Shown here: one piece after another, positions 1 through 43,171 of the stretch | Position numbering within the stretch: position 1 is the stretch's first letter | Layout of the letters: every line of letters begins with the position of its first letter | Translations under genes and position numbers: made by a program | From: Elusimicrobia bacterium ADurb.Bin231 | Lineage (GTDB): Bacteria > Elusimicrobiota > UBA8919 > MWCF01 | Length of the DNA stretch: 43,171 bases | NCBI GenBank assembly: GCA_002069855.1 | Contig: MWCF01000017.1 | Location: 1-43,171 of the forward strand | Direction of reading: 5' to 3' | Notes under the pieces: model-generated | What the model was told of the DNA's origin: nothing | Databases searched by the model: none | The model's input: only the letters and a program-made list of their open reading frames with translations

Positions 1-2
1 AT

Positions 3-350
3 AACGGAAGAAATCTTGAAAAAATCGCGGGTTCTTTAGGCGACAACTTTCTTCACCTTAACTGATGCCTAATTTGGGTCTTGACAAACTGGACTACTTT
101 AAGGACAGGTCGGTTGATATAGGGATAGGATACAAACATAAAAAATATACGATAGATTATTCTCTTGAATTAAAAGAAGGGTTAAACATTCCTCAGCGTG
201 TGGTTTTTGGGTATAAGTTTTGATAATAAGAAAAACCAGGAACCTGCGTATGAGAGTACAGGAAACTTTATGGACGGAACGACACTATCGAGCGGAATGA
301 CCGATAATATTGCCGGATTCCGGTGTTGTCTGAAATTCAAAAGTGTACCC
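3..350 (+). pseudogene. Decayed coding remnant, possibly the C-terminal end of a beta-barrel envelope protein
   Basis: Three consecutive stretches in two frames read like protein but are interrupted. Bases 3-62 (one frame) encode a stretch ending GDNFLHLN. Bases 65-220 (ATG at 65, stop at 221) encode 52 residues ending VVFGYKF. Bases 222-350 return to the first frame. The middle part has alternating polar and hydrophobic residues (VDIGIGYKHKKYTIDYSLEL) and an aromatic last residue, as at the C-terminus of outer-membrane barrels. I infer a frameshifted remnant, cut off by the window edge on the left and by an insertion-sequence remnant on the right. It could instead be the true end of a gene at base 223. 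The family cannot be named. Confidence 0.35.
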
Positions 351-567
351 CTTTGAGAATGTGATTCTTTAGTTTTTGCATATCTAATTGACTTGCCTAT
401 TGATGCAGTGATGTAAAAATTCATTCACCTGTTCATCGGTGAATCTTTTGCGTAGTTGTTCAGTAATCCGGGGCCTCATTTTTGCGTTGGATTATACAAA
501 AAAAACAACACATCCGCCGGCTTTTTTAGAACTTTTACAGGTGTGCACATTTAATTCTTAAATGACA
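327..567. mobile_element. Short internally deleted insertion sequence with imperfect terminal inverted repeats
   Basis: The left end at 327-351 begins TGTCTGAAATTCAAAAGTGT and runs into ACCCC. The right end, read on the minus strand from 567 down to 540, begins TGTCATTTAAGAATTAAATG and runs into TGCACACC. The two share TGTC, then GAATT-AAA-TGTG-AC-CC in order, as expected of imperfect terminal inverted repeats. Inside, on the minus strand, is a 31-codon start of a protein resembling a transposase N-terminus. The element is only about 240 bases, so it is a deleted remnant. No clear target-site duplication flanks it. The IS family is uncertain. Confidence 0.5.
384..479 (-). pseudogene. N-terminal fragment of a transposase-like protein
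   Basis: From the ATG at 479 the minus strand encodes MRPRITEQLRKRFTDEQVNE and eleven more residues before a TAG at 386-384. The charged, helix-rich start (TEQLRKRFTDEQV) resembles the N-terminal DNA-binding helix of DDE transposases. It lies between the two inverted repeats described at 327 and 567, in the orientation expected of a transposase. No catalytic domain remains. Assignment rests on motif resemblance and position only. Confidence 0.35.
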
Positions 568-584
568 AACAATAATCACAGCCA

Positions 585-613
585 TTGACTTTTTTGAAAG
601 ATAATTGTAAAAT
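585..613 (+). promoter_or_regulatory. Sigma70-type promoter of the phoH2 gene, giving a near-leaderless transcript
   Basis: TTGACT at 585-590 and TAAAAT at 608-613 are separated by 17 bases. Transcription would start near 619-621, only 2-4 bases before the ATG at 623. No Shine-Dalgarno sequence precedes that ATG. Confidence 0.6.
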
Positions 614-622
614 CCACATATT

Positions 623-1927
623 ATGGCTACCAAAACTTTTATACTGGACACAAATGTGCTTATTCATGATCCAAAGGCGTTTTTGTCTTTTGAAGACAAT
701 GTTGTGGTTATTCCTATGGCTGTGATCGAAGAACTTGACACCCTGAAAAAATTTACGGATGAACGTGCCCGCTCGGCACGGGCAGTGTCAAGGAATCTTA
801 ACCGTCTTGCCGGAACCGGCAAATTCAGCGAAGGAATAAATCTCGAAAATGGCGGCCGTCTCCTGATAGGCCTTGAAAAACGGCTGGATTTGCCGTATGA
901 TTTTTCAAATTCTAAAAAAGACAATCTTATACTTTCCGACGCTTTAACGCGCAAGAAACGGGGAGAAAACGTAATACTTATAACAAAAGACATAAATTTG
1001 CGGATAAAGTCAGAGGTTATGGGCGTTACTGCGATGGATTATGAAAAGGAAAAGGTAAAATACGAGTCTCTTTATCAGGGCTGGAAGGAGATTACGATTT
1101 CAGGGGAACTGATAGACAAATTTTATAAGAATCGTTCTTTAGAAACTAATGTTGAGCTTCAGGCCAATGAATTTGTGCTGATGAAGGATTCCTCCAACCC
1201 GTCTAAATCGGCTATAGGAAAATTTGATAAGAAGTCAAACATGATTATGGGCTTATCCTATAAAGAGGGTATGGTCTGGGGATTAAAACCTTTAAACACT
1301 GAACAAAAATTCGCTTTTGAACTTTTGCTTTCCGACAATATACATCTTGTCACTTTGATAGGCGTTCCGGGCGCCGGTAAAACATTGCTGTCTCTTGCCG
1401 CTGCCCTGCACAAAACAATAGACAAAAAGTTATATAGACGGCTATTGATAACAAAACCCGTTACTCCCGTAGGCAAAGATATAGGATTTTTACCTGGTTC
1501 AAAAGAAGAAAAAGTTTCACAATGGATGGGTTCTATTTACGACAATCTGGAATTTTTGGTAGATAAAAATAATCCGGATGATTCCACGGAAGAAAAGGTT
1601 AATTATTTTTTCGACAGCGGGAAAATAGAAATGGAAGCGCTCGCTTTTTTAAGAGGCCGAAGCATACCGAAACAATTTATAATAATTGACGATGCTCAGA
1701 ATCTTACTCCTCATGAGATTAAAACTATAATATCCAGAGCTGGAGAAGGTTCAAAGATAGTGCTGACCGGCGATCCTTATCAGATAGACAATCCGTATCT
1801 TGACGCAGATTCCAACGGGCTTACTTATCTTGTTGAAAGATTCAAGAATCAGGAGATATACGGACATCTGAATTTTAAAAAAACGGAGAGATCTATGCTC
1901 GCTGCTCTTGCCGGAGAACTTTTATAA
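623..1927 (+). CDS. phoH2: PIN-PhoH fusion protein (PhoH2-type RNase/ATPase)
   Basis: A 434-residue protein with two domains. The N-terminal PIN nuclease domain (about residues 5-135) opens with FILDTNVLIHDP, carrying the first metal-binding aspartate. The C-terminal PhoH ATPase domain (about 225-430) has Walker A GVPGAGKT and Walker B FIIIDDAQN followed by LTGDPYQID. PIN-PhoH fusions in this family couple ATP-dependent RNA unwinding to RNA cleavage; a cytoplasmic role in RNA turnover or stress is inferred here. The length matches the family. The start is the ATG directly downstream of a good promoter with almost no leader. The PHP-domain gene follows after 18 bases and is probably co-transcribed. 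Confidence 0.9.
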   Translation: MATKTFILDTNVLIHDPKAFLSFEDNVVVIPMAVIEELDTLKKFTDERARSARAVSRNLNRLAGTGKFSEGINLENGGRLLIGLEKRLDLPYDFSNSKKDNLILSDALTRKKRGENVILITKDINLRIKSEVMGVTAMDYEKEKVKYESLYQGWKEITISGELIDKFYKNRSLETNVELQANEFVLMKDSSNPSKSAIGKFDKKSNMIMGLSYKEGMVWGLKPLNTEQKFAFELLLSDNIHLVTLIGVPGAGKTLLSLAAALHKTIDKKLYRRLLITKPVTPVGKDIGFLPGSKEEKVSQWMGSIYDNLEFLVDKNNPDDSTEEKVNYFFDSGKIEMEALAFLRGRSIPKQFIIIDDAQNLTPHEIKTIISRAGEGSKIVLTGDPYQIDNPYLDADSNGLTYLVERFKNQEIYGHLNFKKTERSMLAALAGELL

Positions 1928-1945
1928 ATCAATTCGGATAATACC

Positions 1946-2821
1946 ATGGATTCTCTTTTTGCCGATTTGCATATACATACCAAACATTCCGACGGTTTTC
2001 TGTCTCCAGAGGAATGCGTCAAAAAAGCCAGAATGGCTGGAATAGCCACTATATCTATTACCGATCATGATACTACAGGGGGCATTCAATCTGCCATCAA
2101 AGAAGGAGCAAAACGGGGTATAGAGGTTATCCCGGGAATAGAATTATCCGCTCAGGCAAAAAATTCCAATGAAAAAGAAATACATATACTTGGATATTAT
2201 ATCAATTGGGAAGACAAACATTTTCAGGAAAAATTGAAGCTCTTCAGGCAAGCGCGCGAAAAAAGGGCCTGCCTTATACTGGAAAAACTTAAAAAAATAG
2301 GAATTATTCTGGACGAAAAGAGATTGTTTGAAACTGCAGGCATAGGATTCATAGGAAGATTGCATTTCGCGAAGTTAATGGTGGAGCAGCATGTTGTGGA
2401 ATATACTCAAGACGCGTTTAACAAATATTTAGGAGACGGTAAACCCGCCTATGTCCCTAAATTGCGTTTGTCTCCTGAAGAAGCCATCAAAATGATATTA
2501 AAAGTCGGCGGGATTCCTGTTGTGGCTCATCCTAATTTCGGAAATATTAACCGCAGATCAATAAAATCTCTCGTTAAAGCCGGTCTTAAAGGTATTGAAG
2601 TATTTCATCCCAGCAGTTCGGCGGAAAAGATCGGAACATTCAAAAAACTTGCTTCTGATTTAGGCTTGCTGATTACAGGCGGTTCGGATTTTCACGGTCT
2701 CGAAGAAAAAAATTTTGTTAAATTAGGCAGTATTAAAATACCTTATTCATCAGTTGTTGAATTAAAAAAATACAAAAACGAATTGGATAGCAATAGAACC
2801 GGAATATTCGCGGTATCTTAA
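1946..2821 (+). CDS. PHP-domain phosphoesterase (YciV/RNase AM-like)
   Basis: A 291-residue metal-dependent phosphoesterase of the PHP superfamily. The metal-binding motifs appear in order: DLHIHTKHSDG near residue 7, ITDHDT near 37, GIELS near 65, VAHPN near 193 and GGSDFHG near 243. An inserted helical segment at about residues 85-160 is typical of the YciV group, which includes RNase AM (a 5'-3' exoribonuclease) and nucleoside 3',5'-bisphosphate phosphatases. The precise substrate cannot be read from the sequence. It lies 18 bases after the PIN-PhoH gene, so a joint role in RNA or nucleotide metabolism is plausible but inferred. Confidence 0.85.
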   Translation: MDSLFADLHIHTKHSDGFLSPEECVKKARMAGIATISITDHDTTGGIQSAIKEGAKRGIEVIPGIELSAQAKNSNEKEIHILGYYINWEDKHFQEKLKLFRQAREKRACLILEKLKKIGIILDEKRLFETAGIGFIGRLHFAKLMVEQHVVEYTQDAFNKYLGDGKPAYVPKLRLSPEEAIKMILKVGGIPVVAHPNFGNINRRSIKSLVKAGLKGIEVFHPSSSAEKIGTFKKLASDLGLLITGGSDFHGLEEKNFVKLGSIKIPYSSVVELKKYKNELDSNRTGIFAVS

Positions 2822-2865
2822 TAATCCGGAGCATATCAATAGAGGTAAAGTATAATTTATCGGAT

Positions 2866-3408
2866 ATGAAAAAAGAAATTCCAGCTATTTACGCGTATAA
2901 ATTGTTGAATCACGGTCCTGTGGTTTTACTGACAAGTGTTGACAAAAAAGGTAATCCTAACGTAATGAGCCTGGCATGGATAACAGTGGTCAATTCCGAA
3001 CCTCCTCTGGTATCTGTGGCAGTTGGGGATCAGGCATATTCCCAGAAATCCATATCAGATACCGGCGAATTTGTTATAAACATACCTTCTGTAAATAATC
3101 TAAAAAATATAATATATTGCGGCACGCATTCGTTTCGCGGCGCGGATAAGTTTAATCATGCAGGTTGGAGTAAAATTAAATCGCGTAAAATAGCAGTCCC
3201 CAAGATAAAAGAATGCTGTGCCAATATAGAATGCAGGGTGGTGAAAAAAATCCGGTTTTCCGATGTAGTGTTGTTTGTCGCGAAGATGCTTTATGCCGAG
3301 GTTGAAAAGGATTTATGGGGAAAGTGTTTTGACGCGAATAAGGCAGGGACATTACATCATCTCGGCGACGGTTTCTTTTTCAAATCCGGAAAAAAGTTCA
3401 AAGCATAA
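2866..3408 (+). CDS. Flavin reductase-like FMN-binding split-barrel protein
   Basis: A 180-residue protein of the flavin reductase family. The N-terminal part (GPVVLLTSVDKKGNPNVMSL) is the FMN-binding split-barrel start, followed by AWITVVNSEPPLVSVAV and FVINIPS, both typical of the family. Members bind FMN and take part in electron transfer or NAD(P)H-dependent flavin reduction. Many anaerobe members have no known partner. A TATAAT at 2851-2856 lies just upstream of the ATG with no convincing -35 element, so its own transcription start is uncertain. The substrate is unknown. Confidence 0.8.
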   Translation: MKKEIPAIYAYKLLNHGPVVLLTSVDKKGNPNVMSLAWITVVNSEPPLVSVAVGDQAYSQKSISDTGEFVINIPSVNNLKNIIYCGTHSFRGADKFNHAGWSKIKSRKIAVPKIKECCANIECRVVKKIRFSDVVLFVAKMLYAEVEKDLWGKCFDANKAGTLHHLGDGFFFKSGKKFKA

Positions 3409-3463
3409 AATTTAAGACGAAAAATGCAACTTCGAAATTAAATTAAAAAATTAAAAGAAGTTC

Positions 3464-3492
3464 TTGACAAATAATAGAAAATATTATATCTT
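3464..3492 (+). promoter_or_regulatory. Promoter and structured leader of the decarboxylase gene
   Basis: TTGACA at 3464-3469, 17 bases, then TATCTT at 3487-3492. The transcript would carry a leader of about 125 bases before the ATG at 3626. The leader holds two small hairpins: ATTGC-GCATT-GCAAT at 3544-3558 and CCGAC-A-GTCGG at 3579-3589. No T-run follows either, so attenuation is not evident. Confidence 0.5.
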
Positions 3493-3625
3493 AATGTGCG
3501 AAGAAAAAAGGGAACAGCTTTCAACCTATATAAGAAATTATTTATTGCGCATTGCAATACTAAAGATATAATATCCGGCCGACAGTCGGGAATCATTATC
3601 TAAAAATAAATACAAGGAAATTATT

Positions 3626-5086
3626 ATGGAAAACCCCCAGGAAAGTGCGCCGCTTTTTGAAACTCTTATGAATCATGCCAAGAAGAAGATGGTTTCTTTT
3701 CATACACCAGGGCATAAAAACGGCTGCGCTGTAGATAAGGAGCTTGTTGATTTCACAGGGAAAAATCTGTATTACTTTGATGTTACGGTTTTTCCCGAAG
3801 TTGATTCTCTTCATGATCCTACAACTTGCATTAAACAGGCGCAAAAACTTATGGCTAAGGCCTACAGGGTAAAAGAATCCTTTTTCCTTGTAAACGGTTC
3901 GTCTGTCGGAAATCAGGCGATGTTTATGTCGGCATGTCAACCAGGAGATTCAATAATCCTTTCCAGGAATGTGCATAAATCCGTATTAGGCGGCATAATA
4001 CTTGCAGGAATATGGCCGATCTGGCTGCAGCCAAAAATCGACAGGGATTTGGATATAATAGTTGATGCCGAACCGGATCAGATATTGGCAGCGATAAAAA
4101 AATTTCCGGAAGCAAAAGCAGTATTCGTAACAAGTCCGACATACAATGGCGTTACAAACGACCTTTTGGAGATAGCAAATATATGTCACAAACATAATAA
4201 GTTATTGCTTGTCGACGAGGCGCATGGTCCTCATTTGAGATTTCACAGGGATTTTCCCGTGTCTGCGGTTGAAGCCGGCGCTGACATGGTAGTTCAATCT
4301 GTGCACAAAATATTATCTGCTTTATCCCAGGGCTCAGTTCTTCATGTTAACTCCGACAACATTGACACAAATAAGGTAAAAAGGGTTGTTTCAATGTTGC
4401 AAACGACAAGCCCTAATTATCTTATACTCGCTTCCATAGATTTGGCGCGGCGTCAGGCAATGATTTCAGGGGAGAAGCTGTTCGGTCAGGTGATGCTTGC
4501 CGCGGAAGCAGGCCGAAAGGCGATTAATAAACTTAAAAATTTTTCTTGTTTTAAAAGAGAGGATATAAGGTTTCGCGGATATGATCTTGATGTCACGAAA
4601 CTTACCATAAATGTTACGAAAACAGGACTTTCAGGACTTGAAATTGAAAATATTCTCAGTAATGAATATAATGTTCAGGTGGATTGTGCCGATATTTTTA
4701 ATCTCATAGCTATAATGGGTGTGGGCTCAACGAGAGGAGATATCGATCGTTTGGTAAAGGCGCTTGAAGCGATAGATGTTAAATATCACGGTACAGCCGC
4801 ATACTGGGACCTTCATCTGCCGTCTTTGACTACGGAAATGGTTATGAATCCCAGAGATATTTTCTTTTCCAAATCATATAAGAGAGTGTCTTTGAAAAAG
4901 GCCGCAGGCCAGATCAGCGCGCAAACGCTGACTCCATATCCTCCGGGAATTCCGATATTGATACCCGGAGAAAGAATATCACAAGAGGTTTGCGACTACT
5001 TATTGGAACTTTCCCATAAAGATATAAGAGTCAGCGGACAGGAAACAGACACCCTTAAGACGGTCAAAGTAGTTAAAACAAAATAA
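3626..5086 (+). CDS. Orn/Lys/Arg decarboxylase family PLP enzyme (SpeA/YaaO-like)
   Basis: A 486-residue fold-type I PLP enzyme. Visible features are the N-terminal SFHTPGHKNG, FLVNGSSVGNQAMF in the cofactor-binding region, LLLVDEAHGPH with the PLP-contacting aspartate, and SVHKILSALSQ with the Schiff-base lysine. The C-terminal decarboxylase domain includes ILIPGERIS. The family decarboxylates arginine, lysine or ornithine for polyamine synthesis. The length fits the Bacillus-type arginine decarboxylase (about 490 residues), but specificity cannot be read reliably. Start choice is supported by AAGGA 8-12 bases upstream. The zinc-finger gene follows after 13 bases, probably in the same transcript. 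Confidence 0.88.
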   Translation: MENPQESAPLFETLMNHAKKKMVSFHTPGHKNGCAVDKELVDFTGKNLYYFDVTVFPEVDSLHDPTTCIKQAQKLMAKAYRVKESFFLVNGSSVGNQAMFMSACQPGDSIILSRNVHKSVLGGIILAGIWPIWLQPKIDRDLDIIVDAEPDQILAAIKKFPEAKAVFVTSPTYNGVTNDLLEIANICHKHNKLLLVDEAHGPHLRFHRDFPVSAVEAGADMVVQSVHKILSALSQGSVLHVNSDNIDTNKVKRVVSMLQTTSPNYLILASIDLARRQAMISGEKLFGQVMLAAEAGRKAINKLKNFSCFKREDIRFRGYDLDVTKLTINVTKTGLSGLEIENILSNEYNVQVDCADIFNLIAIMGVGSTRGDIDRLVKALEAIDVKYHGTAAYWDLHLPSLTTEMVMNPRDIFFSKSYKRVSLKKAAGQISAQTLTPYPPGIPILIPGERISQEVCDYLLELSHKDIRVSGQETDTLKTVKVVKTK

Positions 5087-5099
5087 ATTCGGAGGAGAC

Positions 5100-5444
5100 A
5101 TGAATTCAAAAGAGCTGAATGAGCTGAAAAAGATTTTACTGACGAAGAAAGAGGAATTGATGAGGATAGTTAGCAATAAAAAGCACATAGAACTCAGAGA
5201 GTCGGATGTGGGGGACGAAGTTGATACCGCCGGAGACAGCGAGGAAAGAGAACTTATATTCGGTTTGACGGATAATGAAAAAAATATGCTTGTTCACATA
5301 GAAACTGCTCTTAAAAAGATTGATATGGGCAAATACGGAGTTTGTGAAAGCTGTTCGGAAAAAATTGCCTATGAACGATTGAAAGTCATGCCTTTTGCAA
5401 GATATTGCATGAAGTGCCAACCGAAATTCGACAAAAAAAAATAG
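5100..5444 (+). CDS. DksA/TraR C4-type zinc-finger protein
   Basis: A 114-residue protein with a coiled-coil-like, charged N-terminal half and a C-terminal C4 zinc finger. The finger is CESC near residue 82 paired with CMKC about 18 residues later. GDEVDTAGDSEERE lies at the coiled-coil tip region, comparable to the acidic tip of DksA. DksA-like proteins enter the secondary channel of RNA polymerase, often with ppGpp. A strong GGAGG precedes the ATG. It follows the decarboxylase gene, but a functional link is not evident. Confidence 0.85.
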   Translation: MNSKELNELKKILLTKKEELMRIVSNKKHIELRESDVGDEVDTAGDSEERELIFGLTDNEKNMLVHIETALKKIDMGKYGVCESCSEKIAYERLKVMPFARYCMKCQPKFDKKK

Positions 5445-5746
5445 AATAATCATCGTCGTCGGCATGCTTGTATGAGAAATATTTCTGAAACACAAATGAA
5501 ATTTCTCGCGTTATAGCTCGAAAAACAATATTATTTAATGTTTGCCGTATGAAAAATAAGTAATTTTCACTGTGTCTGCTAATATTTATAGTTTTCCTTC
5601 CCAAAAGGTTTTGACTGCACATAAATAAATGAGTATAATATATCATTGTATATGCCTTTGACATAGGGTTATTCTGTAACGGCCGGAGTTTTTTAATTTC
5701 ATTATATAATTGTATTCCCGGATACATTTATATTCATATAAACATT
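5445..5746 (+). other. Intergenic region before miaB
   Basis: About 300 bases with no credible gene. It holds a 12-base palindrome AGAAATATTTCT at 5475-5486. GAGAAAT at 5474-5480 can pair with ATTTCTC at 5501-5507, but no T-run follows, so this is not a convincing terminator. The miaB promoter lies at 5611-5639. Nothing else was recognised. Confidence 0.5.
5611..5639 (+). promoter_or_regulatory. Sigma70-type promoter of the miaB-mutS-mutL-miaA run
   Basis: TTGACT at 5611-5616, 17 bases, then a perfect TATAAT at 5634-5639. The leader to the miaB ATG would be about 100 bases. No other promoter of comparable quality lies upstream of the co-directional housekeeping run. Confidence 0.65.
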
Positions 5747-6793
5747 ATGCCCAAAACTTTTTTTATACGTACGTACGGATGTCAGATGAATGTAGCGGAT
5801 TCGAACCGCATTTTGCAATCTTTGTTGCATGCCGGCTGTATCCCGTGCGATACTCCGTCTGCGGCGGATATTATTATTATCAATACATGCACTGTAAGAC
5901 AGCATGCCGAAGACAGAGCTTTCAGTTTTGCAGGCGGCCTTAAGAATTTAAAAAAGAAGAATAAAAATTTAAAGATTTATCTTGTAGGTTGCGCTGTCTC
6001 TGTGCGCGGCGAACTCATAAAAAAGCGGTTTCCTTTTATTGATTATATCATTCCCGCGTACGAAGTGGAAAAATTTGCCGGTTCATTAGCCGAAAACAAT
6101 AGACAAACTAATAAGAAATTTTTTGACGAATTCGTTACAATATCCAGAGGATGCTCCAATTATTGTTCTTATTGCATAGTTCCCTATGCCAGAGGCGAAG
6201 AGGTATGCAGGAAATATGCGGATATACAACGTGAAATAAAACAGCGTGCTGCTGCCGGTAACAGCAAGATAACATTTCTTGGACAGAATGTGAATTCATA
6301 CAAGGCACCTGATTGTAAGGCGGATTTTGCCGATATCCTTAATGAAACGGCAGGATTAAAAGATATAGAAAAGGTATCGTTCCTGACGAGCCATCCGAAA
6401 GATCTTTCTGATAAGATAATAAGTGTTATAGCGAAAAACAAGAAGATTTCAAGGGAGATTCATCTCGCTATGCAGTCCGGTTCGGATAGGATACTGGGCT
6501 TAATGAACCGGCAGTACACAGCCTCTTATTATTTGGAACTTGTCGGAAAAATGAGACGAGAAATTAAAGGATTGACTATTACTACGGATATTATTGTCGG
6601 GTTCCCTTCGGAGACTGAAGAGGATTTTCGGCAAACTCTTGATTTGGTTAAAAAGGCAAGGTTCAGATCCGCGTTCACTTTTAAGTATTCTCCGCGGGAA
6701 GGGACTGCTTCTTTTTTATTAAAAGACGATATCCCAGTTGATGTAAAAAAAGAACGACTGTCGAGGCTAAATACTCTTTTGGAGATGCACTGA
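5747..6793 (+). CDS. miaB: tRNA-2-methylthio-N6-dimethylallyladenosine synthase MiaB, lacking the TRAM domain
   Basis: A 348-residue radical SAM methylthiotransferase, which adds the 2-methylthio group to isopentenyl-A37 of tRNA. The N-terminal UPF0004 domain has its three cluster cysteines in YGCQMN (Cys12), NTCTV (about Cys48) and VGCAV (about Cys82). The radical SAM motif is CSNYCSYC near residue 136. MiaB is normally about 430-470 residues and ends in a TRAM RNA-binding domain. This protein stops at RLNTLLEMH, where the TRAM linker would begin, and mutS starts 3 bases later. The partner enzyme MiaA is encoded four genes on. MiaB is preferred over the related MtaB or RimO because of the YGCQMN start and the miaA context. 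Confidence 0.85.
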   Translation: MPKTFFIRTYGCQMNVADSNRILQSLLHAGCIPCDTPSAADIIIINTCTVRQHAEDRAFSFAGGLKNLKKKNKNLKIYLVGCAVSVRGELIKKRFPFIDYIIPAYEVEKFAGSLAENNRQTNKKFFDEFVTISRGCSNYCSYCIVPYARGEEVCRKYADIQREIKQRAAAGNSKITFLGQNVNSYKAPDCKADFADILNETAGLKDIEKVSFLTSHPKDLSDKIISVIAKNKKISREIHLAMQSGSDRILGLMNRQYTASYYLELVGKMRREIKGLTITTDIIVGFPSETEEDFRQTLDLVKKARFRSAFTFKYSPREGTASFLLKDDIPVDVKKERLSRLNTLLEMH

Positions 6794-6795
6794 TT

Positions 6796-9375
6796 ATGCC
6801 GGAAAATACCCCGTTAATGGAACAGTACAATCGCCTTAAAGCAATGCATAGGGATTCGATTCTCTTTTTTCGGCTTGGCGATTTTTATGAGATGTTTTCC
6901 GACGATGCCCGTACTGCGTCGAAAATATTAAATTTAACCTTGACTGCCAGGCAGGGAATTCCGATGTGCGGTGTTCCCCACCATTCCGCAAAATATTATA
7001 TAGCGCGTTTGATAAAAGAGGGATTTACAGTGGCTATAGCGGATCAGATGGAAGATCCTTCAAAGGTAAAAGGGCTTGTAAAAAGGGAGGTCGTTCGCGT
7101 AATTACATCCGGTACACTGCTGGATGAAAATTTTCTTGAATCAAAAACAAATAATTTTTTGTGCGCAGTATCTCCTCTTCAAAACGGGTACTCCGTGGCA
7201 TTGTCGGATGTGTCCACCGGAGAGTTTGTCTATCAACATATAACAAATGATGTTTCAGGAAGAAAACTTTCAATACTTTTGGTTAGATTTAATCCTGCGG
7301 AAATAATACTGCCTATTTCTTCCAAAACAAATGGTATGTTATGCAAAATTATTGCCAATTTTACCGCTTCTGTTAAGTTTGTTGAAGATATTAATTTTGC
7401 TTCCGGCATAAATTCCGGAAAACTTGCAGGTTTTGATTTGGATATGCCGGATAACACTGAAGAGTTGTCCGCCTGTATCGCTGTTGTAATTTATATAGAG
7501 AAGACGCAGCCAGGGGTGCTTCAAAGCATAAAAAAGATTAAAAAGATATCTTCTTCGGATTATATGCAGTTGGACGAATTGGCAGTTAGAAATTTAGAAT
7601 TGGTAAAAGGAATTTCAACAGGGACAAGAGGCAATTCTTTGTTTGAGGCCATAGACAGAACTATTACCCCTATGGGCGGCCGCCTTTTGAATAAATCCAT
7701 TCTTGAACCTCTTTTAGATGTGTCTGAGATCTCCGAACGGCAGGATGCTGTGGAGTTTTTTATTCGCAATGATCTTTTGCGGCTTGAAATAAGGGATGTT
7801 CTAAAGAACTTTCAGGATGTGGAAAGAATACTCTCCAAACTTTCCGCGCAAACCGCAAATGCCAAAGATCTTGTTGCGCTTAAAAACAGTTTAAAGACCG
7901 TCCCGACGATAAAAGTAAAAATCTCTCATGCACTGAAATCTGCTGAACTGCTCGGCGATTCATTTTTGGTACGTGACGGTGTCAGCAATCTTTCTGAAAT
8001 AATTGAGGTGATTTCTCTAATAGAGAAAGCCGTAGTTGACGAACCGCCGCACACTGTGAAAGAAGGCGGAATAATAAAGGATTCCTATTCGACGGATCTT
8101 GACGAGTTGAGGTCCGTGTCCAGAAATGCCAAGGATTGGATACTGGCATTTGAATCCCAGGAAAAAGAAAGAACCGGCATACAATCGCTAAAAGTGAAAT
8201 ACAACTCGGTCTTCGGATATTTTATAGAAGTAACAAAATCAAATCTTGATAAGGTCCCTTCCGATTATGTGCGCAAACAGACCATATCTACCGGAGAGAG
8301 ATTCATAACAGAATCATTGAAACAAAAGGAGTCCATGATACTCGGTTCGCAGGAAAGAATAGCGAATCTTGAATACGATATATTCGACGGAATACGCTTG
8401 AAAGTTCTTCATTATATTAAAGAAATACAATCCATAGCAGCGGCAATAGCATCTTTGGATTTATTCGCTTCTTTGGCTGAGATTGCCGTTGAAAATGATT
8501 ATGTTCGCCCAAAGATTAATAACGGAAAAATGCTTGTTATAAAAGACGGCAGGCATCCTGTCATAGAAAGGGTGCTCGGCAATAATTTTGTTCCTAATGA
8601 TGTATTATTGGATTCTTCAAGAAGAATAGCGGTTATAACCGGGCCCAATATGTCCGGCAAGTCCACATATCTTAGGCAGACTGCTTTGATTGCCATTCTC
8701 GCACAGATGGGAAGTTTTGTTCCTGCTGCCGAAGCGGATATAGGAATAATTGACGCGATATTTACACGCATAGGCGCTTCCGACAGATTAAGTCACGGAG
8801 AATCAACATTTATGGTTGAGATGAAAGAGGTTGCAGCCATACTTGCCAATGTAACTCCGAGGAGCATAATACTTCTTGATGAAGTTGGCCGCGGGACATC
8901 CACCTTCGACGGTATTTCCATAGCCTGGTCAGTGTTGGAATATTTGCGTCCGTTCGGCGCTTTTGTTTTATTCGCGACTCATTATTTTGAACTGACTGAA
9001 TTATCTAATATTCATCCGGAGATAATCAATCTGAATGTTGCCGTAAAAGAATGGAAGGGGGATGTGCTGTTCCTTCACAAAATAATAAACGGTTCTGCTG
9101 ATAAATCTTACGGGATTCATGTGGCGAAAATAGCCGGCCTGCCGGAAAAGGTATTATCCAGGTCAAAACAATTATTGACCTTTTTTGAAAATAATTATTC
9201 AAAAAAAGACGATGCTCAGCCGGAACTGTTTTCTTGTACGCCGCAGGCTAAGGATGTTTCGGCTTCTTCTGACGTTGAAGATGAAATAGAATCCCTTGAT
9301 ATTGACGGGTTGGCTCCGAAACAGGCTCTTGAAAAAATTTACTATTGGAAGAAAAAACTTTTGGAGGAAAATTAA
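6796..9375 (+). CDS. mutS: DNA mismatch repair protein MutS
   Basis: An 859-residue MutS with the usual full length. The mismatch-wedging FYE motif lies in GDFYEMF near residue 30. The ATPase domain has Walker A GPNMSGKST near residue 616, LLDEVGRGTSTFDG as Walker B, and FATHYFELTEL. The protein binds mispaired DNA and recruits MutL, encoded immediately downstream (mutS stop TAA, then mutL ATG, no gap). It is transcribed with miaB upstream. The C-terminal tail, about residues 800-859, keeps the short helical dimerisation segment ending in KIYYWKKKL. Confidence 0.97.
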   Translation: MPENTPLMEQYNRLKAMHRDSILFFRLGDFYEMFSDDARTASKILNLTLTARQGIPMCGVPHHSAKYYIARLIKEGFTVAIADQMEDPSKVKGLVKREVVRVITSGTLLDENFLESKTNNFLCAVSPLQNGYSVALSDVSTGEFVYQHITNDVSGRKLSILLVRFNPAEIILPISSKTNGMLCKIIANFTASVKFVEDINFASGINSGKLAGFDLDMPDNTEELSACIAVVIYIEKTQPGVLQSIKKIKKISSSDYMQLDELAVRNLELVKGISTGTRGNSLFEAIDRTITPMGGRLLNKSILEPLLDVSEISERQDAVEFFIRNDLLRLEIRDVLKNFQDVERILSKLSAQTANAKDLVALKNSLKTVPTIKVKISHALKSAELLGDSFLVRDGVSNLSEIIEVISLIEKAVVDEPPHTVKEGGIIKDSYSTDLDELRSVSRNAKDWILAFESQEKERTGIQSLKVKYNSVFGYFIEVTKSNLDKVPSDYVRKQTISTGERFITESLKQKESMILGSQERIANLEYDIFDGIRLKVLHYIKEIQSIAAAIASLDLFASLAEIAVENDYVRPKINNGKMLVIKDGRHPVIERVLGNNFVPNDVLLDSSRRIAVITGPNMSGKSTYLRQTALIAILAQMGSFVPAAEADIGIIDAIFTRIGASDRLSHGESTFMVEMKEVAAILANVTPRSIILLDEVGRGTSTFDGISIAWSVLEYLRPFGAFVLFATHYFELTELSNIHPEIINLNVAVKEWKGDVLFLHKIINGSADKSYGIHVAKIAGLPEKVLSRSKQLLTFFENNYSKKDDAQPELFSCTPQAKDVSASSDVEDEIESLDIDGLAPKQALEKIYYWKKKLLEEN

Positions 9376-11079
9376 ATGGGAAAAATCAATATACTTCCGG
9401 TTCATATAATTAATAAAATCGCCGCCGGAGAAGTCGTTGAACGGCCGGCCTCAGTGGTGAAGGAACTTCTTGAAAATTCGCTTGATGCAGGATCCAGTAC
9501 CGTGAAAGTGGATATTATCAACAGCGGGAAGGCTCTTATTTCAGTTGCGGATAACGGATGCGGTATGTCCGTCGATGACGCGATTAAGTCCGTAGAGAGG
9601 CATTCCACAAGCAAGATAACTGATATTTCAGATCTTGAAAAAATAAACACTCTGGGTTTCCGCGGGGAGGCGTTGCCTTCCATAGCATCTGTTTCAATAA
9701 TGAAAATAACCACAAAATCAAGCGATGCGGAGACAGGGCTGACTCTCTCCATTACCGAAGGAAAGGTTGTTTCTCAAAAGAGCGCCGCGGTTTCTAACGG
9801 GACGATAATAAGGATTGAGGACTTGTTTTATAATGTCCCTGCAAGATTAAAGTTTCTTAAATCTGACATCACTGAAAAAAGCAAGATTATTTCTTTGTTG
9901 ACGGAATACGCTTTGGCAAATTGCGGGGTTGCTTTGCAGCTGTACTCAGACGGAGACGAAGTGTTCTCTTACCAGAAAACCGCAAATATAAAAACACGGA
10001 TAGCGCAGATTTTCGGTGAGAAGTATCTTAAAGATTTGATCGCCACAGAAACGGAACACGGAGAACTTACACTACAGGCGTTTCTAACAAAACCAGGATG
10101 CGTTTTTGCCGGAAGAAATCGTATGTTCGCGTTTGTCAACAACAGGCCTGTAAACTCAAGGATTTTAATTTCAGCGGTTAAAAACGGTTATGGAGAATTT
10201 CTCAAAGCGAAAGAAAATCCCGGATTTATACTTTTTATAACCATAGATCCTGCCGCCATAGATGTCAATGTTCATCCGACAAAAAGGGAAATACGGTTCA
10301 GGGAGGAAGACGCTATATATTCTCTTGTCCGCCAGACGGTCAGGTCCGCCTTGCTTAACAAGGAATCCATTCCGAATATCATCGGTGAAAATTCGCGGCC
10401 CGCGGAAAACAAGCCGTATGAATCTACTTATATTTCCGCTCCGGGCAAAGTGGAGTCTCCTGCTTGCGAGTCCTATAAGAGCGCGGAATTCACCGATAAA
10501 ATGATATTTTCTCCGCGTCTAATAGGATCTGTTTTTGATCTTTACATAATCGCGGAATACGATGGTGAACTTCTTATTATAGATCAGCATGCTGCTCAGG
10601 AAAAAATTCTATTTGAGAGATTTATGAAAGAATTGAGCTCCGGCAATATTACAGTGCAGAGACTGCTTATACCAGTGAATCTGGAACTCGCTCCGAAAGA
10701 AATGCTTATTGTCAAAACTCTGCTGCCTGAGTTAGCTGCGACCGGATTTGAGCTTGAGGAATTTGGAAGGAACAGTTTTATAGTAAAATCTTTGCCTGAT
10801 TTTATAACAGGAATGTCTGTTATAAATATAGTTTCAGAATTAATTTCGGCAAAAAAGGCAGGCAATTTGGGAGATTCTTCGGATGTTATAAGAGAAAAAA
10901 TCATTTCTACCTCCTGCAGAACAGCAGTTAAAGCCGGCGACAAACTTTCTGCGTCGGAACTAAATCGATTGATTGCGGATCTTTTTGCGTGCGAAAATCC
11001 CTTCGTGTGCCCGCACGGCAGACCTACTACAATAAGACTTTCCAAAGACGAGTTGGATAAAAAATTTTTAAGAAAATGA
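9376..11079 (+). CDS. mutL: DNA mismatch repair protein MutL with endonuclease motif
   Basis: A 567-residue GHKL ATPase. The N-terminal ATPase motifs are ELLENSLDAGSS, DNGCGM and TLGFRGEALPSIASV. The C-terminal dimerisation domain carries DQHAAQEKILFERF, matching the DQHA(X)2E(X)4E endonuclease motif, and ends with CPHGRP. It is therefore of the nicking type found in bacteria without MutH. It starts directly after the mutS stop and overlaps miaA by 4 bases (ATGA), so translation is probably coupled. Confidence 0.97.
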   Translation: MGKINILPVHIINKIAAGEVVERPASVVKELLENSLDAGSSTVKVDIINSGKALISVADNGCGMSVDDAIKSVERHSTSKITDISDLEKINTLGFRGEALPSIASVSIMKITTKSSDAETGLTLSITEGKVVSQKSAAVSNGTIIRIEDLFYNVPARLKFLKSDITEKSKIISLLTEYALANCGVALQLYSDGDEVFSYQKTANIKTRIAQIFGEKYLKDLIATETEHGELTLQAFLTKPGCVFAGRNRMFAFVNNRPVNSRILISAVKNGYGEFLKAKENPGFILFITIDPAAIDVNVHPTKREIRFREEDAIYSLVRQTVRSALLNKESIPNIIGENSRPAENKPYESTYISAPGKVESPACESYKSAEFTDKMIFSPRLIGSVFDLYIIAEYDGELLIIDQHAAQEKILFERFMKELSSGNITVQRLLIPVNLELAPKEMLIVKTLLPELAATGFELEEFGRNSFIVKSLPDFITGMSVINIVSELISAKKAGNLGDSSDVIREKIISTSCRTAVKAGDKLSASELNRLIADLFACENPFVCPHGRPTTIRLSKDELDKKFLRK

Positions 11080-11999
11080 GAAAAATCATAGTAATAGCGG
11101 GAACTACAGCGACAGGGAAAACCGAGACCGCAATAAAACTGGCAAAAAAAATAAACGGAGAGATAATTTCGGCTGATTCCCGTCAGATATATAAGGGTAT
11201 GGATATCGGCACAAACAAGCCGGATGCGTCTCATCTGCGGCAAATCAAGCATCATTTAATTGATATAGTGGAGCCGAACAGATATTTTAGCGCCGGAGAT
11301 TTTTCGTCTGCGGCCAAGGAAATTATAAAAGATATCCTGGCAGAACATAAAACTCCGATCGTTGTAGGCGGTACCGGATTTTACATAAAATCTCTAACTG
11401 AAGGGCTTATAGAATCCTATAAAAGCGATCTCCTTAGGGAGAAATTGATTCAATCGAAAAACAAATACGGCATAAATTATCTTGTCAAAAGATTACAAAG
11501 ATTGGATCCTCAAAAAGCATCTGTAATTGACTTGAAAAATCCGGTGCGTGTTATAAGGGCTTTAGAGATACGCATACTTTCCGGCAGACGATTTTCCGAT
11601 CTGATTTCTGATACGGATAAACCTGAATATCAATTTTTGTTTTTTGGTCTTTTTATGGATCGGCAGAAACTTTATGAAAAAATCAATAAAAGAGTTGATT
11701 GTATGATCGAAAAAGGTCTTATCGAAGAAACGAAGTTTCTTCTTGAAAAATACCGGCATGACAGCAAAATTATATTTTCAACTATAGGGTATAAGGAACT
11801 TTCAGATTATCTCTCGGGCAGGTGCGATCTTGACACAGCCGTAGAAATGATTAAAAAAAACACAAGAAATTATGCGAAAAAACAGATTACTTGGTTTTCA
11901 AAGGTTAAAAAAATAAAATGGATAGACGCTGATGACACTCCGGTTACAAAAATATTGAATTATATAAGGGAATCTGGTATAATTAAAAATTGTGATTAA
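11076..11999 (+). CDS. miaA: tRNA dimethylallyltransferase MiaA
   Basis: A 307-residue enzyme that transfers a dimethylallyl group to A37 of tRNAs reading UNN codons, the substrate step before MiaB. The P-loop is AGTTATGKTE near residue 8, followed by EIISADSRQIYKGMDIGTNKP. VVGGTGFYIKSL carries the next conserved block. Length is normal. The ATG overlaps the mutL stop. Its presence beside mutL and hflX is a common bacterial arrangement. Confidence 0.96.
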   Translation: MRKIIVIAGTTATGKTETAIKLAKKINGEIISADSRQIYKGMDIGTNKPDASHLRQIKHHLIDIVEPNRYFSAGDFSSAAKEIIKDILAEHKTPIVVGGTGFYIKSLTEGLIESYKSDLLREKLIQSKNKYGINYLVKRLQRLDPQKASVIDLKNPVRVIRALEIRILSGRRFSDLISDTDKPEYQFLFFGLFMDRQKLYEKINKRVDCMIEKGLIEETKFLLEKYRHDSKIIFSTIGYKELSDYLSGRCDLDTAVEMIKKNTRNYAKKQITWFSKVKKIKWIDADDTPVTKILNYIRESGIIKNCD

Positions 12000-13227
12000 A
12001 AAGACTGCTGCTGTTATAGGGGTAGATTTTTCAAAAAGCGATATTTCTGTTGGCGAATCCTTGCGGGAATTGAGTTTTCTTGCCAATACTCTCGGGATTT
12101 CAGTTTCCGAATCATTTCAACAAAATCGAAAAACGCCGGATTCCGGATTTTTTATCGGCCGCGGCAAGGCAGCGGAAATAGGAAAAGAATGCGAGGCAAA
12201 GAATATCGCTCTGCTTATTTTCGACGATGAACTTACTCCCACGCAACAAAGAAATATAGAATTCGTTACCGGGATTCCTGTAACTGACAGGACAGGCGTT
12301 ATTCTTCAAATATTCGCCAACAGGGCAAGGAGCAGAGAGGCAAAACTTCAGATTGAACTTGCCGAAAAATATTATAATTTGTCCCGTCTGAAAAGCAAGG
12401 ACGCGTCTTTTGAACAGCAGGTAGGGGTTGCCGGTATAAGATCCGGTTTTGGAGAAAAGAAACTTGAAATAGACAAGAGAAAACTCAGGGATAGAATCTC
12501 TTATCTGAAAAAAGAAATAGAAAAAATTAAATATCATAGGGAAGTTCAAAGAACAAAAAGAATGGAAGTCCCTATGCCTGTGGTCTCTATTGTGGGATAT
12601 ACTAATGCCGGCAAATCCACACTTTTGAACAGATTGGTTAAAAAAAATGCGGTGTACGCCGACGATAAGCTGTTTGCTACTCTTGACACTACTACCAGAA
12701 GAGTGCCTCTTCCGTCGGGAGGAGTCGCTCTGTTTACCGACACCGTTGGTTTTATAAGAAAACTTCCTCATAAACTTGTTGCGGCGTTTAAATCGACTTT
12801 GGAAGAAATAAAATATTCGGATTTGATTCTTCATCTTATAGATGTTTCCGACGCGAATTGGAAGATTAGCGAAGCGACTGTTCTTGAGGTTTTGAAAGAT
12901 ATAGGAGTGTCCGGCATACCTGTGATTTCAGTTTATAATAAATGCGACTTGGTCAGGTGCGCGGATATGTTCCCGTCCGACAGGATGTCTATTTCTGCTT
13001 ATACAGGTCAAAATGTGGGGAATTTGTTGGCGGACATAGATCATCTTTTATGGCCGGATTTGGAACGCAGGACACTAATGGTGCCTTTCCCGAAAAGTTA
13101 TGTTTTAAACAAGATAAAAAAAATCGGCAGAATTTTGCGGACAGACATTGGAAATAATGGATTGAATCTTGAAATACTTATTGATCGCAAGAACTGGCTC
13201 CAGATAATCAAGATTATTTCCTTGTAG
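11992..13227 (+). CDS. hflX: GTPase HflX
   Basis: A 411-residue ribosome-associated GTPase that splits or rescues stalled ribosomes. The N-terminal HflX domain (FFIGRGKAAEI) and a coiled-coil linker around residues 155-185 precede the G domain: G1 GYTNAGKST near residue 202, G3 DTVGF near 249 and G4 NKCDL near 315. The start is a GTG at 11992, inside the end of miaA with an 8-base overlap. An alternative start further in would cut the N-terminal domain. It lies in the miaA-hflX order common in bacteria. Confidence 0.95.
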   Translation: MIKKTAAVIGVDFSKSDISVGESLRELSFLANTLGISVSESFQQNRKTPDSGFFIGRGKAAEIGKECEAKNIALLIFDDELTPTQQRNIEFVTGIPVTDRTGVILQIFANRARSREAKLQIELAEKYYNLSRLKSKDASFEQQVGVAGIRSGFGEKKLEIDKRKLRDRISYLKKEIEKIKYHREVQRTKRMEVPMPVVSIVGYTNAGKSTLLNRLVKKNAVYADDKLFATLDTTTRRVPLPSGGVALFTDTVGFIRKLPHKLVAAFKSTLEEIKYSDLILHLIDVSDANWKISEATVLEVLKDIGVSGIPVISVYNKCDLVRCADMFPSDRMSISAYTGQNVGNLLADIDHLLWPDLERRTLMVPFPKSYVLNKIKKIGRILRTDIGNNGLNLEILIDRKNWLQIIKIISL

Positions 13228-13241
13228 GAGATTTGAATCTT

Positions 13242-13775
13242 ATGAATATGAATCTGACAATAGCGACCCGGATTACTCTTTTAAGGATTTTCGCAGTGCC
13301 CATTTTTATTATCAGTGTATTGTTAGATAAAAAATATTTAGCATTATTTATTTTTTTGTTTTGCATGATTACAGATTTTATGGATGGATATTTCGCGAAA
13401 TCGCGCATGGAAGAAACTAATCTGGGATCTATGCTTGATCCTATTGCGGACAAATTCTTATTAATAAGTTCTTTTTGCGCTTTTGCCGGTATCGGAAAGA
13501 TAAATATATGGGTGTCTGTCGTGATTTTGACAAAGGATTTGATGATTATGATAGGATGGTGGTTCAGATCCCGCATTACCGATAATAAATCCGTAAATCC
13601 CAGTATTTTCGGAAAAATAACCACTTTCCTCGAAATGGTGCTTGTTTTGTTTCTTATTTTAGGAATCCGTGAAAGCGTTTTACTTATGCTTGTATATTTG
13701 ATGGTATTTGCCGTTGTAGTATCAACTTTAGGTTATATGTTTACGGGATGGAGGGAGATAAACACAAAATGTTGA
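13242..13775 (+). CDS. pgsA: CDP-diacylglycerol--glycerol-3-phosphate 3-phosphatidyltransferase PgsA
   Basis: A membrane enzyme of about 177 residues that makes phosphatidylglycerol phosphate. The CDP-alcohol phosphotransferase motif is seen as DGYFAKSRMEETNLGSMLDP followed by IADK; the usual DG-x2-AR has AK here, a conservative change. About four to five hydrophobic segments are present. AGGAG at 13226-13230 best fits the ATG at 13242. A TTG at 13233 also lies in frame but is too close to that site. plsY follows with an overlap, making a phospholipid synthesis pair. Confidence 0.9.
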   Translation: MNMNLTIATRITLLRIFAVPIFIISVLLDKKYLALFIFLFCMITDFMDGYFAKSRMEETNLGSMLDPIADKFLLISSFCAFAGIGKINIWVSVVILTKDLMIMIGWWFRSRITDNKSVNPSIFGKITTFLEMVLVLFLILGIRESVLLMLVYLMVFAVVVSTLGYMFTGWREINTKC

Positions 13776-14350
13776 TTGCGGTTATTTTATTTTCTTTTCT
13801 TATAGGGTCTTTTCCCACTGCCTATCTGATTACAAAAATATTTTACGGAAAAGATATAAGAAAATTGGGCAGCGGAAATCCTGGAGCCACAAATGTGTTT
13901 CGATGCGTAAGTAAAATTGTCGGTATTATTACTTTCGTCATTGACGCAGGGAAAGGATTTATTCCGGTTTTTGTAGCATCAAGATTATTTCCTGCGGAAT
14001 ATCCGTATATTCCTATTTTGTGCGGAAGTTTGTCTGTTGCCGGACATATGTGGACGCCGTTTCTCGGTTTCAAAGGGGGAAAAGGCGTTGCGACCGGCGC
14101 GGGCGTGTTTCTTGGTTTATACCCTGTAGCAACTGTTTTGTCAATGGCGGTATTTATGACGGTATTGTTTATTTTTAAATATGTGTCCATAGGTTCCATA
14201 GTCGCGTCTTTTTCAATGCCGATTTTTTTGGCTATATTCGGCGAATCATTGCCGATTATTGTAATTTCTTTTTGTTTGGCTATGGTTATATTATGGAAAC
14301 ATAAATCCAACATAGAAAAGATTATAGAGAAAAAAAGGAAAAAAATATGA
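13769..14350 (+). CDS. plsY: Acyl-phosphate:glycerol-3-phosphate acyltransferase PlsY
   Basis: About 193 residues, an integral membrane acyltransferase that starts phospholipid synthesis from acyl phosphate. The PlsY signatures are visible: GSFPTAYLI at the start, LGSGNPGATNVFR, and GHMWTPFLGFKGGKGVATGAG. Several hydrophobic spans cover the rest. The ATG at 13769 is 11 bases after GGAGGGA and gives the usual short N-terminus. An in-frame ATG at 13748 would add seven charged residues before the first membrane helix. It overlaps the 3' end of pgsA and the 5' end of gpsA. Confidence 0.93.
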   Translation: MLIAVILFSFLIGSFPTAYLITKIFYGKDIRKLGSGNPGATNVFRCVSKIVGIITFVIDAGKGFIPVFVASRLFPAEYPYIPILCGSLSVAGHMWTPFLGFKGGKGVATGAGVFLGLYPVATVLSMAVFMTVLFIFKYVSIGSIVASFSMPIFLAIFGESLPIIVISFCLAMVILWKHKSNIEKIIEKKRKKI

Positions 14351-15327
14351 AAATAGCTGTATTCGGCGCGGGAGCATGGGGCTTTACACTGGCAAATCAT
14401 TTATCGAAAAAAGGGTATGAAGTCAATTTGTGGGAGTTTAAAAAGGAACAGTATACCCATATAAAAAGAACCGGATATCCGCTTCATTTCCCGTATATTA
14501 AAATTCATAAAAATATTTCATTGACTCAAAATATGAAAGAAGCAGTTAAGGGCGCTAAAATTATTCTGCTGTGCGTGCCCGCGCAAGCCACCAGACAAGC
14601 AGCAAAAAATATTGCGGCTTATGTAACGGGAAATCCAATATTTGTCATTGTCAGTAAAGGAATAGAAATTAAAAGCGGCAAGTTATTGTCAGCCGTGGTT
14701 GGAGAGGAATTAAACACTAAACGCGTTGTCGCACTTTCGGGACCGAGTTTCGCCCGGGAAGTTGCAGAGGGGTTGCCTACTGCTGTGGTCGCCGCAGGAA
14801 AGGCCGCGCATACCGTTCAGGTACAAAAGATATTCTCGTCTCAAACGCTTAGGGTCTATACAAACACCGATCTTCGCGGTGTTGAAATCGGCGGAGCCGT
14901 TAAAAACGTAATTGCCATTGCCTGCGGCATATCTTACGGTCTCGGCTTGGGAGACAATACCTCGGCCGCGATTGTTACTCGAGGACTTGCGGAAATTACC
15001 AGATTGGGAGTAAAACTTGGCGCTAAAAGATCCACATTTCCCGGTCTTTCCGGATTGGGAGATATTTTAATGACATCATTTTCTCTGAAATCAAGAAACA
15101 GAAGTTTCGGCGAATTGATTGGGAGAGGAATTCCTCTGCGCGAAGCGATAAAAAAGATCGGTATGACTGTGGAGGGCGTAACAACAGCAGCAGCCGTTAT
15201 TCGTCTTGCCGAGAAACACAAAATAGATATGCCTATAACATCGGAAATATATAAGATATTGTTTAAAAATAAGCGGTCTGCTTCAGCCATTTCCACATTA
15301 ATGAACAGGCACGCGAAATCCGAATGA
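14347..15327 (+). CDS. gpsA: Glycerol-3-phosphate dehydrogenase [NAD(P)+] GpsA
   Basis: A 326-residue cytoplasmic dehydrogenase that reduces dihydroxyacetone phosphate to glycerol 3-phosphate, the substrate of PlsY next door. The NAD(P)-binding motif is VFGAGAWG near residue 5. The conserved blocks LSGPSFAREVA and GAVKNVIAIACGI (with the catalytic lysine) are present, as is FPGLSGLGDI. The ATG overlaps the plsY stop (ATGA). With pgsA and plsY it forms a three-step phospholipid cluster. Confidence 0.96.
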   Translation: MKIAVFGAGAWGFTLANHLSKKGYEVNLWEFKKEQYTHIKRTGYPLHFPYIKIHKNISLTQNMKEAVKGAKIILLCVPAQATRQAAKNIAAYVTGNPIFVIVSKGIEIKSGKLLSAVVGEELNTKRVVALSGPSFAREVAEGLPTAVVAAGKAAHTVQVQKIFSSQTLRVYTNTDLRGVEIGGAVKNVIAIACGISYGLGLGDNTSAAIVTRGLAEITRLGVKLGAKRSTFPGLSGLGDILMTSFSLKSRNRSFGELIGRGIPLREAIKKIGMTVEGVTTAAAVIRLAEKHKIDMPITSEIYKILFKNKRSASAISTLMNRHAKSE

Positions 15328-15333
15328 GATATT

Positions 15334-15621
15334 ATGGATAAAAAAGAAATCATTGAAGCTCTGGCTAAAAAAACATGTTGTAAAAAAGAGGCTGCCGACG
15401 CCTTTGAAGAATTGTTGAGAACTATAAAAATTTCTCTGCTAAAAGGCGAAAAGGTTCATTTGAAAGGCATAGGCGCTTTATATGTTAAAATGAGAAAAGA
15501 AAGACGCGTAAGAAATCCGAAAACCAAGGAGATCATCAAGATCCGTTCTAAAAAGGTTATCAGATTTAAACCTTCGGAGATACCGCTTGATGATGTTTAT
15601 AAAAATACGCTAAACGAGTGA
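15334..15621 (+). CDS. HU/IHF-family DNA-binding protein
   Basis: A 95-residue histone-like protein. It has the HU helical start (KKEIIEALAKKTCCKKEAAD), the GEKVHLKGIGALYVKMRKER beta region, and the DNA-binding arm around NPKTKEIIKIRSKKVIRFKP. The arm normally has a Pro that inserts into DNA (RNPxTG); here NPKTKE keeps the Pro but loses the Gly. It starts 6 bases after gpsA, with MerR-type and tRNA genes following. HU and IHF subgroups cannot be separated with confidence. Confidence 0.88.
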   Translation: MDKKEIIEALAKKTCCKKEAADAFEELLRTIKISLLKGEKVHLKGIGALYVKMRKERRVRNPKTKEIIKIRSKKVIRFKPSEIPLDDVYKNTLNE

Positions 15622-15622
15622 T

Positions 15623-15973
15623 ATGGAATTAGAAGATAAAAAATTTTATTCTATAGGGGAAGTTGAACGAATAACGGGTGTAAAATCCCATGTGCTGCGT
15701 TACTGGGAATCAAAGTTCAGGTTGATAAGGCCTGCAAGAAGAACCACAGGCCACAGGAAATACACGCAGGAAGATGTTTTGAAAATAAAAAAAATAAAGG
15801 ATTTGCTTTCGGTAAAAGGATATACTATTTCAGGAGCAAAAAAATATTTTATCGAGCAGAATAAAAGATCCAGGCAGCAGACCACTTTGGATTTTGGACA
15901 AAATCCGGATTCCGGCGAATTTCTCCGCAAGATAATCAAAGAACTGGAATCCATCACGGAAATTTTAAAATGA
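15623..15973 (+). CDS. MerR-type helix-turn-helix transcriptional regulator
   Basis: A 116-residue protein with an N-terminal MerR winged helix-turn-helix: FYSIGEVERITGVKSHVLRY, then WESKF and TGHRKYTQEDV as the wing. There is no C-terminal effector domain beyond a short helix, so no ligand can be proposed. Small MerR-like proteins next to HU/IHF genes occur widely and are usually called simply MerR family. It starts one base after the HU-type gene, so both are probably co-transcribed with gpsA. Confidence 0.85.
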   Translation: MELEDKKFYSIGEVERITGVKSHVLRYWESKFRLIRPARRTTGHRKYTQEDVLKIKKIKDLLSVKGYTISGAKKYFIEQNKRSRQQTTLDFGQNPDSGEFLRKIIKELESITEILK

Positions 15974-16080
15974 ACCCGGATTTGCAACCTTTGAAAACTT
16001 GCGCGGCAAATATATACCTGGCAGGCATAATTGACTACTGAAAAAATTTTATAGATAAATACAAAAAAAATCAAGGTATA

Positions 16081-16108
16081 TTGACAAATCCTATAATTTA
16101 CTTAAAAT
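16081..16108 (+). promoter_or_regulatory. Promoter of the tRNA-Pro genes
   Basis: TTGACA at 16081-16086, 16 bases, then TAAAAT at 16103-16108, 33 bases before the first tRNA-Pro. The same two hexamers with the same 16-base spacing precede tRNA-Ile2 at 32982-33009. Confidence 0.75.
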
Positions 16109-16141
16109 AATATTGTTTTGAAATAATAATATATTTTCAAT

Positions 16142-16215
16142 CGGGGTGTGGCGCAATTTGGTAGCGCAATCGCTTGGGGTGCGAGAGGTCAGCGGTTCGA
16201 GTCCGCTCACCCCGA
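16142..16215 (+). tRNA. tRNA-Pro (anticodon GGG)
   Basis: A 74-base cloverleaf. Acceptor CGGGGTG pairs perfectly with CACCCCG; the D stem is GCGC/GCGC. The anticodon loop TTGGGGT gives GGG, reading CCC and CCU. The T arm is AGCGG-TTCGAGT-CCGCT. C1-G72 is typical of bacterial tRNA-Pro. The anticodon stem has one A-G mismatch at its base. The 3' CCA is not encoded. Confidence 0.95.
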
Positions 16216-16268
16216 TAAAATATTTTGTTTGCAGCCCGGGATAAGATGTAAATCACTCAATCGATTTG

Positions 16269-16345
16269 CGGGGCGTAGCTCAGTTGGCTAGAGCGTACGG
16301 TTCGGGACCGTAAGGCCGCTGGTTCAAGTCCAGTCGCCCCGACCA
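16269..16345 (+). tRNA. tRNA-Pro (anticodon CGG)
   Basis: A 77-base cloverleaf including an encoded CCA. Acceptor CGGGGCG pairs with CGCCCCG, the D stem is GCTC/GAGC, the anticodon stem TACGG/CCGTA encloses TTCGGGA (anticodon CGG, codon CCG), and the T arm is GCTGG-TTCAAGT-CCAGT. It lies 53 bases after tRNA-Pro(GGG), with no promoter seen between them. The acylphosphatase start codon comes 11 bases after its CCA. Confidence 0.95.
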
Positions 16346-16356
16346 TAAAATAAAAA

Positions 16357-16632
16357 GTGTTAAAATATCGAATCATAGTAACCGGCAGAGTTCAGGGTAT
16401 AGGATACAGATACTTTGTGGTAAATGCCGCGAAAAAATACTGTATAACCGGATGGGTTAGGAATCTGCTTTCAGAACAGGTTGAGGCGCTTGCCGAAGGG
16501 GAAGAAGCGGATATTAATGATTTTTTAGAGTATATAAAAACCAAGCATCCGTACGCATTAGTAAAAAATGTAACCTGTTCAAAATCAGAAATTAAAAAGC
16601 CGGAATTTTCCGACTTTAGGGTGAATTTTTGA
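16357..16632 (+). CDS. acyP: Acylphosphatase
   Basis: A 91-residue acylphosphatase, which hydrolyses carboxyl-phosphate bonds. The signature VTGRVQGIGYRYFV contains the phosphate-binding arginine and GWVRNL the catalytic asparagine. The start is a GTG at 16357, 11 bases after the 3' end of tRNA-Pro(CGG), with no visible ribosome binding site. The gene seems to be expressed from the tRNA transcript. Its stop overlaps the start of the sigma factor gene (TGATG). Confidence 0.9.
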   Translation: MLKYRIIVTGRVQGIGYRYFVVNAAKKYCITGWVRNLLSEQVEALAEGEEADINDFLEYIKTKHPYALVKNVTCSKSEIKKPEFSDFRVNF

Positions 16633-17474
16633 TGGATATACTGGATCCGATTAAATTATATTTTGCCGCAGTAAGAAAGATTCCGCCGATACAAAACGGA
16701 GAAGCTGAAAAGCTTTTTGAAAGAATCCAGCGCGGCGACAAAAAAGCCAAAAAAAGGATGATTGAAGGCAATCTCCGTCTTGTTGTTGCTATAGCGAAGA
16801 AATATTATCATCCGCAGGTCTCTCTTGCTGATATAATAGAAGAAGGCAACATAGGTTTGATGCGCGCTCTGGAGAAATATAATCCAAATAAAGGCACTAA
16901 ATTTTCAACATACGCGACATTTTGGATTACCCAGTATATAGCGCAATATGTGTCATCCCAGATGAGAACAATCCGCATCCCGGAACATATTGTTTACAAA
17001 TTAAAACAATGGCAGCGGGAGTCGGAAAAGTTAAAGCAATCTCTCGGCAGGCAGCCTTCTTCAGAAGAGATAGCCAAAAAATTAAAAATATCTCTGAAAG
17101 ATATAGGAGTAATGCTGGAAAATCTTGAGCTTTCTCAGGCTGTGTCTTCATTGGATGTGAAAATTGACGATAATGAAGCTGTTTCCGTCGGAGATATGTT
17201 GCCGGACGGCGAACATGAAGATCCCGCGGTTTCCATGAGAAACTCTAAAATTACGGAACAGCTGGAAAAGGTTCTTAGAAAACTCACGGCCAAAGAAAGA
17301 ATAGTTATGCGGCATAGATTCGAATTAACCGGCCGTCCGAAAAAAACTTTAAGTCAGTTGGGGAAATCGCTCGGGCTTTCCAGAGAAAGAATAAGACAAA
17401 TAGAGAAAAAGGCGTTCAATAAAATAAAAGATGAAATAACACAATTAAGATCAGTCGGTAACGATGATTTATAA
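16632..17474 (+). CDS. RpoD/SigA-like sigma70-family RNA polymerase sigma factor (short form)
   Basis: A sigma factor of 280 residues with regions 1.2 (DPIKLYFAAVRKIPPI), 2 (GNLRLVVAIAKKYY, DIIEEGNIGLMRALEKYNPN, KFSTYATFWITQYI), 3 (a segment beginning LGRQPSSEEIAKKL) and 4 (LSQLGKSLGLSRERIRQIEK). It lacks region 1.1 and is shorter than most housekeeping sigmas. It could be the primary sigma of a reduced type or a group 2 factor. The ATG at 16632 overlaps the acylphosphatase stop. A TTG one codon earlier is also in frame. Confidence 0.9.
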   Translation: MDILDPIKLYFAAVRKIPPIQNGEAEKLFERIQRGDKKAKKRMIEGNLRLVVAIAKKYYHPQVSLADIIEEGNIGLMRALEKYNPNKGTKFSTYATFWITQYIAQYVSSQMRTIRIPEHIVYKLKQWQRESEKLKQSLGRQPSSEEIAKKLKISLKDIGVMLENLELSQAVSSLDVKIDDNEAVSVGDMLPDGEHEDPAVSMRNSKITEQLEKVLRKLTAKERIVMRHRFELTGRPKKTLSQLGKSLGLSRERIRQIEKKAFNKIKDEITQLRSVGNDDL

Positions 17475-17501
17475 TTTTATTTTTTAAAAGGATGTGGGTT
17501 T

Positions 17502-18014
17502 ATGGAACTTGAAAGATACATACGGGATATACCGGATTTTCCCAAAAAAGGCATTATGTTTAAAGATATTACGCCTCTGTTAAAAGACGCGCGGGCATTT
17601 GAGACAGCGATAGAAATGCTTGCCGCAAAATATAAAGACGCCAAAATAGACAAAATTGCCTCTATGGAATCCCGCGGATTTATTCTGGGTGCGGCTCTTT
17701 CCATGAAGCTTCGTTGCGGATTTATACCGATAAGGAAAAAGGGAAAACTGCCTTATGAAACCATTAGAGAAGAATATGCTCTTGAATACGGCACTGATTT
17801 ATTGGAAATGCACAAAGACGCTTTGGAAAAGGGCGAAAATATTCTTATTGTCGACGATGTGCTGGCTACCGGAGGCACAGCAAACGCAGTATGTCGCCTG
17901 ATAGAAAAACTCGGCGGCAATATAGCGGCTCTTTGTTTCCTTATAGAACTTTCATCTTTAAATCCGAGAAAAAAGTTGGAAGGGTATCCGATAGAGTCTT
18001 TAATAATCTATTAG
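17502..18014 (+). CDS. apt: Adenine phosphoribosyltransferase
   Basis: A 170-residue purine salvage enzyme that makes AMP from adenine and PRPP. The PRPP-binding motif ILIVDDVLATGGTANA lies near residue 118. Other family blocks are FPKKGIMFKDITPLL near residue 9 and ESRGFILGAAL near 55. AAGGATG precedes the ATG by about 9 bases. It lies 27 bases after the sigma factor gene and 45 before metE; adenine salvage fits with methionine and SAM turnover, but that link is inferred. Confidence 0.94.
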   Translation: MELERYIRDIPDFPKKGIMFKDITPLLKDARAFETAIEMLAAKYKDAKIDKIASMESRGFILGAALSMKLRCGFIPIRKKGKLPYETIREEYALEYGTDLLEMHKDALEKGENILIVDDVLATGGTANAVCRLIEKLGGNIAALCFLIELSSLNPRKKLEGYPIESLIIY

Positions 18015-18059
18015 CAACAAAGTTTTTTAATTAGAAATTAAATAAAAAAGGAGAAGATA

Positions 18060-20255
18060 GTGACTATGCGTATTTATGCTTACGGTTTCCCAAGAATAGG
18101 AAAAAACAGAGAGTACAAAAAATCGATAGAATCATTCTGGAAAAAAGAGATTGCATCTGAAACTTTAAAATCGGAATTGGAAAAATTGGATTTTCAACGG
18201 TCGGAAACATACAAAAAATATGACGCGAAATATCCTATAGGAGAAATGACTTTATACGATAATATGCTTGATGCCGCCGTAATGTTAGGTCTTTACGAAA
18301 ATTCTAATTTGGATGATTATTACGGATTCTGCCGGGGAGTAAAAGCTCTGGAAATGAGAAAATGGTTTAACACGAATTACCATTACCTTGTGCCTGAGTT
18401 TGATAAAAATTTTTCTCCGTCTTCGTTCAAATCTGTTAAAAAGAAACTTCTTTCGGCGCTTAAATCCAATCCGGACGGAGTGTCTTACCTTATAGGTCCA
18501 TATACATTTTTGAAACTTTCAAAAGGAATCAAAAAGAAAAATCTTCCTGAATATATGTCCGCACTTGCCGGTGTATACTGCGAACTTGTGAAAGATCTGG
18601 GAGATGTGCATATAGACGAACCCGCTTTTGTCACTGATGTCCGCAAAAGCGACGTTCTTATGATAAAAGAGGCATATAAAAAAATTACTTCTGCGAATAA
18701 AAACATATTTTTGTTTTCCTATTATGAATCTTGCGGATTTGTTCAGGAATTATATGATCTCCCGTTGAAAGGCATAGGTCTTGATTTCGTAAACGGTCAG
18801 AAAAATCTCTCTGCAATAAAAAAATACGGCTTTCCCGACGATAAGATTCTCATTGCCGGCATTGTCAACGGACGGAACGTATGGAAAACGGATGTTTTAA
18901 AGAGCGTTAAATTTCTTAAAAAACTCTCAAAATACGCGAAGAACATAATGATATCAAATGCTTCTCCATTGTACCATTTGCCCGTTACTGTGAAAGGCGA
19001 AGAAAGTTTATCCGACGGAATTTTTTCTTCTCTTGCGTTTGCGGAAGAAAGATTATACGAACTCAAATTAATTGCGGATTGTTGTTCCGGCGTCGTTTCG
19101 CAAGAGGCAAAAACTTATAACACGCAGTCACTGGCGACAGCTGAAAATCCGGCGATAAAATCAAGAGTCGCCTCTCTTTCCAAAGATGATTTCATAAAAT
19201 CCGTTCCTCTGGAACTCCGAAGGAAAAAACAGCAGGATATACTTAATCTTCCGTTGTTCCCGACCACAACAATAGGCAGTTTCCCCCAGACCAAGGAAGT
19301 CAGGTCGAAAAGGGCGGATTTCCGTGCAGGCAGAATTACCAAAGAAGAATATGGAGCGTTTATAAGAGAAAAGATACGTGGTTTGGTGGAATACCAGCTT
19401 GAAGCGGGGCTGGATGTTTTGGTCCATGGAGAATACGAGCGTACTGATATGGTGGAATTTTTTGCCGAAAAACTGGACGGCATAGCCACCACTAAAAACG
19501 GTTGGATAATTTCCTACGGGACACGCGGTTACAGACCGCCCATAATTTACGGAGATGTGTCAAGGCCGGCTCCTATGAGCGTGGAAGAAATTTCTTTTGC
19601 TCAAAGCATTTCGTCTAAGCCAGTCAAAGGGATGCTTACCGGACCTGTTACTATAATATCATGGAGCTTCGCTCGCGAAGATATTCCTATTAGCGAGGTG
19701 GCGTATCAAATAGCGTTGTGTTTGCAGGACGAGATAAAGGATTACGAAAAATCCGGAATAAAAATAGTTCAAATAGACGAACCTGCTTTCAGGGAAAAGG
19801 CGCCTATAAAAAAGAAGAACTGGCCGGATTATTTTGAATGGGCGGTAAATTCTTTCAATCTTGCGTCTATGTCGCTGCCTGAAACACAGATACACACGCA
19901 TATGTGTTATTCCGCGTTCGGTGAGATTATAGATCAAATCAACCGCATGGATTTCGATAAAATCACTATAGAAGCCTCGCGAAGCAGAGGGGATATAATA
20001 AAAAGTTTTGAAAAGATTAATTTTCGCAGGCAGATAGGAATAGGCGTATGGGACATACATTCTCCCAAAGTTCCGTCAGTAAAGGAAATGGAGAAAATAG
20101 TAAAGCGTTCGCTGAAAGTTATACCTAAAGAAAATTTTTGGATAAATCCGGATTGCGGTTTGAAAACACGGGATTGGCCTGAAACAAAGGAATCCTTAAA
20201 AAATCTTGTGGCTCTGGCGTTAAAACTGCGCCAGAAATTTGGTTCTGTAAAATAA
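18060..20255 (+). CDS. metE: Cobalamin-independent methionine synthase MetE
   Basis: A 731-residue enzyme that transfers a methyl group from methyltetrahydrofolate to homocysteine. It has the two-domain MetE layout. The N-terminal half is YAYGFPRIGKNREYKKSIES and so on; the catalytic half begins near residue 400 with TTTIGSFPQTKEVRSKR. The zinc ligands are the His and Cys of HTHMCYS near residue 613 and the Cys of NPDCGLKTR near residue 697. A GTG at 18060 has AAGGAG six bases upstream; an ATG at 18066 is also in frame. No SAM or B12 riboswitch is seen in the 45-base gap upstream. Confidence 0.95.
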   Translation: MTMRIYAYGFPRIGKNREYKKSIESFWKKEIASETLKSELEKLDFQRSETYKKYDAKYPIGEMTLYDNMLDAAVMLGLYENSNLDDYYGFCRGVKALEMRKWFNTNYHYLVPEFDKNFSPSSFKSVKKKLLSALKSNPDGVSYLIGPYTFLKLSKGIKKKNLPEYMSALAGVYCELVKDLGDVHIDEPAFVTDVRKSDVLMIKEAYKKITSANKNIFLFSYYESCGFVQELYDLPLKGIGLDFVNGQKNLSAIKKYGFPDDKILIAGIVNGRNVWKTDVLKSVKFLKKLSKYAKNIMISNASPLYHLPVTVKGEESLSDGIFSSLAFAEERLYELKLIADCCSGVVSQEAKTYNTQSLATAENPAIKSRVASLSKDDFIKSVPLELRRKKQQDILNLPLFPTTTIGSFPQTKEVRSKRADFRAGRITKEEYGAFIREKIRGLVEYQLEAGLDVLVHGEYERTDMVEFFAEKLDGIATTKNGWIISYGTRGYRPPIIYGDVSRPAPMSVEEISFAQSISSKPVKGMLTGPVTIISWSFAREDIPISEVAYQIALCLQDEIKDYEKSGIKIVQIDEPAFREKAPIKKKNWPDYFEWAVNSFNLASMSLPETQIHTHMCYSAFGEIIDQINRMDFDKITIEASRSRGDIIKSFEKINFRRQIGIGVWDIHSPKVPSVKEMEKIVKRSLKVIPKENFWINPDCGLKTRDWPETKESLKNLVALALKLRQKFGSVK

Positions 20256-20299
20256 CGCCTGCGCGAATATTATTTTTGTTAAGGTATCTTTGATTGCTA

Positions 20300-20327
20300 T
20301 TGACATAGAGATTATTTAATATATAAT
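20300..20327 (+). promoter_or_regulatory. Promoter of rex
   Basis: A perfect TTGACA at 20300-20305, 16 bases, then a perfect TATAAT at 20322-20327. The leader would be about 14 bases and holds CAAGG before the ATG at 20348. Confidence 0.75.
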
Positions 20328-20347
20328 TATGAAAATAATAACAAGGC

Positions 20348-20992
20348 ATGAATATTGAAAAAAAAACTGAAATTCCTCAGGAAACAATCAGAAGGCTTAG
20401 TTTGTATTTACGGATGCTCAGGCGCTTGAATGCTCAGGATGTAAAAGTCGTTTCGTCAGACAAAATAACTAAGTTCTTAAATATATCGTCGGAACAATTC
20501 AGGAAAGATCTTTCATATTTTGGAGAATTCGGTTGCCGCGGCGTCGGGTATAATGTAAATTTTTTGATACGGGCAATAGAAAAGATTTTAGGTACCGATA
20601 AAATATGCAGAATTGCGGTGATCGGTGTTGGGAAACTCGGAACTGCTCTGATAGGGTATCCGGGTTTTACGGATTTCAAGTTCCAGATTGTGGCAGCTTT
20701 TGACAATGATCCCGCTAAGATAGGAAAGAAGATAGAAAATCTTATCGTGCTTGACAGCGCAGACGTGAAAAAGGAGCTCAAAAGATTAGCCGTTAAAATG
20801 GTCATTCTCGCAGTGCCTGCCTTTGCCGCGAATGCTGTAAGCGAAGACCTCGCGAAGTGCGGGATAAAGGCAATACTTAATTTTTCCCCGATCAATATTA
20901 ACATGCGTAGAGAACTTTGCGTTTCTAATGTTGATGTGGCGTGCGAATTGGAAGGCCTCGCGTACAGGCTGAAGAAAAAGATGAAAGAATAA
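20348..20992 (+). CDS. rex: Redox-sensing transcriptional repressor Rex
   Basis: A 214-residue Rex. The N-terminal winged helix (RRLSLYLRMLRRL, LNISSEQFRKDLSYFGEFGC) binds DNA. The C-terminal Rossmann domain has AVIGVGKLGTAL near residue 90 and binds NADH or NAD+. NADH releases Rex from operators of the TTGTGA-N6-TCACAA type. Such an operator lies 17 bases after this gene, in front of the hydrogenase genes. Rex is therefore the likely direct regulator of that operon, tying hydrogenase expression to the NADH/NAD+ ratio. Confidence 0.96.
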   Translation: MNIEKKTEIPQETIRRLSLYLRMLRRLNAQDVKVVSSDKITKFLNISSEQFRKDLSYFGEFGCRGVGYNVNFLIRAIEKILGTDKICRIAVIGVGKLGTALIGYPGFTDFKFQIVAAFDNDPAKIGKKIENLIVLDSADVKKELKRLAVKMVILAVPAFAANAVSEDLAKCGIKAILNFSPININMRRELCVSNVDVACELEGLAYRLKKKMKE

Positions 20993-21008
20993 TTTTTTTT
21001 AAATAACA

Positions 21009-21026
21009 TTGTGATAAATTTCACAA
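21009..21026. promoter_or_regulatory. Rex operator upstream of the hydrogenase operon
   Basis: TTGTGATAAATTTCACAA has perfectly complementary 6-base arms around a 6-base A/T centre, the established Rex-box layout. It is the only match I found in the window and ends 22 bases before the ATG of the first operon gene. TTGTGA could itself serve as a -35 element, but no good -10 hexamer follows at the right distance. Confidence 0.85.
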
Positions 21027-21048
21027 AGATAAAAATAAATCACCATAT

Positions 21049-21414
21049 ATGAAAATTAATGAGATAACAAAAGTAGTGTCCGGGAAAATATTGCAAAGCG
21101 ATGGCAAAAACGATATAGATATAAAATATGCTTTTGCCGCTGATTTGATGAGCGATGTCCTGTTTGTAATCAGCAGAAAAGAAGAGCCGATACTTTTAAT
21201 TACTGGAGTTACAAACCCGTCGGTGATCAGGACTGCCGCTATATTGGATATTTCGGTAGTGCTTATTGTCCGCGGCAAACCGGTATCAGATGAAACTATA
21301 AAAGTTGCCAAAAGAAATAAAGTAATAGTATTGCATACGAATCATATAATGTTTGTAACCTGCGCGCTGCTTCACAATGCGGGGCTGGAAGGTGCTCCTT
21401 GGACGATAACGTGA
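21049..21414 (+). CDS. DRTGG-domain protein, first copy
   Basis: A 121-residue protein made almost wholly of a DRTGG domain, a regulatory fold also found next to CBS domains and in phosphotransacetylases. The core runs through FAADLMSDVLFVISR, LLITGVTNPSVIRTA and ISVVLIVRGKPVSDETI. Stand-alone DRTGG genes are recurrent in clostridial and thermophile [FeFe] hydrogenase operons, but their ligand and role are not established. It is the first gene after the Rex operator and overlaps the next gene. A second copy of the domain lies two genes on. Confidence 0.78.
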   Translation: MKINEITKVVSGKILQSDGKNDIDIKYAFAADLMSDVLFVISRKEEPILLITGVTNPSVIRTAAILDISVVLIVRGKPVSDETIKVAKRNKVIVLHTNHIMFVTCALLHNAGLEGAPWTIT

Positions 21415-21827
21415 TAACATCTTTTTCGATGAGAATCTTTGTGGAAGACATAGCGAACATCGGTTCAACTACTTTGAAAATAAAGAATAAACTTAAAGAT
21501 ATAGTTTCCAGGCCGGATGCTCTTCGCAGGCTTGGCGTTTGTTTGTTCGAATCAGAGGCGAATTTGGCCATACATTCCACTGGAGGGGTGTTGGAAATAG
21601 TAGTTTTTTCGTCCAAAATCTCAGTAACCGCATCCGACAACGGTCCCGGTATCCCGGATATAGAAAAGGCATTGACTCCGGGTTTTTCTACCGCTCCTCC
21701 ATGGGCGCGGGAACTCGGGTTCGGTAGTGGGATGGGATTGAAAAATATAAAGCGGTTATCAAACGCTTTTAGCCTGATGTCGACTTCTGCGGGGACTGTT
21801 TTGAAATTTGAGATTGCGACTTTATGA
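21399..21827 (+). CDS. HATPase (anti-sigma/RsbW-like) protein, first copy
   Basis: A protein of about 142 residues with a GHKL ATPase fold and no kinase dimerisation domain. Visible are the N box (FESEANLAIHS), G1 (DNGPGIPD) and G2 (FGSGMGLKNIKRL). This is the architecture of RsbW-type anti-sigma serine kinases. The start is a TTG at 21399 with GGAAGG six bases upstream, overlapping the DRTGG gene. A GTG at 21411 (GTGA overlap) and an ATG at 21429 are alternatives. Genes of this type accompany DRTGG genes in many hydrogenase operons; the target is unknown. Confidence 0.78.
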   Translation: MDDNVITSFSMRIFVEDIANIGSTTLKIKNKLKDIVSRPDALRRLGVCLFESEANLAIHSTGGVLEIVVFSSKISVTASDNGPGIPDIEKALTPGFSTAPPWARELGFGSGMGLKNIKRLSNAFSLMSTSAGTVLKFEIATL

Positions 21828-22162
21828 AAATAGATGAATTGTCAAAGATAGAAGGTTTTAAAAAACTTGCTGATAACAGCGCATCCGGAAAAGAATTCGG
21901 TTCCGTATATATTTCCGATCTTCTAAGCGTAGTGCTTTCCAAAGCGGAACACGGATGTTTATGGATTACAGCACAGTCACATAAAAATATAGTCGGCGTT
22001 GCGTCTGTCAAAGAGATTTCCGCAATACTGATTGTAGAAGGATTTATGCCGGATGGGGACACTATAACGAAAGCGCGCGAAGAAAATATAGAAATTTTCA
22101 CGACAGAGTTGTCAGCTTTTGAATCTGTAAAACTGATACTAAAAAAGAACGGAGATTTATAA
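21824..22162 (+). CDS. DRTGG-domain protein, second copy
   Basis: A 112-residue DRTGG-domain protein. It parallels the first copy: VYISDLLSVVLSKAEHGCLW, then NIVGVASVKEISAILIVEG and FMPDGDTITKAREENIEIFT. The ATG overlaps the preceding stop (ATGA), so the DRTGG, HATPase and DRTGG genes are likely translated as a unit. Function unknown; a sensory or allosteric role in the hydrogenase operon is inferred from repeated co-occurrence in anaerobes. Confidence 0.75.
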   Translation: MKIDELSKIEGFKKLADNSASGKEFGSVYISDLLSVVLSKAEHGCLWITAQSHKNIVGVASVKEISAILIVEGFMPDGDTITKAREENIEIFTTELSAFESVKLILKKNGDL

Positions 22163-22167
22163 AACCA

Positions 22168-22635
22168 ATGAAAACCGATAAAAAGATGCCTCAAGTTGAT
22201 ATGATATTGAGAAGGGAAGGTTTGTCCCGGGATTCTCTTATTCAGGTGCTCCACGCCGTGCAGGAGGATATGGGATATTTGCCTAAGGATGTTCTTGTGT
22301 ATATTTCATCCAAAATGAATATACCTCTTTCAGTTATTCACGGTGTGGTAACATTTTATAATTTTTTTAAAACCGCGAAAGACGCGGAACATGTAATTAT
22401 GGTGTGTATGGGAACTGCATGTTATGTTAAAAATGCCGCAGGTGTTCTTAAGGCGATAGAAGAATATTTAGGTATTAAGGCCGGAGAGGTGACAAAGGAC
22501 GGCAAATATTCTCTTAGAATGGTAAGATGTCTTGGAGCGTGCGGAATGGCGCCTGTTATTTCCGTAGATGGAAAGGATGTTTACGGAAGGCTAACTCCGG
22601 AGAAAGTGATAGAAGTATTGCAAAAATACAAATGA
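22168..22635 (+). CDS. hndA: NuoE-like [2Fe-2S] subunit of the hydrogenase (HndA/HydC type), first copy
   Basis: A 155-residue thioredoxin-fold [2Fe-2S] protein. The N-terminal helical part (GLSRDSLIQVLHAVQEDMGY) is complete. The four cluster cysteines lie in VCMGTACYV and CLGACGMAP. In bifurcating hydrogenases this subunit sits beside the NuoF-like flavin subunit. It starts 5 bases after the second DRTGG gene, and its stop overlaps the next ATG (ATGA). The four-residue and three-residue Cys spacing is that of the family. Confidence 0.92.
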   Translation: MKTDKKMPQVDMILRREGLSRDSLIQVLHAVQEDMGYLPKDVLVYISSKMNIPLSVIHGVVTFYNFFKTAKDAEHVIMVCMGTACYVKNAAGVLKAIEEYLGIKAGEVTKDGKYSLRMVRCLGACGMAPVISVDGKDVYGRLTPEKVIEVLQKYK

Positions 22636-23177
22636 AGGAACTTTCATTAAATATTTTGGACATCGTAGAAAACTCCGTTAATGCTTCTGCGAAAAATATT
22701 GATATTGTTATCGAAGAATCCGCAAGAGAAGATACGCTGGTGATAAAAATAAATGACGACGGAAGAGGTATGGATGAAAGTGTGCTGAAATCTGTACGGG
22801 ATCCCTTTATGACTACTAAGTCGAGCAAAAAGGTAGGATTGGGAGTATCTCTTTTAAACGCTTCTGCTCAGATGTGCGATGGCCGGCTGGATGTGGCGTC
22901 TTCTCCGGGAAAAGGCACGAATATATGCGCAGTATTTAAAAATTCTCATCTGGATCGTCCGCCTCTCGGAGACATATCAGGCACGTTGGTCGCGGTTATG
23001 GCCATGCATCCTGGCATCAATATTTCGTATTGCCATAAAATAAATGATAAAATATTTGCTGTGAATACTTCTTCTTTGCGCGAACTTATGAGTCCTCTGC
23101 CGTTAAATAATCCTGCAGTTTTAAAAGGTATTGAGGAATACATAAAGTCAAACCTGGAAAATTTAAAGGAGGGTTAG
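22632..23177 (+). CDS. HATPase ATP-binding protein, second copy
   Basis: A protein of 181 residues with a GHKL ATPase domain: ILDIVENSVNASAKN (N box), INDDGRGMD (G1), and KKVGLGVSLLNASAQM (G2). There is no phosphoacceptor histidine region. The C-terminal 60 residues do not resemble a known domain to me. The correct start is the ATG at 22632, overlapping the NuoE stop; longer readings upstream run out of frame inside the NuoE gene. Such genes between NuoE- and ferredoxin-like genes are common in anaerobe hydrogenase operons. The role is unknown. Confidence 0.78.
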   Translation: MKELSLNILDIVENSVNASAKNIDIVIEESAREDTLVIKINDDGRGMDESVLKSVRDPFMTTKSSKKVGLGVSLLNASAQMCDGRLDVASSPGKGTNICAVFKNSHLDRPPLGDISGTLVAVMAMHPGINISYCHKINDKIFAVNTSSLRELMSPLPLNNPAVLKGIEEYIKSNLENLKEG

Positions 23178-23181
23178 AGAA

Positions 23182-23556
23182 ATGGAAAAGATAAAATCTC
23201 TGGAAGATTTAAAGAATTTAAGAGATAAAGCCAAAGAAACATTGCGGACGCGAAGCGGGGATGTGAAAGTTACCATATTCGCGAGTATGGGGACAGTCGG
23301 GATTGCCGCAGGCGCGCGGGAAGTTCTTAAGATGATCATAAGCGAACTTGAAAAAAGGAATTTTTCCGATGTTGAAATAATAGAAGGCGGTTCGCTCGGG
23401 CTTGATGTCGAAGAACCGGTGTTGACTATAGAACGCGCCGGCACGAAAATCACTTACGGAAAAGTTACTCCTGAGATGGCAAAACAGATAGTAATTCAGC
23501 ATGTGATTAACGGCCAGCCGATAGGCGAATATGTTATAGCAAGGAGTAAAAAGTAA
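23182..23556 (+). CDS. hndB: HndB-like thioredoxin-fold ferredoxin homologue without cysteines
   Basis: A 124-residue protein in the position of HndB. The family normally binds a [2Fe-2S] cluster through four cysteines in blocks like GTCGIAAGA and GCxGLCxxEP. Here the same blocks read FASMGTVGIAAGAREV and EGGSLGLDVEEPV, and there is no cysteine in the entire protein. It therefore cannot bind the cluster and is probably structural. AAAGGAGGG precedes the ATG. It lies 4 bases after the HATPase gene and 5 before the first NuoF-like gene. Confidence 0.82.
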   Translation: MEKIKSLEDLKNLRDKAKETLRTRSGDVKVTIFASMGTVGIAAGAREVLKMIISELEKRNFSDVEIIEGGSLGLDVEEPVLTIERAGTKITYGKVTPEMAKQIVIQHVINGQPIGEYVIARSKK

Positions 23557-23561
23557 AGATT

Positions 23562-25229
23562 ATGAAGATTTTTAGAACGCATGCCTTGGTATGTTCCGGC
23601 GCCCAGTGTTTGTCAGCCGGAGGAAATAATTTCAAAGACGCTTTGTCTGCGGAGATAAATTCCGCTGGTCTTCAGGATGAAGTGCAGATAGTTGAAACAG
23701 GATGTATGGGATCTTGCGAGATGGGTCCTATGATGGTGGTGTATCCGGAGGGAACCGTATATATAAAACTTGTTCCTTCTGACGCCGCGGAAATAGTTAA
23801 AGAACATTTTTTAAAAGGCCGGCCGGTAAAGAGATTGATGTGGAACGCCTCCGGAAAAGAATTTCCCACATTGTCTGAAATTCCGTTTTTTGCCAAACAG
23901 ACAAAATTGGTGTTGAGAAATTGCGGGATTATTAATCCCGAAAATATTGAAGAATACATAGCTAATGACGGATATCTTGCCCTGGGGAAGGTATTGACTT
24001 CCATGAAGCCGCAAGAGGTTGTGGACGAGATAAAAAAATCCGGTTTGCGCGGTCGGGGCGGCGCGGGATTTCTTACAGGTCTTAAATGGGGGTATGTAGC
24101 GTCTCAACAGTCAGGTGATAAATACGTAATATGCAACGCGGATGAAGGAGATCCCGGAGCGTATATGGACAGATCTGTTTTGGAAAGCGATCCGCATACT
24201 CTTTTGGAAGGAATGATAATAGCCGGTTACGCAGTAGGCGCAATCAAAGGGTATATTTATGTAAGGGCTGAATATCCTTTAGCTGTAAAGAGGGTCGCTC
24301 TTGCTCTTAAGCATGCCCGGGCATTCGGTCTTTTAGGCAGCAATATTCTCAATTCGGGATTTTCTTTTGATATCGCCATAAGGATGGGAGCAGGAGCCTT
24401 TGTTTGCGGAGAGGAAACAGCTCTTATAAATTCCATAGAAGGGAAACGCGGGGAACCCAGAAAAAAGCCGCCGTATCCTTCCACAGCAGGTCTTTTCGAC
24501 AAGCCGACTCTTATAAACAATGTGGAAACTTTCGCCAATGTTCCGGTAATAATCCATAAAGGAGCGCAATTTTTCAAAAAGATAGGCACTGCGACCAGTC
24601 CCGGCACAAAGGTGTTTTCTCTCGCTGGAAAGGTTAATACTACAGGGTTGATAGAAGTTCCGCTTGGTATAACGTTAAGAGAAATAGTGTTTGATATAGG
24701 CGGCGGTATCCCTGAGGGACATAGCTTCAAAGGAGCTTTAATCGGAGGCCCTTCAGGGGGCGTTGTCCCAGCGGAGCATTTAGATATCGCGATAGATTAT
24801 GAGTCTCTGGATTCCATAGGAACAATTATGGGGTCCGGAGGTTTGATTATTATGGACGAGACAAGTTGCATGGTGGATATTGCAAAATTTTTCCTTAAGT
24901 TCACGGTGGAAGAAAGTTGCGGAAAATGCACACCATGCCGCGAGGGAACTCCGCAGATGCTTAAAATTCTTCAACGAATAACTTCAGGTGAAGGCATGCC
25001 CGGAGATATAGAAAATCTTGAACGCACAGGCAGAATAATATCCAGAACTTCCTTATGCGGGCTCGGACAGAGCGCGTCTAATCCCGTGCTTTCAACTATA
25101 AGATTTTTTAAAAACGAATATGAATCTCATATAAATGAAAAAAAATGTCCGTCTTCCGTATGCGATATGAAACCGAAAGCAATGGAGAATAAAAATGGAA
25201 AAAAAATCCGTGTTAGAAAGATTGCATGA
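23562..25229 (+). CDS. hndC: NuoF-like flavin subunit of the hydrogenase (HndC/HydB type), first copy
   Basis: A 555-residue NADH-binding flavoprotein. The N-terminal thioredoxin-like [2Fe-2S] domain has Cys11, Cys16, Cys48 and Cys52. Next come the FMN loop GRGGAGFLTGLKWG, the NADH-binding GAGAFVCGEETALINSIEG and RGEPRKKPPYP, then the [4Fe-4S] site ESCGKCTPC with the later Cys of SLCGLGQ. HydB-type subunits usually end in a two-cluster ferredoxin domain. Here the chain ends soon after INEKKCPSSVC with a basic tail, so that domain is missing. The last 35 bases overlap the second NuoE-like gene. Confidence 0.94.
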   Translation: MKIFRTHALVCSGAQCLSAGGNNFKDALSAEINSAGLQDEVQIVETGCMGSCEMGPMMVVYPEGTVYIKLVPSDAAEIVKEHFLKGRPVKRLMWNASGKEFPTLSEIPFFAKQTKLVLRNCGIINPENIEEYIANDGYLALGKVLTSMKPQEVVDEIKKSGLRGRGGAGFLTGLKWGYVASQQSGDKYVICNADEGDPGAYMDRSVLESDPHTLLEGMIIAGYAVGAIKGYIYVRAEYPLAVKRVALALKHARAFGLLGSNILNSGFSFDIAIRMGAGAFVCGEETALINSIEGKRGEPRKKPPYPSTAGLFDKPTLINNVETFANVPVIIHKGAQFFKKIGTATSPGTKVFSLAGKVNTTGLIEVPLGITLREIVFDIGGGIPEGHSFKGALIGGPSGGVVPAEHLDIAIDYESLDSIGTIMGSGGLIIMDETSCMVDIAKFFLKFTVEESCGKCTPCREGTPQMLKILQRITSGEGMPGDIENLERTGRIISRTSLCGLGQSASNPVLSTIRFFKNEYESHINEKKCPSSVCDMKPKAMENKNGKKIRVRKIA

Positions 25230-25629
25230 AACGCAGGACAAAGAAAAAGAGAAAAATTATATTTCCGAACAAAAGGCATCTGAATTGTTGAAAGAAAATT
25301 CAGATTCCCTTTCTCATATTTACGGAGTAGCGACTTTTTATACAATGTTGTCCGTTAAGCCGCGCGGCAGATATATCATAAGGATTTGCCGCAACCTTGC
25401 CTGCCATCTGGAGAATGCGGATTCCGTTGCCGAAGAACTCAAAAATCTTCTCGGCATAGGATTCGGAGAGACCACTACCGACGGCAAATTTACTCTTGAA
25501 GAAAGCAGCTGTTTGGGAATGTGCTCTGTTGCGCCTGCTATGATGATAAACGACGAACCGTACGGAAATCTTACTCCGGAAAAGGTAAAGGATATAATTG
25601 AAAGTTTAAAGGCGGGGAGTAAAAAATGA
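25195..25629 (+). CDS. NuoE-like [2Fe-2S] subunit, second copy
   Basis: A 144-residue NuoE homologue with its four cluster cysteines intact (CRNLACHL and SCLGMCSVAP) and the family motif HIYGVATFYTML. The N-terminal helical region is shorter and more charged than in the first copy. It overlaps the end of the first NuoF-like gene and is followed by a second NuoF-like gene that starts 4 bases before its stop, so NuoE and NuoF are paired again. It may form an alternative NADH or NADPH module for the same hydrogenase, or serve another enzyme. Confidence 0.9.
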   Translation: MEKKSVLERLHETQDKEKEKNYISEQKASELLKENSDSLSHIYGVATFYTMLSVKPRGRYIIRICRNLACHLENADSVAEELKNLLGIGFGETTTDGKFTLEESSCLGMCSVAPAMMINDEPYGNLTPEKVKDIIESLKAGSKK

Positions 25630-27218
25630 AATTCTTCAGAACGCATATTTTAGTGTCCAAGGACTCGAAAAGCATGTTCGCCGGCGCAGAAACGGTGGAA
25701 AAGCTTCTTGTTGAGGAAATTAAAAAACAAGGGCTCGGCGAAGAGATAAAAGTAATCAGCACAGGCAGTATAGGTTTTGAAGGAACTGGGGTTACCATTG
25801 CGGTATATCCGGACGGTATAGTTTATTCGCCTGTAACTGTTTCTGACATACCTGAAATAGTTAGCGAGCATCTGCTTAAAGGCAGAGTTGTCAAGCGTAT
25901 AGCATTTCCAATCAAAACAAGTAAAATGCCGTCTGGAGTTACATTCCCCGAAAAGGTTATAGGCATTCAAAAAAGAATCGTTCTGAAAAATGTAGGTTTT
26001 ATTAATCCGGAAAATATTGAGGAATACATAGCGCAAGACGGTTACTCAGCGCTCGCTAAATCTCTCTGCGATATGAAACCTTCGGATGTTATATCATTGA
26101 TTACAGCATCTGAATTAAGAGGCCGCGGCGGCGCCGGATATCCTACAGGTTTGAAATGGGCTGCGGCAGCAGAGGTTAAAGGGGATTGTAAATATATAAT
26201 ATGCAATGCGGATGAAGGCGAGCCAGGCACATTCAAAGACAGAGAAATAATGGAGGGAGATCCTCATACTCTTCTTGAAGGAATGGCTATAGCCGGATAT
26301 GCTGTTGGCGCTTCTGTCGGATATATATACATAAGAGGAGAATACGCGATTTCAATAAATCGTTTAAACAAGGCTATAGAAGATGCCAGATCTTACGGGT
26401 TGCTCGGTAAAAATATTCTCGGCAGCGGATTTGATTTTGAAATAGAAATAAAAAAAGGCGCAGGCGCGTATGTCTGCGGAGAAGAATCGGCATTAATAGA
26501 ATCAATTGAAGGCAGCCGCGGCGAGCCGAGAAAAAAGCCTCCGTATCCCGTTGTTTCAGGTTTATGGGCAAAACCCACAGTGGTAAATAATGTGGAAACA
26601 TTGGCTAATGTGCCCCGCATATTGGAGAACGGCGCAGAATGGTACAAGTCGTTGGGAACTGAAGGTTCAAGAGGAACTAAATTATTTTCTCTTATGGGAG
26701 ATATAAAGTGGAAGGGTGTCATAGAGATACCGTTTGGCACTCCTTTGTCAAAGATTGTAATGAACATTGCCGGAGGACTTAAAAACAACGCTAAACTTAA
26801 AGCTGTAATTTTGGGCGGAGTCTCAGGGTATTTAATAAAACCTGAAGAACTTGACATACCTGTGGATTTTAATTCTTTGGCGCGTATAGAAGCGGGTCCT
26901 GGTTCGGGTTCTATAATCGTTCTTGATGATTCCAGAGACATTGTGGATATAGTTAAAAATATAGCTGAATTTTTCAAACATGAAAGTTGCGGGAAATGCA
27001 CCCCTTGCCGTATAGGAACTGATCAGATATGCGAGATAATAGATAGATTTTTTTATGATGAGGGTTCTGAGGATGATTTGAATAAACTAATGCGTCTTTC
27101 GGAAACTATGTTCCAAACATCTTTTTGCGCGCTCGGGCAAACTGCTCCCAATATACTCCAGCAGTCATTGAAAAAATTTCGCGGCGACTGGGAACGGCAT
27201 TTTTTTAAAAGCGAATGA
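25626..27218 (+). CDS. NuoF-like flavin subunit, second copy, N-terminal cluster lost
   Basis: A 530-residue NuoF homologue. It keeps the FMN loop (GRGGAGYPTGLKWA), the nucleotide-binding GAGAYVCGEESALIESIEG, and the [4Fe-4S] site ESCGKCTPC plus SFCALGQ. The N-terminal thioredoxin-like domain aligns without gaps to that of the first copy, but its four cluster positions are Ser11, Ser16, Ser48 and Glu52. There is no C-terminal ferredoxin domain. It can thus pass electrons only through FMN and one [4Fe-4S] cluster plus its NuoE partner. The ATG overlaps the NuoE-like stop, and its own stop overlaps the epimerase start. Confidence 0.92.
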   Translation: MKFFRTHILVSKDSKSMFAGAETVEKLLVEEIKKQGLGEEIKVISTGSIGFEGTGVTIAVYPDGIVYSPVTVSDIPEIVSEHLLKGRVVKRIAFPIKTSKMPSGVTFPEKVIGIQKRIVLKNVGFINPENIEEYIAQDGYSALAKSLCDMKPSDVISLITASELRGRGGAGYPTGLKWAAAAEVKGDCKYIICNADEGEPGTFKDREIMEGDPHTLLEGMAIAGYAVGASVGYIYIRGEYAISINRLNKAIEDARSYGLLGKNILGSGFDFEIEIKKGAGAYVCGEESALIESIEGSRGEPRKKPPYPVVSGLWAKPTVVNNVETLANVPRILENGAEWYKSLGTEGSRGTKLFSLMGDIKWKGVIEIPFGTPLSKIVMNIAGGLKNNAKLKAVILGGVSGYLIKPEELDIPVDFNSLARIEAGPGSGSIIVLDDSRDIVDIVKNIAEFFKHESCGKCTPCRIGTDQICEIIDRFFYDEGSEDDLNKLMRLSETMFQTSFCALGQTAPNILQQSLKKFRGDWERHFFKSE

Positions 27219-28150
27219 AAATATTAATTACGGGTGCTACAGGTTTTATCGGAAGAAATGCGGCGCTCAGACTTTTGCGGGAAGGACATATTATATCGGT
27301 ACTGGTAAGGAATGCGTCTAAGGCGTCTTTTCTGAAATCAGCAGGCGCGCAATTAATATGCAAAGACATAACAGATAAAAATCTTTCCGATAACATAGGA
27401 ATGCGCGACTTTGACGTGATAATTCATTGCGCAGGGCTTGTGCAGAATTGCAACTATAATAAACTGTATTCTGTAAATGTTAAAGGTTCTGAAAATATCT
27501 GTCGCCTTGCGCTGGAACTCGGAGTAAAAAAACTTATTTATACCAGTTCTGTGTCTGTAATAAGCGGAAATGATAAACCCTCTCTTACAGATGATTTGCC
27601 TTACAAGGCCTCAAACCTATACGGCAAATCCAAGATGGAAGCCGAGAAAATAGTTGTTGGTTATAGACAAAAAGGATTGAGGATCGCGATATTAAGACCG
27701 TCTATGGTTTATGGAGAAAACGAACCGCATTTGACTAATTTGCTTCTAACTTTAATGAAATACAGATTGATGCCTATGCCTGGCAATGGCGCAGCTAAGT
27801 GGCATTTGGTATATATAAAAAATCTTGTTGAGGTATATTCCGCTGCTGTAAAAAACGATGCTTATTTGGATGGCACTTTTCTTGTAGCTGACGAAGAGGT
27901 TTTAACTGTTAAAGAGATATTCAAAATATTCAGCGAAAATATAGGTGGCAAAATGCCTTACTCGTTGCCGGACCCGATTACTGGATTTTTGCGTTATGTG
28001 CCTTATTTCGGAGATAAAATAAGATTTTTTCTTAAAGACAGGGTCTATGATACATCACGGCTTAGAGCAGCTGGTTGTAAGATGCCGCATAAGGCGCAGG
28101 ATGCTCTGAAATTGACTGCCAAGCACTGGATAAAAAAAAGGAGAAATTAA
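27215..28150 (+). CDS. NAD-dependent epimerase/dehydratase family protein (extended SDR)
   Basis: A 311-residue extended short-chain dehydrogenase/reductase. The dinucleotide-binding motif is ITGATGFIGRN at the start. The catalytic Ser and YxxxK are in IYTSSVSVISG and LYGKSKMEAE. Homologues act on nucleotide sugars, sterols or flavonoids; substrate is not evident. It lies inside the hydrogenase operon, overlapping the second NuoF-like gene by 4 bases (ATGA) and ending one base before HydA. This is an odd place for a sugar-type enzyme. A role with the hydrogenase is possible but unsupported. Confidence 0.85.
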   Translation: MKILITGATGFIGRNAALRLLREGHIISVLVRNASKASFLKSAGAQLICKDITDKNLSDNIGMRDFDVIIHCAGLVQNCNYNKLYSVNVKGSENICRLALELGVKKLIYTSSVSVISGNDKPSLTDDLPYKASNLYGKSKMEAEKIVVGYRQKGLRIAILRPSMVYGENEPHLTNLLLTLMKYRLMPMPGNGAAKWHLVYIKNLVEVYSAAVKNDAYLDGTFLVADEEVLTVKEIFKIFSENIGGKMPYSLPDPITGFLRYVPYFGDKIRFFLKDRVYDTSRLRAAGCKMPHKAQDALKLTAKHWIKKRRN

Positions 28151-28151
28151 T

Positions 28152-29942
28152 ATGGATGTTAACATGCAAACCGTAGAAGTAAAAATTAACGGGCAAAGTT
28201 ATAATATGAATGAAGACATGACAATCCTTGAGGCATGCGAGAGTGTGGGTATAAAAATACCGACATTGTGTTATTTGAAAGGTATTTGCGAGGAAGGTTC
28301 CTGCGGGATCTGTGTTGTTGAAGTGAAAAAGTTTAAGGCTTTACGCAGGGCTTGCATAACAAAAATTATGGCTGATATGGAGATTTTTACGAACACCCCG
28401 TCTGTACGGGAAGCAAGAAGAACCAATCTGGAATTGTTGCTTGCCAATCATCCAAAGGACTGTCTTGTATGTTCCAAAAGCGCTTCCTGCGATTTGAGAA
28501 AACTTACAGAGGATTTCGGTTTAAAAGAAAGCAGGTTTGAGAAAACCCGCGCTAAAGATTTTGAAATAGATATCAGCTCTCCTTCTATAGTCAGAGATCC
28601 CAATAAATGCATTCTTTGTCGCAGATGTGTAGAGGTATGCAGCAAAGTGCAAAAAGTAAATGCTATATGCATAGCAAACAGAGGATCAAATAGCACTGTT
28701 TCCACAAGTTTTGAAAAAGGTCTTGGCAATGTGGAATGTACAAATTGCGGGCAGTGCGTTCTTGTATGTCCCACAGGCGCTCTTACGGAAAAGGAATATA
28801 TTGAGGATGTTTGGAAAGAATTGGCTGAACCTGAAAAATTTGTTATTGTTCAGACAGCTCCTGCTGTCAGGGCGTCCATAGGAGAAGAATTCGGATTGCC
28901 AGCGGGCACTCTTGTCACAGGAAGGATGGTTGCTGCGTTAAGACGTGTTGGGTTTAAAAAGGTATTTGATACTCAGTTTTCTGCGGATTTGACTATTATG
29001 GAAGAGGGCAGTGAATTATTGCATAGGTTAAATTCGAAAGGCGTGTTTCCCATGATAACGTCCTGTTCTCCTGGGTGGATAAAATTTATAGAACACTTTT
29101 ATCCTGATCTCATAGGGCATCTATCATCATGTAAATCTCCTCAGCAGATGTTCGGAGCTGTAGCAAAAACCTATTATGCCGAAAAACTTGGTATTGATCC
29201 GCGAAAGATGGTGGTTGTTTCTATAATGCCATGCACTGCGAAAAAATTTGAAGCGCGTAGACCGGAATTTGATTCCGCTTTTAATTATTGGCAGGAAAAG
29301 GGAACTATTAAAGATATTACCGCATTTTCTGATATTGATTATGTGCTCACCACCAGAGAGGCCGCTAAAATGATAAAAGAAGGCGGTATTGATTTTATTC
29401 ATCTGAAAGATGAAGATTTTGACGCTCCTCTTGGTATGTCAAGTGGCGCTGGAGTAATATTTGCCAATACAGGCGGGGTTATGGAAGCAGCTATAAGAAC
29501 TGCATATGAGCTGGTAACAGGAAAATCATTAGAAAAATTGGAGTGCAAAAGCATAAGAGGGCTTGACGGAATAAAAACAGCAGATATTGATATAGCAGGA
29601 ACAACTATTAAGGTTGCTGTTGCGCACGGATTATCAAATGCAAGGATATTATTGGATGAGATAAAAGAAGGGAAAAGTCCTTATCACTTTATTGAGATTA
29701 TGGCTTGTCCGGGTGGATGTATTGGTGGTGGTGGCCAGCCGTATAATGCGTCGGAGTATTCCGGCACGGAATTAAGAAAGAAAAGAGCGTCTGCTATTTA
29801 CAAGGAAGATGAAGGCAAAAAGGTTCGTAAATCTCATGAAAATGAGGAGATAAAAGCGTTATATAAAGAATTTTTGGGAAAACCGCTTGGGGAAAAATCT
29901 CATAAATTGCTTCATACCAAATATACAAAAAGAGGTATATAG
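28152..29942 (+). CDS. hndD: [FeFe] hydrogenase catalytic subunit HydA (HndD type)
   Basis: A 596-residue hydrogenase of the trimeric or tetrameric bifurcating class. The N-terminal [2Fe-2S] domain has CYLKGICEEGSCGIC. The His-ligated [4Fe-4S] site is HPKDCLVCSKSASC. Two [4Fe-4S] clusters are in CILCRRCVEVC and CTNCGQCVLVC. The H-cluster motifs are TSCSPGW (Cys305), MPCTAKKFEA and MACPGGCIGGGGQP. The usual first motif is TSCCPxW; here the second Cys is Ser306. The C-terminal tail with KALYKEFLGKPLGEKSHKLL is typical of HndD. AAAGGAG precedes the ATG. It is expected to oxidise NADH and reduced ferredoxin jointly to make H2, or the reverse. Confidence 0.95.
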   Translation: MDVNMQTVEVKINGQSYNMNEDMTILEACESVGIKIPTLCYLKGICEEGSCGICVVEVKKFKALRRACITKIMADMEIFTNTPSVREARRTNLELLLANHPKDCLVCSKSASCDLRKLTEDFGLKESRFEKTRAKDFEIDISSPSIVRDPNKCILCRRCVEVCSKVQKVNAICIANRGSNSTVSTSFEKGLGNVECTNCGQCVLVCPTGALTEKEYIEDVWKELAEPEKFVIVQTAPAVRASIGEEFGLPAGTLVTGRMVAALRRVGFKKVFDTQFSADLTIMEEGSELLHRLNSKGVFPMITSCSPGWIKFIEHFYPDLIGHLSSCKSPQQMFGAVAKTYYAEKLGIDPRKMVVVSIMPCTAKKFEARRPEFDSAFNYWQEKGTIKDITAFSDIDYVLTTREAAKMIKEGGIDFIHLKDEDFDAPLGMSSGAGVIFANTGGVMEAAIRTAYELVTGKSLEKLECKSIRGLDGIKTADIDIAGTTIKVAVAHGLSNARILLDEIKEGKSPYHFIEIMACPGGCIGGGGQPYNASEYSGTELRKKRASAIYKEDEGKKVRKSHENEEIKALYKEFLGKPLGEKSHKLLHTKYTKRGI

Positions 29943-29971
29943 CAACAAAAAAAATTATTGGAGGTTTATTT

Positions 29972-30220
29972 ATGGAAGAATATGTTCTTGTTGTTTCTAT
30001 CACTGTAAAGCAGAGGAATGTAAATGCTCCTAAGGTGAACAAGGTATTGACTTCCTGCGGAGAAGTTGTGCTTGCAAGAATGGGGATACATTATGAGAAA
30101 TGTGATGTTAATATCATAACCCTGGTTACCGTAGGTGACAAAAAAGATATTCAGTCGCTTGTAAAAAAATTGACTGCAATAAAAGGGGTTAAAGCAGCAA
30201 TAACTTCACTCCCTGTATAG
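29972..30220 (+). CDS. TM1266-type iron-only hydrogenase system regulator
   Basis: An 82-residue protein of the family called iron-only hydrogenase system putative regulator, after TM1266 of Thermotoga. The core is an ACT/NikR-C-like fold with ARMGIHYEKCDVNIITLV and KLTAIKGVKAAIT. There is no DNA-binding domain, so it probably works as a ligand-binding or partner protein. TTGGAGG precedes the ATG. It lies between hydA and hydG, its standard place. Confidence 0.82.
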   Translation: MEEYVLVVSITVKQRNVNAPKVNKVLTSCGEVVLARMGIHYEKCDVNIITLVTVGDKKDIQSLVKKLTAIKGVKAAITSLPV

Positions 30221-30257
30221 ATAAATATAAAATTATCATTTGGGAAAGGACGAAAAT

Positions 30258-31724
30258 ATGATGTCTGTAATAAAAAAGCGGGAAATAGATAAGTATCTTG
30301 TGAATAAGAAATCTTTTATAGACGAAACCGAGATAAATAAAAAATTAGCAGCCAACAAAAAAAATGATTTAATAAGATTAAATGAAATTCTTAAAAAATC
30401 GCTTGCTATAGAAACATTGTCTCCTGACGAAACCGCATTTTTGCTGAATATTTCGAATAAGGATTATTGGCAAAAAATATTTGAAACAGCATCTGCTGTG
30501 AAGAAAAAGGTTTACAATAATAGGATAGTAACTTTCGCTCCGCTTTACTGCAGCAATTTGTGCGTGAATAATTGTATGTATTGCGGTTTCCGCAACAGTA
30601 ATGAAGCAGTAGTAAGGAAAAGGTTGCGTCTTGAAGAAATCAGGAAGGAAGTGCTTTGGCTTGTCGGTAAACTCGGGCATAAGCGTCTCATATCCGTTTA
30701 CGGGGAGCATCCGTCCACTGGAATAGATTATATCTGCGAAAGTTTAAGAACTATATACTCGGCAACGGTTAAGACAAAAAAAGGTTATATCGGCATAAGA
30801 AGGGTAAATGTCAATGCCGCCCCTATGTCCATATCTGATCTTAAAAAACTTCATAAAGCCGGAATAGGGACATATCAGGTATTTCAGGAAACATATCATC
30901 CTCAGATGTATAGCAAGGTGCACCCTGCTTCCACTATAAAAGGCAATTATTTGTGGCGGCTTTACTGTATGCACAGAGCTATGGAAGCAGGCATAGATGA
31001 TGTAGGCATTGGGGTATTGTTCGGACTTTATGACTGGAAGTTTGAAGTTATGGGCATTCTGTATCATGCCATAGAACTTGAAAAAAGATTTGGCATAGGT
31101 CCGCATACAGTGTCTTTTCCAAGGTTGAAACCAGCGTTTAATACGCCATTTTCAAAAGGGACAAAATATCAGGTTTCAGATGATGATTTAAAAAAATTGG
31201 TTGCTGTGATTAGATTGGCAGTTCCTTACACAGGAATGATTCTTACAGCGCGGGAACCGGAAGATGTGAGATCGAAACTTTGGCAGGTAGGCATTACACA
31301 AATGGATGCTGGCACTAAAATAGGTATAGGGGATTATAGTGATGAACACGATTTGCGCAGCAGTGACAAAGAGCAATTTTTAATAGGGGACACGAGATCT
31401 TTGGACGAGGTTATCGGAGACCTTGCCGGCAGAGGTATGATAACCTCTTTTTGTACTGCGGGTTACCGTTGCGGAAGAACCGGCAAAAACATTATGCAGC
31501 TTCTTAGAACGGGTCAAGAGGGTAAATTCTGCAAACTCAATGCCATATTGACTTTTAAAGAATGGCTGGATGATTTTGCCTGTGCGCGTACTAAATCGTT
31601 GGGCAAAAAACTGATAAAAAAAGAAATAGAGGAAGTGAAAAAAATATTTCCCAAATCTATTTACGGAAAATTTTTACAATATTACGCGGAAACGGCGAAC
31701 GGGAAAAAGGACTTGTATTTTTAA
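30258..31724 (+). CDS. hydG: [FeFe] hydrogenase maturase HydG (radical SAM tyrosine lyase)
   Basis: A 488-residue radical SAM enzyme that cleaves tyrosine to make the CO and CN ligands of the H-cluster. The radical SAM motif is CVNNCMYC (Cys102, Cys106, Cys109). The C-terminal auxiliary cluster normally uses CX2CX22C. Here Cys399 and Cys425 are in the expected places, but the middle position is Gly402, with an extra cysteine at 405 (CTAGYRC). The start is the ATG at 30258 with AAAGGA 7 bases upstream; a TTG 18 bases earlier overlaps that site. The next gene starts on the stop codon (TAATG). Confidence 0.92.
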   Translation: MMSVIKKREIDKYLVNKKSFIDETEINKKLAANKKNDLIRLNEILKKSLAIETLSPDETAFLLNISNKDYWQKIFETASAVKKKVYNNRIVTFAPLYCSNLCVNNCMYCGFRNSNEAVVRKRLRLEEIRKEVLWLVGKLGHKRLISVYGEHPSTGIDYICESLRTIYSATVKTKKGYIGIRRVNVNAAPMSISDLKKLHKAGIGTYQVFQETYHPQMYSKVHPASTIKGNYLWRLYCMHRAMEAGIDDVGIGVLFGLYDWKFEVMGILYHAIELEKRFGIGPHTVSFPRLKPAFNTPFSKGTKYQVSDDDLKKLVAVIRLAVPYTGMILTAREPEDVRSKLWQVGITQMDAGTKIGIGDYSDEHDLRSSDKEQFLIGDTRSLDEVIGDLAGRGMITSFCTAGYRCGRTGKNIMQLLRTGQEGKFCKLNAILTFKEWLDDFACARTKSLGKKLIKKEIEEVKKIFPKSIYGKFLQYYAETANGKKDLYF

Positions 31725-32950
31725 TGTTTAACACTCCCAAAGGATTAAGATTACACATAGGCATATTCGGCAGGACAAATGTAGGAAAATCATCTCTTTT
31801 GAACGCTCTGACGAGACAAAATGTTTCAATAATATCCTCTGTCCCAGGAACAACCACGGATCCTGTGGAAAAAGCTATGGAACTTTTGCCTATAGGGCCT
31901 GTTCTGTTCATAGATACTGCCGGAATAAACGATGTGAGTTCTCTCGGCGGTTTGCGACTGGATAAAACAAAAAAAATAATTGATAGGGTTGATATCGCGC
32001 TGCTCGTTACAGAGGCGGATGTTTGGGGCGAATTTGAAGAGAATCTTTTTTTTCAGTTTGTTGAAAAAAAGATTCCGGTGTTGGTTATTTTAAATAAAAC
32101 GGATATTCTTTCCATGGACGAAAAGATTGTAAAAATGTTGTCATCCAGAAAAATCCCTTATGTCGGATTGAGTTGTTCTAAAGCCGGCTGGGATGCAGCT
32201 TCGACTGTAAAAAATGAAATAATAAAAATATTACCCGATGAATTGATGCAACCCGTAAGAATAATCGCAGATCTTATTAAATCCGGGGATACAGTAGTTC
32301 TTGTTGTTCCAGTTGACAAAGAAGCTCCCAAGGGCAGGTTAATCATGCCCCAACAGCAGGCAATACGGGATATTCTGGATGCCGGGGCATACGCTTATGT
32401 TGTCAATGAAAAAACTCTTTCCGAAACAATAAAAAATCTAAGGACAAAACCGGCAATGGTTGTAACTGATTCTCAGGCATTTGAAACTGTGTTTAAGCAA
32501 ACTCCTTTAGACATACCTGTTACCAGTTTTTCTATGCTTTTTGCCAGATTCAAAGGCGATTTAGAAGAACTTGTAAAAGGAGCTTGTGAAATAGATAAAC
32601 TTCAAAACGGAGACAGTGTACTTATTGCGGAGGCATGCACTCATCATCCTATTGGCGATGATATAGGCAGGGTAAAGATTCCGGATTGGATAAGAAAAAA
32701 GCAAGCTGCGGATATTAAATTTGATATTATAAGCGGGCATGATTATCCGGAGGATTTAAGTAAATATAAATTGATTATTCATTGCGGAGCATGCACTTTG
32801 AACAGAAAAGAAATGCTATCGCGAATCATGCAATGCCGGCTGGCAAATGTTCCCATAACAAACTATGGTATAGCAATAGCCCATATCTTTGGCAATCTTA
32901 AAAGAGCGTTGGAACCATTAATAAAGAAAGATGACACAGAAAAGTCATAA
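31724..32950 (+). CDS. hydF: [FeFe] hydrogenase maturation GTPase HydF
   Basis: A 408-residue scaffold protein that carries the H-cluster precursor to HydA. The N-terminal GTPase domain has GRTNVGKSSLLN, DTAGIND and LNKTDIL. The C-terminal cluster-binding part has EACTHHPIG and IIHCGACTLN, matching CxH...HCxxC. Its ATG shares the A of the hydG stop. It is the last gene of the operon; no HydE is seen in the window. Confidence 0.95.
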   Translation: MFNTPKGLRLHIGIFGRTNVGKSSLLNALTRQNVSIISSVPGTTTDPVEKAMELLPIGPVLFIDTAGINDVSSLGGLRLDKTKKIIDRVDIALLVTEADVWGEFEENLFFQFVEKKIPVLVILNKTDILSMDEKIVKMLSSRKIPYVGLSCSKAGWDAASTVKNEIIKILPDELMQPVRIIADLIKSGDTVVLVVPVDKEAPKGRLIMPQQQAIRDILDAGAYAYVVNEKTLSETIKNLRTKPAMVVTDSQAFETVFKQTPLDIPVTSFSMLFARFKGDLEELVKGACEIDKLQNGDSVLIAEACTHHPIGDDIGRVKIPDWIRKKQAADIKFDIISGHDYPEDLSKYKLIIHCGACTLNRKEMLSRIMQCRLANVPITNYGIAIAHIFGNLKRALEPLIKKDDTEKS

Positions 32951-32981
32951 GTATTTTGATTCTATAGCGAATATTTTTGAA

Positions 32982-33009
32982 TTGACAAAATCGATAAATT
33001 TGATAAAAT
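32982..33009 (+). promoter_or_regulatory. Promoter of tRNA-Ile2
   Basis: TTGACA at 32982-32987, 16 bases, then TAAAAT at 33004-33009, 19 bases before the tRNA. Confidence 0.75.
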
Positions 33010-33028
33010 ATATAAATTACAAGTAAAT

Positions 33029-33102
33029 GGGCCCTTAGCTCAGTTGGTCAGAGCAGATGACTCATAATCATCGGGTCGGGGGTTCAAGTCCCTCAGGGCC
33101 CA
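33029..33102 (+). tRNA. tRNA-Ile2 (anticodon CAT, lysidine type)
   Basis: A 74-base cloverleaf. Acceptor GGGCCCT pairs with AGGGCCC, the D stem is GCTC/GAGC, and the anticodon stem GATGA/TCATC encloses CTCATAA (anticodon CAT). C4-G69, C5-G68 and C6-G67 are the pairs recognised by TilS in E. coli tRNA-Ile2, whose acceptor start is very similar. This favours Ile2 over elongator Met. CCA is not encoded. Confidence 0.85.
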
Positions 33103-33115
33103 TTATTATTTTTGT

Positions 33116-33242
33116 ATAAACGTTTATGACACAAAGGATGTGTAATTTGTGTTGCGCGGGATTCTGAAAAAAGGGGCGATGCCCCGTTGATAAGTGAAGC
33201 GAAGGGGCTTGTAATATGAGTCCATATTAGCTTCATTTTTTT
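33116..33242 (+). promoter_or_regulatory. Structured segment with intrinsic-terminator-like hairpin between tRNA-Ile2 and nth
   Basis: A run of secondary structures in 127 bases: a 12-base palindrome ATAAACGTTTAT at 33116-33127; ACACAA paired with TTGTGT further on; GGGGC-GAT-GCCCC at 33173-33185; and finally TGAAGC (33195-33200) paired with GCTTCA (33230-33235), enclosing TAATATG-AGTC-CATATTA (33212-33229), followed by seven T at 33236-33242. GCCCC at 33181-33185 could instead pair with a second GGGGC at 33204-33208. It may terminate the tRNA transcript or attenuate nth, whose ATG is at 33245. Confidence 0.55.
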
Positions 33243-33244
33243 AT

Positions 33245-33919
33245 ATGAAAGTTATTAAGAAAAAATTAGATTTAAAAGATACAGATTGTCATACATCTGA
33301 AATTCTTAAGAGATTATTTAGCAGATATAAGTACGCGCCAGCAACCGCGTTGCATTTTTCCACGCCTCTTGAAATCCTTGTCGCAACCATATTGTCCGCT
33401 CAATGTACAGATGAAAGAGTGAACAAAATAACTCCCTGGCTTTTTAAAAAATATCATACTGCGCGGGATTATGCGCAAACCCCTGTAAAGATTCTTGAGC
33501 AGGAAATCAGAACAGCCGGATTTTATCATAATAAGGCAAAAAATATAATAGGTGCGTGTCATATAATCGATAAAAAATATGCTGGAAGAGTTCCAGATAA
33601 AATGGAAGAACTTATTCAACTTCCTGGTGTCGCGCGAAAAACAGCCAATATTGTTCTTGGAAACGCCTATGGAATCGTTGTAGGTATTGCCGTGGATACC
33701 CATGTGCGAAGGTTATCTAATAGATTGGGATTTACAAAGGAAAATATTCCGGAGAAAATAGAAAAAGACCTTATGAATTTAATTGAACGAAAAAACTGGT
33801 TTAATATATCCAATATTCTTATTGAACACGGCAGAAAGGTTTGTAAAGCGAGCAAACCCGGTTGTGAAAGTTGTTTTATATCGGACATTTGTCCTAAAAT
33901 TGGGATTCCGGTCAATTAG
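33245..33919 (+). CDS. nth: Endonuclease III
   Basis: A 224-residue base-excision DNA glycosylase/AP lyase for oxidised pyrimidines. The helix-hairpin-helix with catalytic lysine is LPGVARKTANIVLGN, and the catalytic aspartate is in VAVDTHVRRLSNRLG. The [4Fe-4S] cluster is bound by C-x6-C-x2-C-x5-C near the C-terminus (CKASKPGCESCFISDIC). The only reasonable start, an ATG at 33245, comes two bases after the T-run of an apparent terminator, with no ribosome binding site. About 17 N-terminal residues extend beyond the E. coli start. Confidence 0.94.
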   Translation: MKVIKKKLDLKDTDCHTSEILKRLFSRYKYAPATALHFSTPLEILVATILSAQCTDERVNKITPWLFKKYHTARDYAQTPVKILEQEIRTAGFYHNKAKNIIGACHIIDKKYAGRVPDKMEELIQLPGVARKTANIVLGNAYGIVVGIAVDTHVRRLSNRLGFTKENIPEKIEKDLMNLIERKNWFNISNILIEHGRKVCKASKPGCESCFISDICPKIGIPVN

Positions 33920-34047
33920 TTCAATTGATTTTCAATATAAAACTCTAATAAAACCGGATATATTATTTCGCGTAAGAGCAACCCTATTTTGAATAATTTT
34001 TCACAACTTACACAAAATACTTGACATTACCTGACTTATACAAAAAC

Positions 34048-34076
34048 TTGACAAAAATAAGTAAATTAATTATAAT
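34048..34076 (+). promoter_or_regulatory. Perfect-consensus sigma70 promoter of the two-component cluster leader
   Basis: TTGACA at 34048-34053, exactly 17 bases, then TATAAT at 34071-34076. This is the best promoter in the window. A second TTGACA lies at 34021-34026 without a matching -10. Transcription would start near 34083. Confidence 0.8.
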
Positions 34077-34082
34077 AATTAT

Positions 34083-34292
34083 ATAAGCGCGATAGAAAAA
34101 GTTAGAGGGGGGATAAAAATATGATTCTGATATTTTACCTATAACGCGAAATAACAAAAAATGCCCCCGATAGTATTTATCAGCCATTGATGACAGAGGG
34201 ACGGCATAATATGAAAATATATAATCCGGAATCTTTTTTGATGGCAATATCAGTGTTTTAAAGCAGAGGTATTTTATAGCCCCTGTTTTTTT
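34083..34292 (+). ncRNA. Putative structured short transcript or leader RNA
   Basis: About 210 bases between a perfect promoter and an intrinsic-terminator-like hairpin. CGCGATAG near 34087 can pair with CTATAACGCG near 34140 with a 2-base bulge, enclosing AAAATAT-GATTCTG-ATATTTT. GGGGG near 34110 is complementary to CCCCC near 34165. Two short frames have good Shine-Dalgarno sites: MILIFYL at 34121-34144, after GAGGGGGG, and MKIYNPESFLMAISVF at 34211-34261, after AGAGGG, whose stop abuts the terminator. It matches no riboswitch class I know. It may be a small RNA, a small-peptide gene, or an attenuated leader of the receiver genes. Confidence 0.45.
34263..34292 (+). terminator. Imperfect intrinsic terminator ahead of the receiver genes
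   Basis: GCAGAGG at 34263-34269 pairs, with one A-C mismatch, with CCCCTG at 34280-34285, followed by seven T at 34286-34292. It is about 30 bases upstream of the open frame of the first receiver. Confidence 0.55.
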
Positions 34293-34321
34293 ATTGTTTC
34301 AAAATAATTTGGAATTACTAA

Positions 34322-34786
34322 TTAGGGTTACCGAAACCTAAAAGATTACTTAATATTCTTCTTGTTGAGGACAGTGAAATTGATATTCTTATTCTTAAGA
34401 GAGTTTTCGAAAGGATAAAAATACAGGACAGATTATATGTGTCGCATACAGGAGAAGATGCTCTGGATTTTGTCAATGGAATAGGAAATTACGCGTACGC
34501 GAAACCGCCTCTTCCGGATTTGATGCTGTTAGATATATTATTGCCAGGGATTGACGGGTTTGAAGTGCTTGAAAAATTGCGTTCTCCTCCGCGGCACAGA
34601 AGAATTCCGGTAATAATGCTTACTACATCATCCAGTCAGGAAGACATTGTGAAAAGTTACGACAAAGGAGCGTGTTCCTTTATAACAAAGCCGATAGATG
34701 TTAATAGATTTGTCGAAATAATGGAGCATTTTTACGAATATTGGTCTGCTGTTTCAAGAATACCTTCTACAGAGGGTGATAAATGA
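34322..34786 (+). CDS. Single-domain response regulator (Rcp1-like) without a usable start codon
   Basis: The frame open from 34322 encodes a full receiver: ILLVEDSEID with the acidic pair, LMLLDILLPGIDGFEV with the phosphoacceptor aspartate, IMLTTSSSQ and ITKPI with the conserved lysine. No ATG, GTG or TTG precedes the start of homology near 34346; the frame begins after a TAA at 34319. The first GTG, at 34439, would delete the first strand and acidic pair. So initiation is at a non-standard codon, or the gene has lost its 5' end, or the sequence has an error. A close paralogue is at 37770. The stop overlaps the next ATG. Confidence 0.7.
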   Translation, partial: LGLPKPKRLLNILLVEDSEIDILILKRVFERIKIQDRLYVSHTGEDALDFVNGIGNYAYAKPPLPDLMLLDILLPGIDGFEVLEKLRSPPRHRRIPVIMLTTSSSQEDIVKSYDKGACSFITKPIDVNRFVEIMEHFYEYWSAVSRIPSTEGDK

Positions 34787-35163
34787 AAAACGAAAAAATA
34801 TTGATTATTGACGATAACGAAGACGATCGTTTAATAATGGAAAGGTTTCTCAAGAAGGTAGGTTATAAAAATATATTTTTTGCGGACACAGCGGAAAAAG
34901 GGGTGATTCTTGCCGAAAAAGAAACCCCTGCGATAGCTCTCGTGGATATAAAACTTCCGGATTTAGACGGTATCAGAACATGTTCCATTCTGAAAACGAG
35001 GGCAAAGGTGCGCGCTGTCATTATGGTAACCGGATTAGATGATCAGGGAACAAAAAAACTTGCCGTATCCTTCGGCTCCGACGGTTATATGGTAAAGCCT
35101 GTGACAGTTAAAGAATTAAGTTTACAAATCCAAAGAATAATCGGCAAAAATTCCGGTTCCTGA
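34783..35163 (+). CDS. Single-domain response regulator
   Basis: A 126-residue receiver domain alone (CheY-like). Visible are ILIIDDNEDD with the acidic pocket, ALVDIKLPDLDG with the phosphoacceptor aspartate near residue 52, IMVTGLDDQG and YMVKPVTVKEL with the conserved lysine. There is no output domain. It overlaps the preceding receiver (ATGA). It probably relays phosphate from the cluster's kinases to unseen partners. Confidence 0.9.
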   Translation: MKNEKILIIDDNEDDRLIMERFLKKVGYKNIFFADTAEKGVILAEKETPAIALVDIKLPDLDGIRTCSILKTRAKVRAVIMVTGLDDQGTKKLAVSFGSDGYMVKPVTVKELSLQIQRIIGKNSGS

Positions 35164-35524
35164 AAAAATACTAACTATCAATAATACGCATGCCGCAATT
35201 AAGGTGAAAAAATATTTCAGTACTGTTCAATCATTTAATGCGGTTCTTTCGTATTTAATGTGGGAATATTGTGGAATAATAAGTGTATTTTAATTCAATA
35301 TTACTTTATCTGCCCGCTCCATGACCGTGCTTGTTGAGAATGTAAAACGACGGAATAGATCCTACGATAAAGGCAACAAAGTTCGGATGTTTCATTGACT
35401 TTTTTACTGATAATCAATGCGCTGTTCATTTTTATGCTTTTTACCGTATATAAATCATGCTGTTTTTCCACAATATTTAAGAAAGAACCTTTAATGCAAT
35501 GATAAGATGTAGGGAGTTAAGGAT
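35164..35524 (+). other. Intergenic region before the four-PAS kinase
   Basis: About 360 A/T-rich bases. I see no gene, convincing promoter or terminator in it. A TTGACT at 35395-35400 has no -10 hexamer at the right spacing. The kinase's ribosome binding site (AAGGA) is at the very end. Confidence 0.4.
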
Positions 35525-37750
35525 ATGTGCATTACGAAATATGCGCGCGACATCATAGAAAACCTGCATACTTCTATCGTCTCGGTCAATTATGAAGGTA
35601 AAATTACCGATGTTAATGAAGCTATGGTCAATGTTACCGGCATACGGCGAAAAGATCTGATAGGCACGGATTTTTTCGGATATTTCACGGAACCTTCATT
35701 GGCGCAGGAAGTATGCCGCAGGGTATTCAGTGAAGGAAGTATTTTACAATATCATCTTGTTTTAAAGCATATTAACGGCGGAAAAACGGATGTAGTGTGC
35801 GATTCTTTTGTTTTTAACGGAGCGTTAGAAAATAAAACTGCGATATTTATTGTCCGGAATATTAACGCGGACGAATCTGCTGCTGGAAAACTGAAAAAAA
35901 TCAGAGAAAGTTTTCTTAATATGCGCCAAATTTTTCGTATAGGCAACTGGGAGTTCGATATTGTTAATAATAAACTGCAATGGTCGGATGAAATCTATAC
36001 TATTTTTGAAATTGATCCTGTAAAGTTCGGCGCTACATATGAAGCGTTTTTGGATGCTGTTCATCCTGCTGATAGAGAAGCCGTAAAATCTGCGTATGAA
36101 AATTCTCTAAAAAACCGGACTCCGTATGAAATGGAACACCGTATTGTGACACCGTCCCGCATAGTTAAATATGTGCTTGAGGATTGCGAAACATTTTATG
36201 ATTCCGAAGGTGCGCCGTTGCGTTCAGTGGGTGTAATGCAGGATATAACAGACCGCAAACAAATCGAGAATATGCTTAAGGAAAGCAGGTCAAGGTTGGT
36301 TGAGGCCCAGCATATTGCTCATATAGGCAACTGGGAGTTGGATATTGTAGAAAATAAAGTGATCTGGTCGAACGAGGTTTATTATATTTACGAAACCGAT
36401 CCCGCTTCTTTTGGAGCAACTTATGCGGATTTCATCAATGCAGTTCATCCTGCCGACAGGGAGGCTATTGATTCAGCATATAAAGATTCCGTTATAAAAA
36501 AAATTCCATGTTCGCTGGACCATCGTATCCTTATGCCGGACGGCCGCGTGAAATATGTTCATGAATATTGGAAAACCTTCTATGATATTGACGGCGTTCC
36601 TGTCCGTTCCGCGGGTACCGTGCAGGATATTACTGCTCGAAAGCAGGCGGAAGAAAAGTTGCGGATATTGTCGTCCCGTCAGCAGGCGCTTCTTGCCGCG
36701 ATACCGGACATTATAATGGAAGTGGACACTAATAAAATATACAGATGGGCAAATAAGGCTGGTTTGGAATTTTTCGGAGATGATGTTTGCGGGAAATCCG
36801 CGGATTTCTATTTCGCGGGGGAAGAGAAAGTTTATGATCTTGTAAATCCGATTTTTCAAGGGGATGAAAATATCGTTTATCTTGAAAGCTGGCAGAAGCG
36901 TAAAGACGGGGAAAACCGGCTGCTTGCCTGGTGGTGCAGATCTCTCAAAGACGGGGCTGGGAATGTGACAGGAGCGATTTCCTCTGCGAGAGATATTACC
37001 AAACAGAAACAGGCTGAAGAATCATTGAAAATCAAGAGTGAAGAATTAACTGCAGTGAATAAAGAACTGGAATCATTTGTTACCATGGCAGCGCATGATC
37101 TTAAAGAGCCTCTTAGAGGAATGCAGGTTTTTAGTCAGTTTTTATTGGATGATTACTCGGAAAAATTGGATGCTACTGGAAAAGATTATATTAGGCGCAT
37201 AGCTCTGGGCGGTAAAAGAGCGTCTATGCTGATAGACGATCTTCTCAGATTATCAAGAATTTCCAGAGTAAAAAATCCGTATTCTATGATTGATTCCGGC
37301 AAACTTGTAAAAAAGGTTTTGGGACAACTGGAACATTTTATCGAAAAAAAGAAAGCGAAAATAAAAATGGCAGGGAAATTTCCCATTGTTTTTGGCGATG
37401 ATATAAAACTCAAGGTGGTATTTAATAATCTTATTTCTAACGGAATTATTTATTCCGATAAGTCAAATCCGGAAATAAAAATTAAAGCAGAAGATTCCGA
37501 AAAGGAAGTAAGATTTTCGGTTGAGGATAACGGCATAGGGATAAAGGAAGAATATTTTGAAGATATATTTAAAATGTTTAAGCGCCTGCATAGCAGTCAG
37601 GAATACGGCGGCGGTACAGGGGTGGGTCTTGCTATTGTCAAAAAAATAATTGAAGAACATAACGGAAAACTATGGGTGGAATCTGAAATAGGAAAAGGCA
37701 GTATATTTTTCTTTACGATACCTAAAGTATTGAAACACCCGAACAATTGA
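35525..37750 (+). CDS. Cytoplasmic four-PAS sensor histidine kinase
   Basis: A 741-residue kinase with no signal peptide or membrane helix. The order is PAS (about residues 10-120), two PAS_3-type domains (about 130-250 and 260-375), a fourth PAS (about 390-500), HisKA with the phosphoacceptor in AAHDLKEPLRG near 520, and HATPase with FNNLISNGI, VEDNGIGI and GGTGVGLAIV. The two middle PAS domains are tandem duplicates, both with IGNWE and FGATY followed by AVHPADREA. It resembles phytochrome-like kinases in its catalytic half. The ligand is unknown. A receiver gene follows 19 bases later. Confidence 0.92.
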   Translation: MCITKYARDIIENLHTSIVSVNYEGKITDVNEAMVNVTGIRRKDLIGTDFFGYFTEPSLAQEVCRRVFSEGSILQYHLVLKHINGGKTDVVCDSFVFNGALENKTAIFIVRNINADESAAGKLKKIRESFLNMRQIFRIGNWEFDIVNNKLQWSDEIYTIFEIDPVKFGATYEAFLDAVHPADREAVKSAYENSLKNRTPYEMEHRIVTPSRIVKYVLEDCETFYDSEGAPLRSVGVMQDITDRKQIENMLKESRSRLVEAQHIAHIGNWELDIVENKVIWSNEVYYIYETDPASFGATYADFINAVHPADREAIDSAYKDSVIKKIPCSLDHRILMPDGRVKYVHEYWKTFYDIDGVPVRSAGTVQDITARKQAEEKLRILSSRQQALLAAIPDIIMEVDTNKIYRWANKAGLEFFGDDVCGKSADFYFAGEEKVYDLVNPIFQGDENIVYLESWQKRKDGENRLLAWWCRSLKDGAGNVTGAISSARDITKQKQAEESLKIKSEELTAVNKELESFVTMAAHDLKEPLRGMQVFSQFLLDDYSEKLDATGKDYIRRIALGGKRASMLIDDLLRLSRISRVKNPYSMIDSGKLVKKVLGQLEHFIEKKKAKIKMAGKFPIVFGDDIKLKVVFNNLISNGIIYSDKSNPEIKIKAEDSEKEVRFSVEDNGIGIKEEYFEDIFKMFKRLHSSQEYGGGTGVGLAIVKKIIEEHNGKLWVESEIGKGSIFFFTIPKVLKHPNN

Positions 37751-37769
37751 CATTCCGGGGAGAAAAATT

Positions 37770-38243
37770 ATGAAAAACGCGCGCAATGCGGATTTGAACA
37801 AAAAAGTGTCAATGATTGATATTCTGGTGGTTGAAGACAATGAAGATGATATCAGAATATTGGAAAAGGTATTTGAAAATATGAAGCTTCTGAATATCAT
37901 ATCCGTGGTTAGAAACGGTCAGGAAGCTCTTGATTATATTTATCATTTGGGAAAATACGCCTTTTCCGGCAACCCTACGCCCGGGCTGATTCTTTTGGAC
38001 ATTAGAATGCCGATTATGGACGGTTTTGAAGTGCTTGCCAAACTTAAATCAGATCCGGAACACAGGAAAATACCCGTGATAATTTTAACCACTTCCGACA
38101 GAGAAGAGGATATAGCAAAGAGTTACGAAAACGGCGCCTGTTCTTTTGTAACCAAACCTGTTAGCTTTTTTGATTTTATCAAGATTATGGAAAGATTTGA
38201 AATTTATTGGACTTTAGTGTCGAAAATTCCGGAGGCTAAATAG
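37770..38243 (+). CDS. Single-domain response regulator, Rcp1-like
   Basis: A 157-residue receiver of the Rcp1 type, the partner class of phytochrome-like kinases. Motifs: ILVVEDNEDD, LILLDIRMPIMDGFEV with the phosphoacceptor aspartate, VIILTTSDREED, CSFVTKPVSF with the lysine. GGGGAG precedes the ATG. It is a paralogue of the receiver at 34322, as shown by the shared GFEVL, EDI-KSY and GACSF--KP blocks. It is probably the phosphate acceptor of the kinase just upstream. Confidence 0.92.
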   Translation: MKNARNADLNKKVSMIDILVVEDNEDDIRILEKVFENMKLLNIISVVRNGQEALDYIYHLGKYAFSGNPTPGLILLDIRMPIMDGFEVLAKLKSDPEHRKIPVIILTTSDREEDIAKSYENGACSFVTKPVSFFDFIKIMERFEIYWTLVSKIPEAK

Positions 38244-38245
38244 TA

Positions 38246-39349
38246 ATGGGAACCGCCAAAAACTCTGCGTGTATAAAAGTATTGCTGGTCGAAGATAATC
38301 CTTCGGACGTTTTGGCAATGAAAAAGGCCTTTTCGGAAATTACAAAAGTAAATTTTGAATTGATTTGCGTATCCAGGTTGCAAACTGCCATAGCGTATTG
38401 CCGTCAGGTAAAAATAGATGCAGTATTGCTGAATTTCAGTTTGCCTGATAGTCAGGGTATAGAAACCTTTTACAGATTATACGCCGAAATACCGGATGTC
38501 CCGATTGTTTTGTTCAGCGGTATTGACGAATCCGATATGGCCTTAAAAGCAGTTAGCGAAGGAGCTCAGGATTATCTTGTGAAACATACTTATACTGCTA
38601 ACGGTGTGGTCAGAGCAATACAATATGCCCGTGAACGTCATAAAATGGTTAAAGCATTGGAAAATTCCAATAGGGATCTGGCGCAGTTCGCTTATTTTGC
38701 TGCGCATGATCTTCAGTCGCCGTTAAGAGCGATAATTGAGTATTTGGAGATCTTGCAGTATAAATACGGTAATAAACTTGATGTGGACGCGCACCAGATT
38801 ATGGAGTATGCAATAGCAGTATCAGGCAGATTAAAAGCATTGATCAACAATCTTCTGATATACTCTCAGGTGGATTTGGGAAAAAAGACGTTTGAGATTA
38901 TTGATTTTTCAACGGTTATACCGGAAATATTAAATAATCATAAAAAAAATATTGAAGAAAAGCGAGCTGTAATCACGTATCATTCAATGCCGTCTATCAG
39001 AGCCGATAAAATGCAGATTACGCAATTATTTGACAACCTTATAGGAAACGCGCTTAAATTTTCCAAAGTTCATCCTGTTATTGATATTACAGCCAAACAG
39101 CAAAAAGAAAAAGAGTGGCTTTTTTCCGTAAAGGACAACGGTATAGGATTGGATATGAAATATGCGGATTCTATTTTTGAAAGTTTTAATCGGCTTAACG
39201 GGATACACGAATATCCTGGCACAGGTCTTGGTTTGGCAATCTGTAAAAGAATAGTGGAGCGGCACGGTGGACGTATATGGGCGGATTCAATGCTCGGCAA
39301 AGGAAGTATTTTTTATTTTACCATAACGGAAAAAACTGAACATAAATAA
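38246..39349 (+). CDS. Hybrid receiver-histidine kinase with a non-phosphorylatable receiver
   Basis: A 367-residue protein with an N-terminal receiver-like domain (about 10-130) and a HisKA-HATPase kinase core (about 145-365). In the receiver the acidic pair is present (VLLVEDNPSD), but the phosphoacceptor is Asn63 (AVLLNFSLPD) in place of Asp; the conserved Lys is in YLVKHT. The kinase has AHDLQSPLRA with the phospho-His, LFDNLIGNALK, VKDNGIGL and GTGLGLAIC. No membrane helices are present. It starts 2 bases after the Rcp1-like gene. The receiver probably acts as a sensing or dimerisation module. Confidence 0.9.
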   Translation: MGTAKNSACIKVLLVEDNPSDVLAMKKAFSEITKVNFELICVSRLQTAIAYCRQVKIDAVLLNFSLPDSQGIETFYRLYAEIPDVPIVLFSGIDESDMALKAVSEGAQDYLVKHTYTANGVVRAIQYARERHKMVKALENSNRDLAQFAYFAAHDLQSPLRAIIEYLEILQYKYGNKLDVDAHQIMEYAIAVSGRLKALINNLLIYSQVDLGKKTFEIIDFSTVIPEILNNHKKNIEEKRAVITYHSMPSIRADKMQITQLFDNLIGNALKFSKVHPVIDITAKQQKEKEWLFSVKDNGIGLDMKYADSIFESFNRLNGIHEYPGTGLGLAICKRIVERHGGRIWADSMLGKGSIFYFTITEKTEHK

Positions 39350-39369
39350 AATATAAGGAGGAAAGAAAT

Positions 39370-39759
39370 ATGAACAAACAACGTATATTGATAGCGGACG
39401 ACGATATAAGCGTAATTGAAATGTTGCGTATGAATCTTGAGAAAGATTATGATGTTGATGCCGCTTATGACGGAGAGGAAGCGCTGGCTAAAATTATGAA
39501 TCAGGGCATTAATAGACCTGATCTAATTATTTTGGATGTTATAATGCCGAAAGTCAACGGATTTGATGTGGCAAAAAGGATAAAAGGCAATGAAGTTTAT
39601 AAGAATATACCGATTATTATGCTTACAGTTAAGGATCAGCCATTGGATAAGGTAATCGGCTTATTTGATTGCGGAGTAAATCATTATCTGACAAAACCCG
39701 TAAATATCAATGATTTAATGATACTTGTTTTAAAAATCCTACCCAAAAAAAACGAATGA
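39370..39759 (+). CDS. Single-domain response regulator
   Basis: A 129-residue CheY-like receiver alone. The acidic pocket is IADDDIS, the phosphoacceptor Asp lies in LIILDVIMPKVNGFDV, the conserved Thr in IIMLTVKD and Lys in YLTKPVNI. A strong AAGGAGG precedes the ATG. It closes the two-component cluster; no output domain is encoded. Confidence 0.92.
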   Translation: MNKQRILIADDDISVIEMLRMNLEKDYDVDAAYDGEEALAKIMNQGINRPDLIILDVIMPKVNGFDVAKRIKGNEVYKNIPIIMLTVKDQPLDKVIGLFDCGVNHYLTKPVNINDLMILVLKILPKKNE

Positions 39760-40020
39760 AATGGCCACATATCTTATTTGATTTCGGTGACTGCTTTGCC
39801 AACTGATTGGTTAATCCTTTAGGGATTTAGGGGATCGGAAGGCGTATCACTATTTTGTGTCCATTCGTTAGGGACGCAGAGAAGATTGATCTAAGAACTT
39901 TTATTTATTCGCTCTTTTTTGTCAAACCTTTCAGGAGTTGACTTTTTTTAGAGAAGAACCGTCCCCGCAATATTTTTCCAACTGATTTACATGTCCACTA
40001 AACAGGGGAAAGGGCAATAT
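39760..40020. repeat. Intergenic segment with a flanking direct repeat and a partial inverted repeat
   Basis: No gene. CCAACTGATT occurs at 39799-39808 and again at 39978-39987. Between them, GGGGATCGG near 39831 is almost the complement of CCGTCCCC near 39959. The segment GAAGAACCGTCCCC resembles sequence found beside IS200/RAYT-type transposase elements in other bacteria, by recollection only. It may be a small insertion or decayed element; no transposase remains. Confidence 0.3.
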
Positions 40021-40048
40021 TTGACAAAAACGCAATTATAATTATAAT
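40021..40048 (+). promoter_or_regulatory. Promoter of the type III CRISPR-cas operon
   Basis: TTGACA at 40021-40026, 16 bases, then a perfect TATAAT at 40043-40048. Transcription would start about 30 bases before the first cas6 ATG. Confidence 0.7.
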
Positions 40049-40086
40049 ATAGTATATTATAATGTTGTGGTAGTTCAAAAATATAA

Positions 40087-41040
40087 ATGAAAAAATATTT
40101 AAATAATCAACTGAACTATTTGACAATGAATAAATATGTAATAGTAATAACCGCGCAAGAGGATATTTTTCTGCCGGCATACAAAGGCTCAACATTCAGA
40201 GGCGGTTTCGGTAATGCTTTTAAAAAAATATGCTGCATTCAAAGACATTCTGAATGTGTTAAATGTATATTGCGCGATAAATGCGCTTATTCCTTTATTT
40301 TTGAAAGTTCGCCTTTGTCGGATTCCCAGAAATTAAAAAATCTTGAAGAAATACCCAGACCTTTCGTTATAGAACCACCGTTAGCAAAAGAAACAAAATA
40401 TCATGCCGGCGATATACTTAAATTTGGACTTATTTTGTTTGGCAAAGCAGTGGAATTTTTGCCGTATATGATTTATACATTTGCTGAACTTGGGAAAATA
40501 GGAATAGGAAAAGGAAGAGGCAAGTTTGAGTTAAAAGAAGTATTAGACATTACCGGTAAAGTTATTTATGACTCCCAAACAGGTGTATTGAAAAATACTA
40601 TAAAAGAAGCCATTTTAAGCGATAGTGAAGAATCTTGCCTTTACAATTCATTAAAAATAAATTTTCTTACTCCAACACGGATTAAATTTAATGGTCATTA
40701 TACATCTAATCCAGAGTTTCATATTCTATTCAGAACCCTTCTGCGCCGGATTTCAAATCTTATGTATTTCTACTGTGGCAAATCACTTGATATAAACTTT
40801 AAAGAAACAATCTCTCAATCCGAAAGAATAAAAATAAAAAATATAAATGTAAAATGGCACGATTGGGAAAGATATTCTTCAAGACAGAACACAAGAATGT
40901 CTCTTGGCGGATTTGTTGGAGAAGCCGAATACTCGGGAGATATTATGCCGTTTATGCCGTTTTTACGCCTTGGCGAATACACCCACATAGGCAAAAACTG
41001 TACCTTCGGTCTGGGAAAATATGAGATAGGGAAAAATTAA
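40087..41040 (+). CDS. cas6: CRISPR pre-crRNA processing endoribonuclease Cas6
   Basis: A 317-residue RAMP-fold Cas6. The N-terminal block AYKGSTFRGGFGNAFKKICC with a nearby cysteine cluster (CVKCILRDKC) is typical of this Cas6 subfamily. The C-terminal glycine-rich loop is GKNCTFGLGKYEI. The protein cleaves the CRISPR repeat RNA to release crRNAs. The ATG at 40087 gives 13 residues more than the ATG at 40126, which better matches family starts; neither has a clear ribosome binding site. cas10 follows after one base. Confidence 0.88.
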   Translation: MKKYLNNQLNYLTMNKYVIVITAQEDIFLPAYKGSTFRGGFGNAFKKICCIQRHSECVKCILRDKCAYSFIFESSPLSDSQKLKNLEEIPRPFVIEPPLAKETKYHAGDILKFGLILFGKAVEFLPYMIYTFAELGKIGIGKGRGKFELKEVLDITGKVIYDSQTGVLKNTIKEAILSDSEESCLYNSLKINFLTPTRIKFNGHYTSNPEFHILFRTLLRRISNLMYFYCGKSLDINFKETISQSERIKIKNINVKWHDWERYSSRQNTRMSLGGFVGEAEYSGDIMPFMPFLRLGEYTHIGKNCTFGLGKYEIGKN

Positions 41041-41041
41041 A

Positions 41042-43171
41042 ATGATTGAAGAAACCACTTATAAAATAGCAATTGCCGGTTTTTTACATGATATAGGTAA
41101 GTTTGCCGAACGGGCAAAAATCGATATTGAACAAGATTTCTTAGATTCTGCTATTACACAATATTGTCCAAAGTATCAAAACAGAAATACACATATTCAT
41201 TCGGCTTACACAGCGGCTTTTATTAACCACATAGAAAAGCTTTTGCCAAAGCAATTTAATAAAGGCAATTGGGGATTAAGTGATGATTTTATGAACCTTG
41301 CCGCCGGCCACCATAAACCCGAAACCACCTTGCAATGGGTTATTGCCATTGCCGACAGGGTTAGCAGTGGTTTTGAACGCGATGAATTTGAAGAATATAA
41401 TAAAGAGATTGCCGTCAAAAATTATAAAAAGACCAGATTATTAACTATTTTTGAACAAATTTCTACTGATGTAGAACGGAAGCCGGATAATCTGGAATCC
41501 CTCAAATATAGGTATTCATTACGAGAACTTTCTCCCCACAATGTTTTTCCAAATGATGAGGCAAGTACCAGGCCAATAGACAGTGGATCTGCAACAAAAG
41601 AATACAAGCAACTATTTGACAATTTTATATATGCACTTGAAAACTTAAAACACAAGGACAATATTCCTTTATGGTTTGAACATTTTGATTCTCTTTTTAT
41701 GATTTATGCTTCGCATATTCCAGCCGCGACTGTAGGCAATGTGATTCCTGATGTATCTCTTTATGACCACTCAAAAATGACTGCTGCTATAGCTACTGCC
41801 ATTTATTTGTATCACAAGGATAATTTAGAAACAGAAAAGATTAAGGAATATAACGATAATAAATTTTTGATAATTACAGGTGATTTTTATGGTATTCAGG
41901 ATTTTATTTTTGCCGAAGGAGGCAGCACCAATAAATCAGCGGCAAAATTACTGCGGGGCAGGTCGTTTGCTGTTTCTCTTATCGCGGAATTAGCCGCGGA
42001 TATGCTCTGCCGTGAGATTGGTTTACCTCACACCTCCGTTATTTTAAATGCTGCTGGTAAATTTACAATTCTTGCACCGAATACCGAAGGGACCAGAGTT
42101 AAAATTAAAGAAGTTGAAAATAAAATAAACGAATGGCTTATAAAATGGTTCTACGGTGAAACATCTGTAGGTATATCTTCTATAGAGGCTTCCTGTAATG
42201 ATTTTGTTTATAAAAAATTTCCTAATTTATGGGAGCATTTATCAAAAATAACAGAGCAGAAAAAATACAATAAAATAGACCTTCAGAAATACGGTGGTTC
42301 AGTTAATGATTATCTTAATACCTTTGATAATACCCTGATATGCCCTTTCTGCAGCAAAAGGCCATCCAATAAAGAATCTGAAAACGACAAATTTTTGAGT
42401 AAAGATGTCAAATCTGCCTGTAAAATATGTCGTGACCATATTTATTTAGGCGCTAATTTAGTTAAGACAAGTAAAATTGCCGTTACTACAATTGATGCTG
42501 ATATTCACGGTGATAAACTTCTTGAACCGATTTTCGGAGAATATCAGGTCTCGCTGGATGTTACCGGCAAACTATCTGAACTTGCCAATGCCGGCACTCT
42601 CCTGAAATACTGGGATATTTCCATCTCATCCGAAGGCGAAATCAGCAAGGATATTACTGCTAAATTCCTGAATGGTTATGTGCCGAAATACACTAAAGAA
42701 GACGATGAAAATGATATGCGTTTAATTGCCGGCAGAAAAAGTGAACAAACTAAATTGGAACTTATAGAAATGATTAATGAGGGTAATCCTAAAATCTTTA
42801 GCCATATTGCCCAGAAGTCGTTAAAACAACTGGAAAATAAACCAGACAAATTCTCCGGTATTGCAGCATTAGGAATCTTAAAAGCTGATGTGGATCATTT
42901 AGGACTAATCTTTGCCTGCGGACTGAAAAGGCAGAACATCTCCCGTCTGGCTACTTTAAGCCGTCAGATGAACGGGTTCTTTACTATTTACTTGCCATAT
43001 ATCCTAAAGACCAAAGAGGCATTCAAGGATATTTATACGGTCTTTGCCGGCGGTGATGACCTGTTCCTGATTGGTCCGTGGAACAGGATTATTGAATTTG
43101 CTTCATTCCTGCAAAAGTCATTTCAGAAATATGTCTGCGGAAATACGGGTATAACCATTTCAGCCGGGATA
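41042..43171 (+). CDS. cas10: Type III CRISPR Cas10 (Csm1-like), 3' end beyond the window
   Basis: The first 710 codons of Cas10, the large subunit of the type III interference complex. The N-terminal HD nuclease motif is GFLHDIGKFAER near residue 14. The first palm/cyclase-like domain starts near GDFYGIQDFIF, residue 280. A four-cysteine zinc site follows (CPFC and CKIC). The GGDD active site for cyclic oligoadenylate synthesis is in VFAGGDDLFL near residue 672. The Csm1-like order, with zinc site between palm domains, suggests type III-A. Both HD and GGDD are intact. The frame runs open to the last base. Confidence 0.92.
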   Translation, partial: MIEETTYKIAIAGFLHDIGKFAERAKIDIEQDFLDSAITQYCPKYQNRNTHIHSAYTAAFINHIEKLLPKQFNKGNWGLSDDFMNLAAGHHKPETTLQWVIAIADRVSSGFERDEFEEYNKEIAVKNYKKTRLLTIFEQISTDVERKPDNLESLKYRYSLRELSPHNVFPNDEASTRPIDSGSATKEYKQLFDNFIYALENLKHKDNIPLWFEHFDSLFMIYASHIPAATVGNVIPDVSLYDHSKMTAAIATAIYLYHKDNLETEKIKEYNDNKFLIITGDFYGIQDFIFAEGGSTNKSAAKLLRGRSFAVSLIAELAADMLCREIGLPHTSVILNAAGKFTILAPNTEGTRVKIKEVENKINEWLIKWFYGETSVGISSIEASCNDFVYKKFPNLWEHLSKITEQKKYNKIDLQKYGGSVNDYLNTFDNTLICPFCSKRPSNKESENDKFLSKDVKSACKICRDHIYLGANLVKTSKIAVTTIDADIHGDKLLEPIFGEYQVSLDVTGKLSELANAGTLLKYWDISISSEGEISKDITAKFLNGYVPKYTKEDDENDMRLIAGRKSEQTKLELIEMINEGNPKIFSHIAQKSLKQLENKPDKFSGIAALGILKADVDHLGLIFACGLKRQNISRLATLSRQMNGFFTIYLPYILKTKEAFKDIYTVFAGGDDLFLIGPWNRIIEFASFLQKSFQKYVCGNTGITISAGI

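Follow-up and report, generated by a model that had tools for sequence, protein, structure and literature searches.

Attenuators of the trp and tna leader types carry an intrinsic terminator in the 5' leader. The segment described here, positions 34048-34292 on the plus strand of a 43,171-nucleotide stretch of Elusimicrobia bacterium ADurb.Bin231 (the whole stretch is called the window below), has a perfect promoter of the form TTGACA-17-TATAAT, then an AT-rich stretch of about 210 nt that holds two tiny frames, and finally a hairpin followed by seven T residues. It occupies the intergenic space between nth (endonuclease III, 33245-33919) and a row of genes for receivers and histidine kinases.

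A second group of described systems, the Mutator-type transposons, became relevant to this locus through its upstream side. According to the survey of Guerillot et al. 2014 (PMC3942029), TnGBS/ISLre2 elements (p-MULT 3) insert upstream of sigmaA promoters at 15-17 bases from the -35 box with a mode of 16, the ISKra4 group of p-MULT 4 also inserts upstream of sigmaA promoters, and IS256 (p-MULT 1) has no promoter enrichment, its insertion being described as likely random. The authors link the choice of promoters to a signature in the transposase sequence. A report of promoter targeting in IS256 was not found in our limited search of the open-access literature, so that such targeting by IS256-family elements is apparently unreported so far, which is not the same as proven new. 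From our analysis we propose, with a probability of roughly 70%, that a clade of IS256-family elements, found in this phylum and in one Omnitrophota example, inserts in either orientation upstream of sigma70 -35 boxes and keeps a constant distance from them (mode 16 bp). On the same view, relics of its ends point to true promoters in the genomes of uncultured organisms, that at 34048 among them, and the RNA that starts there may be a leader that is new and specific to this lineage.

The promoter and the transposon relic

The -35 box TTGACA (34048-34053) and the -10 box TATAAT (34071-34076) lie on the plus strand with a spacer of 17 nt, which would place the start of transcription near 34083. 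The claim of a perfect sigma70 promoter, made in the preliminary description of this DNA, holds against chance: when the intergenic region was shuffled 20,000 times by dinucleotides, a perfect pair with a spacer of 16-18 nt arose on this strand in 19 cases, and perfect sites with the 17-nt spacer number 34 in the whole genome as against 2 for the pattern read backwards, many of the 34 standing before protein or tRNA genes. Weaker matches (9 of 12 positions) are as frequent here as in the shuffles. Elsewhere in the window, at 40021, a perfect promoter also stands upstream of a Cas6 gene (Pfam), with which the region 40087-43171 begins; it is followed by a long frame, which we took, by eye only, to be the Cas10/Csm1 gene of type III CRISPR.

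The preliminary description overlooked what lies directly upstream of the promoter. The first clue came from comparison of the upstream side with other loci, in which positions 33974-34031 turned out to be repeated. This stretch (plus strand, certain for 33980-34031) is the relic of a right end of an IS256-family element, with the last codons of the transposase (...LTQNT*) and a repeat ending TTGACATTACC. Over 61 nt it is 93% identical to the copy C97 of the same genome (G000), and further copies are present in that genome and in the genomes G004 and G007. The copy C97 runs upstream into a transposase frame, another copy of the same genome (C58) is truncated near the same point as the relic in the window, and a complete copy in G004 (C28) encodes a transposase of 409 residues and possesses imperfect terminal repeats (GATAATGT... 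and GGTAGTGT...) and a 9-bp target duplication, GCAACAAAT; the target duplication of the element in G027 is GACGATCGG. These copies refute another reading that we considered, of 33974-34031 as an activator site common to several promoters, since they enter transposase frames, and the complete copy with its terminal repeats and target duplication contradicts it as well.

The transposase of the full-length relative matches PF00872 (Transposase_mut) in Pfam with 286 bits and the NCBIfam model NF033543 (transpos_IS256) with 309 bits against a cut-off of 150. Its other NCBIfam matches are weak ones to ISH6, IS1249 and IS6 only, none is to ISLre2 or ISKra4, and the IS256 model is the only one in NCBIfam whose cut-off is passed. 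Judged by these profile matches the element belongs to the IS256 family, the copy in the window holding the last codons only; insertion without sequence preference is a behaviour reported for IS256 and not a criterion of membership in the family. No relatives of the transposase were found on plasmids at E 1e-60. Between the end of the relic and the -35 box there are 16 nt (34032-34047, plus strand), the first nine of which (TGACTTATA) would be the target duplication; a second copy of this putative duplication is not present in the window.

Fixed spacing between transposon ends and promoters

Nineteen elements with readable ends made up the set in which the distance to promoters was analysed: the right-end junctions of this very element, 12 in number, in G004, G007 and its own genome; six relatives, 53-57% identical, from other families of the phylum; and one from an Omnitrophota genome (43%). 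A promoter was counted when a -35 and a -10 box, together matching at 9 or more of the 12 positions, began 15-17 nt outside an end. Fifteen of the 19 elements have such a promoter, 12 of them at 16 nt, two at 17 and one at 15, and every other bin of three offsets between 0 and 23 holds at most three elements; with shuffled flanks (2000 trials) the mean was 0.43 and the maximum 4, as against the 15 observed. The relic in the window stops exactly 16 nt short of the -35 box at 34048.

The promoter is outside the left end in G205, G027 and G346, so that both orientations occur, and no two flanking sequences are alike, so that each element is an insertion of its own. Of the four exceptions, three have a single readable flank, and the fourth, G061, has a TATAAT about where it would be expected, without a good -35 box. 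We had noticed the pattern in the first copies before putting the set together; the six relatives from the phylum and the Omnitrophota case, being found later by protein search, provide a more independent test, and five of these seven fit the spacing. For remote IS256 relatives (26-35% identity) the ends found automatically lacked precision and were kept out of the evidence.

The transposon end 16 nt upstream is an independent mark of 34048 as a true promoter. In the reading that we prefer, the promoter predates the mobile element, an IS256-family element of the promoter-targeting clade landed upstream of the -35 box at 34048, and all of it except the last ~58 bp was later lost.

Terminator, leader body and tiny frames

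At the other end of the segment, an intrinsic terminator on the plus strand (34260-34292) consists of a hairpin at 34260-34289 of -9.6 kcal/mol, with computed pair probabilities of 0.68-1.0, and a T7 run at 34286-34292. The hairpin and T-run described earlier are thus present, and beyond chance: 2 of 400 shuffles had a hairpin as stable as this one ahead of a T-run as dense. The stem contains an A.C mismatch, and a generic terminator scan left the hairpin unlisted. With its two ends so defined, a discrete transcription unit, composed of a promoter, ~210 nt and a terminator, is well supported.

The body between them (34085-34258, plus strand) is known from its computed fold. It was described as structured, and the stems are indeed there: a closing stem of 34085-34094 with 34248-34258 (pair probabilities 0.67-1.0), a stem of the G-run and the C-run, 34107-34111 with 34164-34168 (~0.94), and an inner hairpin of 34183-34190 with 34238-34245 (0.83-1.0). 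The fold as a whole, however, is only marginally better than that of shuffles (-43.9 kcal/mol versus a mean of -37.8, z = -1.57, with 14 of 200 shuffles equally good).

The two tiny frames led by Shine-Dalgarno-like sequences are likewise both present on the plus strand, but marginal against chance. The first (34121-34144) encodes seven residues, MILIFYL, after the SD-like GAGGGGGG, and the second (34211-34261) 16 residues, MKIYNPESFLMAISVF, after an SD-like AGAGGG; at least two SD-led tiny frames were found in 232 of 5000 shuffles (~5%), and a Pfam search gave no support for the second. The stop codon of the second frame (34259-34261) abuts the terminator stem, so that, from the anatomy alone, a ribosome there could block the stem. 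In the computed fold the terminator and the leader stems form together, with no clear alternative pairing or antiterminator.

The modest z of the whole fold and the ordinary frequency of the 9-of-12 promoter matches are what one would expect if promoter-like and terminator-like sequences had met by chance in AT-rich DNA and no transcript were made. We consider this very improbable, given the perfect promoter far above its control, the rarity of such a terminator in shuffles, and a transposon end at the distance of 16 nt, with 14 other elements likewise placed before promoters.

Searches for relatives of the transcript

The genomes compared were 340 others of the phylum, among them eight order-mates and none from the same family. 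Blastn of the transcript against the 341 genomes of the phylum returned the transcript itself and short chance matches only, and a separate query that included the promoter matched promoter-like stretches. A covariance model, based on this one sequence with its predicted fold, recovered nothing but the transcript in the order (nine genomes, its own and the eight order-mates) apart from two outside matches. The better of these, in G007 (18.9 bits, E 0.05), was rejected as chance because its start falls within the 3' end of an open reading frame and many of the pairs are broken; the other is weaker still (E 0.6). The covariance search in related genomes that the preliminary description had called for thus yielded no homologue of the body in the order, and none was found when the search covered 28 sources. 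Plasmid and phage collections gave short AT-rich matches only.

The earlier statement that no known riboswitch or small RNA class fits the segment was upheld by Rfam, which has no match at 34048-34292 either at gathering thresholds or in a relaxed scan. The 6S RNA (RF00013), which the segment resembles in its length and its closing stem and from which it differs in having no RF00013 match, was ruled out; the genome's own 6S RNA is located at C33:3370-3526 (55.1 bits).

If the unit were a small RNA of ~210 nt standing on its own, or a gene for a small peptide, and had no part in the receiver operon, this would account for its own promoter and terminator, its closing stem and its two SD-led tiny frames. 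The lack of a homologue in the phylum and of an Rfam match, together with tiny frames at the ~5% chance level, the second of them without Pfam support, makes this reading improbable in our opinion.

The receiver operon and the neighbourhood

Downstream of the terminator, on the plus strand, there are two receiver genes (both PF00072), at 34322-34786 and 34783-35163, the start of the second overlapping the stop of the first. The position of the segment just before the receiver genes was described correctly; the first receiver frame, however, has no ATG, GTG or TTG start, none of the three codons occurring in the stretch (34319-34355) that leads from an in-frame TAA at 34319 to the receiver domain. 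Its paralogue at 37770 has an ATG, and the second receiver gene and the kinase genes are intact. The missing start may be a base error of the assembly, an unusual start or a sign of decay. In any case, a first gene without a normal start codon weakens the idea of an attenuator and makes expression of that gene from the leader doubtful. No comparable promoter stands between the terminator and the first receiver gene, so that transcription of the operon probably begins from the promoter at 34048 and passes the terminator.

On the side of nth, a tRNA-Met gene followed by nth (33028-33919) is an order conserved in relatives. In each of the three relatives whose sequence past nth was read, a tRNA-Val gene comes after nth; it is missing there in the window, which indicates a neighbourhood specific to this lineage. 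A search for conserved synteny after nth gave nothing to align, since the tRNA-Val occupies the site in those three relatives. A degraded gene in the region was also considered and rejected, as the sole strong tblastx match to the loci fetched is the transposon end; a minus-strand frame at 34008-34247 had zero matches in a Pfam search. Further upstream (23562-32950) lies a gene cluster for a group A6 [FeFe] hydrogenase that depends on NADH; it includes two NuoF-like subunits, and hydG and hydF for maturation.

Beyond the receiver genes there is a MITE-like element of ~248 bp (35242-35489) with terminal repeats GGTTCTTTC/GAAAGAACC, flanked on both sides by the 8-bp duplication TTTAATGC and having 18 matches in its own genome, several at 97-99% identity. 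On the contig C2 (L153 1732-1767) the same MITE adjoins the last 19 bp of an IS256-type end, and a promoter-like TTGACA is again 16 nt beyond that end.

A transposon relic on one side of the segment and a many-copy MITE on the other indicate that mobile elements have been active here, and one may suppose that the promoter is real, that the gene formerly downstream of it was lost or moved by rearrangement, and that what is left is a short terminated transcript without a selected function. The neighbourhood after nth, different from that in relatives, the body without a homologue and the first receiver gene without a start codon would agree with such a by-product. A useless terminator and confidently paired stems would be expected to decay, however, and the second receiver gene and the kinase genes are intact and need a promoter; we regard this explanation as rather unlikely, though it ranks next after the one that we prefer.

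Our tentative preference, held at somewhat less than even odds, is for a 5' leader, specific to this lineage, that belongs to the receiver/histidine-kinase operon and whose terminator passes only a part of the transcripts and acts as a simple or a regulated attenuator. Transcription from the sigma70 promoter would start near 34083 and proceed through a leader of ~210 nt ending in the intrinsic terminator, which would let a fraction of the transcripts into the operon. That the RNA is a leader rather than a free small RNA is our inference, and so would be a regulated read-through and any role of the tiny frames or the stems. The observation from which this enquiry started is confirmed in part and largely right, and its interpretation is partly supported: the discrete unit is backed by the promoter and terminator statistics and by the relic 16 nt upstream, but the suggested roles of regulatory RNA, peptide gene or attenuator have no comparative support.

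Comparison with known systems

The arrangement of the locus, a promoter, tiny frames, a terminator and then an operon, is that of the trp/tna-type attenuators. It differs from them in having no established antiterminator, no leader peptide rich in an amino acid and no conservation, and in a first gene without a normal start codon. Little can be claimed for the transcript, and it is the transposon end that matters more.

The clade to which this end belongs is like the IS256 family in its transposase and, in complete relatives, in the terminal inverted repeats and the 9-bp target duplication, within the 8-9 bp of the family, and it is unlike IS256 as reported, with its random insertion, in that 15 of its 19 elements lie 15-17 nt upstream of a promoter. 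In inserting upstream of promoters, here at 15-17 bp from the -35 box, it resembles TnGBS/ISLre2 and ISKra4, from which it is separated by a transposase of the IS256 family. The same 16-bp spacing in the IS256 family would mean that the trait either arose again or is older and wider than thought. The clade offers a concrete test of how such transposases find promoters, by the sequence or shape of DNA or by contact with RNA polymerase or sigma, and its ends may serve as natural marks of promoters in uncultured phyla that need no transcript data.
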